Shown here one piece after another: positions 1 to 64,000 of a DNA stretch of 64,000 bases. Each line of letters begins with the position of its first letter. Positions within the stretch are counted from its first letter, which is position 1. The DNA comes from Pelagibacterium flavum (GTDB lineage: Bacteria > Pseudomonadota > Alphaproteobacteria > Rhizobiales > Devosiaceae). The stretch covers positions 2,969,001-3,033,000 of the forward strand of contig NZ_CP107716.1 in NCBI RefSeq assembly GCF_025854335.1, given 5' to 3'. The position numbers were made by a program, and so were the translations under genes. The notes under the pieces are model-generated. The model was not told the origin of the DNA, made no database searches, and worked only from the letters and a program-made list of their open reading frames with translations.

Positions 1-1057
1 CCACCAGATCCGCGTGCGCCATCTCGACAACCGACCGCGTATCCCCGGCCCGCCAGACGATCCCCGCCTCCCCATCGCGCACCGAAAGTCCCAGCGCCTC
101 GACCAGCCCCGCCGACGCGTCGCGCAGACTGGTCACCGCCTCGATTCCCAGCCCATGCACCATGGGCGCCCGTATATCGATTGCCTCGACCGGCACTCCG
201 AACTCATCGGCCATGGCGGCCAAAAGCTCCTCGGCACTCGCCGCCCCCAACCGCCCGTTCAGCCAATGCCCCGTGTCGTAATTGGCAGCGTCCGACCAGA
301 TGTCGGGCATGCCGGGAAACGCCGGATAGGGCCGCGCGTCCCAGCACCAGAGATATATGCGCTCGGCATCGAGCATCGGTGCGCCATAGATGCCCGACAC
401 GGGATTGTGCGCCCCCGCTTCCCGCCAGTATTGGTGGCACGCCCGCAGCATCTGGCGCTGGATCAGCGGATCGGGCGCGCCGCTCGAAAATGGCGGTCGC
501 TTGTCCTCGGCGCTTTTGGGGTCGCCAAACGCGTTGGGCGCGTTCGGCCCCTTGTCCACCGCACCGCATCCCAATTCGTCGCACCATGCGGCGGCAAATT
601 GGGGCCCGCGAAACCGTTCGGGATCGTTGGCCGGCATCAGCAGCGCCACAGCGCCATTGGACCAGACCAGCCGCTCCGCGCTCGCCTCATAGCGCGGCGC
701 CTCATTGTAGGGGTGGATCGCCTTGAGCCCCGAAACACCCTCGACCATGACCGCGCGCGCCTCGGCCATGGTTTCGCCCACCAGCGCTATGGGGCTGACG
801 GGTCGCTCGCCGGTCGCAAGTTCGCGGACCCATTCGGCACCGGCCCGTGTCTTGCCCGAGCCGCGTCCACCAATCAAAAGCCAGGTCGTCCAGTCGCCCT
901 TGGGGGCGCGCTGTTCGTCACGGCCCCATAAATCCCAGGCGAAGGTCCATTCGATGACCTCTTCGTCCGGCATCCTGTCGGCATGCTCACGCCAATAGGC
1001 GACCCGCTCTTCAAAACCGGCAAGGTCGTCGTCTCCCGCATGGTCATCGACGCTCAC
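1..1057 (-). CDS. Chimeric GTA gene: large terminase N-terminus fused in frame to GTA gp15 tail protein (partial)
   Basis: The frame starts at a GTG that overlaps the stop of the upstream gene (GTGA, 1054-1057) and stays open to the window edge. Residues 1-161 are a phage/GTA large terminase: Walker A GGRGSGKT at 63-70, then ERFRGPQF and the Walker B-like AAAWCDE. Straight after this, at nucleotides about 571-577, the protein becomes the TIM-barrel tail protein of GTAs (gp15): LGCGAVDKG, DPKSAED, NPVSGIYG, WDARPYPAFP and GHWLNGRLG. The terminase nuclease domain and the first part of gp15 are missing. The domain assignments come from family memory. The cause may be a deletion of the GTA head and tail genes between orfg2 and orfg15, or a chimeric assembly. 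A functional packaging motor is not expected from this protein. Confidence 0.8.
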   Translation of the reverse strand, partial: MSVDDHAGDDDLAGFEERVAYWREHADRMPDEEVIEWTFAWDLWGRDEQRAPKGDWTTWLLIGGRGSGKTRAGAEWVRELATGERPVSPIALVGETMAEARAVMVEGVSGLKAIHPYNEAPRYEASAERLVWSNGAVALLMPANDPERFRGPQFAAAWCDELGCGAVDKGPNAPNAFGDPKSAEDKRPPFSSGAPDPLIQRQMLRACHQYWREAGAHNPVSGIYGAPMLDAERIYLWCWDARPYPAFPGMPDIWSDAANYDTGHWLNGRLGAASAEELLAAMADEFGVPVEAIDIRAPMVHGLGIEAVTSLRDASAGLVEALGLSVRDGEAGIVWRAGDTRSVVEMAHADLV

Positions 1058-1470
1058 TTGCGTTCGATCTCGGCCATGCGTTCGGCCAGCCGTTGCTTGA
1101 TGGCTCCCATCTCGGCGCTCGGGCGCTTGGTCTTTTCGATCTTGCGTTCGGCATTGTCGAGGTCGATCAGCTTGTCGAGCGATCGCACGAGATTGCCCAG
1201 CATTGTCACTTCCGTGTTGCTCACCGATGTCATCTCCTCGTCGAGCAGGTTGAGTTGGCGTTCGAGAACGCGAAACATGCGCCTTATCAGCGTCGTGCGT
1301 TGCGTATGGCCGACCGTCGGCTTGCGCATCGGCCAGCCCTTGGCCTTGACGCGCGCATTGATCCCGCTGCGCGAAACGCCGTGACGCGCGGCAATTTCCG
1401 AAATCGGCACTTTGCCGGCCTCATATTCCGCCCGCACGGCATCCCAGTCCGGCTCCACCGTCCCGCTCAT
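1054..1470 (-). CDS. GTA/phage small terminase-like DNA-binding protein (gp1-like)
   Basis: A 138-aa protein. The ATG at 1470 is chosen because a GGATCGGG stretch lies just before it and upstream residues look non-coding. Residues about 17-45 form a helix-turn-helix (ISEIAARHGVSRSGINARVK), followed by a helical, charged region rich in Leu, Arg, Glu and Lys. This layout fits GTA gp1 or phage small terminase, which recognises DNA for packaging by the large subunit. It overlaps the terminase-like gene by four bases (GTGA), which suggests translational coupling. Unlike its partner it looks intact. It could also be a DUF1804-type HTH protein; the coupling to a terminase frame favours the packaging role. 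Confidence 0.75.
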   Translation of the reverse strand: MSGTVEPDWDAVRAEYEAGKVPISEIAARHGVSRSGINARVKAKGWPMRKPTVGHTQRTTLIRRMFRVLERQLNLLDEEMTSVSNTEVTMLGNLVRSLDKLIDLDNAERKIEKTKRPSAEMGAIKQRLAERMAEIERK

Positions 1471-1503
1471 CGCCCGATCCATCGCTGTCGTTGAAAAAAG
1501 GTC

Positions 1504-1592
1504 CGGTGAGACCCTGCGCCCCGGAGCACCGTGGAGGGGCCGTTGCTCTCGAGTGCGACCCAAACAAGGTCGCGTCCGCAGTAATCTCACCG
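1504..1592 (-). other. Predicted structured RNA leader (three-way junction) upstream of the GTA-type genes
   Basis: An 8-bp outer stem pairs 1504-1511 with 1585-1592. Inside it, 1514-1518 pairs with 1577-1581, a hairpin forms from 1555-1560 and 1568-1573 around a 7-nt loop, and a C4/G4 hairpin forms from 1519-1522 and 1536-1539. On the minus strand it would lie in the leader of the small-terminase-like gene, and a weak GGTC/GACC hairpin plus a run of six T follows (about 1494-1513), competing with the outer stem. The pairings are read from the sequence. The regulatory role and strand are inferred, and no known RNA family was recognised. Confidence 0.45.
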
Positions 1593-1761
1593 TGCCACAA
1601 ATCTAACCGAGCGGCGTGACGCGGGGATAAATCCCCTGGTATTTTTTGAAACTCCCGCCCGCCCGGCGCGTTCAACAGCCGCGCTCCCCTCAAAGCGTCG
1701 CCGTAAGATCGCGCCGCCGACGCGGATTTGCGAGAGAGATCAATAGCCCGGAGTTTCATCA

Positions 1762-2748
1762 ATGAACCGCCTCCTGCCCGCAGCCCTTCTTGCCGCTTTC
1801 GCCTTGCCCGCCTTCGCGCAGGACGCAACTCTGGAGATGGGCCGCGAACGGTCCGAAGCGTTCCTGTCCGGCGATCTCGAGGCGATCTGGAACGACATGA
1901 CGCCGCAAATGCACGAAGCCCTCGGTTCGCTCGAGGATCTTTCCGCCTTCCACCAGCAGATCACCACCGATCTGGGCGAAGAAACCGCGATCCTCGACGA
2001 AGAGGCGACCGCCCAGGGCGAACTTGCCGTTTACACACGTATTGGCGAGTGGTCTGCGCTCGACACCCCCATTGTCATGGAATGGGCGTTTGCCCCCGAT
2101 GGCATGATCGCGGGCTTTTTCATCCAGCCCCAGCCCGAGGCCGCTCCTTCGGCCTATTTCGACTATGAAACCAGATCCGATCTGCGGCTGCCCTTTAGGG
2201 ATGAATGGCACGTCTTCTGGGGCGGGCGCGACATCGCCGACAATTACCACGCCACCGATCCTGCCCAGCGCTTTGCCTATGATTTCGTGGTCCATGAGGA
2301 CGGCCAGTCCTACACGGGCGATCCCCAACAGCTGGAAAACTACCATTGCTGGGGCCGCGACATTCTCGCGCCCGCCGACGGTCAGGTCATCGCCATGGTC
2401 AATGATCTCCCTGACCAGCCGATCGGGCAAACCGATGCGGAAAATCCCGCCGGCAATCATGTGATCCTGGCACTGGCAAAAGGCGAGTTCGCCTTCCTGG
2501 CCCATATGCAGCAAGGCTCGATCACCGTGCAGCGCGGCCAGGATGTATCGTCGGGCGATGTGTTGGGGTTGTGCGGGAACTCGGGCAACACGTCCGAACC
2601 GCACCTGCATTTCCACCTCCAGACCACGCCTGATCTGAGAGATGGCGAGGGCCTTCCCGCCCAGTTCCAGAACTACATTGCAGATGGTGAACCCGTGGTG
2701 CGCGGAGAACCTGTGCGCGGCCAGACGGTTGCTCCTGCCGCGTCCTGA
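1762..2748 (+). CDS. Secreted M23-family (LysM/NlpD-like) peptidase with N-terminal DUF3887-like domain
   Basis: A 328-aa protein with a clear signal peptide (MNRLLPAALLAAFALPAFA). Residues about 25-145 resemble DUF3887, and about 150-310 form an M23 lysostaphin-type fold ending in the HLHFH zinc motif, preceded by GNHVILAL and CGNSGNTSEPH. The usual first zinc site HxxxD reads RFAYD, so the His is replaced by Arg; the nearby NYH may substitute. Such proteins cut or bind peptidoglycan in the periplasm. The start follows CCGGAG by about 9 nt. It stands alone, in tandem with the glucose dehydrogenase gene. Confidence 0.8.
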   Translation: MNRLLPAALLAAFALPAFAQDATLEMGRERSEAFLSGDLEAIWNDMTPQMHEALGSLEDLSAFHQQITTDLGEETAILDEEATAQGELAVYTRIGEWSALDTPIVMEWAFAPDGMIAGFFIQPQPEAAPSAYFDYETRSDLRLPFRDEWHVFWGGRDIADNYHATDPAQRFAYDFVVHEDGQSYTGDPQQLENYHCWGRDILAPADGQVIAMVNDLPDQPIGQTDAENPAGNHVILALAKGEFAFLAHMQQGSITVQRGQDVSSGDVLGLCGNSGNTSEPHLHFHLQTTPDLRDGEGLPAQFQNYIADGEPVVRGEPVRGQTVAPAAS

Positions 2749-2836
2749 GAGGGAAAAAACCACTTGGGAGAATTTAGGAACCCGATCCCGCCGGGCTGTG
2801 TTGTGTCCTGAGAGGCAATCGCACCGGGAGAGCATC

Positions 2837-5470
2837 ATGGACGACACGCATCGCGCGCGCCGCGGCTTTGGCTTTTGGGCCGCAATGGTCATTGGCGCCA
2901 TCATCGCAATTTTCGGAGTTCCCATTCTCGCCGGCGGCGTCTGGCTCGCTGCGCTCGGCGGGTCCTGGTACTACATTCTCGCCGGTATCGGTCTTCTCAT
3001 CACCGCATTCTTTCTCTTCCGACGCTCCATGCTCGCCGTGTGGGTTTATCTGGTGACCTTTGCGGGCACCGTTGTCTGGGCGCTCTGGGAGGCGGGGTTT
3101 GACGGATGGGCACAGGTGCCGCGCCTCGTGGCGCCCACCGTGGTGCTCGTTCTGGTCCTTGCCACCATTCCCGCGCTGCGCGGACGCTTCGCCCGCCCCG
3201 CCAGCACCGCAGCCGCGGCCATTGCGGGCGGATTGGCACTGGCCGGCTCGCTCTCGGTCCTCACGATTTCCCAGCAGGGCACCGCCATAGCCCAGGACGC
3301 CCCCGCGGCCGATGAGGCCGCACCGGTGGAAGAAACCGAAGCTCCGGTGACCGAAATTCTGCCCGAGGAACCCGGCGAAGTCCCGGAAGGCCAGGCGCCG
3401 ACCATCGAAACCGATGAAGCGGCTCCGGTCCAAGGTGCCGCGCCGCCGTCACCCGAAGCCCCTGCGGCGCCGGAAACGGGCGAGGAAGCCACGGGCGATA
3501 CCACGCCCACCGGCGTTGAAGCGCGCGCGCCCCTCGCCACGATGGAGGTCGGTGAAAACTGGCCCGCCTATGGCGGCACCTATCACGGCACCCGCTATTC
3601 CCCCCTCGATCAGATCACCCCCGACAATGTCGGAGAACTGACCCGCGTCTGGGAATTCCATTCGGGCGATCTGCCCGAGGGCGATGCCTCCAGCTATTCG
3701 CCCGAAAACACCCCGCTCAAGGTGGGCGACGATCTCTATCACTGCACCGCCATGGGCATCATGGTCGCCATCGACGCCGCGACCGGCCTTGAGGAATGGC
3801 GCTACGATCCTGAAGTCCCCACCGATGCCATTCCCTACGGCGCAACCTGCCGTGGCGCCGCCTATTTCGAGGTCCCGGACGCCGATCCCGATGCCATCTG
3901 CGCCACGCGCATCCTGTGGGGCACGCTCGACGCCCGCCTGCTCGCCGTCGACGCGCGCACGGGACAGCCCTGCCCCGATTTCGGCCTGGCCGGTGAGGTC
4001 TATCTCGAAGAGGGTCTGGGTGACACGGTGCCCGGCTGGTACGCGGTCACTTCGCCCCCCACAATCGTTCGGGGCATCGCGGTGATGGGCGCCCAGGTCA
4101 ATGACGGCCAGGCCGAAGACGCTCCCTCGGGCGTCGTGCGCGGCTATGATGCGGTTACGGGCGAACTCGCCTGGGCCTGGGATCTGGAAAATCCCGACAG
4201 CCGCACCGCGCCTCCCGAAGGGGAAACCTATTCGCGCGGCACGCCCAACATGTGGACCATCGCGGCAGCCGACGAGGAACTGGGGCTGGTGTATCTGCCC
4301 CTGGGCAATTCGGCCGTCGATTATTACGGCTCGAACCGCTCGGAGCTGGAAAACGAATACGCCACCTCGATCGTCGCGGTCGATGCAACCACGGGCGATG
4401 ACGTCTGGCACTTCCAGACCGTCCATAACGACGTCTGGGACTATGATCTGGGAAGCCAGCCCGCGCTGGTCGATTTCCCCACCGGCGAGGGCAGTGTTCC
4501 CGCCATCATCGTTTCCACCAAGCAGGGCGACATCTACATCCTCGACCGCGAAACCGGCGAGCCGCTCTTTGCCCCCGAGGAACGCGAAGTGCCCCAGGGC
4601 GGGGTCGAACCCGACTATCTCTCGCCCACCCAGCCCTTTTCGACCTACCACACGCTCGCCTTCGAGCCGCTTGAAGAAAAAGACATGTGGGGCATGACAC
4701 CGCTCGATCAGCTCTGGTGCCGCATCCAGTTCCGCCAGGCCCATTACGAGGGCATCTACACCCCGCCCACCTCCGATCAGCGCTGGATCCAGTATCCGGG
4801 CTATAATGGCGGGCAGGATTGGGGATCGCTGGCCGTCGACGAAGAGCGCGGCATCATGATCGCCAATTACAACAACATGCCCAATTACAACCGCCTGATC
4901 CCGCGTGAAGAGGCCGACGAGATGGGCGTTCGCGCCATTTTCGAGCCCGAATGGGAGCGCGGCGCGGAAGGTCCGGGACCACAGCTCGGTTCGCCCTACG
5001 CCATCGCGGTCAATGCCGGCTGGCGCCAGTCGACGGGGCTTTTGTGCAGCGAGCCGCCCTATGGCGGCATCCGGGCCATCGATCTGGAAACCGGGGAAAC
5101 GCTCTGGGACAAACCTTTCGGTAGCGCCCGCAAGAACGGTCCCTGGGGTATCCCCTCGATGTTGCCCATCCCTATCGGCACGCCCAACAATGGCGGCCCG
5201 ATCGTTACGGCCAGCGGCCTGATCTTCATCGCCGCGACAACCGATGATCTCATCCGGGCCATCGATATCGAAACCGGCGAAACCGTCTGGCAGGACACCC
5301 TGCCCGGTGGCGGGCAGACAACGCCCATCATCTATGAAGTCGCGGGCCGCCAGTTCCTGGTCATCGCGCCGGGCGGCCACCACTTCATGGAAACCCCGGT
5401 CTCGGACGCCGTCATCGCCTGGGCCCTGCCCGAGACCGTCCAGGCGGTCGAAGGCGCCACCGGCGATTAG
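2837..5470 (+). CDS. gcd: Membrane-bound PQQ-dependent glucose/quinate-family dehydrogenase
   Basis: An 877-aa protein that oxidises glucose (or a related sugar or polyol) in the periplasm and passes electrons to ubiquinone. It starts at the ATG at 2837, behind GGGAG. About five membrane helices occupy residues 12-160, and the eight-bladed PQQ propeller runs from about 240 to the end, with the family signature VHNDVWDYDLGSQP and several W-motif repeats. Between the two lies an acidic Pro/Ala/Glu linker of about 75 residues (155-232), which looks longer than in E. coli Gcd. No pqq biosynthesis genes are in the window. The substrate is not settled by sequence alone. Confidence 0.9.
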   Translation: MDDTHRARRGFGFWAAMVIGAIIAIFGVPILAGGVWLAALGGSWYYILAGIGLLITAFFLFRRSMLAVWVYLVTFAGTVVWALWEAGFDGWAQVPRLVAPTVVLVLVLATIPALRGRFARPASTAAAAIAGGLALAGSLSVLTISQQGTAIAQDAPAADEAAPVEETEAPVTEILPEEPGEVPEGQAPTIETDEAAPVQGAAPPSPEAPAAPETGEEATGDTTPTGVEARAPLATMEVGENWPAYGGTYHGTRYSPLDQITPDNVGELTRVWEFHSGDLPEGDASSYSPENTPLKVGDDLYHCTAMGIMVAIDAATGLEEWRYDPEVPTDAIPYGATCRGAAYFEVPDADPDAICATRILWGTLDARLLAVDARTGQPCPDFGLAGEVYLEEGLGDTVPGWYAVTSPPTIVRGIAVMGAQVNDGQAEDAPSGVVRGYDAVTGELAWAWDLENPDSRTAPPEGETYSRGTPNMWTIAAADEELGLVYLPLGNSAVDYYGSNRSELENEYATSIVAVDATTGDDVWHFQTVHNDVWDYDLGSQPALVDFPTGEGSVPAIIVSTKQGDIYILDRETGEPLFAPEEREVPQGGVEPDYLSPTQPFSTYHTLAFEPLEEKDMWGMTPLDQLWCRIQFRQAHYEGIYTPPTSDQRWIQYPGYNGGQDWGSLAVDEERGIMIANYNNMPNYNRLIPREEADEMGVRAIFEPEWERGAEGPGPQLGSPYAIAVNAGWRQSTGLLCSEPPYGGIRAIDLETGETLWDKPFGSARKNGPWGIPSMLPIPIGTPNNGGPIVTASGLIFIAATTDDLIRAIDIETGETVWQDTLPGGGQTTPIIYEVAGRQFLVIAPGGHHFMETPVSDAVIAWALPETVQAVEGATGD

Positions 5471-5497
5471 GAGGACAAGGCTAGCCCTCCCACCTTG

Positions 5498-5527
5498 GTC
5501 ATCCCGGGCTCGGCCCGGGATCCAGTA
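5498..5527. repeat. REP-like palindrome, copy A
   Basis: CCCGGGCTCGGCCCGGG core with the family ends GTCAT and ATCCAG. A diverged inverted tail (GAGTGTACTCGG) follows near 5560-5573. Confidence 0.75.
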
Positions 5528-5665
5528 GCCGCCAGCGTCGGCGGTTCCATCTCCGGCGCTGAGTGTACTCGGCCCCGGCGTCCGCCTTGCTGCGCCATCA
5601 TCGCCCCTTGACCACCCCCATCAAATCCGATTTGGCTTGCCGCGCCGAAATCACTTCAGGATCGT

Positions 5666-6472
5666 GTGCCCAGGATGCGTGGCCAGCTTGCCCTCTTGCT
5701 CTCCTCCCGCCGCTGGGAGCAGTTCATCATCACGGTGATCGTTATCAATGCCATCACGCTGGGGCTCGAAACGTCCCCGGAGGTCATGGCGGCCATCGGC
5801 CCGGCGCTCGTCGCGCTCGACTCGATCATCCTGGCGATCTTTGTCGTTGAAATCGCGCTGCAGCTCTACGCGCACGGGTTCAAATTCTTCCGCGATCCGT
5901 GGTCGATCTTTGATTTTGCCATCGTCGCCATCGCGCTCATTCCCGCCTCGGGCCCCTTCACCGTTTTGCGCGCCCTGCGCATCCTGCGGGTCTTGCGGCT
6001 GATTTCGGTGGTGCCATCGCTGCGCAAGGTCATTGGCGGGCTGGTTGCGTCCCTGCCCGGCATCGCCTCGATCTTTGTCTTGCTCATGCTGGTGTTTTAC
6101 GTCTTTGCCGTCATGGCGACCAAGCTCTACGGCGCCACATTCCCCCAATGGTTCGGCTCGATCCCAGCTTCGTTCTACACCCTGTTCCAGGTGATGACGC
6201 TGGAAAGCTGGTCGATGGGCATTGTGCGGCCGGTCATGGAGGTTCACCCCTCCGCCTGGCTTCTTTTCGTGCCCTTCATCGGCGCCACCGCCTTGACGGT
6301 GCTCAACCTGTTCATCGGTGTGATCGTGTCGGCCATGCAGGAAGAACACGATTCCGAAGCCACGACCCAACGCCAGGAATTGCGCAGCGAAACCGAGCTG
6401 GTTCTGGCCGAAGTTCGCGCCCTGCGCGCCGAAGTTGCCGAGTTGCGCCGCGAGCAAACGAGCGGAAAATAG
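5666..6472 (+). CDS. BacNav-type voltage-gated sodium channel
   Basis: A 268-aa, single-domain ion channel (GTG 5666, or ATG 5675). Six membrane segments are visible. S4 carries arginines every third residue (LRALRILRVLRLISVVPSLRK), so it is a voltage sensor. The pore filter reads TLESWSM, the same as in NavAb, which predicts sodium selectivity in a homotetramer. The C-terminus (about 225-268) is a charged coiled-coil, as expected for tetramer assembly. Length fits the family (about 270 aa). It is followed by the PHO-box region of the phosphatase gene. In marine or halophilic bacteria such channels are linked to pH and motility behaviour; that role here is inferred. Confidence 0.92.
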   Translation: MPRMRGQLALLLSSRRWEQFIITVIVINAITLGLETSPEVMAAIGPALVALDSIILAIFVVEIALQLYAHGFKFFRDPWSIFDFAIVAIALIPASGPFTVLRALRILRVLRLISVVPSLRKVIGGLVASLPGIASIFVLLMLVFYVFAVMATKLYGATFPQWFGSIPASFYTLFQVMTLESWSMGIVRPVMEVHPSAWLLFVPFIGATALTVLNLFIGVIVSAMQEEHDSEATTQRQELRSETELVLAEVRALRAEVAELRREQTSGK

Positions 6473-6495
6473 CGGCCCCGGCCAGAACTTATCCA

Positions 6496-6535
6496 CCGTC
6501 ACCGAACCGTCATGCGCAGGTGACCTGACCGTCAC
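6496..6535 (+). promoter_or_regulatory. PHO-box array (PhoB sites) upstream of alkaline phosphatase
   Basis: CCGTCAC at 6496, CCGTCAT at 6507 and CCGTCAC at 6529 are spaced 11 and 22 bp apart, which is the periodicity of PhoB half-sites (consensus CTGTCAT). The array lies about 50-90 bp before the phosphatase start, so phosphate-starvation control is likely. Confidence 0.65.
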
Positions 6536-6582
6536 ACAACACAAATAGCGTCCGCCCCGATCGAAACCCCATGGAGGCAACC

Positions 6583-8061
6583 ATGTTTCGTCGGACGCTA
6601 GTGTCTACCCTTTCCATCGCGCTTTGCGCATCCACCGCCCTCGCCCAGGATCTTCCCCAGGCCGGGAGCGACTATTACACTGCGGCTCAGGACGCTCTTG
6701 CTGAGCGCATCAACCTGCAGCCCAACACCAACAAGGCAATGAACGTCATCCTGTTCGTGGCCGATGGACAGGGTGTCCATACAAACTACGGCATTCGCCT
6801 CTATGAAGGCCAGCAGAACGGATTTTTGGGCGAAGAATATGATCTGCCCCATGACCTGTTCCCCAACTCGGCCATCATCAAGACCTACAACATCAACTCC
6901 CAGACTCCGGACTCCGCCCCGACCGCCGGCGCGATGAACACCGGCGTCAAGCAGGTCTTCAACACCATCAACATGGCCGATACCGTCATCCACGACGATT
7001 GCTCGACCGAAAGCCCGCTGCGCCTGTTCTCCGAGATGGCTTCGGACGCCGGCATGTCGGTCGGCGCGGTTTCCACTGCGTCCATTACCCATGCCACCCC
7101 GGCCGCCGTTTACGCCAAGACTGCCAACCGCAACTGGGAAGGCTCCGCGCCGGAAGGCTGCACCGACATCGCGACCCAGCTCATCGAACAAATGGAAGCT
7201 GGCGTGATCGACGTTGCGCTCGGCGGCGGCATCCGCGCCTTTGCTCCGGCAGGCGTCGAGATGGAAACAGGCACCGGCAACCGTGAAGACGATGTCAACC
7301 TCGTCGAACGCGCCACCGCCTCTGGCATCCAGTATGTCTATGATGCCGAAACCCTTGCTGCGGCAGACCGCAGCCAGCCGATCCTGGGCCTGTTCTCCAA
7401 CTCGCACATGTCCTACGAACATGACCGTCCCGAGGACGAACCCTCGCTGGCCGATCTGACCACGGCAGCGATCGAGCAGCTCTCCGGCAATGAAAACGGC
7501 TTCTACCTCGAAGTCGAAGCTGGCCGCGTCGATCACGCCAGCCATGCGGGCAACGCTCATCGCACCTTCACCGATGGCGTGGCGTTCTCGGACGCCATCC
7601 GTGCCGCTCAGGAAATGACCGACCCGGAAAACACGCTCATCATCGTCACCGCCGACCACGAACATTCGATCGTCTTCAACGGCTATTGCGGCCGTGGCAC
7701 GCCGATCACCGGTCTGTGCATGGGCGTGGCCAAGGGCCAGGTCGAACATTCGGGAGAGCCCGTGCTGGCCGCCGATGGCCTGCCTTACACCGTGGTCACC
7801 TTCGGACAGGGCGCCGGTTCGGTTCTCGTCGAACAGGAAGACGGCACCTATGCCGGTTCGCGTCCCGACCTGACCCAGGAAGAAGCTCAGGATCCTGATT
7901 ACCTCCAGCAGGCGCTCATCCCGATGGGTTCGGAAACCCACTCCGGCGTTGACGTTGCCCTTTGGGCCACTGGCCCCTGGTCGCACCTGTTCGGTGGCAC
8001 CATGGATCAGGAAATGATCTTCCACGTCATGAACCACGCTGTCTTCGGCGCCGCCGAATAA
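6583..8061 (+). CDS. Periplasmic alkaline phosphatase
   Basis: A 492-aa PhoA-family enzyme that releases phosphate from organic monoesters in the periplasm. The start is the ATG at 6583, since GGAGG lies 5 nt upstream. A signal peptide ends near ALAQ. Family residues are all visible: FVADG metal Asp, the nucleophile Ser in TPDSAPTAGAM, VEAGRVDHASHAGN, TADHEHS, and the final metal His in ETHSG. A PHO-box array precedes it and a strong terminator follows, so it is probably a single-gene PhoB-regulated unit. Confidence 0.92.
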   Translation: MFRRTLVSTLSIALCASTALAQDLPQAGSDYYTAAQDALAERINLQPNTNKAMNVILFVADGQGVHTNYGIRLYEGQQNGFLGEEYDLPHDLFPNSAIIKTYNINSQTPDSAPTAGAMNTGVKQVFNTINMADTVIHDDCSTESPLRLFSEMASDAGMSVGAVSTASITHATPAAVYAKTANRNWEGSAPEGCTDIATQLIEQMEAGVIDVALGGGIRAFAPAGVEMETGTGNREDDVNLVERATASGIQYVYDAETLAAADRSQPILGLFSNSHMSYEHDRPEDEPSLADLTTAAIEQLSGNENGFYLEVEAGRVDHASHAGNAHRTFTDGVAFSDAIRAAQEMTDPENTLIIVTADHEHSIVFNGYCGRGTPITGLCMGVAKGQVEHSGEPVLAADGLPYTVVTFGQGAGSVLVEQEDGTYAGSRPDLTQEEAQDPDYLQQALIPMGSETHSGVDVALWATGPWSHLFGGTMDQEMIFHVMNHAVFGAAE

Positions 8062-8085
8062 TCGGTCCCGATCACAAATTTTGGG

Positions 8086-8111
8086 GAGGGCCGGTCCACC
8101 GGCCCTCTTTT
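8086..8111 (+). terminator. Rho-independent terminator after alkaline phosphatase
   Basis: Arms GAGGGCCGG and CCGGCCCTC (9 bp) around TCCA, followed by four T, 25 nt after the phosphatase stop. Confidence 0.9.
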
Positions 8112-8125
8112 CATATCACTGTCAC
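8108..8125 (+). promoter_or_regulatory. Possible PHO box upstream of the metal-type ABC operon
   Basis: TTTTCAT and CTGTCAC lie 11 bp apart, matching 5 and 7 of 7 positions of the PHO half-site. The following CACAAC also occurs next to the phosphatase array at 6533-6540. It overlaps the terminator T-run and is about 55 bp before the next gene. Confidence 0.4.
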
Positions 8126-8179
8126 ACAACAGGGGCCGCTGCCTGCTAGTATTTTCGCACCAGGCAAAGGAGATTTCCC

Positions 8180-8617
8180 ATGAACCGACGCGGATTTTTC
8201 GCCACCGCGTCCGGCGCCGTTCTGGCCGCCCCCTTCATCGTCACCCGTGCCGTGGCCGCCGAACCGCAAGTGCGCCTGCGCGAGCTCTATGAAAAAGACA
8301 TGAGCTTTACCCCCTTCGCGCTTGAAAACGAGGGGGCACGCGTGGCCATCGAGGGCTTTATGGCGCCCCCGCTCAAGGCGGATTCCAATTTCTACGTTCT
8401 GACCAATATCCCCATGGCCGTCTGCCCGTTCTGCTCTTCGGAAACCGAATGGCCCAACGACATTCTGGCCGTCTATGCCCAGCGGGTGGTCGATACCATT
8501 CCCTTCAACGTCAAGATCATCACGCGCGGCACGCTCGAGTTGGGCACCTACACCGATCCCGAATTGGGCTTCGTCTCCCGCGTTCGCCTTGTCGATGCCG
8601 TGCAGGAACGCGCCTGA
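8180..8617 (+). CDS. Tat/Sec-exported DUF3299-like periplasmic protein of the metal ABC operon
   Basis: A 145-aa protein with an MNRRGFFATASGAVLAAPF leader (twin Arg, so possibly Tat). The mature part contains EGARVAIEGFMAPPLK, a CPFC motif (PMAVCPFCSS), and a C-terminal strand-rich segment. It resembles the DUF3299 proteins that accompany zinc-responsive zrg-type ABC operons. The CPFC could be a metal or redox site. It follows AAAGGAG and precedes the ATPase gene, with a REP palindrome in between. Function is inferred from neighbours. Confidence 0.65.
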   Translation: MNRRGFFATASGAVLAAPFIVTRAVAAEPQVRLRELYEKDMSFTPFALENEGARVAIEGFMAPPLKADSNFYVLTNIPMAVCPFCSSETEWPNDILAVYAQRVVDTIPFNVKIITRGTLELGTYTDPELGFVSRVRLVDAVQERA

Positions 8618-8678
8618 CCGTACCAAGCGGGTCGCCGCTCTCTGCAGGACACGACACGAACGTCTAGCCCCACCCGAT

Positions 8679-8705
8679 GTCATTCCGGGCCTTATGCCCG
8701 GAATC
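8679..8705. repeat. REP-like palindrome, copy B
   Basis: ATTCCGGGC and GCCCGGAAT arms around CTTAT, between the DUF3299-like gene and the ATPase gene of one presumed operon. Confidence 0.75.
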
Positions 8706-8756
8706 GATCATGACGCCTCTCCACGCCCCTGGCCCCTCGGCACCCCCAGCACGTCC

Positions 8757-9437
8757 ATGACCCTCGGCCTTACCATCACAGACCTTGCGGTCACCGCCCC
8801 CTCGGGAAGGACCCTGCTCGCGGTCCCCGCCTTCACCCTGGCGCCCGGCACCTGCCTTGGCGTGCGTGGCCCCTCGGGCGCGGGCAAATCGACCTTTCTT
8901 TTCGCCCTTGCCGGGCTGGCCGAAAACGCCAGAGGCGCCGTCACCTGGGACGCAACCGATCTGATGCCGCTTTCGGCTGAAGCGCGCGCCAAATTCCGCC
9001 GCCATCATGTCGGCATGGTGTTTCAGGACTTTCTGCTGTTCGAGGAACTGTCCGCCGCCGCCAACGCCGCCCTCCCCGGCGCCTATGCGTCCCGTGCCAG
9101 ACAATCGGGCATTGCCCAAACCGCCCAATCGGTCCTTGCCCGCCTCGGCATCACCCATGGCGCGCGCACCGTCGAGAGCTTTTCGGGAGGCGAGCGCCAG
9201 CGCGTCGCCATTGCCCGCGCCCTTGCGGCAAACCCCGAAATCATCCTCGCCGACGAACCCACCGCCAGCCTCGACCGCAAGACCGCAGATGCACTGATAA
9301 ACGATCTGGTCACCCTCGCCCGCGACGAGGGCAAGACCCTGATCGCCGTCAGCCACGATCCCGCCGTCCATTCCCGCATGGACCGGGTGATCGAAATCTT
9401 CGATGGCCGCATCGTTTCCGACGAGGCCCAGCCATGA
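8757..9437 (+). CDS. ABC transporter ATP-binding protein (LolD/MacB-like)
   Basis: A 226-aa ATPase with Walker A GPSGAGKS, Q-loop, signature FSGGERQR, Walker B IILADEP and switch His in VSHD. It belongs to the FtsE/LolD/MacB class, which works by mechanotransmission rather than by classical transport. Its stop overlaps the start of the next gene (ATGA), so the two form a unit. No good ribosome site precedes the ATG at 8757; translation from further upstream would read through the REP repeat, so 8757 is preferred. Confidence 0.85.
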   Translation: MTLGLTITDLAVTAPSGRTLLAVPAFTLAPGTCLGVRGPSGAGKSTFLFALAGLAENARGAVTWDATDLMPLSAEARAKFRRHHVGMVFQDFLLFEELSAAANAALPGAYASRARQSGIAQTAQSVLARLGITHGARTVESFSGGERQRVAIARALAANPEIILADEPTASLDRKTADALINDLVTLARDEGKTLIAVSHDPAVHSRMDRVIEIFDGRIVSDEAQP

Positions 9438-10762
9438 ACCCCCTCGCCCCGCTGTTCCGCGCCATCGAGTGGATGCCGGTTGTCTGGCAGGACATGACCG
9501 TGCTCATCGTCCTGCTCTTGCCCGCCATTATCGTCGGCGCCCTTGTCCTTTTCGGTTTTCGCCCCTTTGCGCTGGTTCGCGCCATGCTCTGGCGCTTCCG
9601 CTGGACCAATGTGCTGTTTGTTACCCTGATTGCCGTTTCGGTCGGCATCGGGGTAGGCCTGATTGCCCAGGAGCGCGGTTTGCGCCAGGGCACCGCTCGC
9701 GCCGCCGATCCGTTCGATCTGGTCATCGCAGCGCCGGGCAGCGAAATCACCATGCTGTTCGCCGCTGTCTATCTCCAGCCCTCGGACGTCCCCCTGCTCT
9801 CGGGCGAAATCTACGATCGGGTCGCCACGGCGCCCGACGTGTCGCTTGCCGCCCCCATCGCCTATGGCGACAGCTACAATAGCTTCCCCATCGTCGGCTC
9901 GACGGCCCAGTTCGTCACCCACATGTCCGATACGCTGGCCGAGGGCGAAATGTTTGCCACCCACACCGATGCGGTCATCGGCTCGCGCGTTGATCTTTCG
10001 ATTGGCGAAAATTTCTCCCCCGCCCATGGCGTTGGCGAGGTGGCCGAAGACGATGCCCACGCAAGTTTTCAATACACCGTATCGGGTCGCATGGCCCCCA
10101 CCGGCAGCCCCTGGGATCGCGCCATCATCGTGCCGGTCGAAGCGGTCTGGGAAATCCATGGCCTTGCCAATGGCCACGCCCCGCAAAACGCCGATCAACT
10201 CGGCCCGCCCTTCGATCCGGCCTATTTCCCCGGCACCCCGGCCATCCTGGTCTCCGCCGAACAGCTCTACGCCAATTACGCCCTGCGCGCCCAGTTCACC
10301 ACTGCCGAAACCATGGCGTTCTTCCCCGGCGCGGTCCTTGCCAGCCTTCACAGCCTTATGGGCGATGTGCGCCAGGTGATGAGTGTCATGGCGGTCGTGA
10401 CGCAAATCCTCGTCACCGCGGGCGTTCTGACCGGGCTCGTCATCCTCACGCGCCTGTTCGCCCGGCGCCTCGCCCTTTTGCGCGCGCTCGGCGCCCCGGC
10501 CCGGTTCGTCTTTTCGGTGGTCTGGTCCTACGCGGCCACGCTGATCGTCCTGGGCGCCATTGGGGGCGTCGCTGTGGGCTATGGCGCCTCGGCCATCATT
10601 TCCCGAATTGTCACCGAGCGCACCGACATCCTCGTCAACGCCACGCTCGGCTGGCCCGAATTCCATCTGGTTGCCGCCTTCGTCAGCCTCACGGTCATCC
10701 TTGCGCTGCTCCCGGCGTTCATCGCTCTGTCACGTCCCGTCGTTACCGATCTGCGCAGTTAA
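9434..10762 (+). CDS. FtsX/MacB-like ABC permease
   Basis: A 442-aa membrane protein. There is a hydrophobic helix near 23-45, another near 55-75, a large periplasmic domain (about 75-310), and three helices in the C-terminal FtsX domain (about 315-430, with LFARRLALLRALGAPARFVF). This is the MacB topology. It overlaps the ATPase gene by ATGA. Together with the DUF3299-like and His-rich proteins it suggests a zinc or copper handling system like zrgABCDE of Vibrio, but the substrate is not shown by sequence. Confidence 0.8.
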   Translation: MNPLAPLFRAIEWMPVVWQDMTVLIVLLLPAIIVGALVLFGFRPFALVRAMLWRFRWTNVLFVTLIAVSVGIGVGLIAQERGLRQGTARAADPFDLVIAAPGSEITMLFAAVYLQPSDVPLLSGEIYDRVATAPDVSLAAPIAYGDSYNSFPIVGSTAQFVTHMSDTLAEGEMFATHTDAVIGSRVDLSIGENFSPAHGVGEVAEDDAHASFQYTVSGRMAPTGSPWDRAIIVPVEAVWEIHGLANGHAPQNADQLGPPFDPAYFPGTPAILVSAEQLYANYALRAQFTTAETMAFFPGAVLASLHSLMGDVRQVMSVMAVVTQILVTAGVLTGLVILTRLFARRLALLRALGAPARFVFSVVWSYAATLIVLGAIGGVAVGYGASAIISRIVTERTDILVNATLGWPEFHLVAAFVSLTVILALLPAFIALSRPVVTDLRS

Positions 10763-10790
10763 GATATAACATTTGCACTGGAGCACGATC

Positions 10791-11303
10791 ATGATCCGCG
10801 CCGCCCTCTTTTCCCTCGCCCTTGTCGCAAGCCCGACCTTCGCGCAGGATGACCATTCCGACGAGCATCACGAAGAGCACGCGCAGGAGGAGGACGAGCA
10901 CGTCTCCGAAGCCAATGGCATCCGCGCCGTCCACGCCTGGGCCAACGCCACCGACGCTTCAACCGCTCTGGTCTATGTCGATATCGAGAACGGCTCGGAC
11001 GCGCTCGTGACCCTCATTGGCGCCGAAACCGAAATCGCCGCGTCAGCGGAAATCGTCGGGCTGGAAAACACTGGCGGCGAGCTCAGCTACACTGCCATCC
11101 CCGCCCTGCCCATCCCGGCCGGCGCCGATATGGTCTTTGCCCCCAACGGCCTCGCCATCGCCCTTTCCGGCCTCACCGGCCCCCTCGCCGAGGGCGAACA
11201 TTTCGATCTCGAACTGGAATTTGAGATCTTCCATCTCGACCTCGAAGTCGAAATCGAATCCGCCACCGCCACCCAGCACAGCCACGCCGGCCACAATCAC
11301 TGA
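10791..11303 (+). CDS. PCuAC-fold periplasmic protein with His-rich ends and no copper motif
   Basis: A 170-aa exported protein (signal peptide to about residue 18; ATG 10791 follows CTGGAG). The core (about 43-155) matches the copper chaperone PCu(A)C fold: AVHAWANATDASTALVYVDIENGSD, IPAGADMVFAPNG. However, the ligands H-x10-M-x21-H-x-M are absent: GLHIML is replaced by GLAIAL. Instead the N-terminus has HSDEHHEEH followed by acidic residues and the C-terminus ends HSHAGHNH. It probably binds a divalent metal such as zinc through these tails. It is the last gene of the 8180-11303 operon. Confidence 0.7.
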   Translation: MIRAALFSLALVASPTFAQDDHSDEHHEEHAQEEDEHVSEANGIRAVHAWANATDASTALVYVDIENGSDALVTLIGAETEIAASAEIVGLENTGGELSYTAIPALPIPAGADMVFAPNGLAIALSGLTGPLAEGEHFDLELEFEIFHLDLEVEIESATATQHSHAGHNH

Positions 11304-11331
11304 GCGGCAACCGGCCGGAAAAATTCGGCGA

Positions 11332-11664
11332 TCACCGGATTTTCAGCCTGGTGATCGCGTCCCCATTGAGGGTGAACGAAAACGTCAGCTTGACCGGACT
11401 GCCGGGGAAATCGCCGGCCACCGGGCCCTCGAGTATCCAGGTTCCCGCCTCCTCGCGCGCCGAAACGGGGGAGATTACCGCCCGCACCGCGATAGTGGCG
11501 TTTTCGATCCATTCCCGGATTTCCGCCTTGCCCTGCGGATGATGCCCGTCGCCTGAATCGTCGACCACGGCATCCTCGGCAAAGGCGGCGACCATGCCGT
11601 CGGCATCCAGCCTCCGGCCAGCGGCGAGATAGGCGGCAATGGGGGCGGGCAGATCGACGATCAT
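11332..11664 (-). CDS. NTF2-like (SnoaL) family protein
   Basis: A 110-aa protein of the nuclear transport factor 2-like fold: IAAYLAAGRRLDADGMVAAFAEDAVVDDSG and a G-K-EIREWI segment are typical. Members are cone-shaped small-ligand binders or isomerases and the ligand cannot be predicted. It is divergent from the HxlR regulator, 57 bp away, so it is the likely regulated gene. Confidence 0.8.
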   Translation of the reverse strand: MIVDLPAPIAAYLAAGRRLDADGMVAAFAEDAVVDDSGDGHHPQGKAEIREWIENATIAVRAVISPVSAREEAGTWILEGPVAGDFPGSPVKLTFSFTLNGDAITRLKIR

Positions 11665-11721
11665 TTTATCTCCTGGCAGATCTGTGTTGCGGGAAACTGA
11701 AGATGGCTCTAACCTGCCTCG

Positions 11722-12135
11722 ATGACAAGTGCAGACGAAAAAGTAGGGTACTTACCGAAAGGTAAGCGTTATTCCTATTCCGCGCTCAGCGGCGCCCAGA
11801 GCGTCCAGAACACGCTCCGGATCGTCGAAGGCCGCTGGAAGCTGGTCATCCTGTTCCAGTTGTTCGGCGGCCAGCGCCGCCGCTTTTCCGAACTCGAGCG
11901 CGCCATTCCCGGCATTTCGCAGAAGATGCTCATTCAGCAGCTCCGCCGGCTCGAAGAAGACGGGGTCGTCGCCCGCATCGTCCATCATCAGGTTCCGCCC
12001 AAGGTCGAATACCACCTGAACGAATGGGGCCAGGCGCTCTGCCCGGCGCTCGACGCGCTGCTCGTCTGGGCCGAAGCCGCACCCGAGCCTGTGCGTGACG
12101 CGCTGATATCGAGCGATCCTCCGCAAGAGGGTTAA
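11722..12135 (+). CDS. HxlR-family transcriptional regulator
   Basis: A 137-aa winged-helix protein with the family features VEGRWKLVILFQLFGGQRRRFSELERAIPGISQKMLIQQLRRLEEDGVV. No conserved redox cysteine lies at the N-terminus; the only Cys is near residue 110. HxlR proteins bind inverted repeats as dimers and often control a divergent neighbour, here the NTF2-like gene. A perfect palindrome lies inside codons 10-15. Confidence 0.88.
   Translation: MTSADEKVGYLPKGKRYSYSALSGAQSVQNTLRIVEGRWKLVILFQLFGGQRRRFSELERAIPGISQKMLIQQLRRLEEDGVVARIVHHQVPPKVEYHLNEWGQALCPALDALLVWAEAAPEPVRDALISSDPPQEG
11751..11766. promoter_or_regulatory. Candidate HxlR operator within the regulator's own coding start
   Basis: CTTACC and GGTAAG arms around GAAA form a perfect inverted repeat, and the left flank TA extends it. 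The site codes for YLPKGK in the regulator. Autoregulation is inferred. Confidence 0.5.
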
Positions 12136-12240
12136 GCTTGGCCCGAACACGCGCCCGTTAACCCAGGCTGGCCGCCTGCAACGAAACAGCAGCTGGCCGT
12201 TTTCCCTTGCACACCGAACCTCAACAAAGGAGTTCGCGCC

Positions 12241-12447
12241 ATGCAAGGCAAGAAAACCCACGAGCAGTTCGAAAGAAATCTCGAGCACAAATCCGACGTG
12301 CCCAAACCCGGCGAGGTCGACCGCCACCCCGAACAGTCCCACAGCCGCGCCCCGCGCGACAAGGACGCTCGCGACAGCGAGTACGCCGTCAGCCGCCACG
12401 GCATGAACCAGGAAGACCGCCAGCACAATTCCGGCGGCGATTCCTGA
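12241..12447 (+). CDS. Small hydrophilic protein of unknown function
   Basis: A 68-aa protein behind a good ribosome site (AAAGGAG, 9 nt upstream). It is very polar and rich in His, Asp, Glu, Arg and Lys, with no hydrophobic core or signal peptide, so it is probably disordered and cytoplasmic. No family recognised. It is followed by a repeat and a strong hairpin and may belong to the small stress-related proteins common in Hyphomicrobiales. Confidence 0.65.
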   Translation: MQGKKTHEQFERNLEHKSDVPKPGEVDRHPEQSHSRAPRDKDARDSEYAVSRHGMNQEDRQHNSGGDS

Positions 12448-12472
12448 ACCTTGTACTGGACGCGCTCTTAGA

Positions 12473-12516
12473 GCGTGTCCAGCAAAAGTGGAAACGGTTT
12501 TGCGGTTCGGACACGC
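12473..12516. repeat. Rhizobial-type intergenic palindrome
   Basis: GCGTGTCC (12473-12480) pairs with GGACACGC (12509-12516), and GCAAAA pairs with TTTTGC inside. The core AAAAGTGGAAAC with GGTTTTGC is familiar from dispersed repeats in Rhizobiales. Confidence 0.65.
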
Positions 12517-12532
12517 GACAAAACAAGGGCTT

Positions 12533-12569
12533 AGAGCCAAGGATTTGATTCAATCAAATCCTTGGCTCT
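12533..12569. terminator. Perfect 18-bp hairpin between convergent genes
   Basis: Arms 12533-12550 and 12552-12569 are fully complementary with a single C between them. It lies at the stop of the TlpA-like gene and after the 68-aa gene. There is no T-run; it may end transcription from both sides or be part of the neighbouring repeat. Confidence 0.6.
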
Positions 12570-13053
12570 AGGGCTCGATTAACGCCATCATTTCGGCGGC
12601 GGTATCCGCGTCTGACCACTGGACCGCCCCCTGCCGCCGGAAAACGATCTCTCCGCCGTCATCGACAACAAGCGTGCTCGGATATCCCAAAATCCCGAAC
12701 ACGCTCCCCACATTCCCCTCGATCTGCTGGTAACTCTCCAGCCCCACCCCCAGATCGCCGAGATAATCGGTAATCCGCTCATATCCGGCGGTATCGACCG
12801 AAACCACAACCAGTTCGCCCGGCTCCAGCCCCTGCGCAAACGCATCGAGTTGCGGCAATTCCTCAAGGCACGGCGCACACCAGGTCGCCCAGAAATGGAC
12901 GATCGTCGGCCCGCCTACCAGATCGGACAGCGCCGTCGTCTCCCCCGCCGCATCGCGCACGGTGATGGTCGACAGATCGGCTGCTGTCGCCTGTCCGGAT
13001 GCAACGCCGGGCACGAGCAGAGCGGCAATCAGCAAATTTCGGGCAATCCTCAT
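12568..13053 (-). CDS. TlpA/ResA-like thiol-disulfide oxidoreductase
   Basis: A 161-aa exported thioredoxin-fold protein. The ATG at 13053 gives a signal peptide (MRIARNLLIAALLVPGVASG) behind AGAAGG. The active site is FWATWCAPC, followed by ELPQLDAFA, and the cis-Pro lies in GYPSTLVVD. It probably keeps periplasmic cysteines reduced, for example in cytochrome c or copper proteins. No cytochrome maturation genes are adjacent. Convergent with the 68-aa gene. Confidence 0.85.
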   Translation of the reverse strand: MRIARNLLIAALLVPGVASGQATAADLSTITVRDAAGETTALSDLVGGPTIVHFWATWCAPCLEELPQLDAFAQGLEPGELVVVSVDTAGYERITDYLGDLGVGLESYQQIEGNVGSVFGILGYPSTLVVDDGGEIVFRRQGAVQWSDADTAAEMMALIEP

Positions 13054-13144
13054 CGCAACACCTTCTGTTCCGACCAATGTTTTCGCGCCGATCTCAATAT
13101 GCGCCTCATCCAGCCCATCGATGCCGTGCCTGTGGCCATCGCCG

Positions 13145-13174
13145 CTGGATTCCGGGAACAAGTCCCGGAATGAC
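13145..13174. repeat. REP-like palindrome, copy C
   Basis: CTGGATTCCGGGAA and its partner TTCCGGGACT-type arm; inverted relative to copy D 40 bp away. Confidence 0.75.
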
Positions 13175-13214
13175 AGAGTGAGTTTGAAGCAATACCATCT
13201 CCATACCCCAACAT

Positions 13215-13243
13215 GTCACCCCAGGACTTGTTCCCGGGGTCCA
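13215..13243. repeat. REP-like palindrome, copy D
   Basis: GTCACCCC and GGGGTCCA ends around a slightly diverged core, in opposite orientation to copy C. Confidence 0.7.
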
Positions 13244-13385
13244 TCTAAGGGCCTCTCAGCGCCCCACCCGGCAGTTATTCCCGCAACGTCTCGCCCAGTC
13301 GCCCTACCCCTTTCCCACGACACCCAAGTGACACACACGCCCATCGGCGCTATGTCGGGGACAAGACGCGTCCGAAGGCTTTGTC

Positions 13386-14900
13386 ATGCAAGAGATCATC
13401 CGCTCCATCCTGTCCTCCTCGGTCTATGACGTTGCGGTCGAAACCCCGCTCGAGAGGATGGGGCCGCTGTCCGACAAGCTCTCCCGCCCGGTCTTTCTCA
13501 AGCGCGAAGATCTTCAGCCGGTCTTTTCCTTCAAGCTGCGCGGCGCCTACAACAAGCTCGCCTCGCTCACCGATGCCGAGCGCCAGAAAGGCGTCATCTG
13601 CGCTTCTGCCGGCAATCATGCGCAGGGGCTGGCCTACTCTGCCACCCGCATGGGCACGCGCGCGGTCATCGTCATGCCCACCACCACACCTTCGATCAAG
13701 GTCGAGGCGGTCAAGCGCCTGGGCGGCGAAGTGGTGATAAAGGGCGACAGTTTCGATGACGCCCGCATTCACGCACTCGACCTGTGCGAAACCGAAAACC
13801 TCACCTTCGTCCACCCCTATGACGACCCCCAGGTCATCGCCGGCCAGGGCACCATCGGGGTCGAAATCCTGCGCCAGCATGGCGGCCCCATCGCGGCGAT
13901 CTATCTGCCCATCGGCGGCGGCGGGCTGGCTGCCGGGGTCGCGGCCTACGCCAAATTCCTGCGCCCCGACATCAAGCTGATCGGGGTCGAACCCGAAGAC
14001 GCCGCCTCGATGAAAGCCGCGCTGGCCGCCGGGCGTCCCGTGCCGCTGAATGAAGTGGGCATCTTTGCCGATGGCGTTGCCGTCAAGCAGGCGGGCGAGC
14101 ACACTTTCGACATCCTCAAGGACACGCTCGACGACATCGTCACCGTTTCGACCGACGAGATCTGCGCCGCCATCAAGGATGTGTTCGAACACACGCGCGC
14201 CATCGCCGAACCCGCGGGGGCCGTATCGCTGGCCGGGCTGCGCAAGCACGCTCCAACGCTCCAAACCCGTGGCGCCGCCATCGCCATCTGCTCGGGCGCC
14301 AACATCAATTTCGACCGTCTGCGCCACGTCGCCGAACGGGCCGAGTTGGGTGAGCGCGCCGAAGCGGTTCTGGCTGTCACGATCCCCGAAAAACCCGGCG
14401 CCTACCGCGCCTTTATCGGTCTTTTGGGCGCCCGCGCCATCACCGAATTCAACTACCGCATCGCGCCGGGCAATTCGGCGAACATCTTTGTCGGCATCGG
14501 GCTCAAGCGCGGCGATGCGGAAAAGGCCGAGATCATCGCCATGCTGCGTGAACACGGGCACACGGTTCTCGATCTGAGCGACAATGAGGTCGCCAAGCTG
14601 CACATCCGCTACATGGTCGGCGGCCGCGTCGAGGGCTTGAGAAACGAATTGCTCTACCGCTTTGAATTTCCCGAACGGCCCGGCGCGCTGCTCAAATTCC
14701 TCGAGGGCCTGGCGCCCGACTGGAATATTTCCCTGTTCCACTACCGCAATCACGGCTCGGACTATGGCCGCATCCTCATCGGCATCCAGGTTCCGCCCGC
14801 CGAGCGGGACGTGTTTGAAACCTATCTCGATACGCTGGGCTACGCCCATTGGGACGAAAGCGGCAACCCGGCCTATGCGATGTTCCTCGCACCGGCGTAA
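13386..14900 (+). CDS. ilvA: Threonine ammonia-lyase (threonine dehydratase), biosynthetic
   Basis: A 504-aa PLP enzyme converting threonine to 2-oxobutanoate, the first step of isoleucine synthesis in the cytoplasm. The PLP lysine lies in SFKLRGAYNKL, the substrate loop in SAGNHAQG, and the phosphate loop in GGGGLAAG. Two ACT-like domains (about 325-504) mark the long, isoleucine-inhibited form; length agrees. Preceded by GAAGG and a spacer with REP palindromes. ilvD, later in the pathway, is at 40149. Confidence 0.95.
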   Translation: MQEIIRSILSSSVYDVAVETPLERMGPLSDKLSRPVFLKREDLQPVFSFKLRGAYNKLASLTDAERQKGVICASAGNHAQGLAYSATRMGTRAVIVMPTTTPSIKVEAVKRLGGEVVIKGDSFDDARIHALDLCETENLTFVHPYDDPQVIAGQGTIGVEILRQHGGPIAAIYLPIGGGGLAAGVAAYAKFLRPDIKLIGVEPEDAASMKAALAAGRPVPLNEVGIFADGVAVKQAGEHTFDILKDTLDDIVTVSTDEICAAIKDVFEHTRAIAEPAGAVSLAGLRKHAPTLQTRGAAIAICSGANINFDRLRHVAERAELGERAEAVLAVTIPEKPGAYRAFIGLLGARAITEFNYRIAPGNSANIFVGIGLKRGDAEKAEIIAMLREHGHTVLDLSDNEVAKLHIRYMVGGRVEGLRNELLYRFEFPERPGALLKFLEGLAPDWNISLFHYRNHGSDYGRILIGIQVPPAERDVFETYLDTLGYAHWDESGNPAYAMFLAPA

Positions 14901-14912
14901 AGCGGCGCAGGC

Positions 14913-15893
14913 TCATGCACCCGCGTTCACGCCATCCACCTCGACGGTAACGTGCGAGAGTCTGCCGATCTTTGCGAGACGCGATTTGTAAGCCGAGGGC
15001 TGTCGAGGCTCGCTCGACACCAGCGAGACGATAGCCGCGTGATGGCCCGGCCCCACCTGCCAGACATGCAAATCGGCAATCCGGTCGATCTCGGTTTCGA
15101 GGGCCGAGCGGATTTGTCCCGGCAGATCATCGCTGTCGGGCGTCCGGTCGAGCAGAACACCGCCGGAATCGCGGATCAGGCCCCATGACCAGCGGGCAAT
15201 CACCAGCGCGCCGACAACGCCCATGGCCGGATCGGCCCAGTTCCAACCATAGCTGCGGCCCGCCAGCAGCGCCGCGATGGCCAGGATCGAGGTCAGCGCA
15301 TCGGCTAGAACGTGCAGATAGGCAGCGCGGAGATTGTTGTCGCGCGCGTGATTATGACGACCGTCATGGCTGTGGCCGTGCGCGCCGTCATCGTCGTGGT
15401 GATGATGGGCGTGCCCATGCCCGTGATGGTGGGAATGGTCGTCCCTGAGCAGCCATGCGCAGACCAGATTGACCACCAGCCCCAGACAGGCAACGGCGAT
15501 GGCCTGTTCAAAGCTGATCGCCACCGGATTGGCCAGCCGCGTCAGGCTCTCCCAGCCGATCAGCAGCGCGACCAGCGCCAGAATGATGGCACTGGCGAAA
15601 GCCCCGAGGTCTCCGAGCTTGCCGGTTCCGAAGGTGAAGCGCGGGTCGGCGGCGTGGCGGCGGGCATAGAGATAGGTCAGCGCGGTAATCAGCATCGCCC
15701 CGGCATGGGTGGACATGTGCCAGCCATCGGCAATCAGCGCCATCGAGCCATAGATCGCCCCGGCACCGATTTCGGCCACCATCATCGCGGCGGTCAGACC
15801 TATGACCAGCCAGACGCGCCCCTCGTTGCGCCGATGGTCGCTGCCGAGAAAATTGTGCCCATGGGTGTGGGCCGAAACATCGATTGCTGACAT
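14913..15893 (-). CDS. dmeF: Cobalt/nickel efflux CDF transporter
   Basis: A 326-aa cation diffusion facilitator with six membrane helices. The DmeF hallmarks are the His-containing N-terminus (AHTHGHNFLG) and a long His-rich cytosolic loop (HHHGHGHAHHHH, about residues 155-190). The metal site motif is HMSTHAGA in TM2. It exports divalent cations (Co, Ni in Rhizobium) by proton exchange. It follows dmeR by 26 nt on the same strand and is presumably co-transcribed under DmeR control. Confidence 0.9.
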   Translation of the reverse strand: MSAIDVSAHTHGHNFLGSDHRRNEGRVWLVIGLTAAMMVAEIGAGAIYGSMALIADGWHMSTHAGAMLITALTYLYARRHAADPRFTFGTGKLGDLGAFASAIILALVALLIGWESLTRLANPVAISFEQAIAVACLGLVVNLVCAWLLRDDHSHHHGHGHAHHHHDDDGAHGHSHDGRHNHARDNNLRAAYLHVLADALTSILAIAALLAGRSYGWNWADPAMGVVGALVIARWSWGLIRDSGGVLLDRTPDSDDLPGQIRSALETEIDRIADLHVWQVGPGHHAAIVSLVSSEPRQPSAYKSRLAKIGRLSHVTVEVDGVNAGA

Positions 15894-15919
15894 GGGGAAA
15901 CTCCCGCCGGTAAACCGGC

Positions 15920-16192
15920 CTATTTCATATAGGTTCGGATGATTTCGATCAGTTCCTGGCCGCCCGCATCGCGCAGCGCGTCGGTCTGGGGTTTCAGCAC
16001 ATGCTCGCGCAGATGGTCCTCCATCACCTCGGCGGTCAGTCCGCTCATCGCCCCGCGTGCCGAAGCGAGTTGGCGCAGAATTTCCGCGCAGGGCTTTTCA
16101 GCTTCCAGCGCGCGCTCGATCCCCTCGATCTGGCCCTTGAGCCGGCGCACCCTGGCCGTCAGCTTCTCTTTGTTGCGGATGGTGTGAGACAT
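15920..16192 (-). CDS. dmeR: DmeR, RcnR/FrmR-family metal-responsive repressor
   Basis: A 90-aa all-helical repressor of the CsoR/RcnR/FrmR family. The four nickel/cobalt ligands known in RcnR are all at the same positions: His3, Cys35, His60 and His64. The gene is directly upstream of dmeF. A palindromic operator lies 23 nt before its start. Metal binding should release the DNA and switch on dmeRF. Confidence 0.93.
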   Translation of the reverse strand: MSHTIRNKEKLTARVRRLKGQIEGIERALEAEKPCAEILRQLASARGAMSGLTAEVMEDHLREHVLKPQTDALRDAGGQELIEIIRTYMK

Positions 16193-16214
16193 GGCGATGG
16201 CAAACCCGATTTCA

Positions 16215-16235
16215 ATATAGTATAGGGGACTATAT
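16215..16235. promoter_or_regulatory. DmeR operator
   Basis: ATATAGT, seven bases ending in GGGG, then ACTATAT: perfect 7-bp arms. A G-tract flanked by TA-rich arms is the RcnR/DmeR operator style. It sits between dmeR and the divergent hydrolase-like gene, so it could control both. Confidence 0.8.
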
Positions 16236-16260
16236 TATAATTGGGCGCAATGGTGAAGCC

Positions 16261-17127
16261 GTGGAATGGACTGAAGACCGGATCGAGTGGACGGCCGACG
16301 GAAAGCCCGTCACAATCGGGCTGACGCGCGCCGGTTCCGGGCCGCAACTCCTTTTGCTCCCCGCGCTCAGTTCGATTTCCACCCGGCACGAGATGCGGCC
16401 GCTGCAGCAACGGCTCGCCGCCCATTACGCCACACTGGCCATCGACTGGCCCGGCTTTGGCGATCTGCCCCGTCCCAGGATCGATTGGCGGCCGAGCCTC
16501 TATCGCGATTTCCTGCGGTTCGTTCTGACCGAAATCGCTCACCCTTTCGCCACCATCGCAGCCGGCCACGCCGCCGGATACGCCCTCGCGCAGGCCACCG
16601 CCGCGCCCTCGAGCACCGGCCAGCTCTGCCTTCTGGCCCCAACATGGCGCGGGCCGCTACCCACAATGACAGGCAAGCGCATGGCACTCTTCAAATTTCT
16701 GGCCAGGGCCGTCGATATCCCCATAGCCGGCGCGGCACTCTACCGGCTCAACGTCAATGGTCCGGTCATCGGCATGATGACGCGCGGCCATGTCTATTCG
16801 GACCCGGCGTGGGTCACGTCGGAGCGGATGGCGGAAAAGCGCAAGGTCACCGAAGCGCCCGGCGCCCGCCACGGTTCGTTCCGCTTCGTGGCCGGCGAGC
16901 TCGACCCCTTCGAGACCCGCGAGGACTGGCTCGACGCCGCTCGCCGCGTACCGGGCACCGTTGCCCTGATTTACGGCGAACACACGCCGCGTAAATCCAA
17001 GGCGGAAATGGCGGCCCTGGCGCAATTGCCCGGCGTCGGCGCCAGTGTCCTGCCGCAGGGCAAGCTGTCATTTTACGAGGAATACCCCGACGAGACCGCC
17101 AAGGCGGTCCTTGAGGCCCTGGCCTAG
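16261..17127 (+). CDS. Alpha/beta-hydrolase fold protein lacking catalytic Ser and His
   Basis: A 288-aa protein (GTG start; no in-frame ATG close by). It has the alpha/beta-hydrolase layout with IDWPGFG and the plant/cyanobacterial-type LLAPTWRGPLPTM. The nucleophile elbow normally G-x-S-x-G reads GHAAG (102-106), so Ser is Ala. The C-terminal His region reads KLSFYEEYPD, with Tyr where His is expected. A working hydrolase is unlikely; a binding or structural role is inferred. Divergent from dmeR with a shared metal-type operator. Confidence 0.75.
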   Translation: MEWTEDRIEWTADGKPVTIGLTRAGSGPQLLLLPALSSISTRHEMRPLQQRLAAHYATLAIDWPGFGDLPRPRIDWRPSLYRDFLRFVLTEIAHPFATIAAGHAAGYALAQATAAPSSTGQLCLLAPTWRGPLPTMTGKRMALFKFLARAVDIPIAGAALYRLNVNGPVIGMMTRGHVYSDPAWVTSERMAEKRKVTEAPGARHGSFRFVAGELDPFETREDWLDAARRVPGTVALIYGEHTPRKSKAEMAALAQLPGVGASVLPQGKLSFYEEYPDETAKAVLEALA

Positions 17128-17145
17128 CCTCTCCCTGCCCCCTTT

Positions 17146-17176
17146 GTCACCCCGGCCTTGCGCCGGGGCCCGGTAC
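17146..17176. repeat. REP-like palindrome, copy E
   Basis: GTCACCCCGGC and GCCGGGGCCC arms followed by the family tail GTACGCTCAACGCC. Confidence 0.75.
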
Positions 17177-17215
17177 GCTCAACGCCAGAGACAGAACCGC
17201 AAACCCCGCTGGTTG

Positions 17216-17244
17216 CTGGATCCCGGGTCTGCGCCCGGGATGAC
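17216..17244. repeat. REP-like palindrome, copy F
   Basis: CTGGATCCCGGG and CCCGGGATGAC; opposite orientation to copies E and G. Confidence 0.75.
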
Positions 17245-17282
17245 GTCGATGGAGAAGAACCGGCCCTGTCCTCCCCACCCTT

Positions 17283-17313
17283 GTCACCCCGGCCTCGAGC
17301 CGGGGCCCAGTAC
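17283..17313. repeat. REP-like palindrome, copy G
   Basis: GTCACCCCGGC and GCCGGGGCCC arms with tail GTACGCTCAGCGCC, almost identical to copy E. Confidence 0.75.
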
Positions 17314-17353
17314 GCTCAGCGCCGGTGAAAGGACCGCCCGGAAATCGCCGGCC

Positions 17354-17980
17354 CTAACCCTCGCCGATCAGCCGCCTGAGCTTGCCCACAGCCGTCTCGG
17401 CGCCTTCCCCGTAGGCAATCGTGCCAAACAATTGCCCCGCGCTATCGATCAAAAACACCGAGGCGGTGTGGTTGACGTTATAGCCGCCGCCCTCGAGCGG
17501 CGCTTTCTCGGCAAACACGCCCCAGGCATTGATGGCCTTCTCGACCTCCTCGGGCTCGCCGGTGATCCCGGTGATCCGCTCGGAGACCCAGCCAACATAT
17601 TCGCCCAGAACCTCGGGCGTGTCGCGTTCGGGATCGACGGAAACAAAAAAGGCGTTCACCGCATCGGCGTCATCGCCCAGTTCGGCATACCAGTGCTGCA
17701 TGTCGCCCAAAGTGGTCGGGCACACATCGGGGCAATGGGTGAACCCGAAAAACACCATTGAGGGTTTGCCGGTGAATACCGATTGGTCGACCGGCGCGCC
17801 GGTGTGATCGACAAGCTGGTAATCCCCGGCCCCATATTGCCCCTGGGGCGCTGCGGCCAGTTGGCTGGAGGGGTCGGGCCGCACCTGCGTCGAATACCAA
17901 AGCACCCCCGCCCCGGCGGCAGCAACCATAACCAGGGTCCAGAGCACGATACGCACCGTATGAAGCATCGAATTGGCCAT
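17354..17980 (-). CDS. SCO1/SenC copper chaperone
   Basis: A 208-aa thioredoxin-fold protein anchored by an N-terminal membrane helix. The ATG at 17980 is chosen because GAGGGG lies about 10 nt upstream. The copper site CPDVC (in HCPDVCPTT) and the distal His (VNHTASVF) are both present. SCO proteins load copper into the CuA centre of cytochrome oxidase. It is the last gene of a three-gene copper operon and lies close behind the YcnI-PCuAC gene. Confidence 0.92.
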   Translation of the reverse strand: MANSMLHTVRIVLWTLVMVAAAGAGVLWYSTQVRPDPSSQLAAAPQGQYGAGDYQLVDHTGAPVDQSVFTGKPSMVFFGFTHCPDVCPTTLGDMQHWYAELGDDADAVNAFFVSVDPERDTPEVLGEYVGWVSERITGITGEPEEVEKAINAWGVFAEKAPLEGGGYNVNHTASVFLIDSAGQLFGTIAYGEGAETAVGKLRRLIGEG

Positions 17981-17984
17981 CGGA

Positions 17985-18863
17985 TCAGTGCCCCTCATGG
18001 CCGGAAGTGTTCATCCCCGATGCCCCGAAGGCCTGCACCGCCAGCTCGATCTCGACCTCGCCGGCCTTCTCGAACACTAGCGTCACCGGCACGGTCTCGC
18101 CCTCGACGAACGGGGCGGAAATGTTCATGAACATCATGTGCAGCCCGCCGGGTGCCAGCGTCACGGTCTCACCGGCCGGAATTTCGAGCCCCTCGGGCAA
18201 TTGCTGCATTTGCATCACGTCATTGACCACCGCCATTTCGTGGATCTGCACGTCCGGCGAAAACGACGATTGCGCCGAGACCAGCCGGTCGGCCTCGTCC
18301 CCCTTGTTGGTGATCGTCACATAGCCCCCGCCGACCGGCGCGTTGGGCAGCGTGGCGCGGGTAAAGGCGCCGGTCAGTTCCAGGTCGCCCACGGTGATGG
18401 CATCAGAGCCGTCTTGCCCGTGAGAGACCGGCTCGTCCCCAAGGCTCACCGCCGGCTCCCAGCCCAGCGAAACCTCGCCACACATCTGCTCGACGGCAAA
18501 CACCATGTCAGTCTCGGGCAGGTCGGCGGCAAAGGTGCCGGTAAAGGCGAACGTCTCGTGCCCGTCGTCTGGCACCGAGCCGCCCGACCAGACGATCTGG
18601 CTGACCTGACCATCGCTGCCCGGCGTTTCGAGCGTCCAGCCATCCTTGGCCTCGGCGCTGACGTCAACAAAGCCTTGGGGCAGCGTCACACGGATTGTGT
18701 CGGTCGGCGCGCCATCGCAGCCATGGGGCAGGACGAGCACGCCCCGGAACTGTTCACCGGGCGCCGATTGGGCGGTCTCAAAGGTCATATGCGCCAGGGC
18801 GGGCGAAGCAATGGCAAATGTGGATGCAGCGGCGAGCGCCGCGCGGGAAGCGATGCGGATCAT
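17985..18863 (-). CDS. YcnI (DUF1775) - PCu(A)C fusion copper-binding protein
   Basis: A 292-aa exported protein with two domains. After the signal peptide the mature protein begins at or near AHMTFE, the His expected for the YcnI copper brace (about 25-150). The second half (about 155-280) is a PCu(A)C domain with its ligands intact: IHEM, VMQM and LHMMFM. The C-terminus ends GHEGH. It should bind copper in the periplasm and hand it on, probably to the SCO protein downstream. Confidence 0.92.
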   Translation of the reverse strand: MIRIASRAALAAASTFAIASPALAHMTFETAQSAPGEQFRGVLVLPHGCDGAPTDTIRVTLPQGFVDVSAEAKDGWTLETPGSDGQVSQIVWSGGSVPDDGHETFAFTGTFAADLPETDMVFAVEQMCGEVSLGWEPAVSLGDEPVSHGQDGSDAITVGDLELTGAFTRATLPNAPVGGGYVTITNKGDEADRLVSAQSSFSPDVQIHEMAVVNDVMQMQQLPEGLEIPAGETVTLAPGGLHMMFMNISAPFVEGETVPVTLVFEKAGEVEIELAVQAFGASGMNTSGHEGH

Positions 18864-18913
18864 GGATGATCTCCAGCATGAACAAGATTGGTCTGAAAGA
18901 AATTCGGCTTCAA

Positions 18914-19267
18914 TCAGGCCAGTGCTGGCGGCGCTCGGGATTTGCGGGTCGAAAACGCGTGCTGCTCGGCCACCAGGTCGTCGGCGAGCGAGAATCGGAC
19001 CTGACTGAACCGGGTATAGGCCGGCTCATTCTCGCAAGGCGCTTCCGGCAGGTCGGCCACCCCGGCCCGGCAGGCATGACACGGGGAATGGCCCGCACCG
19101 TCGCCCTCGGGCGAGCCGCCGCAGAACGAAAGATCGGCGAGAGAATAGGACAACCCGTCATCGGCTGTCGCAATGGCCACAGGCTGATGGGCGAACGAAA
19201 GAAACACCACCGCCAGCACCGCCAGCGCCTTGATGATTTCTCCGCCGATGTCGCGCGCAAGGCTCAT
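18914..19267 (-). CDS. DUF2946-like Cys/His-containing membrane protein
   Basis: A 117-aa protein from the ATG at 19267. A membrane helix (IIKALAVLAVVFLSFA) is followed by a segment with FCGG, HSPCHAC and APC, typical of DUF2946 proteins beside copper genes. The cysteines and histidines may bind copper. First gene of the operon with YcnI-PCuAC and SCO1. Exact function unknown. Confidence 0.7.
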   Translation of the reverse strand: MSLARDIGGEIIKALAVLAVVFLSFAHQPVAIATADDGLSYSLADLSFCGGSPEGDGAGHSPCHACRAGVADLPEAPCENEPAYTRFSQVRFSLADDLVAEQHAFSTRKSRAPPALA

Positions 19268-19619
19268 GCCCTCGCCACCCTCAACCGTTCCGTTTCCTGC
19301 GCTTTTACAGCAAGCGGGCAAAAAGCCAATGCGGCCTTTTGTGTCCATGCCCCGCCTCGGCCAACCAGACGATTTCGCGTTTAGTCATACTAATTGACCC
19401 ATTTTCGCCCCCGCCACCCCCTTCCCGGTTCGCCGCCAGGCCGGAAACCGAACCACGATCCTTACAATGTAACCGATAACACTCCATATTTCCCGGCCTT
19501 CCCGGTCCTGACTATTCAAACTTTTTCGGTCTTTACATATAGTAATACTATATGCAATCTTTCCTCCACGGCACGGGTCGGAGGGAGGCTCCGATCGGCG
19601 CCATCAGGAGGAAAAATCA
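19268..19619. other. Divergent promoter region between copper operon and sugar ABC operon
   Basis: 352 bp. It holds a LacI-like imperfect site TGTAACCGATAACA (19468-19481), a perfect palindrome (19536-19554) and the strong ribosome site of ytfQ (AGGAGG). No gene was seen. Confidence 0.6.
19536..19554. promoter_or_regulatory. Candidate operator upstream of ytfQ
   Basis: CATATAGTA and TACTATATG form a perfect 9-bp inverted repeat around one A, 66 bp before the start. No regulator gene is next to it. Confidence 0.55.
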
Positions 19620-20594
19620 ATGAAATTCATCAAGCAACTCGCGCTTGGCGTGAGCACTGTCGCCCTTCTCGGATCCGCCGCCATGGCGCAGGAAGGCCTT
19701 GAGGGCATGACCATCGGCTTCTCGCAGATCGGCTCGGAATCGGGCTGGCGCGCCGCCGAAACCTCGGTCACCCGCCAGCAGGCCGAAGAATGGGGTGTCA
19801 ATCTGCAGTTCTCGGACGCCCAGCAGCGTCAGGAAAACCAGATCCGCGCCATCCGCTCGTTCGTCGCCCAGGGCGTCGATGCCATCCTGCTCGCTCCCGT
19901 GGTCGCCACCGGCTGGGAAGAGGTTCTGAGCGAAGCCAAGGACGCTGACATACCCGTGGTCCTTCTCGACCGCGGCATCGAGGCACCCGAAGATCTCTAT
20001 CTTACCTCGGTGGCGTCCGATCAGGTCCTTGAGGGCCGCGTCGCCGGCGACTGGCTGGTCGAGACAGTCGGTGACGAGGAATGCCGCGTTGTCGAACTCC
20101 AGGGCACCGTGGGGTCCTCCCCCGCCATCAACCGCAAGCAGGGCTTTGAAGAAGCCATCGCCGATCACGACAACATCGAGATCGTACGCTCCCAGACCGG
20201 CGATTTCACCCGCGCTCTGGGCAAGCAGGTGATGGAAGGCTTCCTGCGCGCCGAAAATGGCGGAGCCGACATCTGCGCCCTTTACGCCCACAATGACGAC
20301 ATGGCCGTGGGCGCCATCCAGGCCATCAAGGAAGCCGGCCTCAACCCCGGCGAAGACATTCTCGTCGTCTCGATCGATGCCGTGCCCGACATCTTCACCG
20401 CCATCGCCGCGGGCGAAGCCAACGCCACCGTCGAGTTGACCCCCAACATGGCCGGACCCGCGTTCGAAGCGCTTGCCGCCTATCTCAACGATGGTGTGGA
20501 ACCTGAAAAGTTCATCATCACCGAGTCCAAGCTCTACACGGCCGAGGACGATCCCGAAGGCGAAGCCGAACGCCGCCGCGATCTGGGGTATTGA
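19620..20594 (+). CDS. ytfQ: Galactofuranose-type sugar ABC transporter, substrate-binding protein
   Basis: A 324-aa periplasmic binding protein (signal peptide to about residue 23). The start of the mature chain, GFSQIGSESGWRAAET, is the YtfQ hallmark. Two-lobe type I fold as in ribose-binding proteins. E. coli YtfQ binds galactofuranose; the ligand here may differ. First of four genes (ytfQ, ytfR, ytfT, yjfF), with a strong ribosome site and a palindromic operator upstream. Confidence 0.9.
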   Translation: MKFIKQLALGVSTVALLGSAAMAQEGLEGMTIGFSQIGSESGWRAAETSVTRQQAEEWGVNLQFSDAQQRQENQIRAIRSFVAQGVDAILLAPVVATGWEEVLSEAKDADIPVVLLDRGIEAPEDLYLTSVASDQVLEGRVAGDWLVETVGDEECRVVELQGTVGSSPAINRKQGFEEAIADHDNIEIVRSQTGDFTRALGKQVMEGFLRAENGGADICALYAHNDDMAVGAIQAIKEAGLNPGEDILVVSIDAVPDIFTAIAAGEANATVELTPNMAGPAFEALAAYLNDGVEPEKFIITESKLYTAEDDPEGEAERRRDLGY

Positions 20595-20625
20595 TCGCCT
20601 GCCATCGCGCCTGACACAGTGCTGA

Positions 20626-20655
20626 CTGGACCCCGGGAATAAATCCCGGGGTGAC
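20626..20655. repeat. REP-like palindrome, copy H
   Basis: CTGGACCCCGGGA and TCCCGGGGTGAC arms; paired in opposite orientation with copy I. Confidence 0.75.
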
Positions 20656-20696
20656 AGGCGGCGGTTGGATCGAGCGAGGTGGCCAATCTCTCTGCT

Positions 20697-20726
20697 GTCA
20701 TTCCGGGGCTTGTCCCCGGAATCCAG
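20697..20726. repeat. REP-like palindrome, copy I
   Basis: GTCATTCCGGGG and CCCCGGAATCCAG arms, between ytfQ and ytfR. It may stabilise the ytfQ message, as REP sites do between binding-protein and ATPase genes. Confidence 0.75.
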
Positions 20727-20774
20727 CTGGCAGCTTTGCCGCACGCGCTGCCTTGGTTTGACGGAACGGACTTC

Positions 20775-22292
20775 ATGCCCCAACCCGCCCCCATCCTCGC
20801 CGCATCGGGAATCGAGAAATCCTTTCTCTCCCACAAGGTCCTCGACGATGTCGGCATCGAGCTTTTCCCCGGCGAGGTGCATGCCCTGCTCGGCGAGAAC
20901 GGCGCGGGCAAATCGACCCTCATCAAGATCCTCACCGGCGCCTACACCCATGATGCCGGCACCATCATGCTCGATGGCCAGCCCATCCATCCGCGCGACA
21001 CCCGCCACGCGCAGGAAATGGGCATCGGCACCGTCTATCAGGAGGTCAATCTCCTCCCCAATATGAGCGTTGCCGACAATCTCTATGTCGGCCGCCAGCC
21101 CATGAAATGGGGCCTGGTCGACACAAGAAAGATGCAGCGAGACGCCCGCGCCCTCCTCGCCCGCTACGACCTCAAGATCGATCCCGGCGCCCAGCTCGAC
21201 AGCTTTTCGGTCGCCGTGCAGCAGATCGTCGCCATCGCGCGGGCCGTCGATATTTCGGGCAAGGTGCTCATCCTTGACGAACCCACCGCCAGCCTTGACC
21301 AGCACGAGGTCGAAATCCTGTTCGAGATCGTCCGGCAGCTCAAGGCGCAGGGCATGGCGATCGTGTTCATCACCCACTTTCTCGATCAGGTCTATGAAAT
21401 CGCCGACCGCGTCACGGTGCTGCGCAACGGCCGCCGCGTCGGCTCGCGCCCCATCGAGGGGCTGGGCCGCATGGACCTTGTCACCATGATGCTGGGCGAA
21501 GCGCTCGAACACGAAGACGCCATGCGCATCGGGGTCACCCGCAAGCCCGGCGAGCTCTACGCCTCGTTCAAGAACTATTCCCTCACCGGGAAGGCCGCCC
21601 CGTTCGATCTCGATCTGCACAAGGGCGAAATCGTCGGTGTAGCCGGCCTGCTCGGTTCGGGCCGCACCGAAATGGCGCGCCTGCTGTTCGGCATCGACAA
21701 GCCCGATACCGGCCAATTGACCGTCGCGGGCCAGCCCGCCACGCTGCGTGAACCACGCGACGCCATTGCACTGGCCTTCGCCTTCGCACCGGAAGATCGC
21801 AAGCTCGACGGCATCGTGGGCGATCTCACCGTGCGCGAAAACATCATGCTGGCGCTCCAGGCCCATCGCGGCTGGACGAAACCCATGAGCGGCGCCGAAC
21901 AGTCCGAACTGGCCGATCGCTACATCAAGGCGCTCGATATCCGCTGCACCGGCCCCGAACAGCCGGTCAAATTCCTCTCGGGCGGTAATCAGCAAAAGGT
22001 GGTGCTGGCCCGCTGGCTGGCCACAAACCCCAAACTCCTCATCCTCGACGAGCCCACCCGCGGCATCGATGTGGGTGCCCACGCCGAAATCATCAGGATG
22101 ATCAACCGGTTGTGCGATGACGGCATGAGCCTGTTCGTCATCTCGTCCGAACTCGACGAAATCACCGCCTATTCCTCCCGTGTCCTCGTCCTGCGCGAAC
22201 GCGCCATCGCCGGGGAGTTGACGGGCGAAGCGATCAACACCACAGCGATCATGGAAATGATCGCCAGCGAGCCGGAGGCACGGCCCCAATGA
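20775..22292 (+). CDS. ytfR: Sugar ABC transporter ATP-binding protein
   Basis: A 505-aa protein with two fused ABC domains, as in RbsA/MglA. The first has Walker A GENGAGKST and Walker B LILDEPT; its signature is degenerate (DSFSVAVQQ). The second has a degenerate Walker A (GLLGSGRTE), signature LSGGNQQK and Walker B LILDEPT. Such partly degenerate sites are normal for the family. The ATG at 20775 is chosen since earlier starts run through the REP repeat. Overlaps ytfT by 4 bp. Confidence 0.9.
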   Translation: MPQPAPILAASGIEKSFLSHKVLDDVGIELFPGEVHALLGENGAGKSTLIKILTGAYTHDAGTIMLDGQPIHPRDTRHAQEMGIGTVYQEVNLLPNMSVADNLYVGRQPMKWGLVDTRKMQRDARALLARYDLKIDPGAQLDSFSVAVQQIVAIARAVDISGKVLILDEPTASLDQHEVEILFEIVRQLKAQGMAIVFITHFLDQVYEIADRVTVLRNGRRVGSRPIEGLGRMDLVTMMLGEALEHEDAMRIGVTRKPGELYASFKNYSLTGKAAPFDLDLHKGEIVGVAGLLGSGRTEMARLLFGIDKPDTGQLTVAGQPATLREPRDAIALAFAFAPEDRKLDGIVGDLTVRENIMLALQAHRGWTKPMSGAEQSELADRYIKALDIRCTGPEQPVKFLSGGNQQKVVLARWLATNPKLLILDEPTRGIDVGAHAEIIRMINRLCDDGMSLFVISSELDEITAYSSRVLVLRERAIAGELTGEAINTTAIMEMIASEPEARPQ

Positions 22293-23302
22293 CCCGCTCG
22301 ATCTTTTCGGTCATCAAGCCGCAATTTATTGCGCTTGCCGCCATCCTGCTCATCAACTGGATGCTGTTTCCGGGCTTCTTCAACCTCTTCATCCGCGATG
22401 GCCGTGTTTATGGCTCGCTGATCGACGTGCTCAATCGCGGCGCCCCGGTCGCCATTCTGGCCATCGGCATGACCGCCGTCATCGCCACGCGCGGGGTCGA
22501 TCTGTCGGTCGGCGCGGTCATGGCCATTGCCGGCGCGGTCGCCGCCACCATGGTTCAGGGCGATGGCAACGCGCTCATCGTGGTCCTTGGCGCCGCCCTC
22601 GGGGTCGGCCTTCTCTGCGGGTTGTGGAACGGCGCCCTCGTCGCCGTGCTCGGGCTGCAACCGATCATCGCCACTCTGATCCTCATGGTCGCCGGGCGCG
22701 GCATCGCCCAAACCATCACCGAAGGCTTCATCGTCACCTTCAACGATCCGGGCCTGATCTTTCTCGGTTCCGGCTCCATTCTCGGCCTGCCCACGCCCAT
22801 CATCATCATGCTGGCGCTGGCCATCATCACAACGCTGGTCATGCGGCTGACCGCCCTCGGCCTGTTCATCGAATCCGTCGGCATCAACCGCTCGGCCTCG
22901 TCCTATGCGGGGTTGCGCGCCCGCTCGCTCCTGATCGGTGTTTATGCCTTCGCCGGGTTCTGCGCGGCCATTTCCGGCATCATCGCCGCCGCCGACATTC
23001 GCGGCGCCGACGCCAACAATGTCGGTCTGTGGCTCGAACTCGACGCCATCCTTGCCGTGGTCATCGGCGGCACCTCATTGATGGGCGGGCGGTTTTCCAT
23101 CCCCATGTCGGTCATCGGCGCGCTGATCATTCAGGCCATGAACACCGGCATTCTGGTCTCGGGTTTCCCGCCCGAATTCAACCTGCTGGTCAAGGCGGCG
23201 CTCATCATCATCATTCTGGTGGTCCAGTCTCCTCTCGCCGGCCGGGCCTGGCACTTCGCCGCCCGCCCCCGCACCAAACGTTCCGAGGTCAGCCCGAAAT
23301 GA
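22289..23302 (+). CDS. ytfT: Sugar ABC transporter permease
   Basis: A 337-aa permease of the ribose/galactofuranose family with about ten hydrophobic segments. Family motifs include TAVIATRGVDLSVGAVMAIAG and GGTSLMGGRFSI. It starts inside the ytfR stop (ATGA) and ends over the start of the next permease, so all three are translationally coupled. It forms a heterodimer with the product of the following gene. Confidence 0.9.
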   Translation: MTRSIFSVIKPQFIALAAILLINWMLFPGFFNLFIRDGRVYGSLIDVLNRGAPVAILAIGMTAVIATRGVDLSVGAVMAIAGAVAATMVQGDGNALIVVLGAALGVGLLCGLWNGALVAVLGLQPIIATLILMVAGRGIAQTITEGFIVTFNDPGLIFLGSGSILGLPTPIIIMLALAIITTLVMRLTALGLFIESVGINRSASSYAGLRARSLLIGVYAFAGFCAAISGIIAAADIRGADANNVGLWLELDAILAVVIGGTSLMGGRFSIPMSVIGALIIQAMNTGILVSGFPPEFNLLVKAALIIIILVVQSPLAGRAWHFAARPRTKRSEVSPK

Positions 23303-24288
23303 ACCCGCGCTACTGGCCGCTGATCGCCACCATCACCATTTTCGTCCTCGCCTACGCGCTTGCCGTGATGCAGTTCCCGGCGCTGTTTTCCACGCGCGTT
23401 CTTGGCAATCTCTTGACCGACAACGCCTTTCTCGGCGTGGCGGCGGTCGGGATGACCTTTGTCATTTTGTCAGGCGGCATCGACCTGTCGGTCGGCTCGG
23501 TCATCGCCTTTTCCTCGGTGCTGATCGCGGTGCTCATCACTCAGCTCGGCATCCACCCCCTGCCCGCCTTCGCGATAACGCTGCTGGTCACCACCCTGTT
23601 CGGGGCTTCCATGGGCACGATGATCCACTATCTCGAAGTCCCGCCCTTCATTGTCACACTGGCCGGCATGTTTCTGGCGCGCGGGCTGACCTTCCTTCTG
23701 ACCCAGGATTCGATCTCGGTCAGCCATGATTTCTATACCTGGGTGCGCCAGTTCTATTACGTCATGCCCGGCGGCGGGCGCCTCACCTTCAATGGCGGGC
23801 TGATGCTTATTGTCTTCGCCATCGGCATCATCGTCTGCCACCGCACCCGGTTTGGCGCGTATGTCTATGCGCTGGGCGGCAATGCGCAGTCCGCCGCCCT
23901 GCTCGGTGTCCCCGTCGCCCGCACGACCATCGGGATTTATGCCGTCTCGAGCTTTCTGGCCGGGCTTTCGGGCGTGGTCTATTCGCTCTACACGTCCTCG
24001 GGCTATCCGCTGGCCGCCGTCGGTGTCGAACTCGATACCATCGCCGCCGTGGTCATCGGCGGAACGCTGCTTTCTGGCGGCTTCGGCTTCATGCTCGGCT
24101 CGCTGGTGGGGGTGTTCATCCAGGGGATGATCCAGACCTATATCGTTTTCGACGGCACGCTCTCGAGCTGGTGGACCAAGATCGTCATCGGCGGATTGCT
24201 GTTCGGCTTCATCGTCCTCCAACGCATTATCATCGCCGCCTCAAAACGCGACTGGCGCAAAAAGAAGGTAGAAGCGGTTCGGGCGTAG
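23299..24288 (+). CDS. yjfF: Sugar ABC transporter permease
   Basis: A 329-aa permease paired with YtfT. Motifs are TFVILSGGIDLSVGSVIAF, NAQSAALLGVPV and VVIGGTLLSGGFG. The C-terminal tail is basic (SKRDWRKKK). The ATG overlaps the ytfT stop. Last gene of the operon; two REP palindromes follow and may protect the message end. Confidence 0.9.
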   Translation: MNPRYWPLIATITIFVLAYALAVMQFPALFSTRVLGNLLTDNAFLGVAAVGMTFVILSGGIDLSVGSVIAFSSVLIAVLITQLGIHPLPAFAITLLVTTLFGASMGTMIHYLEVPPFIVTLAGMFLARGLTFLLTQDSISVSHDFYTWVRQFYYVMPGGGRLTFNGGLMLIVFAIGIIVCHRTRFGAYVYALGGNAQSAALLGVPVARTTIGIYAVSSFLAGLSGVVYSLYTSSGYPLAAVGVELDTIAAVVIGGTLLSGGFGFMLGSLVGVFIQGMIQTYIVFDGTLSSWWTKIVIGGLLFGFIVLQRIIIAASKRDWRKKKVEAVRA

Positions 24289-24330
24289 AGCGCCTGCCCC
24301 CTTGGCCCCCGACACTGCCAACCCTCCCTT

Positions 24331-24360
24331 GTCACCCCGGCCCTGAGCCGGGGTCCAGTA
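24331..24360. repeat. REP-like palindrome, copy J
   Basis: GTCACCCCGGC and GCCGGGGTCCA arms with tail GTACACTCGGCGG, after the sugar ABC operon. Confidence 0.75.
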
Positions 24361-24401
24361 CACTCGGCGGATATGACCGAACCACTGGCTCTGCCAGTTA
24401 C

Positions 24402-24426
24402 CGGATCCCGGGTCGAGCCCGGGACA
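24402..24426. repeat. REP-like palindrome, copy K
   Basis: GGATCCCGGGT with ACCCGGGA-type partner arm (GCCCGGGAC), opposite to copy J. The rightmost copy seen in the window. Confidence 0.75.
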
Positions 24427-24448
24427 GCGAGGGGGTGTTACTGGTTTC

Positions 24449-24751
24449 TTATTCCCGCACCTTACCCCGCAGCACATCCTGCCATTCGGGATGCCGCTCG
24501 ATCTGTGCCTTGGCGAACGGGCATAGCGGGATGATCTTGACCCCCTCGGCCCGCGCGTCCTCGACACCGCGCAGCACCAGCGCTTCGCCTACCCCGCGTC
24601 CGCGCAGGGCATCGGGCACGCCGGTATGGTCGATGATCCGCTGGCGCGTGCCCACCTTGGTGTAGGTCATCTCCGCTTCATGCCCGTCGAGACGGACCAC
24701 GTAGCGCCCCTTGGTCTCGCCATCCTCGCGCTCGATGGTAAAGTCGCTCAT
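24449..24751 (-). CDS. GNAT-like N-acetyltransferase (YjdJ/COG2388 type)
   Basis: A 100-aa protein from the ATG at 24751 (AAAGGA upstream). It has the short GNAT fold of the YidJ/YjdJ class with the acetyl-CoA loop RGRGVGEALV and the end motif PLCPFAKAQIERHPEW. The substrate is unknown. Same strand as the DUF5996 gene, 14 nt downstream of it, so probably one operon. Confidence 0.85.
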   Translation of the reverse strand: MSDFTIEREDGETKGRYVVRLDGHEAEMTYTKVGTRQRIIDHTGVPDALRGRGVGEALVLRGVEDARAEGVKIIPLCPFAKAQIERHPEWQDVLRGKVRE

Positions 24752-24765
24752 CGTCAGAAGTCCTT

Positions 24766-25710
24766 TCAGATCGCACGCGGCTGGCGCGGCCTGCCGGGAT
24801 GGCAGTCCAGTTTCGTCCGGTCCCAATTGCCGAGACTCGCTGCCGCATCATAAGTGCTCTGCAAAAAGGCCAGCAGCGTTGCATCGGGATCGTCGGCCTT
24901 CCGCACCGCGTCATAGGGCAGAACGAACTCGCCCAGCGTGTCGTGGAAAAACGCCGCCTCGGGCCGGACCGCCGCCTTTGAAAACGCATCGGGCGTTGGG
25001 TAGGTGTAGGAATAAAACGCCGGATAATCGATCCCGCCACCGCCCGGCCAGAACCCGGCCGAGGAAACCTCATGGCTATAGGCCTCCCGCGTCACCTCAT
25101 CGGGCAAGGCGGGAATGCCGCCGGGGTGCAAGGGTGCGTCGCGTCCGGAAAACCGCGTCACCGCCATATCGAAGCTACCCCAGAACAGATGGACCGGGCT
25201 GACCTTGCCCAGAAAGCCAGTCCGGAAGGTCTCGAAAACCCGCGTGATCTGCACCAGAGCCCCGTGAAAGCGCCGCACTGCGTCGGCATCATAGGGGCGC
25301 TCGGCCACATCCTGAGCAAAAGGAATCGCGTCGGGAATTTCGTTGGGCCTGCCGTCAAACTCGGGGGTCGCACCAATTTCCCGCAGCAGCCCGGCGAACT
25401 TTTTGGCGAATCCCGCCACCGACATGGGCTCCAGATCAAACCGGGCACTCGTCCCGTCCGCCGCCATGCCGATCACCGCGTGATCGTGGAAATCGAAAAC
25501 GATCTCGGCCCCGCCGCCCGCGCCGTCGCTCACCATGCCCGTGGTCAGCCCGCGCGGCGTGACATAGAGCGTGGCGTGCCAGGAATGGTTGACCCATGGC
25601 GTGTGCGCCAGCCGGTATTTCCCGACGATCTGGGTAAAAAGATGGAGCGCCGCGCAGCTCTCTTTCCATGGGGTGAAGGGAATATCGGGCCAATTGGCGT
25701 TCACAGTCAT
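24766..25710 (-). CDS. DUF5996 family protein
   Basis: A 314-aa soluble protein from the ATG at 25710. Landmarks include WKESCAALHLFTQIVGKYRL, HATLYVTPRGLTTG, FWGSFDMAVTRFSGR and AFYSYTYPTPDAF, which fit DUF5996. Function unknown. Upstream of the GNAT-like gene in a two-gene unit. An orphan CtrA-type site lies about 180 bp upstream. Confidence 0.75.
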   Translation of the reverse strand: MTVNANWPDIPFTPWKESCAALHLFTQIVGKYRLAHTPWVNHSWHATLYVTPRGLTTGMVSDGAGGGAEIVFDFHDHAVIGMAADGTSARFDLEPMSVAGFAKKFAGLLREIGATPEFDGRPNEIPDAIPFAQDVAERPYDADAVRRFHGALVQITRVFETFRTGFLGKVSPVHLFWGSFDMAVTRFSGRDAPLHPGGIPALPDEVTREAYSHEVSSAGFWPGGGGIDYPAFYSYTYPTPDAFSKAAVRPEAAFFHDTLGEFVLPYDAVRKADDPDATLLAFLQSTYDAAASLGNWDRTKLDCHPGRPRQPRAI

Positions 25711-25888
25711 CGGGGTGCACCTTTTCCGTTTCAAAGAGCGATTTTGCGCAGGTTGGTTCGAGATCGGCAAGGGAGCGGCTGGAGCCGGTCTTGTGGAAAA
25801 CCTGCCGCCGCGCGGCCGTCCGCCGCCGTGATTTCCCCAGCCGAGAGCGCCCACGGCAATAAATCGAGACTCCTGCGACAATTTGCGC

Positions 25889-25903
25889 TTAACTTGTTGT
25901 TAA
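25889..25903. promoter_or_regulatory. CtrA box (TTAA-N7-TTAA)
   Basis: TTAA at 25889-25892 and TTAA at 25900-25903 with exactly seven bases between, the full CtrA consensus. It lies between the DUF5996 gene and the recombinase element, whose insertion may have separated it from its target. Confidence 0.6.
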
Positions 25904-25961
25904 GGGGACCAAATGGGTATGCCGGGCTGTTGCGAAGCGTGTTTCATTATGCACTCCATTG

Positions 25962-28034
25962 CTAAGTGTCTGTAAACATTGGAAGCGTGTTCGCGTCGAC
26001 GGTGCGACACGGGCGACCTTTCCGGGCTATCGCGGTTTTGATCGTCTCCGACGCCAGGTCTTCGGCACGGATTTGGTACGGCGCACCGCGCACTACCTGA
26101 ACAGCTGGGAGGGTGCCGGTCTTGATAAGGCGCCTGATCGCGTGGCGTGTAACGCCTAAAGCCTTGGCTGCCTCGGTCATGGTGAGCCATTCGCCATTTT
26201 TCTCAGCCGAACGGTAGGCATGGATGCCGCGAACCCGCCGAACCGACGAGACGCGGTGCGCCGTCCAAGTTTTTCCGTGGCCGGTGGGCAAACCCATCCG
26301 ATTGAGCGACGCGGCGATATGCTCGTCAGACCAACGACCTGCCATGCTTCTCATTACTGCCAACGCATCTTCAGCTGTCGCGCAACCGTGTTCCCCCGCT
26401 TGGGGTTTGTGAACACGCAGTTCTGAGTGTTGGCCGCCCCGCCAGTGGATCGTGAGGACGACGTCCCGCACCGCATCGTCAACATCGACGATGATGTCGG
26501 CGATCAAGGTCCGGAGCAACTGCTGACGGGCACGCATCGTCACATCAGGCGCATCCCATGCCGCGGAGAGGTTTTCGGCCAAGTTGGCAAAAGCGCTTGG
26601 ATCAACCTCGATGGTTGATGGGCTTCCGGGCGGTTGGCGTACTTCCAGATCCCGCACCCGGCGTAGCGCTACTTCCCAGTTTTTCTCCAGCTGGGCGGCA
26701 ATCAGTCGATTGTCTGGATCACAGGCGGCATAGCGGCGCTCGGCGAGATTGGCCTCGTAACGGGCCTGCTGAAGTTCCAGATCGCGGATCTGGCGCTGAT
26801 TATCTTGTCGTTCCCGGTGCATCCGCTCAGCCTCGAACGCGGCCTCGATCGCCAAGGGTTCTACCGCGCGCAGCAGCTCACGCGCAACAGCCGCGTCCAC
26901 CCGAGGGCCTCCAAAGGTCATGCATCGGGGCAAGCCCATCATCAGGTTCGGCTTGTCGCAGCGATAGACGGGTCGGCTCTGCGGATTGCCGGTATAGGTG
27001 ACCGACAGTCGCCGCCCGCACCGGGCACACGTCATCATGCCCGAAAGTAACGCCCGGCCGCCTCGGCCCGATTTCACACCACCGGCGCGACCGTAGTTGT
27101 TGAGGGCCAATTGCTGCTGGTTTCGCTCGTACTCGTCCCAGCTGATATAGCCTTCGTGGTGGTCTTTGATGAATACCTCCCACGTCCCGACCGGTTTGCT
27201 GTGGCCATAGCTCCGCCGCGCGCGCCCATCGACGATGGAGGTTCGTTTCTCGCTTTTCCCGTAAACATAAACTCCAGCGTAAAACGGGTTTTTGAGCACG
27301 GAGATCACGTTGCGATAGCGGATCGGCAGCCAGGTGAAGCTGGTCATGCGCCCTTCATCCGAAGGTCGAGGAAAGTGGATTTGATCGGCCGTCATCGATA
27401 ACAACACTTGGCGCGCGCTGCCAAGTTCGCCGAAGCGGGTAAAGATGAGCCGGATCACCTCCTGCAAGCGCAGATCAGGGTCGAGCCCGAGACCCGCTTC
27501 ACGGTGCCAGATGTAGCCGAACGGGACTGACAAGCGCAGTTCGCCACGGCGCGCCTTCGACCTGACAGCATCGTGCATTCGCGTTCTGAGCACGCCGAGC
27601 TCGAATTCGCTGATGCTGCCTTTCATGCCCAGGAGCAGGCGATCATTGGGTTGGCAAGGATTATAAACGCCGTCGTGATCGATGACACGGGCCTCGACGA
27701 GGCCGCAGAGCTCCAGAAGATGGTGCCAGTCACGGCCATTTCGCGCGAGCCGTGATGCATCCTGACACAAAACAGCGCCCACATTGCCCGCACACAGCCA
27801 TGCGACCAGCCGATCAAAGCCGGGGCGCGCCACTGTTCCGCTCGCGGATCGCCCGAGATCGTCGTCGATCACCTCCACATCCATGAACCCGTGCTCGCGG
27901 GCAATGTCGACGAGGTCGTACTGCCGCCGCTGGCTCTCCAGATTGGTCATGACCTGGGACTGCGATGATTGACGCACATAGACAACTGCCTTGCGCTTCA
28001 GGAGTTGGGTGGGGATCAGATCAATTCCGTTCAT
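25962..28034 (-). CDS. Large serine recombinase with zinc ribbon and C-terminal excisionase-like HTH
   Basis: A 690-aa recombinase. The catalytic Ser is Ser23 in YVRQSSQSQ, with a resolvase domain to about 150 (RLARNGRDWHHLL). A recombinase domain follows (about 170-300), then a zinc ribbon (MTCARCGRRLSVTY ... YRC, about 330-370), a coiled coil (about 395-460), and a MerR/Xis-like helix-turn-helix near the end (TMTEAAKALGVTRHAIRRLIKTG). It should cut and rejoin DNA to move the element. Its start overlaps the 59-aa gene by 14 bp. Codon use is less GC-biased than in neighbours. Confidence 0.9.
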   Translation of the reverse strand: MNGIDLIPTQLLKRKAVVYVRQSSQSQVMTNLESQRRQYDLVDIAREHGFMDVEVIDDDLGRSASGTVARPGFDRLVAWLCAGNVGAVLCQDASRLARNGRDWHHLLELCGLVEARVIDHDGVYNPCQPNDRLLLGMKGSISEFELGVLRTRMHDAVRSKARRGELRLSVPFGYIWHREAGLGLDPDLRLQEVIRLIFTRFGELGSARQVLLSMTADQIHFPRPSDEGRMTSFTWLPIRYRNVISVLKNPFYAGVYVYGKSEKRTSIVDGRARRSYGHSKPVGTWEVFIKDHHEGYISWDEYERNQQQLALNNYGRAGGVKSGRGGRALLSGMMTCARCGRRLSVTYTGNPQSRPVYRCDKPNLMMGLPRCMTFGGPRVDAAVARELLRAVEPLAIEAAFEAERMHRERQDNQRQIRDLELQQARYEANLAERRYAACDPDNRLIAAQLEKNWEVALRRVRDLEVRQPPGSPSTIEVDPSAFANLAENLSAAWDAPDVTMRARQQLLRTLIADIIVDVDDAVRDVVLTIHWRGGQHSELRVHKPQAGEHGCATAEDALAVMRSMAGRWSDEHIAASLNRMGLPTGHGKTWTAHRVSSVRRVRGIHAYRSAEKNGEWLTMTEAAKALGVTRHAIRRLIKTGTLPAVQVVRGAPYQIRAEDLASETIKTAIARKGRPCRTVDANTLPMFTDT

Positions 28035-28200
28035 CGCCGAGCTCCTCGACGATCAGACCGGCGGCCTGCATCAGAAGGTGGGCGAGTGCCCTCGTGGCCT
28101 CCGCTTGCTCCACCTCCTTCATCGCGTCCACCTTGCGGGGTTCGAACACTAGGCTCATCTGCCTGCCCGAGGTCGGCACAGGCGCGTCGTGCTGTTTCAT
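28021..28200 (-). CDS. Small accessory protein of the recombinase element
   Basis: A 59-aa protein from the ATG at 28200, behind a perfect ribosome site (GGGAGGAAGTCG). It begins MKQHDAPVPTSGRQMSLVFE and continues as a helix (EQAEATRALAHLLMQAAGLI). It overlaps both neighbours. Comparable small genes accompany related recombinases; a role in regulating or directing recombination is inferred. Confidence 0.7.
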   Translation of the reverse strand: MKQHDAPVPTSGRQMSLVFEPRKVDAMKEVEQAEATRALAHLLMQAAGLIVEELGDERN

Positions 28201-28564
28201 CGACTTCCTCCCTTGCGATTCCATTTTCGCCCAGGGAGTGTGTGGGAACAGAAGTCGGCGTGACCAGTCTCTTGAGATCTGACAGTGCCGCAAGATCAAC
28301 CTGCGGCCCGCCAATTCTCATCTCGGCACAGATCAGGGGGTCCACCATCCAGCCAGGAATCGAGATGATGGTGCCAGAGGGACCGTCAACTCTCAGAAAC
28401 TGTCCCGTGGCCCGCTGCTGAACCTGCCGAACGGTTACCTTCTGTCCGAAATAGGGATGCCAGCGATAGTGAATTTGCCGCTCTTCCCCGACATGGGCAG
28501 AATGAACGGGCGATGGCGGATAATAGAAAACCAGATGGCGCCCGATTGTGGCGCAAAGCCCCCT
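28031..28564 (-). pseudogene. DUF5372/Y4bD-like gene lacking a start codon
   Basis: An open frame reads RHLVFYYPPSPVHSAHVGEE, HYRWHPYFGQKVTVRQVQQR and GQFLRVDGPSG, matching Y4bD/DUF5372-type proteins. An in-frame TGA lies at 28565-28567, and no ATG, GTG or TTG occurs before Met at 28348, which is already past the conserved core. The first gene of the element therefore appears 5'-truncated or mutated. Its end overlaps the 59-aa gene in another frame. Confidence 0.6.
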
Positions 28565-28607
28565 TCATCCGATCCGTACTTGTGCTGGCGAGTTGAGGGG
28601 AAAATGG

Positions 28608-29039
28608 ATGTCGGACATCTATATAGTGGGCTTCGACGGGACCGAAGCTTCGGGGCGCGCCGCTGATCTTGCGGCCAGCCACGCCAGAACATCGGGCGCC
28701 ACGCTGCATCTGGTGTTGGTACTCGAATGGTCGCCCTACAGTTTTCTAAGTCAGGAAGAGCTGGCCGAACGCCACAAGCGCCGCGAGGAAGAACTGGTTC
28801 GCGCCGCAAGGGTCGTCGAGCCGGTCGCCGCGAAATACAGCGCCATGGGCATCACCACCACCCATGAGGTGCGATATGGCCACGCCGGCGAGATCATTTC
28901 AGACATCGCCAAAGCGTCGGGCGCCAGGCAGATCTTTGTGGGCCGGCAGGGCTCGCGCAAGCTCACCGATCGCCTCCTTGGCGGGCTGACCATGGCGCTC
29001 GTCCAGATCGCCACGGTTCCGGTCACCGTGGTTCCGTAA
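28608..29039 (+). CDS. Universal stress protein (UspA family)
   Basis: A 143-aa Usp from the ATG at 28608 (GAGGGG 7 nt before). It has the N-terminal IYIVGFDGTEASGRAADLA and the ATP-binding loop G-x2-G-x9-G (VGRQGSRKLTDRLLGG) followed by TVPVTVV. Cytoplasmic stress and survival factor. It lies right beside the recombinase element, so its promoter region may have been altered by the insertion. Confidence 0.9.
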   Translation: MSDIYIVGFDGTEASGRAADLAASHARTSGATLHLVLVLEWSPYSFLSQEELAERHKRREEELVRAARVVEPVAAKYSAMGITTTHEVRYGHAGEIISDIAKASGARQIFVGRQGSRKLTDRLLGGLTMALVQIATVPVTVVP

Positions 29040-29117
29040 GGCGTCGCACCAATCAAAAACTTCGCCCGCGTCCGACGGCAAAACGGGCCGGAGCGAAGGT
29101 TCAAGGGGATATCAAAA

Positions 29118-30695
29118 ATGAGAAAACTGTTTTTGGCACTGGCGCTGCTGCTGCCATTGTTCGCCCTCCCCGCCTTCGGGCAGGAGGCAACCGAGGAAGC
29201 CGCCGAATCCGCGGCCGTGGCGCAGGAGACCATCGAGGAGACCACCCGAACCATCGACATGATGGTCAACGACGCCATTTCACCCATCTCCAACGCTGTC
29301 GTCAGCGTCATCTTTTACGCCGTGCCCATCGCAGGCGTGGACCTCCCCCTCATCGTGGGCTGGCTGGTTCTGGCCGCGACCGTATTCACCCTCTATTTCG
29401 GCTTCATCCAGTTCCGGGTGTTCGGCCACGCCATCGCACTGGTGCGGGGCGATTATGCCGATCCCAATGATGCGGGTGAGGTCTCTCACTTCCAGGCTCT
29501 GGCCACGGCTCTGTCGGGAACGGTCGGCCTGGGCAATATCGCCGGGGTTGGCGTCGCCGTCGCCGTCGGGGGTCCGGGGGCGACATTCTGGATGATTTTG
29601 GCCGGTCTATTGGGCATGGCGTCCAAGTTCACCGAGTGTACATTGGGCGTCAAATACCGCAATGAGCTGCCCGACGGGCGTGTCTCGGGCGGTCCGATGT
29701 ACTATTTGTCCAAGGGCCTCGCCGAGCGCGGCATGACCGGATTGGGCAAATTCTTCGCCGTATTCTTCGCCATCTGCTGCATCGGCGGGGCGCTTGGCGG
29801 GGGCAACATGTTCCAGGCCAACCAGTCCTTCCAGCAACTCGTCAACGTCACGGGCGGCAACGGAAACAGCCCGCTCGCCGGCTTCGGCTGGCTGTTCGGA
29901 TTGGTCATGGCGCTCATCGTCGGCGCGGTAATCATCGGCGGCATCAAGTCGATCGCCAAGGTCACCGAAAAGATCGTGCCCTTCATGGGCATCCTCTATG
30001 TCGGCACCGCGCTCGTCATCATCCTGATGAACATCGGTTCCATCGGCTGGGCCTTCTCCCAGATCATCGGCGGAGCGTTCTCGCCCGAAGGCGTCGCGGG
30101 CGGTGCCATCGGCGCGCTGATCCAGGGCTTCAGGCGCGCTGCGTTTTCCAACGAGGCCGGCATCGGCTCGGCGGCCATCGCACACTCGGCGGTGCGCACC
30201 AAGGAGCCTGCAACCGAAGGCATCGTCTCGCTGCTCGAACCGTTCATCGATACGGTGGTGATCTGCACCATGACCGCGTTGGTCATCATCTTCACCGGCT
30301 CGCTCAGCACCGGGCTTACGGGTGTTGAGCTGACCTCGGCCGCCTTCGGCGCGCAGTTCAGCTTCTTTCCCTATATCCTTGCGCTGGCCGTGCTGTTGTT
30401 CGCGTTTTCGACAATGCTCAGCTGGTCCTATTACGGGCTCAAATCGTGGACCTATCTGTTCGGCGAGGGCAAGAAAAAGGAAAATGTCTTCAAGATCATC
30501 TTCTGCGTCTTCGTGATCATCGGCGCCTCGATGAGCCTGGGTCCCGTCATCGACTTTTCGGACTCGATGATCTTTGCGATGGCGCTGCCCAACATCATCG
30601 GGCTGTACCTCTTGATGCCGGTCGTCAAACGCGAGGTGAACCAGTATTTCGCCAAGATAAAGTCGGGTGAGATCCGCAAGATGAAGGGGCATTAG
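29118..30695 (+). CDS. Alanine/glycine:cation symporter (AGCS family)
   Basis: A 525-aa sodium-coupled amino acid importer. An N-terminal signal-like helix and an acidic stretch (residues 22-50) precede about ten membrane helices. Family motifs are [33 protein letters not shown] and [21 protein letters not shown] terminator follows. The start follows AAGGGGAT. Alanine or glycine is the usual substrate. Confidence 0.92.
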
Positions 30696-30730
30696 AGCGA
30701 GGGGCGCTGGCCCCGTACCCATACTGGCGA

Positions 30731-30753
30731 GGGGCGGGAACTCCCGCCCCTTT
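30731..30753 (+). terminator. Rho-independent terminator after the AGCS symporter
   Basis: GGGGCGGGA and TCCCGCCCC (9 bp) around AC, then TTT. Confidence 0.85.
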
Positions 30754-30950
30754 CCGCCGCTCCTTGTAATAGCCGCTTTCAATCGCCATATAGTTAAATA
30801 CGCTGTGTCGCTCATCGGAGCGCAGTTCTGTCCGGCGTTGTCTCTTTTCGATCAGAAATGGATTTGATTGGTTTTCCTGAGACAGGAAACGCAGTCGCTG
30901 TACTCCAGGCTTCCGACAGCTGGCGGCAGCGATCTGGAGAGGTATGCCTG

Positions 30951-31862
30951 ATGATCGCCTATTTTGTGCTCGTTCACCGTTATCCCGCGCAGTTCAAGCG
31001 TCTCTTCAAGGCGATTTACCTGACGGGGAACCAATATGTTGTCCATGTGGACAAAACCTCGGGCGCCGAACTGGCGAACGACATTTCGGCCTTCCTCGAG
31101 CCCTACCAGGGCGTTGAACTCCTGGAGCCGCAGGATGCGCTTTGGGGCGGGTACAGCCTCGTCGAAGCGGAGCTGCGTGGCATGGCCCGACTGCTCGAAA
31201 TGGATAGCGGCTGGACCCACTACATCAATCTGTCAGGGCAGGATTTTCCGCTCAAGAGCCAGAAATATATCCGCGAATTCTTCGCCGCAAACCCCGGCAA
31301 GCAGTTTATTTGCGCGCTCGATCAGCGCAAGGAACGTCCCGACACCCTGAACCGGATCAGCCACCTGTTCGTCGAAGAGCGAGGAAAGATGACCGCAACC
31401 GGCGTTGCACGTCCCTTCCTCTCAAGCGACACGCCCTTTATCGGGACACAGTGGAAAGCGGTCACCCGCAGCTTTTGCGAGTTTGTCTGTCATGATCCCC
31501 GGGCTGACCGGTTCAAGACATTCTATCGCAACAGCTTCATTGCGGATGAGGCGTTCTTCCAGACCGTGATCATGAACAGCGGAGATCAGGGCATCGTTAT
31601 GAACGACGATTTGCGCATGATCGATTGGGTTCCGGATGGCGATATCAAATTGCGCCCCCGCAATTACGGGGAGAAAGATCTCGACCAGCTTCGACGGAGC
31701 CCCGACCTTTTCGCACGCAAATTCGATGCAGAGGACGACACCGGGATCCTTTCCCTGCTCGAACGCCACCTGCAGTCACCAGCGGCCAATACCTACAGCG
31801 TCCCAAGCCATCAGCCAAAGGCACCTTCCTATGCCAACGCCCTGGACGTCGCCTTCGTTTGA
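30951..31862 (+). CDS. GT14 (core-2/I-branching) beta-glycosyltransferase
   Basis: A 303-aa protein from the ATG at 30951 (GAGAGG upstream). The pattern YFVLVHRYPAQFKRLFKAIY, VVHVDKTSGAE, LWGGYSLVEAELRGMARLLE and HYINLSGQDFPLK is typical of bacterial core-2/I-branching enzymes. It has no membrane helix. These transfer sugars such as xylose or GlcNAc to polysaccharides or proteins. Single gene; the acceptor is unknown. Less GC-biased codons suggest possible transfer. Confidence 0.85.
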   Translation: MIAYFVLVHRYPAQFKRLFKAIYLTGNQYVVHVDKTSGAELANDISAFLEPYQGVELLEPQDALWGGYSLVEAELRGMARLLEMDSGWTHYINLSGQDFPLKSQKYIREFFAANPGKQFICALDQRKERPDTLNRISHLFVEERGKMTATGVARPFLSSDTPFIGTQWKAVTRSFCEFVCHDPRADRFKTFYRNSFIADEAFFQTVIMNSGDQGIVMNDDLRMIDWVPDGDIKLRPRNYGEKDLDQLRRSPDLFARKFDAEDDTGILSLLERHLQSPAANTYSVPSHQPKAPSYANALDVAFV

Positions 31863-31985
31863 TCGGCCCAATTGTGACGATCAAATGCACCGGAAATCAT
31901 TGACCATCTGATTCCCGGCGGCCGCTTCTGCCATGAAGCCGAACCTGAGGGCGGAAACACAGTTCCGCCCCTTCAACCGGCGCGT

Positions 31986-32369
31986 TCAAGCACTGTTCAA
32001 GTGCAAGATGTTGCCGTCGGGATCCTTGAACCAGACCATCTTGAAGTCGCCCGAGCTGTGGATGCCGTTCTCGAAATCGAGGCCCATGTCGGGATAGTGC
32101 TCGAAGGTGACGCCCTTGCCGCGCAGGCTTTCTACAATCCCCTCAATATCCCCTCCGCAATCGAAGACCACGGCGTTGGCCTTGTTGGTGCCGGCAAAGT
32201 CGGAGGGATAGACGAGCAGACGGGTACTGCCCGTCTTGTACACCAGCACGCCGCCCATCCCGTCCTCCTCCAGTTCGAGGCCGAGCGTTTCGCTGTAGAA
32301 TTTGCGCGCGCGCTCTATGTCGCCGACCGCGATGATGGCCGACGAAACCTTGTCCTTTAAATGCGCCAT
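31986..32369 (-). CDS. VOC-family (glyoxalase/bleomycin-resistance fold) protein
   Basis: A 127-aa protein from the ATG at 32369 (AGAGGAG upstream). It has two beta-alpha-beta-beta-beta units: AIIAVGDIERARKFYSETLGLEL and MVWFKDPDGNILHL. VOC members bind metals and include lyases, dioxygenases and resistance proteins; the substrate cannot be told. Confidence 0.88.
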   Translation of the reverse strand: MAHLKDKVSSAIIAVGDIERARKFYSETLGLELEEDGMGGVLVYKTGSTRLLVYPSDFAGTNKANAVVFDCGGDIEGIVESLRGKGVTFEHYPDMGLDFENGIHSSGDFKMVWFKDPDGNILHLNSA

Positions 32370-32438
32370 AATGGTTCTCCTCTCATGTTCCTCCTCAAGG
32401 ACGCGGCAGCCTATTCCGTTCCGACACGACAAAAAGAA

Positions 32439-32462
32439 AAAGGCGGGATCGCTCCCGCCTTT
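32439..32462 (-). terminator. Terminator of the PQQ dehydrogenase-cytochrome gene
   Basis: AAAGGCGGGA and TCCCGCCTTT (10 bp) around TCGC. On the minus strand it is followed by T-rich sequence, 30 nt past the stop of the dehydrogenase gene. Confidence 0.85.
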
Positions 32463-32491
32463 CCAGAACCTTGGGTTAGAGGCACCGCACA

Positions 32492-34390
32492 CTAGCGGGC
32501 CGCTTGAACGTCTTCGGTCGTCAGCACGCCGAAATCATTGCCCCACGAATTGCGGATATACGTCCCGATCTGGGCGATGTCTTCGTCGCTGAACTGGCTG
32601 CCGAAAGCGGGCATGTAGCCAAAGCCGTGGACGATGGTGTTGGCAACGAAGCTGGCGTCCGCCAGATTTTCGTTTCCGGCCAGCACCGCACCGGCTCCCC
32701 CCTGCCCGCCGGCGCCATGGCACATGGCGCAATTGGCGGCAAATTTGGGGGCGCCCAGATTGGCGACTTCGGTGACGTCAGACTCGCTGGTGATGGCACC
32801 GGCAGCCGCTTCGTCGCCCATTTCACCTTCGGCGGGCGCAGATTCGTTCCCGGTGTTGGGATCTTCCCATTCTGCCGGGCCCGCGGCCCCATCTGTGGCT
32901 GGCGCGGCGTCGTGGTCATTGCCTTCGACAAGGCCCAGACCGCCGCCTTCTTCACCATAGGTGAACATCAGGATCGAACCGGGATTGTGCAACACGGACG
33001 TGTTGAGCCCCTCGCCGAATTTCTGCGCGGCCGAGCCAAACGCGTCCGTTGCGATGAACACCGTCCTGCCGTCGGGCGAAACGATGACGTCGCGATAGCG
33101 GTTCTGGGTCGAAAGCCAGGCGGTCGGCAGGCCCTCAGCCTCCGTTCCATCTTCGCTCAGCGCCTGCACATAAAGCGTGCCGTGCTTGAGGGTCGGGATC
33201 AGCAGCGAATTGTCCCATTCGGCGATGCCGTTCTCGCCCGCGTCATAGTAACGGACAGAAGACGGAGCGATGGTGGGATCACAGATATAGCCGCAGATTT
33301 CCCCGATCGGATAATCGTTCTCAACCACCCAATAGGCCGCCAGCGGATCGACCATGTCGCCTTCAAAGTCGCTTTCTGCGAACTGCGGCACGCTTTCGGG
33401 CAGCGGGTCGGCGTTCTGGTCCACATCCTCGGGCGCTTCGCTCCAATTGATATAGGTGTAGGCCTGATCGTCGATATAGCCAGAAACATTGGGCCAGCCG
33501 TAATTGCCGCCGGGCTCGATGATGTTTAATTCGTCGCCGCTGGCAGGACCATGCTCGGTTTCATAGAGCGTACTATCGGGTCCGAAATCGATGCCCTGGG
33601 GATTGCGATGCCCATAGCTCAGGATGTGGCTTTTGACGCCTTCGATCTCGGGATTGTCCTCGGGAATCGAGCCGTCGAGGTTTAGCCGCAATATCTTGCC
33701 TGAATAGGTGTGCCAATCTTCGCTCTCGACCTCATCCTGGGTCGGCAGGGCCTGGGCCAGATTGGGCCGGCGCAGGTTGCGACCGAAATTGGCGCCCTGT
33801 TCGCCGATCGAATAATAGAGCTTGTCGTCAGGTCCAAATACGACGCGCCCAGCGTTGTGATCGTTCCACGCCGGCAGGCCCTCGATCAGGACCATCGGAT
33901 CGACGAGTTGCTGGAGGCTTTCGTCGTAGGTGAAGCGCACGATCTGGGCGGAGGGGTCGGGCTCTTCGGCCGTGCCGTTGTTTATCGTGTAGCCGATATA
34001 GACGTAGTCATTCCCCGTGCCCTCGAGCAGTTCGGGATGGAGCGCCATACCCAGCAGGCCCTCGTGCTGTGGCCCGGTATAAACGTCATCGAGCGTGAGG
34101 AGCAGCTGCTGGGCTCCCGTCGTCGGATCGACGCGGGTAACTTCACCGCTGGTGCGCTCGGTGACCCAGATCATGTCGTCCGGACCCCAGCGCAGCGCCC
34201 ACGGATTGGAAAGATCAGTGGTCAGTACGCGAGAGGAAAACAAAGAATTGTCGCCACTTTCGATTTCGACTGGCGTAATCTGTGCGGACACCATGCTCGT
34301 GGACAGCATGAGGGCAGCGGCAACCGCGCCTCCCATAAACGCCTTCGCAACCGGAGTCCTGCCTCCGCGTGCTGAATGTCGCGTAGCCAT
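32492..34390 (-). CDS. Soluble PQQ sugar dehydrogenase fused to cytochrome c
   Basis: A 632-aa periplasmic enzyme from the ATG at 34390, with a signal peptide ending near SAQ. Residues about 45-470 form the six-bladed GdhB/sorbosone-type propeller (WVTERTSGEVTRVDP, EGLLGMALHPE, SYGHRNPQGIDFG, EHGPASGDELN). After an acidic linker (about 475-535) comes a cytochrome c domain with CAMCH at 554-558 and the Met ligand in GYMPAFG. It should oxidise an aldose and pass electrons directly to its heme. PQQ genes are not in the window. Confidence 0.9.
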   Translation of the reverse strand: MATRHSARGGRTPVAKAFMGGAVAAALMLSTSMVSAQITPVEIESGDNSLFSSRVLTTDLSNPWALRWGPDDMIWVTERTSGEVTRVDPTTGAQQLLLTLDDVYTGPQHEGLLGMALHPELLEGTGNDYVYIGYTINNGTAEEPDPSAQIVRFTYDESLQQLVDPMVLIEGLPAWNDHNAGRVVFGPDDKLYYSIGEQGANFGRNLRRPNLAQALPTQDEVESEDWHTYSGKILRLNLDGSIPEDNPEIEGVKSHILSYGHRNPQGIDFGPDSTLYETEHGPASGDELNIIEPGGNYGWPNVSGYIDDQAYTYINWSEAPEDVDQNADPLPESVPQFAESDFEGDMVDPLAAYWVVENDYPIGEICGYICDPTIAPSSVRYYDAGENGIAEWDNSLLIPTLKHGTLYVQALSEDGTEAEGLPTAWLSTQNRYRDVIVSPDGRTVFIATDAFGSAAQKFGEGLNTSVLHNPGSILMFTYGEEGGGLGLVEGNDHDAAPATDGAAGPAEWEDPNTGNESAPAEGEMGDEAAAGAITSESDVTEVANLGAPKFAANCAMCHGAGGQGGAGAVLAGNENLADASFVANTIVHGFGYMPAFGSQFSDEDIAQIGTYIRNSWGNDFGVLTTEDVQAAR

Positions 34391-34542
34391 GAGCAATCTC
34401 CTGTAAATTTTGAAAAAGTTATGAGTCTGCGGCCACAAAAACGATGCGGCTGCCCGTCAGAAAACGTACAAGCGGCGAGTGCGTTCCACAACAATCAAAC
34501 TTTACTTGCATTAAATAAATGTGACGGCTTAAGGCGTTGCCT

Positions 34543-35181
34543 TTACCATCCGCAGGCCAAGCGGACCGGCTGCAGTGCCGTCTCGATTCCCTCGAGCCGG
34601 AAACTGACCGTCACCGAGCGCTGGGACTGCGGCGTGGCGCGCACCAACAGCCGCTGGGTCTGTTGCAGTTGCCCGATCACCGCCCGAGCTTCTTCGGTTT
34701 CGAAAAATCCGATAGCCAGCCGATCGGGGGACAGATCGACCGATTGGGTCCTGGGGGGCTGGCGGTCGTATTGGAGCGTGATCGCGGCGCTATTGGACGT
34801 CGGAGTGCCCATGGCCGAGCCGGCAAAGCTGAACTGAAGCGTGGTCTCGCCATCGACGCACAACACCGTCAGGCGAGCCGGCGCTCGCCCACCGGCCAGT
34901 GCGGGAATCAGCTGCTCGGATTCGAGCGTTGCAAATGGCACCTCCGTTCCCTCGATCTGGGAAACCTCGATGCCACTCGTCCAGAGCCCCTGATCGGCAT
35001 CGGTCTCGCCATTGCCGCCGGTGAACTGACCCGAACGAAAAATCGAATCATAGCAGGCAAGCCGCTCGCTCGCCGGTCCGATAGCGGCGCAACGTTCGGG
35101 TGCGGTCTGGGCCAGCGCGGGTATCGGGGCAGCCGAAAATCCAGCCAAAGCCATCATCGCCGCCAACCCAAATCGATTCAT
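34543..35181 (-). CDS. TagO-like (VCA0118-type) periplasmic protein, orphan
   Basis: A 212-aa exported protein. The mature part starts with ERCAAIGPASERLACYDSIF and ends with FRLEGIETALQPVRLACGW, the pattern of the type VI secretion-associated TagO/VasI family, with four conserved cysteines (two here near each end). No type VI genes are in the window, so a general envelope role is possible. It diverges from the M16 protease gene. Confidence 0.65.
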   Translation of the reverse strand: MNRFGLAAMMALAGFSAAPIPALAQTAPERCAAIGPASERLACYDSIFRSGQFTGGNGETDADQGLWTSGIEVSQIEGTEVPFATLESEQLIPALAGGRAPARLTVLCVDGETTLQFSFAGSAMGTPTSNSAAITLQYDRQPPRTQSVDLSPDRLAIGFFETEEARAVIGQLQQTQRLLVRATPQSQRSVTVSFRLEGIETALQPVRLACGW

Positions 35182-35336
35182 CCGCCCGGTCTCCCGCGAT
35201 ATTTTTCATTATTGATCAATGTGGTGGCCCCGAACGCTCAAGTCCATACATTTTCACGACATTGTTTGCGGGAGGTTGGCAGCGGCCATGCTCACTCCTA
35301 CATTGTCGCACACGTCCCGCCCAAGAGGAGCCCTCC

Positions 35337-38240
35337 ATGTCGCACCACCCCGCCTATGAGTTGATCGCCGAAGAGCAGATCGACGAGGTCAACGCCTTGG
35401 TGCGCCATTACCGGCACAAAAAGACCGGCGCAGAGGTACTTTCGCTCATTAACGACGACGAGAACAAGGTGTTCGGCGTATCCTTTGCCACCCCACCCGA
35501 CGATTCCACCGGCTTGCCCCACATTCTCGAGCATTCAGTGCTTTGCGGCTCGGAAAAGTTCCCCGTCAAAAAGCCGTTTGTCGAGATGCTCAAAGGTTCT
35601 CTGCACACCTTCCTCAACGCGATGACCTTTCCGGACAAGACCGTCTATCCGGTGGCCAGCCAGAACCTCGCGGATTTCTACAACTTGACCGAAGTTTATC
35701 TGGACGCGGTGTTTTTTCCGCTCCTGACCCGCGAAACCTTCCAGCAGGAGGGCTGGCATTACGAGGCCGAAAGCCCCGATGACCCGCTGATCTTCAAGGG
35801 CGTGGTTTTCAATGAAATGAAGGGCGGCTTTTCGTCACCTGACCAGGTCAATTACGCCTACGCGCTGCAATCACTTTTCCCCGACGCAGTCTATTCCAAT
35901 TATAGTGGCGGCGATCCGCGGGTCATGCCCGACCTGACCTACGAACAGTTCAGAGATTTCCACAAACGCTACTATCACCCTTCCAACGCCCAGATCATTT
36001 TCTACGGAAACGACGACCCCGAGAAGCGGCTTGAACTGCTCGATGCCGTGATCTCGCGCTTTGAAAGAGGCGATAAAGCACCGGCACATACGCCACAAAA
36101 GCGCTTCGATGCGCCGCGTCGCTATGAAAAGACCTATCCGGCCGACGACGCCAACAAGCGATCGTCCTTCGTCACACTGAACTGGATGGTCGATCCGACC
36201 GATGACATCGAGGAACAGCTGGCTCGCACTGTCATGCGCCGCGCACTGGTCGGCAATTCCGCGGCGCCGCTGCACAAGGCCCTGATCGAATCCGGGCTGG
36301 GTGAAGCCATCATTTCCTCGGCCATCGAATTGTCCCAGCCGGTTCTCAATTTCGGCTTGCGGGGCGCGGATGGGGACGATGCGGACCGGATCGAGACCCT
36401 GATCCTCAACACCCTCGCCCATCTGGCCGAGCATGGCATTGATGATGCGACGATTGAAGCGACGCTCAACTCGCTGGAGTTCGAGTTGCGCGAACGGAAC
36501 ACCGGCGGCTATCCTCGCGGAATTGCTTACTTTTTCGGCGCCTTGAGCAACTGGCTTTATGGCCGCGATCCGCTCGACGGGCTGCGCTTTGAAAAGGCGC
36601 TGACGAGCCTCAAGGCCCGCATCGCCTCGGGTGAGAAGGTTATCGAAAATCTCATTCGCACCAATCTGCTCGACAACACCCACCGCACCACTCTGGTCCT
36701 GCGCCCCGATCCGGAGCAGGCCGAGCGCGAAGAGGCGGTCGAACGGGCACGGCTCGATGCTGCGCGCGCGGCGATGAACGACGACGACATCATCGCCGCG
36801 GTCGAGACCACCAAGAAGCTCAAGGCCCTGCAGAACACTCCCGACAAGCCCGAAGAGCTCGCGAAAATTCCGACCCTGACAGTGGACGATCTGCCGCGCG
36901 AGGGGATGAGCATCCCCACTGAGGAATTGGCAGTTGAGGGTGTGCGGACGCTCTATCACGACATCGCCACAAACGGTATCGTCTATCTCGATCTTGGCTT
37001 CGATCTCAAAACCCTGCCGCGCGAGCTGCTGCCTTATCTCCCGCTGTTTTCCCGCGCACTCAAGCAGACCGGAACCTCCAAAGCCGATTTCGTCGCGCTC
37101 ACACAGCGCATCGGGCGCTCGACTGGCGGCATCGGGATTTCGCGCCTCAATTCGGCAATCCTCGACAGCGACGAAGCGGCTGCCTTTTTGATCCTCCGGG
37201 CCAAGGCCACATCCGATAAAACCAATGAGATGCTTGATATCGTTCATGATATCCTGACCGATGCCCGGCTGGACAATCGCGATCGCATCCGTCAGATCGT
37301 TGCGGAAGACAAGGCGCGAACCGAGGCCTCGCTTGTCCCTTCGGGCCACCAATATGTCTTCACCCGGCTCCGCGCCTCGCTGCACGAAGCCGATTGGCTA
37401 TCCGAGCAGACTGGCGGCGTCACCCAATTGCTGTTCCTGCGTGAGTTGGCGCAAAAGATCGAGAACGACTGGGCTTCGGTCCAATCGGCGCTTGAGGATA
37501 TTCGCGCCCATCTCATCAACGCCAATGCGGCAATTGCCAATGTCACAACCGATGGTGCGGCATGGCCGGGGTTTGCGGACGAGCTCAGAGCCTTCATCCA
37601 GCGTCTCCCGCGTCACGATTTTGTCCGGGCCGACTGGTCGCCCCTGCCCCATCCGGCCAATGAGGGCCTGACCATTCCGGCTCAGGTCAACTACGTTGCC
37701 AAGGGGGTGAACCTCAAGGCGCTCGGCCATGAGCCGTCGGGCGCGCTGTCGGTGGTCACCAAATATCTCGGCACCACCTATCTCTGGGACAAGGTTCGCG
37801 TCGAAGGCGGAGCGTATGGAGGGTTCGCGAGCTTCAATCCTCTCGCCGACACCTATGCGTTCGGCTCCTATCGCGACCCCAATCTGGTCGCAACGCTCGA
37901 GATCTACGACGCCGCCCCTGCCTATCTGCGCAAGGGCGTTTCACAGTCCGACATCGCCCGTTCCATCATCGGCACAATCGGTGATCTCGACCCTTATCTT
38001 CTGCCCGATGCCAAGGGCTATACCGCGCTGGTTCGGACGCTGACGGGCGTGACCGAAGACTACCGGCAAAAGCGCCGCGAGCAGGTGCTCTCGACCTCTG
38101 AAGCCGATTTCGCAAAGGCGGCGGATCTTCTCGATGAAGTCGCCCGCAACGGGCATATCGTTGCCATGGGATCGGAGAAATCGATAACTGCCGCAAACCG
38201 CGAGCGGAACGGATTTCTCGCCGTTTCCAAGGTGCTGTGA
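35337..38240 (+). CDS. M16C zinc metalloprotease (PreP/Cym1-like)
   Basis: A 967-aa protease from the ATG at 35337 (AAGAGGAG upstream). The inverted zinc motif HxxEH is HILEH (62-66), with the distal Glu in the TEVYLD helix and QEGWHYE downstream. Two large halves joined by a helical linker form a closed chamber that degrades peptides. Length fits presequence proteases. It has no signal peptide and is probably cytoplasmic. Four nt separate it from the next gene, so they are likely co-transcribed. Confidence 0.92.
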   Translation: MSHHPAYELIAEEQIDEVNALVRHYRHKKTGAEVLSLINDDENKVFGVSFATPPDDSTGLPHILEHSVLCGSEKFPVKKPFVEMLKGSLHTFLNAMTFPDKTVYPVASQNLADFYNLTEVYLDAVFFPLLTRETFQQEGWHYEAESPDDPLIFKGVVFNEMKGGFSSPDQVNYAYALQSLFPDAVYSNYSGGDPRVMPDLTYEQFRDFHKRYYHPSNAQIIFYGNDDPEKRLELLDAVISRFERGDKAPAHTPQKRFDAPRRYEKTYPADDANKRSSFVTLNWMVDPTDDIEEQLARTVMRRALVGNSAAPLHKALIESGLGEAIISSAIELSQPVLNFGLRGADGDDADRIETLILNTLAHLAEHGIDDATIEATLNSLEFELRERNTGGYPRGIAYFFGALSNWLYGRDPLDGLRFEKALTSLKARIASGEKVIENLIRTNLLDNTHRTTLVLRPDPEQAEREEAVERARLDAARAAMNDDDIIAAVETTKKLKALQNTPDKPEELAKIPTLTVDDLPREGMSIPTEELAVEGVRTLYHDIATNGIVYLDLGFDLKTLPRELLPYLPLFSRALKQTGTSKADFVALTQRIGRSTGGIGISRLNSAILDSDEAAAFLILRAKATSDKTNEMLDIVHDILTDARLDNRDRIRQIVAEDKARTEASLVPSGHQYVFTRLRASLHEADWLSEQTGGVTQLLFLRELAQKIENDWASVQSALEDIRAHLINANAAIANVTTDGAAWPGFADELRAFIQRLPRHDFVRADWSPLPHPANEGLTIPAQVNYVAKGVNLKALGHEPSGALSVVTKYLGTTYLWDKVRVEGGAYGGFASFNPLADTYAFGSYRDPNLVATLEIYDAAPAYLRKGVSQSDIARSIIGTIGDLDPYLLPDAKGYTALVRTLTGVTEDYRQKRREQVLSTSEADFAKAADLLDEVARNGHIVAMGSEKSITAANRERNGFLAVSKVL

Positions 38241-38243
38241 ATC

Positions 38244-38609
38244 ATGGCCGCCGGTATCTTCGGCAAGAAGGGTTTTGAGACCTTCGTTTTGGCAATGGCG
38301 GGGACCTCACTGGTCGATCAGTGGGAGTCCCATGTCGCCAAGGTCGGCGGCAAGGTGTTCGTTCTTTTGAGCGCCGACAAGGATGAAGCGCATGTCACCT
38401 TCAAATGCACCGAAGAGAGCTTTGAACTGCTCACAACGCTCGATGGCGTCGACCAGGCTCCCTATTTTGCCAAGCGCAAATGGGTATCGGTCGCGGAAGG
38501 AGCACCGCTGTCCGCGTCCGAACTCGAAGCCTATGTGAAGCGCTCCTATGCGCTTGTGGCCGCCGGCCTGACGCGCAAGGCGCGTCAGGAAATCGGGATC
38601 ACCGACTAA
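38244..38609 (+). CDS. MmcQ/YjbR-family DNA-binding-like protein
   Basis: A 121-aa protein with the YjbR fold: HVAKVGGKVFVLL, AHVTFKCTEESFELL and KWVSVAEGAPLSASELEAYVKRSYALV. Cytoplasmic; members resemble DNA-binding folds but are poorly characterised. Four nt after the M16 protease. Its stop overlaps the stop of the convergent sorbosone dehydrogenase gene. Confidence 0.85.
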   Translation: MAAGIFGKKGFETFVLAMAGTSLVDQWESHVAKVGGKVFVLLSADKDEAHVTFKCTEESFELLTTLDGVDQAPYFAKRKWVSVAEGAPLSASELEAYVKRSYALVAAGLTRKARQEIGITD

Positions 38610-39919
38610 GCGGCGGTTACGCGCCAGACGATGTGACCAACGTCGTCGGCAACCAGCAATGCACCATCCTTGGCGAGAGCGACGCCCACCGGGCGGCCAT
38701 TGGAGAATTTCTCATCCTCGGAAAGGAAGCCGCCAAGGATTTCAATGGGTTCGCCTGACGGCTTTCCGTCCTTAAAGGGCACGAGAATAACCTTGTAGCC
38801 CGAAAGCTTCGAGCGGTTCCAGGAGCCGTGCTGACCGATCACCATGCCCTCAGGAAGACCAGGGAGCGTACCGGCCGGCAGCCAGCACAGCCCCAGCGAA
38901 GCCGTATGCCCGCCAAGTGCATAATCGGGCGCCGTTGCCTTGGCGACCAGATCGGTCCGCTGCGGCTGCACGCGGTCGTCGACCGTGTCGCCCCAATACG
39001 AATAGGGCCATCCGTAAAAGCCGCCATCTTTTACAGAAGTCAGATAGTCAGGAGGTGTTTCGTCGCCCAGACCATCACGCTCGTTGACGACAGTCCACAA
39101 TTTCCCGTCCGGCGGTTCCCAGGCCATGCCGACCGGGTTGCGCAGGCCGCCGGCAAACTCGCGATTCTGGCCTGTCGTCAGATCGAGCTCGACAATGCAG
39201 GCCCGACCCTCCTCGACTTCAAAGCCTTCTTCAGCAATGTTGGACAGTGAACCGATCGCAACATAGAGCTTGGTTCCGTCGGCGCTGGGGATAAGGTTCC
39301 GGGTCCAGTGGCCGCCATCCTTCATTGTGAAAATGGTCTTGCCCTGAGCCTCGATGCTGGTCTGGCCATCCTCATAGGGGAAAGCAACAACGCTGTTGGA
39401 ATTGCCCACATAGAGAGTCGAGCCGATCAGGGCCATGCCGAAAGGCTGGTGCTGGCCCTTGAGGAACACTTCGCGGATTTCGGGCACACCGTCGCCATCC
39501 GCGTCACGCAACAGCGTGATCTGATTGGCATTGGGAAACGTCGCCCCCGCCCGTTTCATGGTGCGGTTCATGGCGTAATCCATGAAGCCGCTGACCTTAC
39601 GGGGAATGGTTGCAGATTCAGCGACCAGCACATCGCCATTGGGCAGCGCATAGACCCAGCGGGGGTGCTTGAGTTTCTCGGCGAACACGGCGACCTTGAG
39701 GCCCGCCGCCGTTCTTGGTTTGGTGCCGCCAACCCAGCCGCGCGCCGTCGGCATCTTGAGCATGGGAACAGCGCCCTGGGGCTGGGCAGAGGGAATGGAC
39801 GGCTTTGTGCCGAATTGGGGAGTGTACGTTTTGACGCGCGTATTCCACCACACATAGAAGCCGCCAACGATTGCGACCGCAAGAACCGCGATCACCAGCA
39901 AGATTGTCCAGACCGACAT
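38606..39919 (-). CDS. PQQ-type sorbosone dehydrogenase-like protein, membrane-anchored
   Basis: A 437-aa protein with an uncleaved N-terminal helix ([20 protein letters not shown]) and a six-bladed propeller ([53 protein letters not shown]). It resembles the L-sorbosone dehydrogenase family, which uses PQQ on aldoses in the periplasm. It is the third PQQ-type dehydrogenase of the window. Divergent from ilvD across a spacer with a strong operator-like palindrome. Confidence 0.88.
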
Positions 39920-40004
39920 AAGGCCCTCCCCGAGGCGAAACTTCCAAAAAGTGATCTATTGCGCGATCCGGCCCGCCGGGGCAACCGAGCAGAACAAATT
40001 TCTG

Positions 40005-40027
40005 CCGTACCGTACGTTACGGTACGG
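40005..40027. promoter_or_regulatory. Strong operator-like palindrome between sorbosone dehydrogenase gene and ilvD
   Basis: CCGTACCGTA and TACGGTACGG are perfect 10-bp arms around CGT; each arm also holds an inner repeat (GTAC). TetR-family operators look like this. No regulator gene is adjacent. It is 85 bp from the dehydrogenase start and 121 bp from ilvD. Confidence 0.65.
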
Positions 40028-40148
40028 TTTGTCTTTACACTCCGGCCCAGCGGCGTTAGAGATAGGGGGTGGTTCCGGCGGTGACCGAGGAGACGCCGAC
40101 CGGGACGGGCCAAGAGCCGACAATTTTTCTTTTTCCGCAGGTGACCTC

Positions 40149-41993
40149 ATGCCCGCATATCGCTCTCGCACAACCACCCATGGCCGCAACATGGCCGGCG
40201 CCCGCGGCCTTTGGCGCGCCACCGGCATGAAGGATGGCGATTTCGGCAAGCCGATCATTGCCGTCGTCAATTCTTTCACCCAGTTCGTGCCGGGCCATGT
40301 GCATCTGAAAGACCTGGGGCAGATGGTGGCGCGAGAAATCGAGCGCGCCGGTGGTGTGGCCAAGGAATTCAACACGATCGCGGTCGATGACGGCATCGCG
40401 ATGGGCCATGACGGGATGCTCTATTCCCTACCCTCCCGCGAGGTGATCGCCGACAGTGTCGAGTACATGGTCAACGCGCACTGTGCGGACGCCATGGTTT
40501 GCATATCCAATTGCGACAAGATCACGCCGGGCATGCTGAATGCCGCAATGCGGCTCAATATTCCCGTGGTCTTCGTTTCTGGCGGCCCGATGGAGGCAGG
40601 CAAGGTCGTTCATCGCGACAAGTTGCAGGCCCTCGATCTGGTCGATGCCATGGTGGTTGCCGCCGATGACAGCTACACGGACGAAGAAGTCGCCGCAATC
40701 GAGGAGGCCGCCTGCCCGACCTGCGGGTCGTGCTCGGGCATGTTTACCGCCAATTCGATGAACTGCCTTACCGAGGCGCTGGGCCTTTCGCTGCCGGGGA
40801 ACGGTTCCACATTGGCAACCCACGCCGACCGCAAGCGACTGTTTCTGGAGGCGGGCCATCTGATCGTCGACCTCGCCCGTCGCTATTACGAGCAGGACGA
40901 CGAAAGCGTTCTGCCGCGTTCGATCGTGACGAAAAAAGCTTTCCAGAACGCCATGGCGCTCGATATCGCCATGGGCGGTTCGACCAATACCGTGTTGCAT
41001 ATCCTTGCCGCCGCCTATGAAGGCGAGGTCGATTTCACCATGGACGACATCGACGCGCTGTCGCGCAAGGTGCCGGTGTTGTGCAAGGTAGCCCCCGCCA
41101 AGCAGGACGTTCACATGGAAGACGTCCACCGCGCCGGTGGCATCATGAGCATTCTGGGCCAGCTTGATCGCGCCAATCTGCTGCATCGCGATCTGCCCAC
41201 GGTTCACAGCGCAACCCTGGGTGACGCGCTGGATCGCTGGGATATTTCGCGGACCAATTCAGAAAGCGTGCGTCAGTTCTTTATGGCCGCACCGGGCGGT
41301 GTACGCACGACGCAAGCCTTCTCGACCGAAAATCGCTGGGCCGAACTCGATCTCGACCGCAAGGACGGAGTCATTCGCTCCACCGAGCATGCCTTTTCCA
41401 AGGATGGTGGGCTCGCCGTGCTCAAGGGCAATATCGCGCTCAATGGCTGCGTGGTCAAAACGGCCGGCGTTGACGAGTCCATCCTCAAATTCACCGGCAA
41501 GGCTGTGGTTTTCGAAAGCCAAGACGATGCGGTCTCCGACATTTTGACCGGCAAGGTGAAGGAGGGCGACGTGGTCGTCATCCGCTACGAAGGCCCCAAG
41601 GGCGGGCCGGGCATGCAGGAAATGCTCTATCCGACCAGCTATCTCAAGTCCAAAGGACTGGGGAAGGCCTGCGCCCTGCTGACTGATGGCCGCTTTTCGG
41701 GCGGCACATCGGGGCTTTCCATCGGGCACGTTTCACCCGAGGCAGCGCAGGGTGGCGCAATCGGATTAGTGGAAGCTGGCGACCGGATCGAAATCGACAT
41801 TCCCAATCGCACGATCAACCTTATGGTTTCCGACAGCGAGCTGGAGCGTCGTCGTGCTGCCATGAATGCCAAGGGAGCCGATGCATGGAAGCCGGAAGCG
41901 CCGCGCAAGCGTAAGGTGACCACCGCCCTCAAGGCCTATGCCGCCTTTGCTTCGAGCGCCGATCTGGGCGCTGTCCGCATCCTTCCCGAATAG
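40149..41993 (+). CDS. ilvD: Dihydroxy-acid dehydratase
   Basis: A 614-aa Fe-S enzyme of valine, isoleucine and leucine synthesis. Cluster and metal motifs: [26 protein letters not shown]; the substrate end has [14 protein letters not shown]. Length fits the E. coli-type enzyme. Cytoplasmic. The ATG follows AGGTGACCTC. Monocistronic, with a hairpin directly after the stop. Confidence 0.95.
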
Positions 41994-41998
41994 AGAGA

Positions 41999-42021
41999 AT
42001 GCCGGCTCTGGGAGCCGGCAT
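41999..42021 (+). terminator. Hairpin terminator after ilvD
   Basis: ATGCCGGCTC and GAGCCGGCAT (10 bp) around TGG, 6 nt after the stop; only a weak T-run. Confidence 0.6.
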
Positions 42022-42024
42022 CTC

Positions 42025-42059
42025 CATTTCATATGCGGCGCAGTGCTGCATACGAAATG
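42025..42059. repeat. Near-perfect inverted repeat after ilvD
   Basis: CATTTCATATGC (42025-42036) and GCATACGAAATG (42048-42059) match in 11 of 12 positions around GGCGCAGTGCT. Could be an operator or a hairpin in the leader of the EamA gene. Confidence 0.5.
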
Positions 42060-42064
42060 GCCCC

Positions 42065-42080
42065 TTGCATAGTGATGCAA
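42065..42080. promoter_or_regulatory. Candidate operator upstream of the EamA transporter
   Basis: TTGCAT and ATGCAA are perfect arms around AGTG, 49 bp before the start codon. Confidence 0.5.
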
Positions 42081-42128
42081 TTGGGCTAGGTTCGGCCATA
42101 ACCTCCCCGTTCCTGCCAGGCGTACTTC

Positions 42129-43133
42129 ATGTCCAGTTCGACCATCGGGCACCAGGACCGCCGTTTGTTTGCGATCGGCCTGGCGCTTGTCACCTATATT
42201 TTCTTCACGATCTGCGACACCTGCGCCAAATGGATGGCACTTTCGGGCATGCCGCCCACCCAGGTTGCGTTCGGGCGTTATTTCGTGCAGTTCGCCTTCA
42301 TGGCCGGACTGCTTCTGCCTCAACTGGGGCTGGCCAGCTTCAAGACGGGGCGACCTGTGCTGCAAATCCTGCGCGGTTTCGGGCTCCTTGGCATGACAGC
42401 GTTCAATTTTTTTGCGTTGCTCTATCTGCCGCTGACGGTGACGTCCTCGATCATGTTCGGGATGCCGCTGCTCATCACCGCCCTGTCCGTCCCGTTTCTC
42501 GGCGAGCAGGTCGGCTGGCGGCGCTGGATGGCCATTCTGGCGGGGTTCGTGGGTATCGTCATCATCATCCAGCCATGGGACGCCAGTTTCCATTGGGCGA
42601 TTTTTCTGTCTCTGGGCAGCATCCTTTCAGCCGGCTTTTATTTCATCCTGACCCGCAAGCTGACGGAGACCGAAACCACGGCCAGCCTGCAGCTCTATGC
42701 CGGGCTGGTTGGCACCGTTTGCCTGTTGCCGTTTGCCCTCGCGAACTGGACCTGGCCCGATGGCCCGTTGACCTGGATCATCTTTCTGGGCGTGGGTCTG
42801 GCGGCGATGACCGGGCACCAGATTTCGATCATCGCCCATCGATATGCACCGGCATCTATTCTGGCGCCTTTCGGCTATAGCCAGATCATCTGGATGACGC
42901 TGTCGAGCTGGCTGATCTTCAATCAGCCGCCCACGCTGTGGCTGTATGTTGGCGGACCGATCGTTATCGGGTCGGGGCTTTATATCTGGATGCGAGAGCG
43001 CCAGCTGGCGAAGAAGGCCGTCCGCCCCGTCACCACCGCCGATGCCGATATCGCGGCTGAAAAGAAGAATGCGGAAGCCCATCCGGCCCGACCATTGCCC
43101 GTGGCTTTCTGGCCACCCTTTCGCAAGCGGTAA
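42129..43133 (+). CDS. EamA-family (DMT) transporter
   Basis: A 334-aa inner-membrane protein with ten predicted helices in two EamA repeats (about 13-145 and 158-295). Motifs such as TSSIMFGMPLLITALSVPFLGE and PASILAPFGYSQIIWM are typical. It probably exports a metabolite; the substrate is unknown. A 40-residue hydrophilic tail follows the last helix. Confidence 0.9.
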   Translation: MSSSTIGHQDRRLFAIGLALVTYIFFTICDTCAKWMALSGMPPTQVAFGRYFVQFAFMAGLLLPQLGLASFKTGRPVLQILRGFGLLGMTAFNFFALLYLPLTVTSSIMFGMPLLITALSVPFLGEQVGWRRWMAILAGFVGIVIIIQPWDASFHWAIFLSLGSILSAGFYFILTRKLTETETTASLQLYAGLVGTVCLLPFALANWTWPDGPLTWIIFLGVGLAAMTGHQISIIAHRYAPASILAPFGYSQIIWMTLSSWLIFNQPPTLWLYVGGPIVIGSGLYIWMRERQLAKKAVRPVTTADADIAAEKKNAEAHPARPLPVAFWPPFRKR

Positions 43134-43434
43134 ATTTTTCTACGCCGAGGCTCTTGGCGAGACATTTTTTCGCATTTATAAGAATGTGATTGTTTGGCGC
43201 GAACCTACAAGGAGGCGTTGCATTGACGAGTATCACCGCCCCCTCCCAGGGTTATGAGCGCCACCGTTAGGTTGCCAGCCACGCCCCGCGTTCGCCGCCT
43301 CTGAAGGCCGCCGCGCATTTTCCTTCATTTGAAGCGACCGTCACACGGGCACAAATCCGTCTGTCGTTCGGCCATACCATTTTCAGTTTATAGGACCGGT
43401 GCGCCTGCATCCGCGGCAGCCGGTATCGTGACAC
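43134..43434. other. Spacer before the ABC exporter gene
   Basis: 301 bp. It holds an AAGGAGG ribosome site at 43209-43215 in front of a possible 15-codon reading frame (43223-43270), and presumably the exporter promoter. No other feature seen. Confidence 0.5.
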
Positions 43435-45240
43435 ATGACTCGCAAGAAACTCGATATCAACGGAGCGACCTATCGGGCCGTCCTTGGTTACACCTTCAGA
43501 CATTGGCGACGCCAGCCCTGGCGCATCGCTGCAATTTTGGGCTTCATCATGCTGGCGACGCTGGCCGACGTGATGACGCCCTATTTCGCCGGCCGCCTTG
43601 TGGAGGCCATCGCATCGGGTTCGGTGGGTGACCAGGCAACCCTGGACGCGACGCTTTCCGCCCTTGGCATTCTCGTTGCCCTCGGTGCGAGTGCGGTTGT
43701 TCTGCGGTTCGGCGCCTTCCGCAACATCATTCGGTTGACGCTGTTCATGATGGCGGATGTGGTCAACGAGACCTTCCACCGCGTGCAGCGGTTCTCGACC
43801 GACTGGCACGCCAACACTTTCGCCGGTTCCACCGTGCGCAAGATCACACGCGGCATGTGGTCGCTCGATCTCTTGAACGACACGTTGCTTGTCGCGCTCT
43901 TTCCCTCAACGATCATGCTGGTGGGCACGACGGTGCTGCTGGCCTCGTTCTGGCCGGTCATGGGGCTGGTGATCGGGTTTGGATCGCTGCTCTTTATTGC
44001 CGGGACCATCGGCATCACGGTGGCTTACGTCTCGCCGGCGGCTTCGCTGTCCAATGCCTGGGACACCAAGGTCGGCGGTGCCTTGTCCGACGCCATCGGC
44101 TGTAACGCCGTGGTCAAGGGCTTTGGCGCTGAAGCGCGTGAGGAAGCCCGGCTGGGCGGCGTTGTCGCCAAGTGGCAGAAGCGTACGCTGAGAACATGGA
44201 ACCGCTACAATCTCAACGGCGTAACGCAGGATACCGCTCTGCTCATCCTGCGCGCAACGATCCTGGGCACGGGCGTCCTGCTCTGGCTGCAGGGTGTGGC
44301 AAACGCTGGTGACATTACCTTCGTTCTGACGTCGTTTTTTGTGTTGCAGGGGTATCTGCAGGACGTGGGAATGCATTTCCGCAACCTGCAGCGGTCGGTC
44401 AACGAGATGGAGGAACTGGTCGAGCTCGACGCCGCACCCTATGGTGTCGCGGACAGACCCGGCGCTGCGCCGATCCATGTCAGCGCTGGTGCGATCGATT
44501 TCGAGAGGGTGACCTTCCAGTATGGCGGGCACGAAACCGCCCTCTACAAGGACTTCTCGGTGACGATCAAGCCGGGCGAGCGGGTCGGTCTGGTGGGACA
44601 TTCGGGGTCGGGCAAGACGACTTTCGTCAAGCTGATCCAGCGTCTGCATGACATCAATGGCGGCCAGATTCTGATCGACGGGCAAAATATCGCCGAGCAC
44701 ACGCAGGCGAGCCTTCGTGGCCAGATCGCCATTGTGCAGCAGGAACCGATCCTTTTCCACAGGACCCTGGCCGACAACATTGCCTATGCGCGGCCCGGTG
44801 CAACGCGTTCCGAAGTGATGGACGCCGCCAGAATGGCCAACGCCCACGACTTCATCGTCTCCCTGCCGAAGGGCTATGAGACGATGGTGGGTGAGCGTGG
44901 GGTCAAGCTTTCCGGTGGCGAGCGCCAGCGAGTGGCCATTGCGCGGGCGTTTCTGGCCAACAACCCGATCCTGATCCTGGACGAGGCGACGTCGAGCCTG
45001 GATTCAGAGAGCGAGTTGCTGATCCAGCAGGCCATCGAACGCCTGATGACCGGTCGTACGACGCTGGTTATCGCGCATCGGCTGTCGACAGTGCGGGCGC
45101 TCGACCGGATTCTGGTCTTTGACAAGGGCCGGATCGTCGAGGAAGGCGATCACATGGCACTGATCCGCCGCGAAAGCGGTATCTATCGGCGGCTGTTTGA
45201 AAAGCAGGCGCTGGAACTGACCAAGGGGTTGGTGGCCTAG
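43435..45240 (+). CDS. ABC exporter, fused permease/ATPase
   Basis: A 601-aa half-transporter of the MsbA/type IV exporter class. Six membrane helices fill residues 25-320. The ATPase has Walker A GHSGSGKTT, Q-loop IVQQEPILF, signature LSGGERQR, Walker B ILILDEATSSLD and H-loop IAHRLST. It works as a dimer; the substrate (lipid, drug or polysaccharide) is unknown. A hairpin at its stop is shared with the convergent gene. Confidence 0.92.
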   Translation: MTRKKLDINGATYRAVLGYTFRHWRRQPWRIAAILGFIMLATLADVMTPYFAGRLVEAIASGSVGDQATLDATLSALGILVALGASAVVLRFGAFRNIIRLTLFMMADVVNETFHRVQRFSTDWHANTFAGSTVRKITRGMWSLDLLNDTLLVALFPSTIMLVGTTVLLASFWPVMGLVIGFGSLLFIAGTIGITVAYVSPAASLSNAWDTKVGGALSDAIGCNAVVKGFGAEAREEARLGGVVAKWQKRTLRTWNRYNLNGVTQDTALLILRATILGTGVLLWLQGVANAGDITFVLTSFFVLQGYLQDVGMHFRNLQRSVNEMEELVELDAAPYGVADRPGAAPIHVSAGAIDFERVTFQYGGHETALYKDFSVTIKPGERVGLVGHSGSGKTTFVKLIQRLHDINGGQILIDGQNIAEHTQASLRGQIAIVQQEPILFHRTLADNIAYARPGATRSEVMDAARMANAHDFIVSLPKGYETMVGERGVKLSGGERQRVAIARAFLANNPILILDEATSSLDSESELLIQQAIERLMTGRTTLVIAHRLSTVRALDRILVFDKGRIVEEGDHMALIRRESGIYRRLFEKQALELTKGLVA

Positions 45241-45251
45241 AGCCACCAACC
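45227..45251. terminator. Bidirectional hairpin between convergent genes
   Basis: GGTTGGTGGC and GCCACCAACC (10 bp) around the TAG stop of the ABC exporter gene; no T-run. Confidence 0.6.
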
Positions 45252-45255
45252 TGCC

Positions 45256-45945
45256 CTACAGCCGCGTGAGCACCATCGCCTCGAATATTGCGATCAGATG
45301 CAAAGTCGCGCCTGTTATCACGAAAGCGTGCCAAAGCACGTTCTGAAATGCCAGCCTTTCCCACAGGTGGAAAATGATACCCGCCGAATAGGCCACGCCG
45401 CCCGCCACGATCAGCCAGAGCGCCGTCGTGGGCAGCGCGGCAGCCAGAGCCTGGAAAGCCACGATGCCGCTCCAGCCAATCGCGAGATAAAAAGGGATGG
45501 CCAAACGGCCGAAATGCTGCGGCACCAACAGCTTGAGCGCTATGCCGATCAGGGCCGTGGCCCAGACGAAGATCAGCAGCTTATCGGCTATGGCAACATC
45601 GCCCAGCGCGACCAGCAGCGGTGTGTAGCTTCCGGCAATGAACAGAAATATGGCTGCTTGATCGACCCGCGCGAGCCAGGCCTTGATCGGGCCCAATGGG
45701 CAAAGATTGAACGCCATGGAAGCACTGAGTAGCGCAACGAAAGAACCAACATAGATCGCGACGGCGGCGATTTCCGCGCCGGTCGCGTGAACAACGGCGA
45801 GAGTTATCAGCACTGTGCCGGCAATGATGGCTACCAACAGGCCAACGCCGTGGATGATACCATCGGCAATCAACTCGGCAAGCGTGAAGGCTCGCCTGTG
45901 TCTCAGGACGTACGCCCTGGCGTTGCGACGCAGATTTGTGCGCAT
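45256..45945 (-). CDS. Hemolysin III / YqfA-family (PAQR-like) membrane protein
   Basis: A 229-aa protein from the ATG at 45945, because AGGAGG lies 8 nt upstream. Seven membrane helices. Family motifs: ELIADGIIHGVG, SMAFNLCPLG, DQAAIFLFIAGSYTPL, and FHLWERL...WHAFVITGATLHL near the end. The His/Asp/Ser residues suggest a zinc-dependent hydrolase as in PAQR proteins. The role is poorly known. Confidence 0.9.
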   Translation of the reverse strand: MRTNLRRNARAYVLRHRRAFTLAELIADGIIHGVGLLVAIIAGTVLITLAVVHATGAEIAAVAIYVGSFVALLSASMAFNLCPLGPIKAWLARVDQAAIFLFIAGSYTPLLVALGDVAIADKLLIFVWATALIGIALKLLVPQHFGRLAIPFYLAIGWSGIVAFQALAAALPTTALWLIVAGGVAYSAGIIFHLWERLAFQNVLWHAFVITGATLHLIAIFEAMVLTRL

Positions 45946-46072
45946 GCCTGCCACCTCCTGGTGCCTTTAACTCAGCCTAACACAGCCATTATAACGCTGT
46001 GTAAGGCAGAATGGTGAACCAGGCGCAGAGACTTTCCAAAAACGGAAGATTGCGAGCTTGTATGCCCGCTCT

Positions 46073-47110
46073 TCAGTGTAGCCCCGGAGGCTGGATGGGG
46101 TCGGTTTCCTCCGATAACGCGCCGGTGTCTTTTGGTAATGCCGCAAAGCTGACGCAGTTGCGTCCTGCCTTTTTTGACTCGTAAAGGGCGATGTCGGCCT
46201 GGGCAAACCATTGTATCGGCGAACCGAGACGGGCGTCGAATGGGGCTATGCCAAAGCTGGCCGTGACCGAAATGACCTTGCCGGAAAACCGGAAGCGCAA
46301 TCCGCCGATTTCCTCTCGCAAGCGCTCTGCACACTGGCTGGCTTCATAGGCCATCGTCTCGGGCAAGAGCATGCCGAACTCTTCTCCGCCCAACCGGCCG
46401 AGCCTATCGGTGGTTCGAAGACATTCCGCAGCGCGGTTGGCGACCGATTTGAGAACCTCGTCAGCAATCTCGGCCCCAAAGGCCGAATTGACCCGGTGAA
46501 ATCCATCGATATCGACGAAGATCAGGGTGGCCGGCCGGTCGTATCGCAGCGCTCGCGCATATTCGCGGTCGACCTCGGTCCGGAAACTGCTGCGGGTCAG
46601 AGCGCCGGTGAGATAATCGATTTCACTCGGCTGATGCGATGCCAGTTCGGACATCACCAGATGGGCCAGGTGGCTGGCCAGTGTGACCTCCCGCTCACCA
46701 AACCGGCGCGGGCCATTGTCCATCATCAGCAACGTGCCGATGACATATCCGTCGGGGGTTTGAAGCGGCACGCCAAGGCACGACCCCATCGTGGTTCCAC
46801 TAGGGCTGCGTTCGAGGTTGGCGCAGCGAGGGTCGGCCGCAACATCCTCGATCGCTATAGGCTCTCCGGCATCTATGCAAAGAGCAGCGACGGAGCGGTC
46901 ACGCTCAACCCGTTTGTAGTTTATGCCGCGCGCAGCAAGCACAATCTCGGCGTTGCGGTCGACGATGGAGATCGCCACCATTGGGGCGATGCTGATACGG
47001 GCGAGTTCGAGAATGTGGTCCAGGGTCTCGATGGGAGTGACCAAAGCGGCGGTCATCCGGTTGAGCGCCGCCAACCGTCCCTCCTCGCCCGTCGATATTT
47101 CCATAACCAT
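46073..47110 (-). CDS. GAF-GGDEF diguanylate cyclase
   Basis: A 345-aa signalling enzyme. A GAF sensor domain (about 15-150) is followed by a GGDEF domain (about 165-325). The active site is RLGGEEFG, and an inhibitory I-site RxxD (RTTD) lies exactly five residues before GGEEF, so product inhibition is expected. It has no membrane segment, so it responds to a cytosolic signal. It makes cyclic di-GMP, which could affect the curli-like and envelope genes nearby. Confidence 0.93.
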   Translation of the reverse strand: MVMEISTGEEGRLAALNRMTAALVTPIETLDHILELARISIAPMVAISIVDRNAEIVLAARGINYKRVERDRSVAALCIDAGEPIAIEDVAADPRCANLERSPSGTTMGSCLGVPLQTPDGYVIGTLLMMDNGPRRFGEREVTLASHLAHLVMSELASHQPSEIDYLTGALTRSSFRTEVDREYARALRYDRPATLIFVDIDGFHRVNSAFGAEIADEVLKSVANRAAECLRTTDRLGRLGGEEFGMLLPETMAYEASQCAERLREEIGGLRFRFSGKVISVTASFGIAPFDARLGSPIQWFAQADIALYESKKAGRNCVSFAALPKDTGALSEETDPIQPPGLH

Positions 47111-47219
47111 GGGACGGTCCTCTTGCCCTCAGGATCGATCTGAGAGCCTACCCTAAATCCCGCATTCTATGGAATTCCAATGGGTTGTATGGTTACCCAG
47201 TCCTCACTTCTGAAGGACC

Positions 47220-48443
47220 CTAGCGCAGCGCAGAAAGCAGGCTGCTCGAAGCGTGACCGTCTGCCAGAAGGCCGGCCGCGCGCTGGAAGGCGATTATTCC
47301 CTGGCGAGTTTTGGGGCCGACGACGCCGTCTGGAGTGCCGACATTATAACCTCTGCGATTGAGAAGACTTTGAAGTTCTTCGCGCTGTGAACGGGTCAAT
47401 CCAGTCTCGTTGGCAGGGAACGAGCGGACAAAGGGACCGACCCCGAGAATACGGTCGGCCAGGTGGCCGACAGCAAGCGCGTAATTGTTTGAATTGTTGT
47501 AGCGCTTGATCACATCGAAATTGGCCAGCAGCAGGAAAACCGGGCCGCTGCCGCCCGACGGCATGAAGATGCGTCCCATATCGCCAGCGCGCGGGAAGGT
47601 CCGTCCACCTGTGCGACGGACGCCCATGGCCTCCCACTGACCGAGGGTCTGGTTCCCGATATCCCAGGCGCGACCGTAGTCGAAATTGGATGGGAGCTGG
47701 ACTTCGTAGCCCCAGGTCTCGCCGTTTCGCCAGCCGTGCGATTTGAGATAGTTGGCGGTCGAGGCCAAGGCGTCGGGTATCGAGTTCCAGATGTCGCGCC
47801 TGCCATTGCCGTTGTAATCGACCGCATAGGCCACAAAACTGGAGGGCATGAACTGTGTGTGCCCCATTGCGCCGGCCCAGGACCCGACCATTTGCGGCGC
47901 GGCGACATGCCCCGCCTGCAGGATCTGCAGCGCAGTCAACAGTTCGTTCTTGAAGAAATCACGCCGGTAATTGCCGTAGGTCAGGGTTGCCAGTGCGTGA
48001 ATGACGTTGTTGCCACCCATGTACGAGCCATAATTGGTTTCCATGCCCCATATGGCCAAGACGATCTCGGGTTGAATACCGTACCGCTGCTGGGTCCCGC
48101 CAAGAGTCTGGCTCCACTCGCCACGCATGCGCTGACCATTGGAAACGCGCGCGGACGACACAGCGTCAGACACGTACTGGCCGGTCGTCTTGACCGTCTC
48201 GGGCTGGCTGCGCGTGAGGCTCATGATGCGATCCGAAGGCGCAAAACCGGCAAAGGCCTGCTCGAATATGGCGCGGGAAACGCCGCGGGCGGACGCTTCC
48301 GGCCAGACCGAGGCGACGAAATTCTGAACGTTGGCGAAAGCCGGGCGCGGGAGAACGAGCGCTGCGCCAGCAGCCAGGCCGAGCGCCATCGCACGGCGGC
48401 GCGAAAGAACTGGAAACTCAATCGTAGGGGCGTCGTTACGCAT
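47220..48443 (-). CDS. MltB-type lytic murein transglycosylase with peptidoglycan-binding domain
   Basis: A 407-aa exported enzyme from the ATG at 48443 (AAAGG upstream). SRRRAMALGLAAGAALVL suggests a Tat signal. The SLT_2 domain (about 45-320) has the catalytic Glu in WGMETNYG and GAMGHTQFMPSSF. The PG_binding_1 domain (about 345-407) has LQSLLNRRGYNVG and GPKTRQGIIAFQRAAG. It cleaves glycan strands to anhydro-muropeptides. A perfect CtrA box lies in its upstream region. Confidence 0.92.
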   Translation of the reverse strand: MRNDAPTIEFPVLSRRRAMALGLAAGAALVLPRPAFANVQNFVASVWPEASARGVSRAIFEQAFAGFAPSDRIMSLTRSQPETVKTTGQYVSDAVSSARVSNGQRMRGEWSQTLGGTQQRYGIQPEIVLAIWGMETNYGSYMGGNNVIHALATLTYGNYRRDFFKNELLTALQILQAGHVAAPQMVGSWAGAMGHTQFMPSSFVAYAVDYNGNGRRDIWNSIPDALASTANYLKSHGWRNGETWGYEVQLPSNFDYGRAWDIGNQTLGQWEAMGVRRTGGRTFPRAGDMGRIFMPSGGSGPVFLLLANFDVIKRYNNSNNYALAVGHLADRILGVGPFVRSFPANETGLTRSQREELQSLLNRRGYNVGTPDGVVGPKTRQGIIAFQRAAGLLADGHASSSLLSALR

Positions 48444-48582
48444 GGAGGGACCTTTTCCGCTTCCAATCGCAAGCCACCCTGTCACGCCTTTATGGCGATA
48501 CGCTGTCCGCCCCCAACGGGACAGCATGAGGTGACTTAGCGCTACTGAACAAACTCAATGGGGTGAATCTGCCTGAAGTGAC

Positions 48583-48597
48583 TTAAGGTCGTGTTAA
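48583..48597. promoter_or_regulatory. CtrA box (TTAA-N7-TTAA) in the transglycosylase/AAC(3) divergent spacer
   Basis: TTAA at 48583 and TTAA at 48594 with seven bases between. It is 140 bp from the transglycosylase start and 50 bp from the acetyltransferase start. Confidence 0.65.
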
Positions 48598-48646
48598 GCA
48601 CGTTGCCTCACGGCGTTCTGACGCTTAAACTCATGTTCACTCTCTC

Positions 48647-49462
48647 GTGAGCGCCTGCATGCCCAAGTTTCTGTCTTGTACCGATCTCGTTGCCGATCTT
48701 TCCGAAATCGGGGTTCGTCCCGGTGATTTCGTCATGGTTCATGCGGCCATGAGCACTGTGGGCAACCTTATCAATGGGCCGGATACGCTGATCGAAGCGC
48801 TTATGAAGACTGTCGGGGCGACGGGCTGCGTTGTGGCCTATACCGACTGGGATGCGCGATACGAAGAGCTTATGGACGGAGCGGGCCGCGTACCCGATGC
48901 GTGGCGGGACCGAGTCGCCGGGTTCGATCCGATGCGCTCGCGGGCCGTCCGGGATCATGGTGTCTTCGCCGAGTTTCTCAGAACAACGCCGGGAGCCCTG
49001 CGAAGCGCCAATCCGGGGGCGTCGATGGCGGCGATCGGGGCGCGGGCCGAATGGCTGGTTGCCGATCACCCGCTCGATTATGGCTACGGTCCCGGCTCAC
49101 CACTGGCAAAGCTGGTCGAGGTTGGTGGCAAGGTGCTGATGGTCGGGGCGCCGCGTGATACGATGACGCTCATTCACCACGCGGAATATCTCGCCGATAT
49201 TCCCCACAAGCGGATCAAACGCTGGGAAGTGCCGTTTGCCGGGCCAGAAGGCACTGTGTGGCGGATGAGCGAGGAATTCGACACCTCCGACGCCGTTGCA
49301 CCGCAACTTGACGGTATCGATTATTTTACGGCGATCGTGACGTCCCATCTCGATACCGGCCGGGGGCGGCAGGGCAGGATTGGGACGGCGGAGAGTTTGC
49401 TGGTCGACGCAAGAGAAATGCTCGAGCACGCCGTGGCGTGGCTCGAGCGGAACGGCCGATAG
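48647..49462 (+). CDS. AAC(3)-like aminoglycoside 3-N-acetyltransferase family protein
   Basis: A 271-aa protein (GTG 48647 or ATG 48659). It matches the AAC(3)-II/III fold: DFVMVHAAMSTVGNLINGPDTLIEAL, TGCVVAYTDWDARYEE, FAEFLRTTPGALRSANPGASMAAIG, GSPLAKLVEVGGKVLMVGAP and LIHHAEYLADIPHKR. The family transfers acetyl from acetyl-CoA to aminoglycosides. The gene looks chromosomal, without mobile signs. Real resistance cannot be judged from sequence. Confidence 0.88.
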   Translation: MSACMPKFLSCTDLVADLSEIGVRPGDFVMVHAAMSTVGNLINGPDTLIEALMKTVGATGCVVAYTDWDARYEELMDGAGRVPDAWRDRVAGFDPMRSRAVRDHGVFAEFLRTTPGALRSANPGASMAAIGARAEWLVADHPLDYGYGPGSPLAKLVEVGGKVLMVGAPRDTMTLIHHAEYLADIPHKRIKRWEVPFAGPEGTVWRMSEEFDTSDAVAPQLDGIDYFTAIVTSHLDTGRGRQGRIGTAESLLVDAREMLEHAVAWLERNGR

Positions 49463-49474
49463 CAGCGATTTCCA

Positions 49475-49945
49475 TTAAAGCGTCTTGGCCAGCGCTTCGA
49501 GCTGGTCGGCACATTGGCCCCAGCCCTCGTGGAAGCCCATCTGCTCGTGCTGCTGCTTGTCTTCCAGCGTCCAGTGTTTGGCGCGGGCGATGTAGCGGGT
49601 CTTGCCGCCTTCGTCGGCGAAGGTCAGCTCGCAGGTGAAGAATGCCTTATCGGTGGGCTGCCATCCGGCCGCAAATGCGTCGGTGAAAACCAGTTTTTCG
49701 TTGGGCACCACATCAAGATAGATGCCGGGGTTTGGATATTCATTGCCTTCGGGGTCGGCCATTGTGACGGTACAGGCACCGCCGGGGCGGACGTCGATAT
49801 CGACCTTGGGGGTGGTCCACGGTTTGGGCGCGAACCATTGCTTGATCAAGTCAGGCTCGGTCCAGCAACGGTAAACCTTGTCGCGAGGTGCATCGATCAG
49901 GCGATCAAGCACGAGTTCCTTGTCGGTATTGGGCGTGGCAGTCAT
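49475..49945 (-). CDS. SRPBCC (AHSA1-like) domain protein
   Basis: A 156-aa protein from the ATG at 49945 (GGAG upstream). It has the START/Bet v1-like motifs LDAPRDKVYRCWTEPDLIKQWFAP and DVRPGGACTVTMADPEG, and ends in HEGWGQCADQLEALAKTL. It binds a hydrophobic ligand of unknown nature. Divergent from an ArsR regulator that is followed by a second SRPBCC gene. Confidence 0.88.
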   Translation of the reverse strand: MTATPNTDKELVLDRLIDAPRDKVYRCWTEPDLIKQWFAPKPWTTPKVDIDVRPGGACTVTMADPEGNEYPNPGIYLDVVPNEKLVFTDAFAAGWQPTDKAFFTCELTFADEGGKTRYIARAKHWTLEDKQQHEQMGFHEGWGQCADQLEALAKTL

Positions 49946-50069
49946 CGGTCGTCTCCATTTGCAGCGTTGATGCATCCAGGACGTGGCAGGTTGGCCAGAG
50001 CCGACAAAATTTCCTATTTTTTTCTTCAGTCCCTGCTCCCGTCTATTGACGCGAGAGGCAATCTGTATA

Positions 50070-50079
50070 TAACTGGTTA
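50070..50079. promoter_or_regulatory. Possible ArsR-type operator
   Basis: TAAC and GTTA around TG, in an AT-rich segment 25 bp before the ArsR start; further TTATA-type repeats follow at 50095-50102. Confidence 0.4.
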
Positions 50080-50103
50080 GCTATCAATCTCTATGGTTAT
50101 ACA

Positions 50104-50451
50104 ATGACCGAATCCGAACGCCTCGACGCTACGTTCATCGCTCTGGCCGATCCCACGCGCCGTGCCATTCTGGCGCGGCTGATCGAGGGTGAGGCGACGG
50201 TGATGGAACTGGCGGCGCCATTTGACATGAGCCAGCCTGCCATTTCCAAGCACATCAAGATGTTGGAGCGAGCCGGCCTGGTCTCGAGAAGCCGCGATGC
50301 ACAGAAGCGCCCGGTCAAGATCGAAGGCATTGCGCTCAAGGAAGCCACGGACTGGCTGGAGAATTATCGTCAGATCTGGGAAGCAAATTTTTCCCGACTC
50401 GACACCTTGCTGGACGAGATGAAGGCTCAACGCAAAAAGGAACAGAACTGA
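50104..50451 (+). CDS. ArsR/SmtB-family repressor
   Basis: A 115-aa winged helix protein: IALADPTRRAILARLIEGEATVMELAAPFDMSQPAISKHIKMLERAGLVSRSR. No metal-binding Cys pair is present, so it belongs to the non-metal class that commonly controls SRPBCC genes. It ends on the start of the next gene (TGATG overlap), so the two are coupled. Likely autorepressor and controller of both SRPBCC genes. Confidence 0.92.
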   Translation: MTESERLDATFIALADPTRRAILARLIEGEATVMELAAPFDMSQPAISKHIKMLERAGLVSRSRDAQKRPVKIEGIALKEATDWLENYRQIWEANFSRLDTLLDEMKAQRKKEQN

Positions 50452-50942
50452 TGAGCTTTTCCACCACCCTTACCGTTGCGACACCGAGCGATCTCGAAGT
50501 GACCATCGAGCGTATGTTCGATGCCCCCGCCGATATGGTCTTCGATTGCTACACAAAGCCCGATCTCGTCCGGCGCTGGATGACCGGCATGGACGGGTGG
50601 TGGGTTTCGACGTGCGATATCGATCCACGACCCGGCGGGACGTATCGCTATGTCTGGTCAGGGCCGAATGGCGAGAGCATGGGGCTCAAAGGCATCTTTC
50701 ACGAGGTCGAGCGCCCGGTTCGCCTCGTGACGACCGAGTCGTTTGACGACGATTTCGGCATGGGGAAAATGCTGATCGAGACCGCGTTTCATGCCGAAAA
50801 TGACCGCACGCGGCTCAAACAGACAATCACCTATGAATCCAAGGGTCAGCGCGACGCATCGCTGGCGACCGGAATGACCGATGGCATGGGTATCAGCTTT
50901 GCCTCGCTCGACGCGCTGCTTGCCGAACTGGCCGGAAAGTAA
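50451..50942 (+). CDS. SRPBCC (AHSA1-like) domain protein
   Basis: A 163-aa protein with TIERMFDAPADMVFDCYTKPDLVRRWM and DIDPRPGGTYRYVWSGPNGE, ending in a long helix (MGISFASLDALLAEL). Same fold as the divergent SRPBCC gene. Translationally coupled to the ArsR gene. The ligand is unknown. Confidence 0.9.
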   Translation: MSFSTTLTVATPSDLEVTIERMFDAPADMVFDCYTKPDLVRRWMTGMDGWWVSTCDIDPRPGGTYRYVWSGPNGESMGLKGIFHEVERPVRLVTTESFDDDFGMGKMLIETAFHAENDRTRLKQTITYESKGQRDASLATGMTDGMGISFASLDALLAELAGK

Positions 50943-50988
50943 AAGCACGCAACCTACCATTGGCCGCGGGCGCGGGGAAAAATATTGC

Positions 50989-52470
50989 TCAGCGCCGCCA
51001 GAACGCGGGACTGAACAGGACAAAAATCGCAAGGATTTCAAGACGTCCGGCCAGCATGGCAAAGATCAGCGCCCATTTGGCCAGCGGCTCGAGCGTGGAG
51101 AAATTGCCGGCCGGGCCGATGATATCGCCAAGGCCAGGGCCAACATTTGTGAGGGCTGTGAGGGCACCGGTGAAGGCCGTCAGGGTATCCAGACCGGTAA
51201 AGCCGAGGATCAGTGTGACGGCCAAAAGGAGCGCAAGGAAGGCCGAGACGAAATGGTACACCGATTTGAGGGCCTGCCAGGGGACTTCGCGGCCCTCGTA
51301 ACGCACGACGAACATGCCGTGCGGATAGATCAGTTCCTTGAGCCCGTTGCGCAGCGACTGGAAAATTATGATGAGCCTGTAAGTCTTTATGCCGCCGCTG
51401 GTCGAGCCAGCCGCGCCGCCAAGGAATGTGGCGAGCAGGAAAACCACGTTCACGAACGGTCCCCAAAGCGTGTAGTCGGTCGAGGCGAAACCGGTGGTTG
51501 TGACCACTGACACTATATTGAACGCCGAATGGACACCCAGTGCACTTGGGTCCGACGGCCAGTGGACAAGCGCCGACAAGAAGACGACGAAGCTCAAAAC
51601 CGCCAGAATCGAGAGCAGCACCGGCACCTGTGCCTCAAAGGCAGCAGAAATCCGTCCGGTGGTGACCGCCCGCAAGATCGCGATGAACGGCATCGCGCCG
51701 CCAATCATGAACACGATGCCGACGACGAGGACCGGAAGGCCGAAATGGCCCATCGACGCATCGTGGGTGGAGTAGCCGCCGGTGGAGACGGTGCTCATTG
51801 CGTGGTTGATGGCATCGAAGGTGGACATGCCGGCGACCCAATAGGAGACGGCGCAGGCGAGCGAGAGGGCGAGATAGAGCCCCACCATGGCCCATGAGAA
51901 CTTGGTGAACCTGGCGAAAGGAGAATCGGCCTGGGCCGAGGATTCGAGCTTGTAGATCTGCATGCCGCCGACGCGGAGGAACGGCAGGAGCAGAAGGCCC
52001 ATGGCAATGATGCCCAGCCCGCCGAACCACTGCGTCATCGAGCGCCACAGAAGAAGGCCCGGAGGCATGTCATCGAGCCCGGAGAGAATTGTCGATCCGG
52101 TGGTGGTGATGCCCGAGGTCGCTTCAAAGACCGCATCGGTAAACCCGATGGAAAGCCCCGAAAGAAACAGCGGCAGCGCAGCGACGATTGAGGTGGACGC
52201 CCAGATCATGTTCACGAGCAGGAAGCCGAATTTGAGACTGAAGGGCGGCATTTCGCGCCGTGTGGCGAGCACCATGAACCCCGATGGCACGCCGGCGGCG
52301 AGCGCCGAAATGAGAAAGGCCTGCCAGTCCGGATTGCCGACCGAGAGATCGACAAACATCGGGACGAGCATCATGCCCGCAAGAACGAGCGTAAAAAACG
52401 CGGTGACGTAAGCAGTTGCACCCAGCATGTCCCGGCCCCTCCAGCGTGGCGCGGGACCGTTTACGCCCAT
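50989..52470 (-). CDS. trkH: TrkH-family potassium uptake protein
   Basis: A 493-aa channel-like transporter with four pore repeats. Filter regions are visible as ATSGITTTGSTIL, STVSTGGYSTHD, SVVTTTGFASTDY and ALTNVGPGLG. It imports potassium across the inner membrane together with the cytosolic regulator TrkA, which is not in the window. The start at 52470 could be 14 codons shorter (Met15). Stands alone. Confidence 0.93.
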   Translation of the reverse strand: MGVNGPAPRWRGRDMLGATAYVTAFFTLVLAGMMLVPMFVDLSVGNPDWQAFLISALAAGVPSGFMVLATRREMPPFSLKFGFLLVNMIWASTSIVAALPLFLSGLSIGFTDAVFEATSGITTTGSTILSGLDDMPPGLLLWRSMTQWFGGLGIIAMGLLLLPFLRVGGMQIYKLESSAQADSPFARFTKFSWAMVGLYLALSLACAVSYWVAGMSTFDAINHAMSTVSTGGYSTHDASMGHFGLPVLVVGIVFMIGGAMPFIAILRAVTTGRISAAFEAQVPVLLSILAVLSFVVFLSALVHWPSDPSALGVHSAFNIVSVVTTTGFASTDYTLWGPFVNVVFLLATFLGGAAGSTSGGIKTYRLIIIFQSLRNGLKELIYPHGMFVVRYEGREVPWQALKSVYHFVSAFLALLLAVTLILGFTGLDTLTAFTGALTALTNVGPGLGDIIGPAGNFSTLEPLAKWALIFAMLAGRLEILAIFVLFSPAFWRR

Positions 52471-52547
52471 GAGCGGCGGAAATCAACGCCATGATGAAGG
52501 GCGCATGCCCGGACGGGCAGCGCCCTCAGTCATAATGGCGGTGCAAT

Positions 52548-52952
52548 TTACCAGCCGAAGACGAAGCCAAGCCCGGTCTGGCCGCCCGACTGGTTGACGT
52601 GGGCATCGGTGCCCTCGCCGAACTGGAACAGGCCGTAGCTGTTGTTGCCGCCCTGCTGGTTGAGGGTTCCGTTGTGATTGTTGCCTTCCTGATGGACGAT
52701 GCCGAGATTGCCGCCTCCGCCCTGGGTGAGGCCGGCCATGTTGTTGATTCCGTTCTGGGTGATCGAGCCGTTCTGGATGCCGTTATAGAGGGCATAAAAG
52801 CCCAGGCCGGCCTGCATCATCTGCTGCTGCTCGGCGTTGGCGGGGCTCAGATTGATCGAAACCTGCCCGGCATTGGCGGGGGCCGTGAATGCGGCCAGCG
52901 CGATGGCGAGTGCGAGGCCGGCGGCCTTTGCGGTGTTGGTGTTGCGTCCCAT
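52548..52952 (-). CDS. Curlin-like protein (CsgA/CsgB type)
   Basis: A 134-aa exported protein (ATG 52952 behind AAAGGAG; signal peptide to about ANA). The mature part carries curlin-like repeats of the form S/Q-x-N-G-x2-N-x5-Q: SITQNGINNMAGLTQGGGGN, HQEGNNHNGTLNQQGGNN, LFQFGEGTDAHVNQSG. It should form a beta-solenoid amyloid subunit; it could be the minor (nucleator) or major one. Two more curli-type genes lie at 54.4-55.4 kb. Confidence 0.8.
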   Translation of the reverse strand: MGRNTNTAKAAGLALAIALAAFTAPANAGQVSINLSPANAEQQQMMQAGLGFYALYNGIQNGSITQNGINNMAGLTQGGGGNLGIVHQEGNNHNGTLNQQGGNNSYGLFQFGEGTDAHVNQSGGQTGLGFVFGW

Positions 52953-53209
52953 GGTCCTGCTCCTTTGGGTTTGTTGCGGCGGTGTTGCGCCTCCATGACC
53001 GCGACTATGAGACAAGCGGGCTGAACCGACCTCGAAGGGTACGTTTATCTGGCGTTAATGTTGATCCGGACGCCAAAGCCCTGTCACTTTGGAACCTGCG
53101 CAGCGCGTTGCTTGTTGTTCAAAGTGAGGGGCCGGGCCATTGCCGGGACGCTCCTGGACTTTATTCGTTTTCCCAATTCGCTCCGAGAACGGGGCCAAAA
53201 GGATTTGCC

Positions 53210-54397
53210 ATGGACGACACCGAAACTTCCGCCCCCAAAAGAAATCCGCTCGTGATCGGACTTGCCGCTGCCGCCGTGCTTGGCTGGGCGGCCTTCGTGA
53301 TCTTGTGGTTTGCCTCTTCCACATCCACCGGAGGCCTGCGCAATGAGATCAATGCACTGACCTCCGAGCGCGACCAATTGGCAACCGATGTGCGCACCAT
53401 GGAGGAATCGGGGACCACACTTGAGGATCTTGAGGCCGAAATCGCCAGCCTGACCCAAGAGCGCAACAGGTTGACGGAAGAACGCGAGAGCATTGTCGCC
53501 GAACGCGACGAGGCGCAAGCCGCGCTCGAGGGTGCCAACGCCGAGCTGCAAACCGTCACCGATGCACTGGCCGAGCGCGAGGGCCGGATAGAGGAATTGC
53601 AGTCCAATCTGGCCGAGGCGGAAAGCTCGTTCTCGGAGGTCCAGGACCGGATTGCCCAGAGCACGGCCGAGTTGGCCGATGTGGGCAGCCGCCTGCAGAC
53701 CGCCCGCAGCGAAGAAGCCGAGTTGCGCGAAACCGCGGCTCAGTTGACCCAGGAAGCCGCCCAGGCGACGCGCACTTCGGCGGAAATGGAGAGCGAAGTG
53801 CAGGCCGCGCGCGAAGCGCAGGCAGAAGTTCAGAACCAACTGGCGCAATTGCGAGCCAGCCAGGCGCAATTCGAGGAGCAGCGGGAAAGTCTGGAAACGA
53901 CCGTCGCAGATCTCGAGGGACAGCAGACGGAACTGGAAAGCCAGATCGCCGACGCGCAAGCGCAGCGCGACGAGGTGCAGGCCCAGCTTGAAACGCTTAC
54001 CGCCACCCTTTCGGATCGGACCGACGAACTGGCGGCGATCGAATCCGAAGTCGCAGCCCTTCAGGACGAAGCGGACGCGGCGGCTCAGGCTGCAATCAGC
54101 GGAATCGTGCCCGGGCGGTTTGTGGCGCAGGGCGCAGGCACGAACGGCCTGACTTTCCTGTTCGGCGATGACGGCTCGTTCGCGGCCTGGGAGAGCGTGG
54201 TGCTCGAAGCTGAATCGGCCGAACCCGATGTCAGCGGCACATATGCTGCGGGCGAGGGATCACTGACCATCGAGGAAATCGACGGCGACAGCTCCGTGCC
54301 CACACCCATCGCGTGCGAGATCGTGGCCGGTGACAGCGGGCTGACCATAGAGGGAGACTGCGTGCTCTCGGGTCTGACGTTGCGGCAGGTGCGGTAG
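53210..54397 (+). CDS. Membrane-anchored coiled-coil protein of the curli-like locus
   Basis: A 395-aa protein from the ATG at 53210 (AAAAGG upstream). One helix (PLVIGLAAAAVLGWAAFVILWFA) is followed by about 260 residues of Glu/Gln/Ala-rich coiled coil (40-300) and a C-terminal small beta domain (about 305-395) with FLFGDDGSFAAWES, VSGTYAAGEGSLTIEE and two Cys (IACEIV, GDCVL). Probably periplasmic, with the coil spanning towards the wall or outer membrane. No family recognised. It lies between curli-type genes, but the link is only positional. Confidence 0.7.
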   Translation: MDDTETSAPKRNPLVIGLAAAAVLGWAAFVILWFASSTSTGGLRNEINALTSERDQLATDVRTMEESGTTLEDLEAEIASLTQERNRLTEERESIVAERDEAQAALEGANAELQTVTDALAEREGRIEELQSNLAEAESSFSEVQDRIAQSTAELADVGSRLQTARSEEAELRETAAQLTQEAAQATRTSAEMESEVQAAREAQAEVQNQLAQLRASQAQFEEQRESLETTVADLEGQQTELESQIADAQAQRDEVQAQLETLTATLSDRTDELAAIESEVAALQDEADAAAQAAISGIVPGRFVAQGAGTNGLTFLFGDDGSFAAWESVVLEAESAEPDVSGTYAAGEGSLTIEEIDGDSSVPTPIACEIVAGDSGLTIEGDCVLSGLTLRQVR

Positions 54398-54420
54398 CAC
54401 CTGGGGCATGCAAAGAAAAA

Positions 54421-54447
54421 GGGGCTCCGATTTCGGAGCCCTTATTT
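54421..54447 (+). terminator. Terminator after the coiled-coil gene
   Basis: GGGCTCCGA and TCGGAGCCC arms, then TTATTTTG; placed between convergent genes. Confidence 0.85.
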
Positions 54448-54449
54448 TG

Positions 54450-54860
54450 TCACGCCCAGCCGCCCTTCGGAACGAGGCAGGTGTGGGTTACGCCGTCCAC
54501 TTCGACAGTCAACGAGATGTCGTATGCCGGGGCGTTGCCGACCGACACGCGGCCAAGGCTGACGGGACCGGCGGCGTGCGCTGCAAAGCCGCCGCCCTGA
54601 TTGATTGTCGAGCTGTTGGCGCCGCCCACGGTCTTGACCGAAAGACGGTAGGTGCCGTTTGCGGGGCCTTGTGCATTGTAGATGGCTTCAAGTGCCAAGC
54701 CGTTGCCAGTGTCGGTCGACACCACTTCGCACGGTACCGGGCGGGTTGAGCCTGCTACATCGTCGGTCGAGCGGGCGTAGCTGGCAGTACCAACGGCTAC
54801 GAGCGCGACGACGGTGCCGAGGAGGGAAAGCGAATAGGCCTTGCGGCGATCGATGGTCAT
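54450..54860 (-). CDS. CsgH-like periplasmic curli assembly inhibitor
   Basis: A 136-aa exported protein (AAGGAAGG before the ATG). The mature domain fits CsgH, the alphaproteobacterial functional analogue of CsgC: VPCEVVSTDTGNGLALEAIY, GTYRLSVKT, NQGGGFA, LGRVSVG, and a final THTCLVPKGG. The two cysteines flank the beta sandwich. It should keep curlin subunits unfolded in the periplasm. It lies 84 bp downstream of the second curlin-like gene on the same strand. Confidence 0.8.
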   Translation of the reverse strand: MTIDRRKAYSLSLLGTVVALVAVGTASYARSTDDVAGSTRPVPCEVVSTDTGNGLALEAIYNAQGPANGTYRLSVKTVGGANSSTINQGGGFAAHAAGPVSLGRVSVGNAPAYDISLTVEVDGVTHTCLVPKGGWA

Positions 54861-54944
54861 CGGATGCGTCCTTCCTTGATGCCGGGTGGGCCCTGTTTTT
54901 CGCCCTACCCGGCCTGAGACATGAGGTGAGCCATTCGTGGCCGA

Positions 54945-55379
54945 TCAGGGGCAAACCTGAACGAAGGCGGCGACATTGCCCGACCCGTTCTGATCCACCG
55001 AAGCGGTGCAGCCATCGCCAACCTGAACACCCGCGGCGACGTTGCCGTTGCCGTCCTGAGTGAGAACGGAGGTGTGGTTGGCGCCGAACTGGCCAACACC
55101 GGCCTCATTGAAATTGCCATTCTGCCAGGTTTCCGACTCGTTGTTCCAGCCGGTCTGGCCGCTGGCGGAAACATTGCCGTGGCCCGATTGATGATGGGTG
55201 CTCGAATTCCACCAGCCGTCCTGGAAGACGCCAATGGTGTTGCCGGTGCCCGACTGGGTGCCGCCAGCCGAATGACCCCAGCCGAACTGGTTGATGTAGA
55301 TACCGTTGGCCATGGCGGGAACGCTCACGGCACCGAAGCTGGCAGCGAGGGTAGCTGCGATGATGATCTTTTTAAACAT
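54945..55379 (-). CDS. Curlin-like protein (CsgA type)
   Basis: A 144-aa exported protein (signal peptide MFKKIIIAATLAASFGAVS...). About five repeats of the curlin pattern are visible: INQFGWGHSAG, TQSGTGNTIGVFQDGWWN, HQSGHGNVSASGQTGWNN, VGQFGANHTSVLTQDGNGN and VDQNGSGNVAAFVQ. Two Cys near the end (GDGCTA, QVCP) are unusual for curlin. First gene of a two-gene unit with the CsgH-like gene. Confidence 0.82.
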   Translation of the reverse strand: MFKKIIIAATLAASFGAVSVPAMANGIYINQFGWGHSAGGTQSGTGNTIGVFQDGWWNSSTHHQSGHGNVSASGQTGWNNESETWQNGNFNEAGVGQFGANHTSVLTQDGNGNVAAGVQVGDGCTASVDQNGSGNVAAFVQVCP

Positions 55380-55543
55380 TGTTCCGTCTCCTGGTTGGGT
55401 TGGGCGGGTGTTGCGTACCGCCGGTTGCCTCTTGCAGGATCAGGTTTAGACAAGGTGGCCGGAACGGGCCCTGAACTCGATATTCAGAAAGCGTTCATCA
55501 CGATTTTTTTCCGCCGGAACCGTCTGACAGCGAGCGGCGGCCC

Positions 55544-55993
55544 TTATTCGGCCGGCTCCCAATCGACCCAGTCGATGATGTGGCTTTCCCAATCGGAGGT
55601 GTCGGCGTCAGCCTCGGCGATGGTGCGGCCGCGTACCGAGATGCCGGCGGCGTGAACCGTTTCGGGATCGCCCGAAACCAGCGGGTGCCACCAGGCCAAC
55701 CCCCTGCCCTCGGCGATGCGGCGATAGGCGCAGCTTTTGGGAATCCAGGCGATCTCGCGGACCTTTTCAGGGGTAAGCTTGATGCAGTCGGGGACCTTGG
55801 CCTGACGGTTGGGATAGTCCGAACAGCCGCAGGTTTCGCCGTCGAGCAGCTTGCAGCGCACATTGGCGGGAAAAATCTGGCCGCTGTCCTCGTCCTCGAG
55901 TTTGAGCAGGCAGCATTTTCCGCAACCATCGCACAGCGCCTCCCACTCTTCGGTGGTCATTTCTTCAAGCGGCTTTTCATCCCAGAATGCCAT
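55544..55993 (-). CDS. YcgN-family (UPF0260) cysteine-cluster protein
   Basis: A 149-aa protein from the ATG at 55993. The strictly conserved start [36 protein letters not shown] is split here over the Cys cluster CDGCGKCC, with further Cys in CGCSDYPNR and VPDC. Probably binds an Fe-S cluster or zinc. Cytoplasmic, function unknown. Divergent from PBP1a. Confidence 0.92.
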
Positions 55994-56119
55994 TGGCGGC
56001 ACCAACTCCACACTTTTAACCCCGTTGGCAAAACCACATAAAATTGTGATGACCGGTGGGAGCTTAACGCCATACAATAGCATTTGTTCGGGACCGAGCG
56101 CACCCGGACGGGCAATCAA

Positions 56120-58309
56120 ATGAACCCGAGCAGTAAAAGGCCCAAGGTGCAGGACCCGTTTTACACAAAGCAGAAACGCGCCAAAGGCAAGAACCGGCTG
56201 CTCGAGGCCGACGCCTGGCTGGATTCGTTTCTCTATGACGGGATGCGTTCGACAGGAAGAGTCTATACCAGAATTCAGGATTTCTTCTCGCTTTTTTCCG
56301 TGCGCGGACTGCGGCGAATTTTCGTCGAGCTGGCGTCGGACGCCTTGAGCTTTGGCGCCATGGGCTCTGTGCTGATGGTGGCGCTGGCGCTTTCGGCCAT
56401 GGACGCGACGGCATCGGGCGAGTTCAACCGGGCCGAGGACTATTCGGTGATCTTCCTTGACCGGTACGGCAACGAAATCGGGCGGCGCGGCATCAGGGCC
56501 GATGATTCGGTGGCGCTGACCGAAATTCCGGACTTTCTGATCAAGGCGACGCTGGCCACCGAGGACAGGCGGTTCTACGAGCATTTCGGCATCGACGTCT
56601 GGGGCACGATCCGGGCACTGCTTTCCAATGCCGAAGGGGATTCGAGCCTGCAGGGCGGTTCCTCGATCACCCAGCAACTGGCCAAGAACCTGTTTCTTTC
56701 CAATGAACGCACGCTGGAGCGCAAGATCAAGGAGTTGTTCCTCGCCTTCTGGCTGGAAGCCAATTACTCCAAGGACGAAATCTTAAAGCTCTATCTGGAC
56801 CGGGCCTATATGGGCGGCGGCAATTTCGGGGTGGTCGCGGCGGCGGAATATTATTTCGGCAAGCCCGTGCAGGACATCGATCTGGCGGAAGCCGCGATGC
56901 TGGCAGGCCTCTACAAGGCCCCCACCCGGTTTGCACCGCATGTGGACATCGCGGCGGCACGGGGGCGGGCCAATGTCGTGCTCTCCAACATGGTCAATGG
57001 GGGCTATCTGACCGAGGGCCAGGTGACGGCGGCACGGCGGCGGCCGGCCGAACCGATCGACCGCTCGGCCGAGGCCAATTCGCCCAACTATTTCCTGGAC
57101 TGGGCGTTTCTGGAAACCAAGCGGCTGGTGGGTGACAGTACCGAGGTCGGGTTCGTGGTGCGGACAACCATAGACCCCGATCTGCAGGTTCATGCCGAAG
57201 ACGCCATCATTTCGGTGCTGCGCGAACAGGGCACCGCCTACAATGTGAGCCAGGGCGCGATGGTGGTCATGGAACACAATGGCGCGGTGCGCGCCATGGT
57301 GGGCGGAACCGATTACGGACAGAGCCAGTTCAACCGGGCCGTCGCGCCCAACCGCCAGCCAGGCTCGGCGTTCAAACCTTTCGTTTATGCGACGGCGTTC
57401 GAGATGCTGGGGCTGACGCCACGCAGCCCGATCACCGATGCGCCGATCTGTATCGGCAATTGGTGCCCGCAGAATTACGGGCGTTCGTTTCGGGGCGGCA
57501 CGACGATCCGCTCGGCGATGGCGGCTTCGATCAACAGCGTTCCGGTCCGGCTTTCGACCCAGACCGGGCGCGAGCCGATTGCCGAGATGGCGCATCGTCT
57601 CGGTATCCGCAACGAATTTCCGGTGACACGTTCGCTGGCGTTGGGGGTGGCCTCGGTCAGCGCGCTCGACATGGCTTCGGCCTATGCGGTTTTTGCCAAT
57701 GGCGGCTACCGGGCGACCGGTTTCGGGGTGACGCGCATTACGACATTGCGCGGCGAGGTGGTCTATGAGGCCAATCCCGACGAGAACCGCGTGCGACTCC
57801 TGGACGAGCAGATCGTGCTGTCGATGAACGACATCCTCAATGCGGTCAATTATGGCGGCACGGGCGGACGGGCGGTCGTCGAGGGTGTGCCGAGCGCTGG
57901 CAAGACCGGGACGACGAGTTCGTACCGCGACGCGTGGTATGTGGGCTATACGGGCAATTACGTCGCCTCGGTCTGGTATGGAAACGACAATTACACGGCC
58001 ATGAACAATCTGACCGGCGGCAGCCTGCCGGCCATGAGCTGGCAGAAATTCATGACCTACGCGCATACCAATATCGAGGTGAAGCCGGTCTTTGGCGTGG
58101 ACATGGAGCCGCGCCCCTTCATCATCGCAGATGCCGAAGGCGGCGAGGACGGCGAGCAGGCGCCGCAACGCGCGCCAACGCTGGCCCCGGCGGCGGCGAT
58201 CAAGCTGCTTGATCTGTCGGAGAAAATGCGCCAGTCCCTTGCCGAGGGTGGGAGTGGAACCATCGACCAGGCGGCTGCTCCGGTTGCCGGCGCAAACGAA
58301 AGTCTATGA
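56120..58309 (+). CDS. Class A penicillin-binding protein (PBP1a type)
   Basis: A 729-aa bifunctional peptidoglycan synthase. A cytoplasmic basic tail of about 75 residues precedes one membrane helix ([18 protein letters not shown]). The GT51 glycosyltransferase has [14 protein letters not shown] and [15 protein letters not shown]. The transpeptidase has SxxK in PGSAFKPF, SxN in SINS and KTGT in AGKTGTTS. Active sites are complete. The DUF1214-like gene follows within 5 nt, so it may be co-expressed. Confidence 0.93.
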
Positions 58310-58313
58310 CGTC

Positions 58314-58889
58314 TTGGGACTGATTTTCCGACTGTTGGTTGGCCTTGCGGTCGCCCTCTCGGTGGGGTTCGGCGCAAGCTATTATGCGCTGACCGATGGA
58401 AGGCTGTTTGCGGCGGTCCGGGTGGGCTCATGGGCCGCATGGCCCGATATCGGGCAGCCGACACCGAATCCCTACAGCCGGGCCTATCTGGCCCGCAACG
58501 GGCACCTCCAGCTTGGCTATGCCGAGGGGCTGCAATTTACGGCAGCCACCGACGATGCAGGCGATCCGCTGGACGCGCGGTGCCAGTACCGGGTGACTGG
58601 CAAGGTGCCGGGCGCGAGCTTCTGGACATTGGTGGCAACCGACCTGACGGGCGCAAACATCGCCGCTTCGCGCGAGCTTCCCGCGCTGCACAGCGAACGG
58701 GTCGCGCGATGGGACGATGGCGGGCTCAATGCGAGCATCGGCGCCAGCATGGGACCGGGCAACTGGCTGGAAATCGAAGGGACCGGTTCGTTCACCCTCG
58801 CCCTGACCCTTTACGATGCCGTGGTTTTTTCAGGCGCCAACACCACAATCGAGGCCATGCCGGCAATCGAGAAGGTGGCTTGTCAATGA
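58314..58889 (+). CDS. DUF1214-like exported/membrane protein
   Basis: A 191-aa protein; the TTG at 58314, right after the PBP stop, is the most upstream reasonable start, but it is uncertain. A membrane helix (RLLVGLAVALSVGFGASYY) precedes the domain with LFAAVRVGSWAAWPDIGQPTPNPYSRAYLARNGHLQ kept as the family core. It overlaps the next gene by ATGA. The DUF1214/DUF1254 pair is common in Hyphomicrobiales envelopes; the function is unknown. Confidence 0.75.
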   Translation: MGLIFRLLVGLAVALSVGFGASYYALTDGRLFAAVRVGSWAAWPDIGQPTPNPYSRAYLARNGHLQLGYAEGLQFTAATDDAGDPLDARCQYRVTGKVPGASFWTLVATDLTGANIAASRELPALHSERVARWDDGGLNASIGASMGPGNWLEIEGTGSFTLALTLYDAVVFSGANTTIEAMPAIEKVACQ

Positions 58890-59431
58890 GCCGGCTGCTG
58901 TTCTGGATATTGGGCGGGGTGGTGCTGGGCGGACTGATCCATCTGGTTGTCATTCTCACCCTGCCCGGCGCGGCAGTGCGCGACGTGTGGCATCGGCTGG
59001 AGGACAGCGCGCCGCTCGAAACCCTGGTCGTGTTCGACGATCTGGCCCCGGGCCAAGCCAATCCGTTGGGACTGGACCCCGAACTGCTCTATGGCGTGTG
59101 CCGCCTGGAACTGGGCGACGGGCCGGGTATCGTCAACGGGGAGTTGCCGCTGGCGTTCTGGTCGGTCGCGGTGTTCAACAATGACGGGCATGTGATCTAT
59201 TCCACGACCAACCGTTCGGGATCGGGGGATCTGCTGGATATGGGCCTTTTCAACCCCGCCCAGACCCGGCTTCTGGCCGAGCAGCGTTTCGAGATCGACG
59301 AGGGACTGTTGATCGTTGAGGCACAAGGCAACGACGTTGCTGTCGTGGTGCGGCTGGCTCCGCCGCATCCGGCCATGCGGGAGCGCTATCGCGAGGCGCT
59401 GTCGCAGCTGAGCTGCTCGACTATCCGGTAG
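58886..59431 (+). CDS. DUF1254-like membrane protein
   Basis: A 181-aa protein with an N-terminal membrane helix (LLFWILGGVVLGGLIHLVVILTL shortened here to its core) and a beta-rich periplasmic domain: LDPELLYGVCRLELGDGPG, AFWSVAVFNNDGHVIYSTTNR. Starts within the stop of the DUF1214-like gene. Probably acts with that protein in the periplasm. Confidence 0.8.
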   Translation: MSRLLFWILGGVVLGGLIHLVVILTLPGAAVRDVWHRLEDSAPLETLVVFDDLAPGQANPLGLDPELLYGVCRLELGDGPGIVNGELPLAFWSVAVFNNDGHVIYSTTNRSGSGDLLDMGLFNPAQTRLLAEQRFEIDEGLLIVEAQGNDVAVVVRLAPPHPAMRERYREALSQLSCSTIR

Positions 59432-59433
59432 GC

Positions 59434-60246
59434 CTACTTTCGTACCAGCGGTTCAGGCGTGAACGGCGCCGTCGCGTAACGCGAGGCGATGGCCGTGTCC
59501 TTGAAGATCAATCCGTCCCCGCCGGAAAGGCAGAAATCGCCCGCCTGGGCCCGAGCCACGTAAGGTTGCATCCGCGCAAGCTGGGCGTCCACGACGCGAC
59601 CTTCTTCATGCGGCGTTTCGACGAGAAGACGCTCAAGCGCGACAGAATAGGACTGATAGCGGTAGGTGAGCGCCCGGGTAAACCAGCCGATCGTCTGGTC
59701 GTTTTCCCATTTGCGGGCCGCGACCTGCGCCGCCGCGTCGGGGGCGGCGAGTGTCACGTTGGAAACAGCTATGGCGCGCTGGCGGTCCACTTCGATGACG
59801 CGGCAGATGGCGGCGAAGGTTGTGGGAATGGTTGCGATGTCGATGGCGATATCATCTGCCACCTTGCGGTATCGGACCCGAGAAGACTGGTACTGCGTGC
59901 TGCGCAGGGTCGAATAATAGCGATCCGCGATAAACCGGGTATCGAGATTGGCTGCAATGCGGGTGCGCTGAAGTTCGACGGCTGTGTCGTAGAACCAGTC
60001 ATGAGCGTGCGGCGCGATGAGGAAACGCCAGACACGGTCATGCATCTCGCGTTCCTGATCGGTCTGATTGAAGGCCGAAACGGGCTCGCCATCGGCTGCA
60101 GCGCGCGCATTTCCCAGGGTCGGCATGATACGATCATGGAGCACGCCGGGCGCTGCGCGGCCGAAATCACCCGTTGGCCGGGCGCAGCCGGACAGCAACA
60201 AACACGCTACGGCTGCACATGCGCCGCCAAGCAACCAGTCCTTCAA
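59434..60246 (-). CDS. Lipoprotein of unknown function
   Basis: A 270-aa protein with a lipobox LLSGC at residues 17-21, so it is lipid-anchored. The rest is mostly helical and soluble, with conserved-looking stretches EREMHDRVWRFLIAPHAHDWFYD, YYSTLRSTQYQSSRVRY and WFTRALTYRYQSYSVALE. No family recognised. Convergent with the DUF1254-like gene (2 nt apart). Confidence 0.75.
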   Translation of the reverse strand: MKDWLLGGACAAVACLLLSGCARPTGDFGRAAPGVLHDRIMPTLGNARAAADGEPVSAFNQTDQEREMHDRVWRFLIAPHAHDWFYDTAVELQRTRIAANLDTRFIADRYYSTLRSTQYQSSRVRYRKVADDIAIDIATIPTTFAAICRVIEVDRQRAIAVSNVTLAAPDAAAQVAARKWENDQTIGWFTRALTYRYQSYSVALERLLVETPHEEGRVVDAQLARMQPYVARAQAGDFCLSGGDGLIFKDTAIASRYATAPFTPEPLVRK

Positions 60247-60586
60247 AATCTTCAGCCCTTGCGGGTCCGCCTGATCTTTGGCCCCGGTGCGGGCTTATGC
60301 CCTCCGGCCCCGCGCTCATAGCGAACCCCTGTGAACAATATGACCTGCGCGCCCGGTCCGCCGGCTTTTGCCGGTGCAGAGCGGGCATCCTTGGGGCTGA
60401 ATTTTACCAGCATACCCATAATTGGCCTCGTGGTGCGTCCGGTCCTCCGCTTACCCCAGCCGGCACCATGCCGTCCCGGATCCGAACATTACGCATTAAG
60501 ACTTCGTCAAGGTTAACAGTCCGCTAACGAATCTCAGTCAATAGTGAGCAACAAGCAAGAGTGGACCGGGGGATCGAGTCGACCAA
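60247..60586. other. Divergent spacer between lipoprotein and DUF2336 genes
   Basis: 340 bp. It holds a near-consensus CtrA site (60513-60528) close to the DUF2336 gene; nothing else was recognised. Confidence 0.55.
60513..60528. promoter_or_regulatory. Near-consensus CtrA box
   Basis: TTAA, CAGTCCG, then CTAAC: one mismatch to TTAA-N7-TTAAC, 59 bp before the DUF2336 gene. Confidence 0.45.
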
Positions 60587-61738
60587 ATGATCGGCTTTCA
60601 GCCATACGAAACGTTTCAGCTGCTGATTGAAACCGGCGGCGTCGAGCGGGCCAACACACTTCTGGTGGCCGCATGCGATGCCTATGCGCGACGCAGCAAG
60701 CCTTTGGCCGCCGAGGCCGAGCAGTTCGAGGCGTTGGCCCGACGCCTGTTTCCCACAGCCGCACCTACGGCCCGAGCCAAGGCGGCGGGTATTCTGGCGA
60801 GCGCGCAGCACCTGACACCCCAGCTCGAAATCCTGGTCTATGACCATCTGGGCACCGGTCTGATCGCCCATCTCGAACGCGCGCAATCGCTTTCAGACGA
60901 TTTGCTGGAGCGGCTGATCGACAAGGGCAACACGGACGTGATCGCGGCCATCGCCCGGCGCCCTGCCCTGTCCAATGCCATCCTGGCCCGGCTGTTTCCG
61001 ATCAACAGCCGCAAGGTCTATCGCGCGCTGGCTGCCAACACATCCATTGCGCCCCGTGGCGCCTACCTCAACGCGCTGACCCGTTCCGCCGAGATGGACC
61101 ACGAAGTCGCCGCGATCCTTGCCGGGCGCGAGGATTTCGACGCGGCGCTTCTGACCGGCGTATTCTTCGATCTGCCCGAGGAGGGCCGGATCAACGTGTT
61201 GCGCGCCTATGCCCGCCGCAATCTGCCGCAAGCGCCCATGATGCGGACATTCGAGCAGATTTCGGTGGCCACCAACGAATTTACCGGGGCGCTCATGAAG
61301 CTGTTCTCGGAAAACCGCCGGCCAAAGATCACGCGCCTTCTCAGCCAGATCACCGGGCTCGATGAAATGCGTTGCGCCGAAATCGCCCACGACACGAGCG
61401 GCGCAGCGCTGTTCGTGGTGCTGCGGGCCTTCGGGTGCACGTCCTATGACGGGCTCAAAGTGCTCATTCATGCGACCAGCCACGATGCCGACCGATCCAA
61501 GACACTCGCGAGCTTTGCGCGGATGTTCGATGAAATCAGCGTCCCAGCCATGGTCTATGTGATGAGCGCCTGGCGGGGCGATGTCCGGCCCGCCGAACTC
61601 ACCCGGCCCGAGTATGCGCGTTTCGTCGAGCCCAGCCGGCGGACACCCGAAGCCAATCCGGCGTCGAGAACCGGGACCGTGGGCGATCAGGCCATCGAGG
61701 CTCTCGACCGGATGAAATCCGCGCGCAAGGCGGGCTAG
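60587..61738 (+). CDS. DUF2336-family helical repeat protein
   Basis: A 383-aa cytoplasmic protein made of HEAT-like helices (LSDDLLERLIDKGNTDVIAAIARRP and NSRKVYRALAANTSIAPRGAYLNAL are typical of DUF2336). Function unknown in most bacteria; alphaproteobacterial members are often found near cell-cycle genes. A near-CtrA box precedes it, and a DivJ/PleC-like kinase lies 1.4 kb downstream on the other strand. Confidence 0.8.
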   Translation: MIGFQPYETFQLLIETGGVERANTLLVAACDAYARRSKPLAAEAEQFEALARRLFPTAAPTARAKAAGILASAQHLTPQLEILVYDHLGTGLIAHLERAQSLSDDLLERLIDKGNTDVIAAIARRPALSNAILARLFPINSRKVYRALAANTSIAPRGAYLNALTRSAEMDHEVAAILAGREDFDAALLTGVFFDLPEEGRINVLRAYARRNLPQAPMMRTFEQISVATNEFTGALMKLFSENRRPKITRLLSQITGLDEMRCAEIAHDTSGAALFVVLRAFGCTSYDGLKVLIHATSHDADRSKTLASFARMFDEISVPAMVYVMSAWRGDVRPAELTRPEYARFVEPSRRTPEANPASRTGTVGDQAIEALDRMKSARKAG

Positions 61739-61802
61739 GAACAATCGGCAACCCTGTTGGGGCATCAATGACTGAATGTCGATTTAGTCCTAAGGTCTGG
61801 CC

Positions 61803-62138
61803 CTAGATCAGATCGAGCCCAAGGTCATCGGTGCGACAATCGACAGAGAGGACCCAGAGGTCCTGATCGAACTCGATTTCTCGCGCAATGCGATCCCTGA
61901 CGGTCTGCGGGTCGGTGCGCTCGAAACGCTTCTGGAACACACGGTCGTCAGGAGGCGTGTCCATCAAGGCGCCGGGGGCCGGGGTAAAGAGCGAGACCGT
62001 ACCGTCCAGGTGGTCGACTTCGATCCAGATCTGGCCGGCAATCGAATCGCCACGCCGCGAAACGACGCAGAAATTGCCCATATTGTTGTGGCGGCGCACG
62101 AAAGCGGCGCACCAGATGTCCGACCGAAGCTGCTGCAT
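61803..62138 (-). CDS. DUF1491-family protein
   Basis: A 111-aa small cytoplasmic protein with LRSDIWCAAFVRRHNNMG, VSRRGDSIAGQIWIEV, DGTVSLFTPAP and EFDQDLWVLSVD, fitting DUF1491. Function unknown. It lies 11 nt downstream of the peptidoglycan-binding gene and is probably in one operon with it and the histidine kinase. Confidence 0.85.
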   Translation of the reverse strand: MQQLRSDIWCAAFVRRHNNMGNFCVVSRRGDSIAGQIWIEVDHLDGTVSLFTPAPGALMDTPPDDRVFQKRFERTDPQTVRDRIAREIEFDQDLWVLSVDCRTDDLGLDLI

Positions 62139-62149
62139 GAAGGCCAGCG

Positions 62150-63154
62150 TTACAGGAAAGCCCCGGCCTCGACCAGCATCTGACGCAGCACGGGGCTGAC
62201 TTCGCCTGTCGGCCGGTAATTGTTGAAAATCTGGAACTGGCGAATGGCGCGCGCCGTCGCCTCGTCGGCAACACCATTGACCGGCCCTTGCAGGAAGCCA
62301 AGACGGCTCAGGCCGCGCTGAATATCGCTGACCAGATCGCCATTAAGAACGGCTGGAACGCTGGGCTCGGCCGTTGCCTCGGGCGCCTGGGGATCGGCGA
62401 CGGGTACATCGGGCGAAATATCGGCGACCGTCTGGCGCTCGACGCTATTGGCCGGCGTCGGGGCCGTTTCCTGCATCTGGGCGAGAAGCGGGGCGATATC
62501 GTCGGTTTGCGGGGCCGCGGCAACCGGGGCCGGTTGCGGCGCCTGAGAGGTTTGCAAGGGAGCTTCCCTTACGGCCTTGATCACCTGAGGCGTTGCGGCG
62601 CCGGTGCGCGGGAGATTGAAGCGTGCCTCGAAATCGCGAATGGCGTCAGCAGTCCGGGGGCCGTAATAGCCATCGACAGTGCCATCGAAAATACCCATCG
62701 CCTTGAGCTTTTCCTGCAGGTCGGCAATGTCCTGGTTGCCAATGGCCGGGGGTGCGGACTCTTGCGCGGCCGGGGCGGGCGCTTCTGCCTGCTGGCTCGT
62801 GGCGGGCGCTGACACAGGTGCGACGGGTTCAGCAACGGGCCGCTGCGGGATCTCGGCGGGCTCGACCACGACCGGCTCGATCGACACAGGTTGCGCGGCA
62901 CCTGCCGATCCTGACGTAAACAGCGGCGCGGGGTGGCGCGTGTCTTGCAGAAACAGCGCGTTGGTGGCCGCCATCAGGGTCAGACCGGAGATCAGCACAA
63001 GGCCGGTCGACGCCATGGGCGAACGGGCAAAACGCGTAGCGCCCCACGAAAGGGCGTGACCGATCATGCTGGCGGCACCAGCGCCTAGAGCGAGGGGAAT
63101 CTGGGCAATGCCGGCGTTCATTGTGCTGCGCTTCTTTTTTCGTCTTCGAGCCAT
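62150..63154 (-). CDS. Membrane-anchored protein with two peptidoglycan-binding domains
   Basis: A 334-aa protein (ATG 63154; the alternative ATG 63121 overlaps the kinase stop as ATGA). A basic N-terminus and one helix (TGLVLISGLTLMAATNALFL) precede a Pro/Ala/Glu-rich linker. The two PG_binding_1 domains are at about 145-195 (LQEKLKAMGIFDGTVDGYYGPRT...) and 275-330 (IQRGLSRLGFLQGPVNG...). It should sit in the inner membrane and bind the wall. Co-transcribed with the kinase upstream. Confidence 0.85.
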   Translation of the reverse strand: MARRRKKKRSTMNAGIAQIPLALGAGAASMIGHALSWGATRFARSPMASTGLVLISGLTLMAATNALFLQDTRHPAPLFTSGSAGAAQPVSIEPVVVEPAEIPQRPVAEPVAPVSAPATSQQAEAPAPAAQESAPPAIGNQDIADLQEKLKAMGIFDGTVDGYYGPRTADAIRDFEARFNLPRTGAATPQVIKAVREAPLQTSQAPQPAPVAAAPQTDDIAPLLAQMQETAPTPANSVERQTVADISPDVPVADPQAPEATAEPSVPAVLNGDLVSDIQRGLSRLGFLQGPVNGVADEATARAIRQFQIFNNYRPTGEVSPVLRQMLVEAGAFL

Positions 63155-63999
63155 TTGTTTTCGTCGCTATCGCGCTTGGTCGCGTAAAGATGTTCGATGG
63201 TTGCCGAGCTTTTGCCTGCGCCCAGCGGGCCTTCGAGTGGCAGGAGCACGCTTATGGTGGTTCCCAGGCCCTGCTCGGACGCCACATCAAGCAGGCCCCC
63301 GTGCAGGCTGACCAGCCCCTTGACGATCGAGAGGCCCAGCCCGGTGCCCTCGTAGCGCCGTGAAAGGCTGTCCTGACCCTGCAAGAACGGCTCGCCGATC
63401 CGCTCGACCGTCTCGGGGGGCATGCCTATTCCCGAATCACTGACCGAGATGGCGAGCATTTTGCCCTGGCGGCGCATGGCCAGCGTGACTATGCCACCAT
63501 CATGACTGAATTTCACGGCGTTGGAGAGCAGATTTATCAAAATCTGCCGGCAGGCCCGCTCATCGCCCATGATCTGGGGCAATTTCTCGGGAACCGCGGC
63601 CTCGATGGTGACGGCACGATCGCGGGCCAGGGTTTCAACCATCTGCATGCACGGCTCGACCAGCGCCTGGGGCGCAAACAGTTCGGCGTGAACCTCGAAC
63701 TTGCCGGCCTCGATCTTGGACATATCGAGCAGCATGTTGACGACGTCGAGAAGGTGATGGCCGCTGCGGCTGATGTGGCCGGCATATTCGGCGTGGGTCG
63801 GAGACAGCGTGCCGCCGATCCCTTCGGCCATCATGTCGGAAAAGCCCACAATGGCGTTGAGCGGCGTGCGCAACTCATGGCCGATGGTGGCAAGGAAGCG
63901 CGATTTGGCTTCCGAGGCCTCTTCGGCCTGCTTGCGCGCCGCATCGACCTGACGCTCGGCGTCCTTGCGCGCGCTGACATCGCGAAGGACCGCCAACAC
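63118..63999 (-). CDS. PAS-linked sensor histidine kinase, DivJ/PleC-like (partial)
   Basis: The gene enters from the right edge; 293 residues are visible. It begins in the end of a PAS/PAC domain (LAVLRDVSARKDAERQ), then the H-box GHELRTPLNAIVGFSD, N-box NLLSNAVKFSHDGG, G1 DSGIGM, G2 GTGLGLSIVKGLV. The sequence style fits the cell-cycle kinases DivJ or PleC. Its sensor part lies outside the window. It overlaps the peptidoglycan-binding gene, which suggests coupling of cell-cycle signalling and envelope functions. Confidence 0.85.
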   Translation of the reverse strand: MLAVLRDVSARKDAERQVDAARKQAEEASEAKSRFLATIGHELRTPLNAIVGFSDMMAEGIGGTLSPTHAEYAGHISRSGHHLLDVVNMLLDMSKIEAGKFEVHAELFAPQALVEPCMQMVETLARDRAVTIEAAVPEKLPQIMGDERACRQILINLLSNAVKFSHDGGIVTLAMRRQGKMLAISVSDSGIGMPPETVERIGEPFLQGQDSLSRRYEGTGLGLSIVKGLVSLHGGLLDVASEQGLGTTISVLLPLEGPLGAGKSSATIEHLYATKRDSDENKWLEDEKRSAAQ

Positions 64000-64000
64000 G

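Follow-up and report, generated by a model that had tools for sequence, protein, structure and literature searches.

The fusion gene of Pelagibacterium flavum

The window analysed here is a stretch of 64,000 nucleotides (G000:C1:2969001-3033000) from the Pelagibacterium flavum genome G000, a single contig of 3,930,456 bases. At its left edge, on the minus strand, lies a gene (2..1057) in which gp2, the large terminase (TerL) of an RcGTA-type cluster, runs in frame into gp15. The frame starts with GTG and is open for 352 aa to the window edge, these being codons 1-352 of 798; the remainder lies beyond the left edge, and the whole gene occupies G000:C1:2967661-2970057. The gp2 part (578..1057, minus strand, by codon count) carries the Walker A motif GGRGSGKT and the Walker B strand as far as Asp160, and matches Terminase_6N at fusion residues 61-162 (Pfam, E 3e-16). 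The seam is the codon of Glu161 (575..577, minus strand, by codon count), a residue common to both parents. From there the sequence is gp15 (2..574, minus strand), which takes over at the TIM-barrel strand TE(L)G. The GTA_TIM match (residues 152-248, E 3.6e-35) is incomplete, covering only positions 204-299 of the 299 in the profile. The product consists of gp2 up to the Walker-B Glu, followed by gp15 from the final third of its TIM barrel to its end, with Phage-tail_3 and Rcc01698_C domains beyond the window. Both ATPase motifs of TerL, Walker A and Walker B, are kept and the C-terminal nuclease domain is absent, the frame leaving gp2 at residue 161. The first-pass annotation of this DNA had claimed an in-frame GTA gp2-gp15 fusion with its seam at 571-577; the Pfam matches on separate halves bear this out, and the join Glu falls inside that interval.

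Upstream lies a gp1-like small gene (1054..1482, minus strand, its start picked from likeness to G008), with a weak HTH match and 30% identity to the gp1 of G133. Downstream of the fusion are a DUF2793 gene and then a Glyco_hydro_108/PG_binding_3 gene. A chimeric assembly, which the annotation had named as the alternative, is very unlikely, because G000 is one contig and a second genome of the same species (G157, 90 contigs) carries the identical fusion gene (100%).

What was lost at the locus

The window is best explained as carrying the trace of a deletion in which about 12-14 kb with the GTA structural genes was lost and gp2 became fused to gp15 in frame. By aligned positions, the joined points lie 13.8 kb apart in the intact relative G008 and 11.9 kb apart in G009; a separation of about 12 kb in normal clusters had been foreseen, and the congeners have 12-14 kb. 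The outer flanks of the G000 locus are collinear with G009 on both sides, in blocks of 83-89% DNA identity, and the gp15 side is 88.6-88.7% identical to G008/G009 from the seam onward. With collinear flanks and both halves matching, the locus reads as an RcGTA-like remnant at the orthologous GTA position. The complete RcGTA-like head-tail set gp2-gp15 is not present in G000. No matches to gp3-gp14 were found in the 27 fused loci searched, that of G000 included. A capsid query detected no GTA-type capsid in G000, its sole match being a remote HK97 capsid (36%) 0.7 Mb off. A search with the fusion protein matched two places in the genome, the fusion itself and a gp15-like gene at 34% identity, and revealed neither an intact gp2 nor a close gp15 elsewhere. 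These searches agree with the annotation's view of a collapsed GTA whose frame is still open; they lend nothing to its suggestion that a second intact orfg2/orfg15 locus might expose the join as a misassembly.

The HK97-type capsid gene (G000:C1:2261599-2262642), 36% identical to the GTA capsid, probably belongs to a prophage. The second, divergent gp15-like gene (G000:C1:1391391-1393382; L004 10650-13412) encodes 920 aa at 34% identity to the fusion; a DUF2793 gene comes after it and an ISL3-type transposase lies directly upstream. Second gp15 copies at 33-34% are also found in G025, G088 and G125. In G008, the region upstream of gp1 (L036 6-5400), adjoining the intact GTA cluster, holds frames judged by eye as a putative Mu-type transposase and a phage repressor.

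One tract of the G000 locus (637..1419), from about codon 32 of gp1 to about 20 codons before the seam, is far more diverged from G008/G009 than its surroundings. Against these relatives dS is 0.93-1.15 in gp2N versus 0.36 in gp15C, and the last 20 gp2 codons before the seam are 93-97% identical to them. This gp1-gp2 tract is therefore probably an import beside a native seam.

The same join in two families

In 37 genomes gp2 and gp15 meet in frame at one shared Glu codon: nine Devosiaceae, 27 Rhodobacteraceae and Chelativorans. We call this join class I (gp2 Walker-B Glu to gp15 TIM-strand Glu), as distinct from class II, in which the same gp2 Glu is joined to an N-terminal gp15 Glu. The join is identical in all 37 class-I loci read, 20 of these genomes having come from, or having also been found by, a DNA pattern that fixes the register. 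Because it does so, the pattern alone cannot prove the exactness of the join; in the protein surveys of Devosiaceae and Rhodobacteraceae the register was left free. Among 136 Devosiaceae genomes the protein search yielded nine fusions of class I, from 8 species, and two of class II, both in Devosia-group genomes; all 11 direct gp2-gp15 joins are in frame, nine being identical and two sharing the gp2 side only. Among 394 Rhodobacteraceae genomes it yielded at least 14 fusions, with the same join in 14/14; survey rows starting near residue 20-60 in frames of at least 1,300 aa (e.g. G504, G879) were taken as intact-length gp15. Across the contigs of 84,980 species the DNA pattern returned 20 stretches, 20/20 of them true fusions: six of Devosia type, 13 from Rhodobacteraceae genera, and Chelativorans. 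The order survey (397 genomes) gave no fusion outside Devosiaceae among the best matches listed, and viral contigs held 0 copies of the join.

All 14 genomes that the pattern hit outside Devosiaceae were searched for an intact gp2 or gp15 apart from the fusion, and none turned up. A capsid match was absent in 31/38 fused genomes, intact controls matching in 4/4; the remaining 7 have only matches of 26-44%, on other contigs or far away. Three one-contig assemblies carry the fusion (G000, G069, G103).

Other collapses also occur. Both GTA ends lie on one contig in 85 Devosiaceae genomes, at 11-17 kb in 69 and under 10 kb in 16; the latter comprise the 9 class-I and 2 class-II genomes and 5 others, four of which (G032, G026, G129, G090) have a near-whole gp2 and differing gp15 pieces. 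GTA loss therefore has several routes, of which the Glu-Glu join is the commonest seen. In the collapsed loci L253 (G096), L043 (G032) and L044 (G026) only about the last 120 gp15 residues are kept (matches start at 1121-1128).

Number of origins

In both Devosiaceae and Rhodobacteraceae the same codon-exact deletion has arisen many times over, on lineages separate from one another. On an rpoB tree of 27 genomes, 7 of them class I (of 30, G157 and G111 gave no match and the partial G078 was left out), the fused label needs 6 changes, all 6 forced by starred branches, with G065 and G069 as fused sisters. For Rhodobacteraceae the count rests on a gp15C tree, not on a species marker. With 84 rows, 23 of them fused, it needs 18 changes, 13 forced, which is close to the mean of 20.4 for shuffled labels, and G669 and G902 stay fused sisters (99). 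In this tree 'intact' means not seen fused in one frame, and rows so scored include G931 (a frameshifted fusion), G683 (with a contig boundary at the seam), G709 and G721 (both collapsed); G517 was dropped for its long branch, and the fused G512, G521 and G523 stand outside the set. A smaller tree (65 rows) had given 11 changes, 9 forced, against 18.5 when shuffled. Fused-only clades looked real there because the intact rows had been picked by likeness to one fusion, and adding intact rows broke up most of them.

Thioclava offers a close view, with 3/16 genomes fused. The intact G921 is nested within the fused trio on the gp15C DNA tree (97/97), and the junction-side codons of G520 are common with G921, not with the fused G514 and G928; therefore at least two events, or recombination, took place in this genus. 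Regain of an intact cluster by G921 was considered and rejected, its identity with G925 being unbroken at the seam.

Sequence at the seam

Nine fused genomes were set against relatives in 11 comparisons. Over the 60 bases to the left of the Glu codon there are 1-15 differences from the relative's gp2 and 35-45 from its gp15; over the 60 bases to the right there are 2-13 from the relative's gp15 and 37-43 from its gp2. Both sides of the seam thus look native in the nine genomes compared.

The annotation had supposed that both partners share GAATTGG or GAACTGG at this point. This holds only in part: in G008/G009, the closest intact relatives, gp2 reads GAGCTGG and gp15 reads GA(A/G)TTGG. The exact shared run on this diagonal is 3 bases. 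Across 30 intact genomes the exact gp2/gp15 runs at the seam measure 3-10 bp, and gp2 and gp15 share 143-391 matches of at least 8 bp; in 36 intact genomes, out of about half a million codon pairs that would keep the frame, 1,888 to 181,183 match better than the pair used. Microhomology as the sole cause was rejected, as seam homology is short and is outmatched at thousands of in-frame positions. The single microhomology accident envisaged for this locus is likewise at odds with a codon-exact join repeated in 37 genomes of many lineages. The earlier reading of the locus is in sum partly supported.

The features that the gp2 site does share with both gp15 sites are TGG at -9 to -7 and GA at 0 and 1, mostly with T at 4 and G at 6. 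In 39 genomes gp15 has on average 69 Glu, 2.5 of them with Trp at -3, and both gp15 sites used (class I and class II) carry this Trp, which is discarded in the product. By random choice of Glu, Trp at both sites has a chance of about 0.001, in a test framed after the fact. That the gp15 Trp is lost from the product points to DNA-level pairing; shared strand geometry is another possible source of the W-x-x-E pattern and would fit selection. The coding strands of five loci of about 18-20 kb hold 12-17 copies of TGG-N6-GAR each; being so common, the motif cannot be the whole signal. In G683 the first codon of contig C14 (L286) is the junction Glu codon of gp15, which a mix of fused and intact molecules would be expected to produce; the case stands alone and was noticed post hoc. 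A gp2 match was not found in the G683 genome.

The fusion product

Among the 37 class-I frames 29 are fully open, including that of G516, which carries TAG in its 5' part; 4 are broken (G512, G521, G837 and G931, the last by a frameshift in the gp2 part; at least two are in metagenome assemblies) and 4 are cut by a contig or locus end. Walker A is found in 31/33 fused genes, the other two being too short, and thus in 31/31 that reach it. In the three Thioclava fusions dN/dS is 0.04-0.075 for gp2N and 0.09-0.13 for gp15C. These ratios are equal in fused-intact and intact-intact pairs, so the low values cannot be credited to evolution since the fusion.

The predicted structure of the G000 fusion (mean pLDDT 71, pTM 0.39) drops under a pLDDT of 50 in three stretches, 60-68 (Walker A), 150-196 and 233-271; that of a Thioclava fusion (74.9 and 0.44) does so in two, 175-221 and 259-295. 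In both models most of the gp15 part is good. A choice of join dictated by the fold was rejected, both models being unfolded there. Foldseek placed phage and GTA tail-tip proteins on top for the G000 model and FN3-type proteins further down, with no terminase among the 50 matches listed.

Discussion

Compared with the RcGTA-type head-tail clusters of Alphaproteobacteria, the fusion locus has the orthologous place, the gp1-like gene, the start of gp2, the end of gp15 and the conserved flanks. It differs in lacking the nuclease half of gp2, gp3-gp14 and the N-terminal part of gp15, and in that gp2 and gp15 are one gene. As far as the accessible parts of one study go, GTA clusters have been pseudogenised or lost, and GTA production lost, recurrently in many lineages, and cheater lineages have been proposed (PMC10883770). 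Our loci resemble those losses in their recurrence across many lineages and differ in that one codon-exact in-frame join is repeated; the accessible parts of that study mention no fusion. Nor did we find a gp2-gp15 fusion in the mostly open-access literature on GTAs, their loss and cheaters, within the portions available (PMC13236601, PMC10883770, PMC7947584, PMC6209664).

Our best reading is repeated independent loss of the GTA by deletion at a fixed seam, either through a sequence-directed hotspot (W-x-x-E to W-x-x-E) or through selection for the chimera, both of which would account for the fixed seam. The mostly young tips, some broken frames, the Trp pattern and the contig start in G683 lean toward the hotspot, and the in-frame product and mostly open frames toward selection. 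Site-specific excision, as by excisons or integrase deletions, leaves a fixed seam too. The GTA collapse is alike in this but differs in that neither a circle nor a reciprocal joint was found for it. A pattern for the reciprocal joint matched 7 viral stretches, of which the 3 with a readable frame look unrelated, and 305/312 loci had no match, the other 7 being these very stretches; the joint itself was found neither in viral contigs nor in the 312 loci examined. Of an excised circle there was no sign: the 38 fused genomes searched showed no GTA-type capsid, and the reciprocal joint was not seen in these sets.

Selection for the chimera would mean that deletions of every kind, though rare, arise in very large populations and that only the exact join yields a protein, with a TerL half up to the catalytic Glu and a gp15 tail-tip half, that benefits the cell beyond mere GTA loss, for example one interfering with GTA proteins or particles. 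The register, never off by one residue, would follow naturally, as would the 11/11 in-frame joins in Devosiaceae, the predominance of open frames, the Walker A motif kept wherever it is reached and the low dN/dS in Thioclava. However, that dN/dS may predate the fusion, both models are unfolded at the join with the Walker A of G000 below 50, 4/37 frames are broken, and the discarded Trp at -3 is left unaccounted for unless it marks equivalent strands; we consider this explanation somewhat unlikely. A different scheme has one or a few ancient fusion alleles spreading by homologous recombination, perhaps in GTA particles, with the conserved blocks as arms and the flanks turning native again. The seam-adjoining blocks are among the most conserved of gp2 and gp15, the taxa concerned carry GTAs, the gp1-gp2 tract of G000 looks imported, and the Thioclava gp2N and gp15C trees disagree. 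Yet the seam codons of G000 and G520 are those of their own lineage's gp2 and gp15 almost to the base, G083, G072 and G078 have no surplus of foreign changes near the seam, and gp15C trees group fused genes with intact relatives. The carriage of whole fusion alleles between species is disfavoured because the seam codons are native, and we hold it improbable. That the joins are assembly or database artefacts is scarcely credible: draft and metagenome assemblies are frequent among the genomes, but three one-contig genomes carry the fusion, G157 repeats G000, and named records from differing sources agree.

Taken as a whole, the explanation that we put foremost, though at slightly less than an even chance, is recurrent deletion with the seam set at the DNA level. 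A rearrangement would pair the W-x-x-E coding sequence (TGG-N6-GAR) of gp2 with that of gp15; cells losing the GTA would escape the cost of lysis and rise as cheaters; and the chimera would be a by-product, open while young and decaying later, which is also the view of the chimera toward which we lean. Stated more boldly, alphaproteobacterial GTA clusters may carry a built-in fragile seam, with a sequence-directed process that recurrently excises the structural genes by cutting at the TerL Walker-B Glu codon and the matching gp15 W-x-x-E codon and that yields GTA-negative cells often enough for them to show up in about 4-7% of sampled species from two families, perhaps within single cultures; this we regard as possible, though rather doubtful.

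Producers lyse while non-producers profit, and what lets GTAs persist in spite of this is an open question in the field (PMC10883770, PMC6209664). Since a codon-exact loss would show up by PCR or in sequencing reads, it lets one count, across hundreds of species, how often GTA-negative lineages arise, how old they are and what becomes of them. If the hotspot is true, an unknown deletion process would be at work in bacterial chromosomes; if selection is true, a natural chimera of two phage-derived proteins would have been invented many times.
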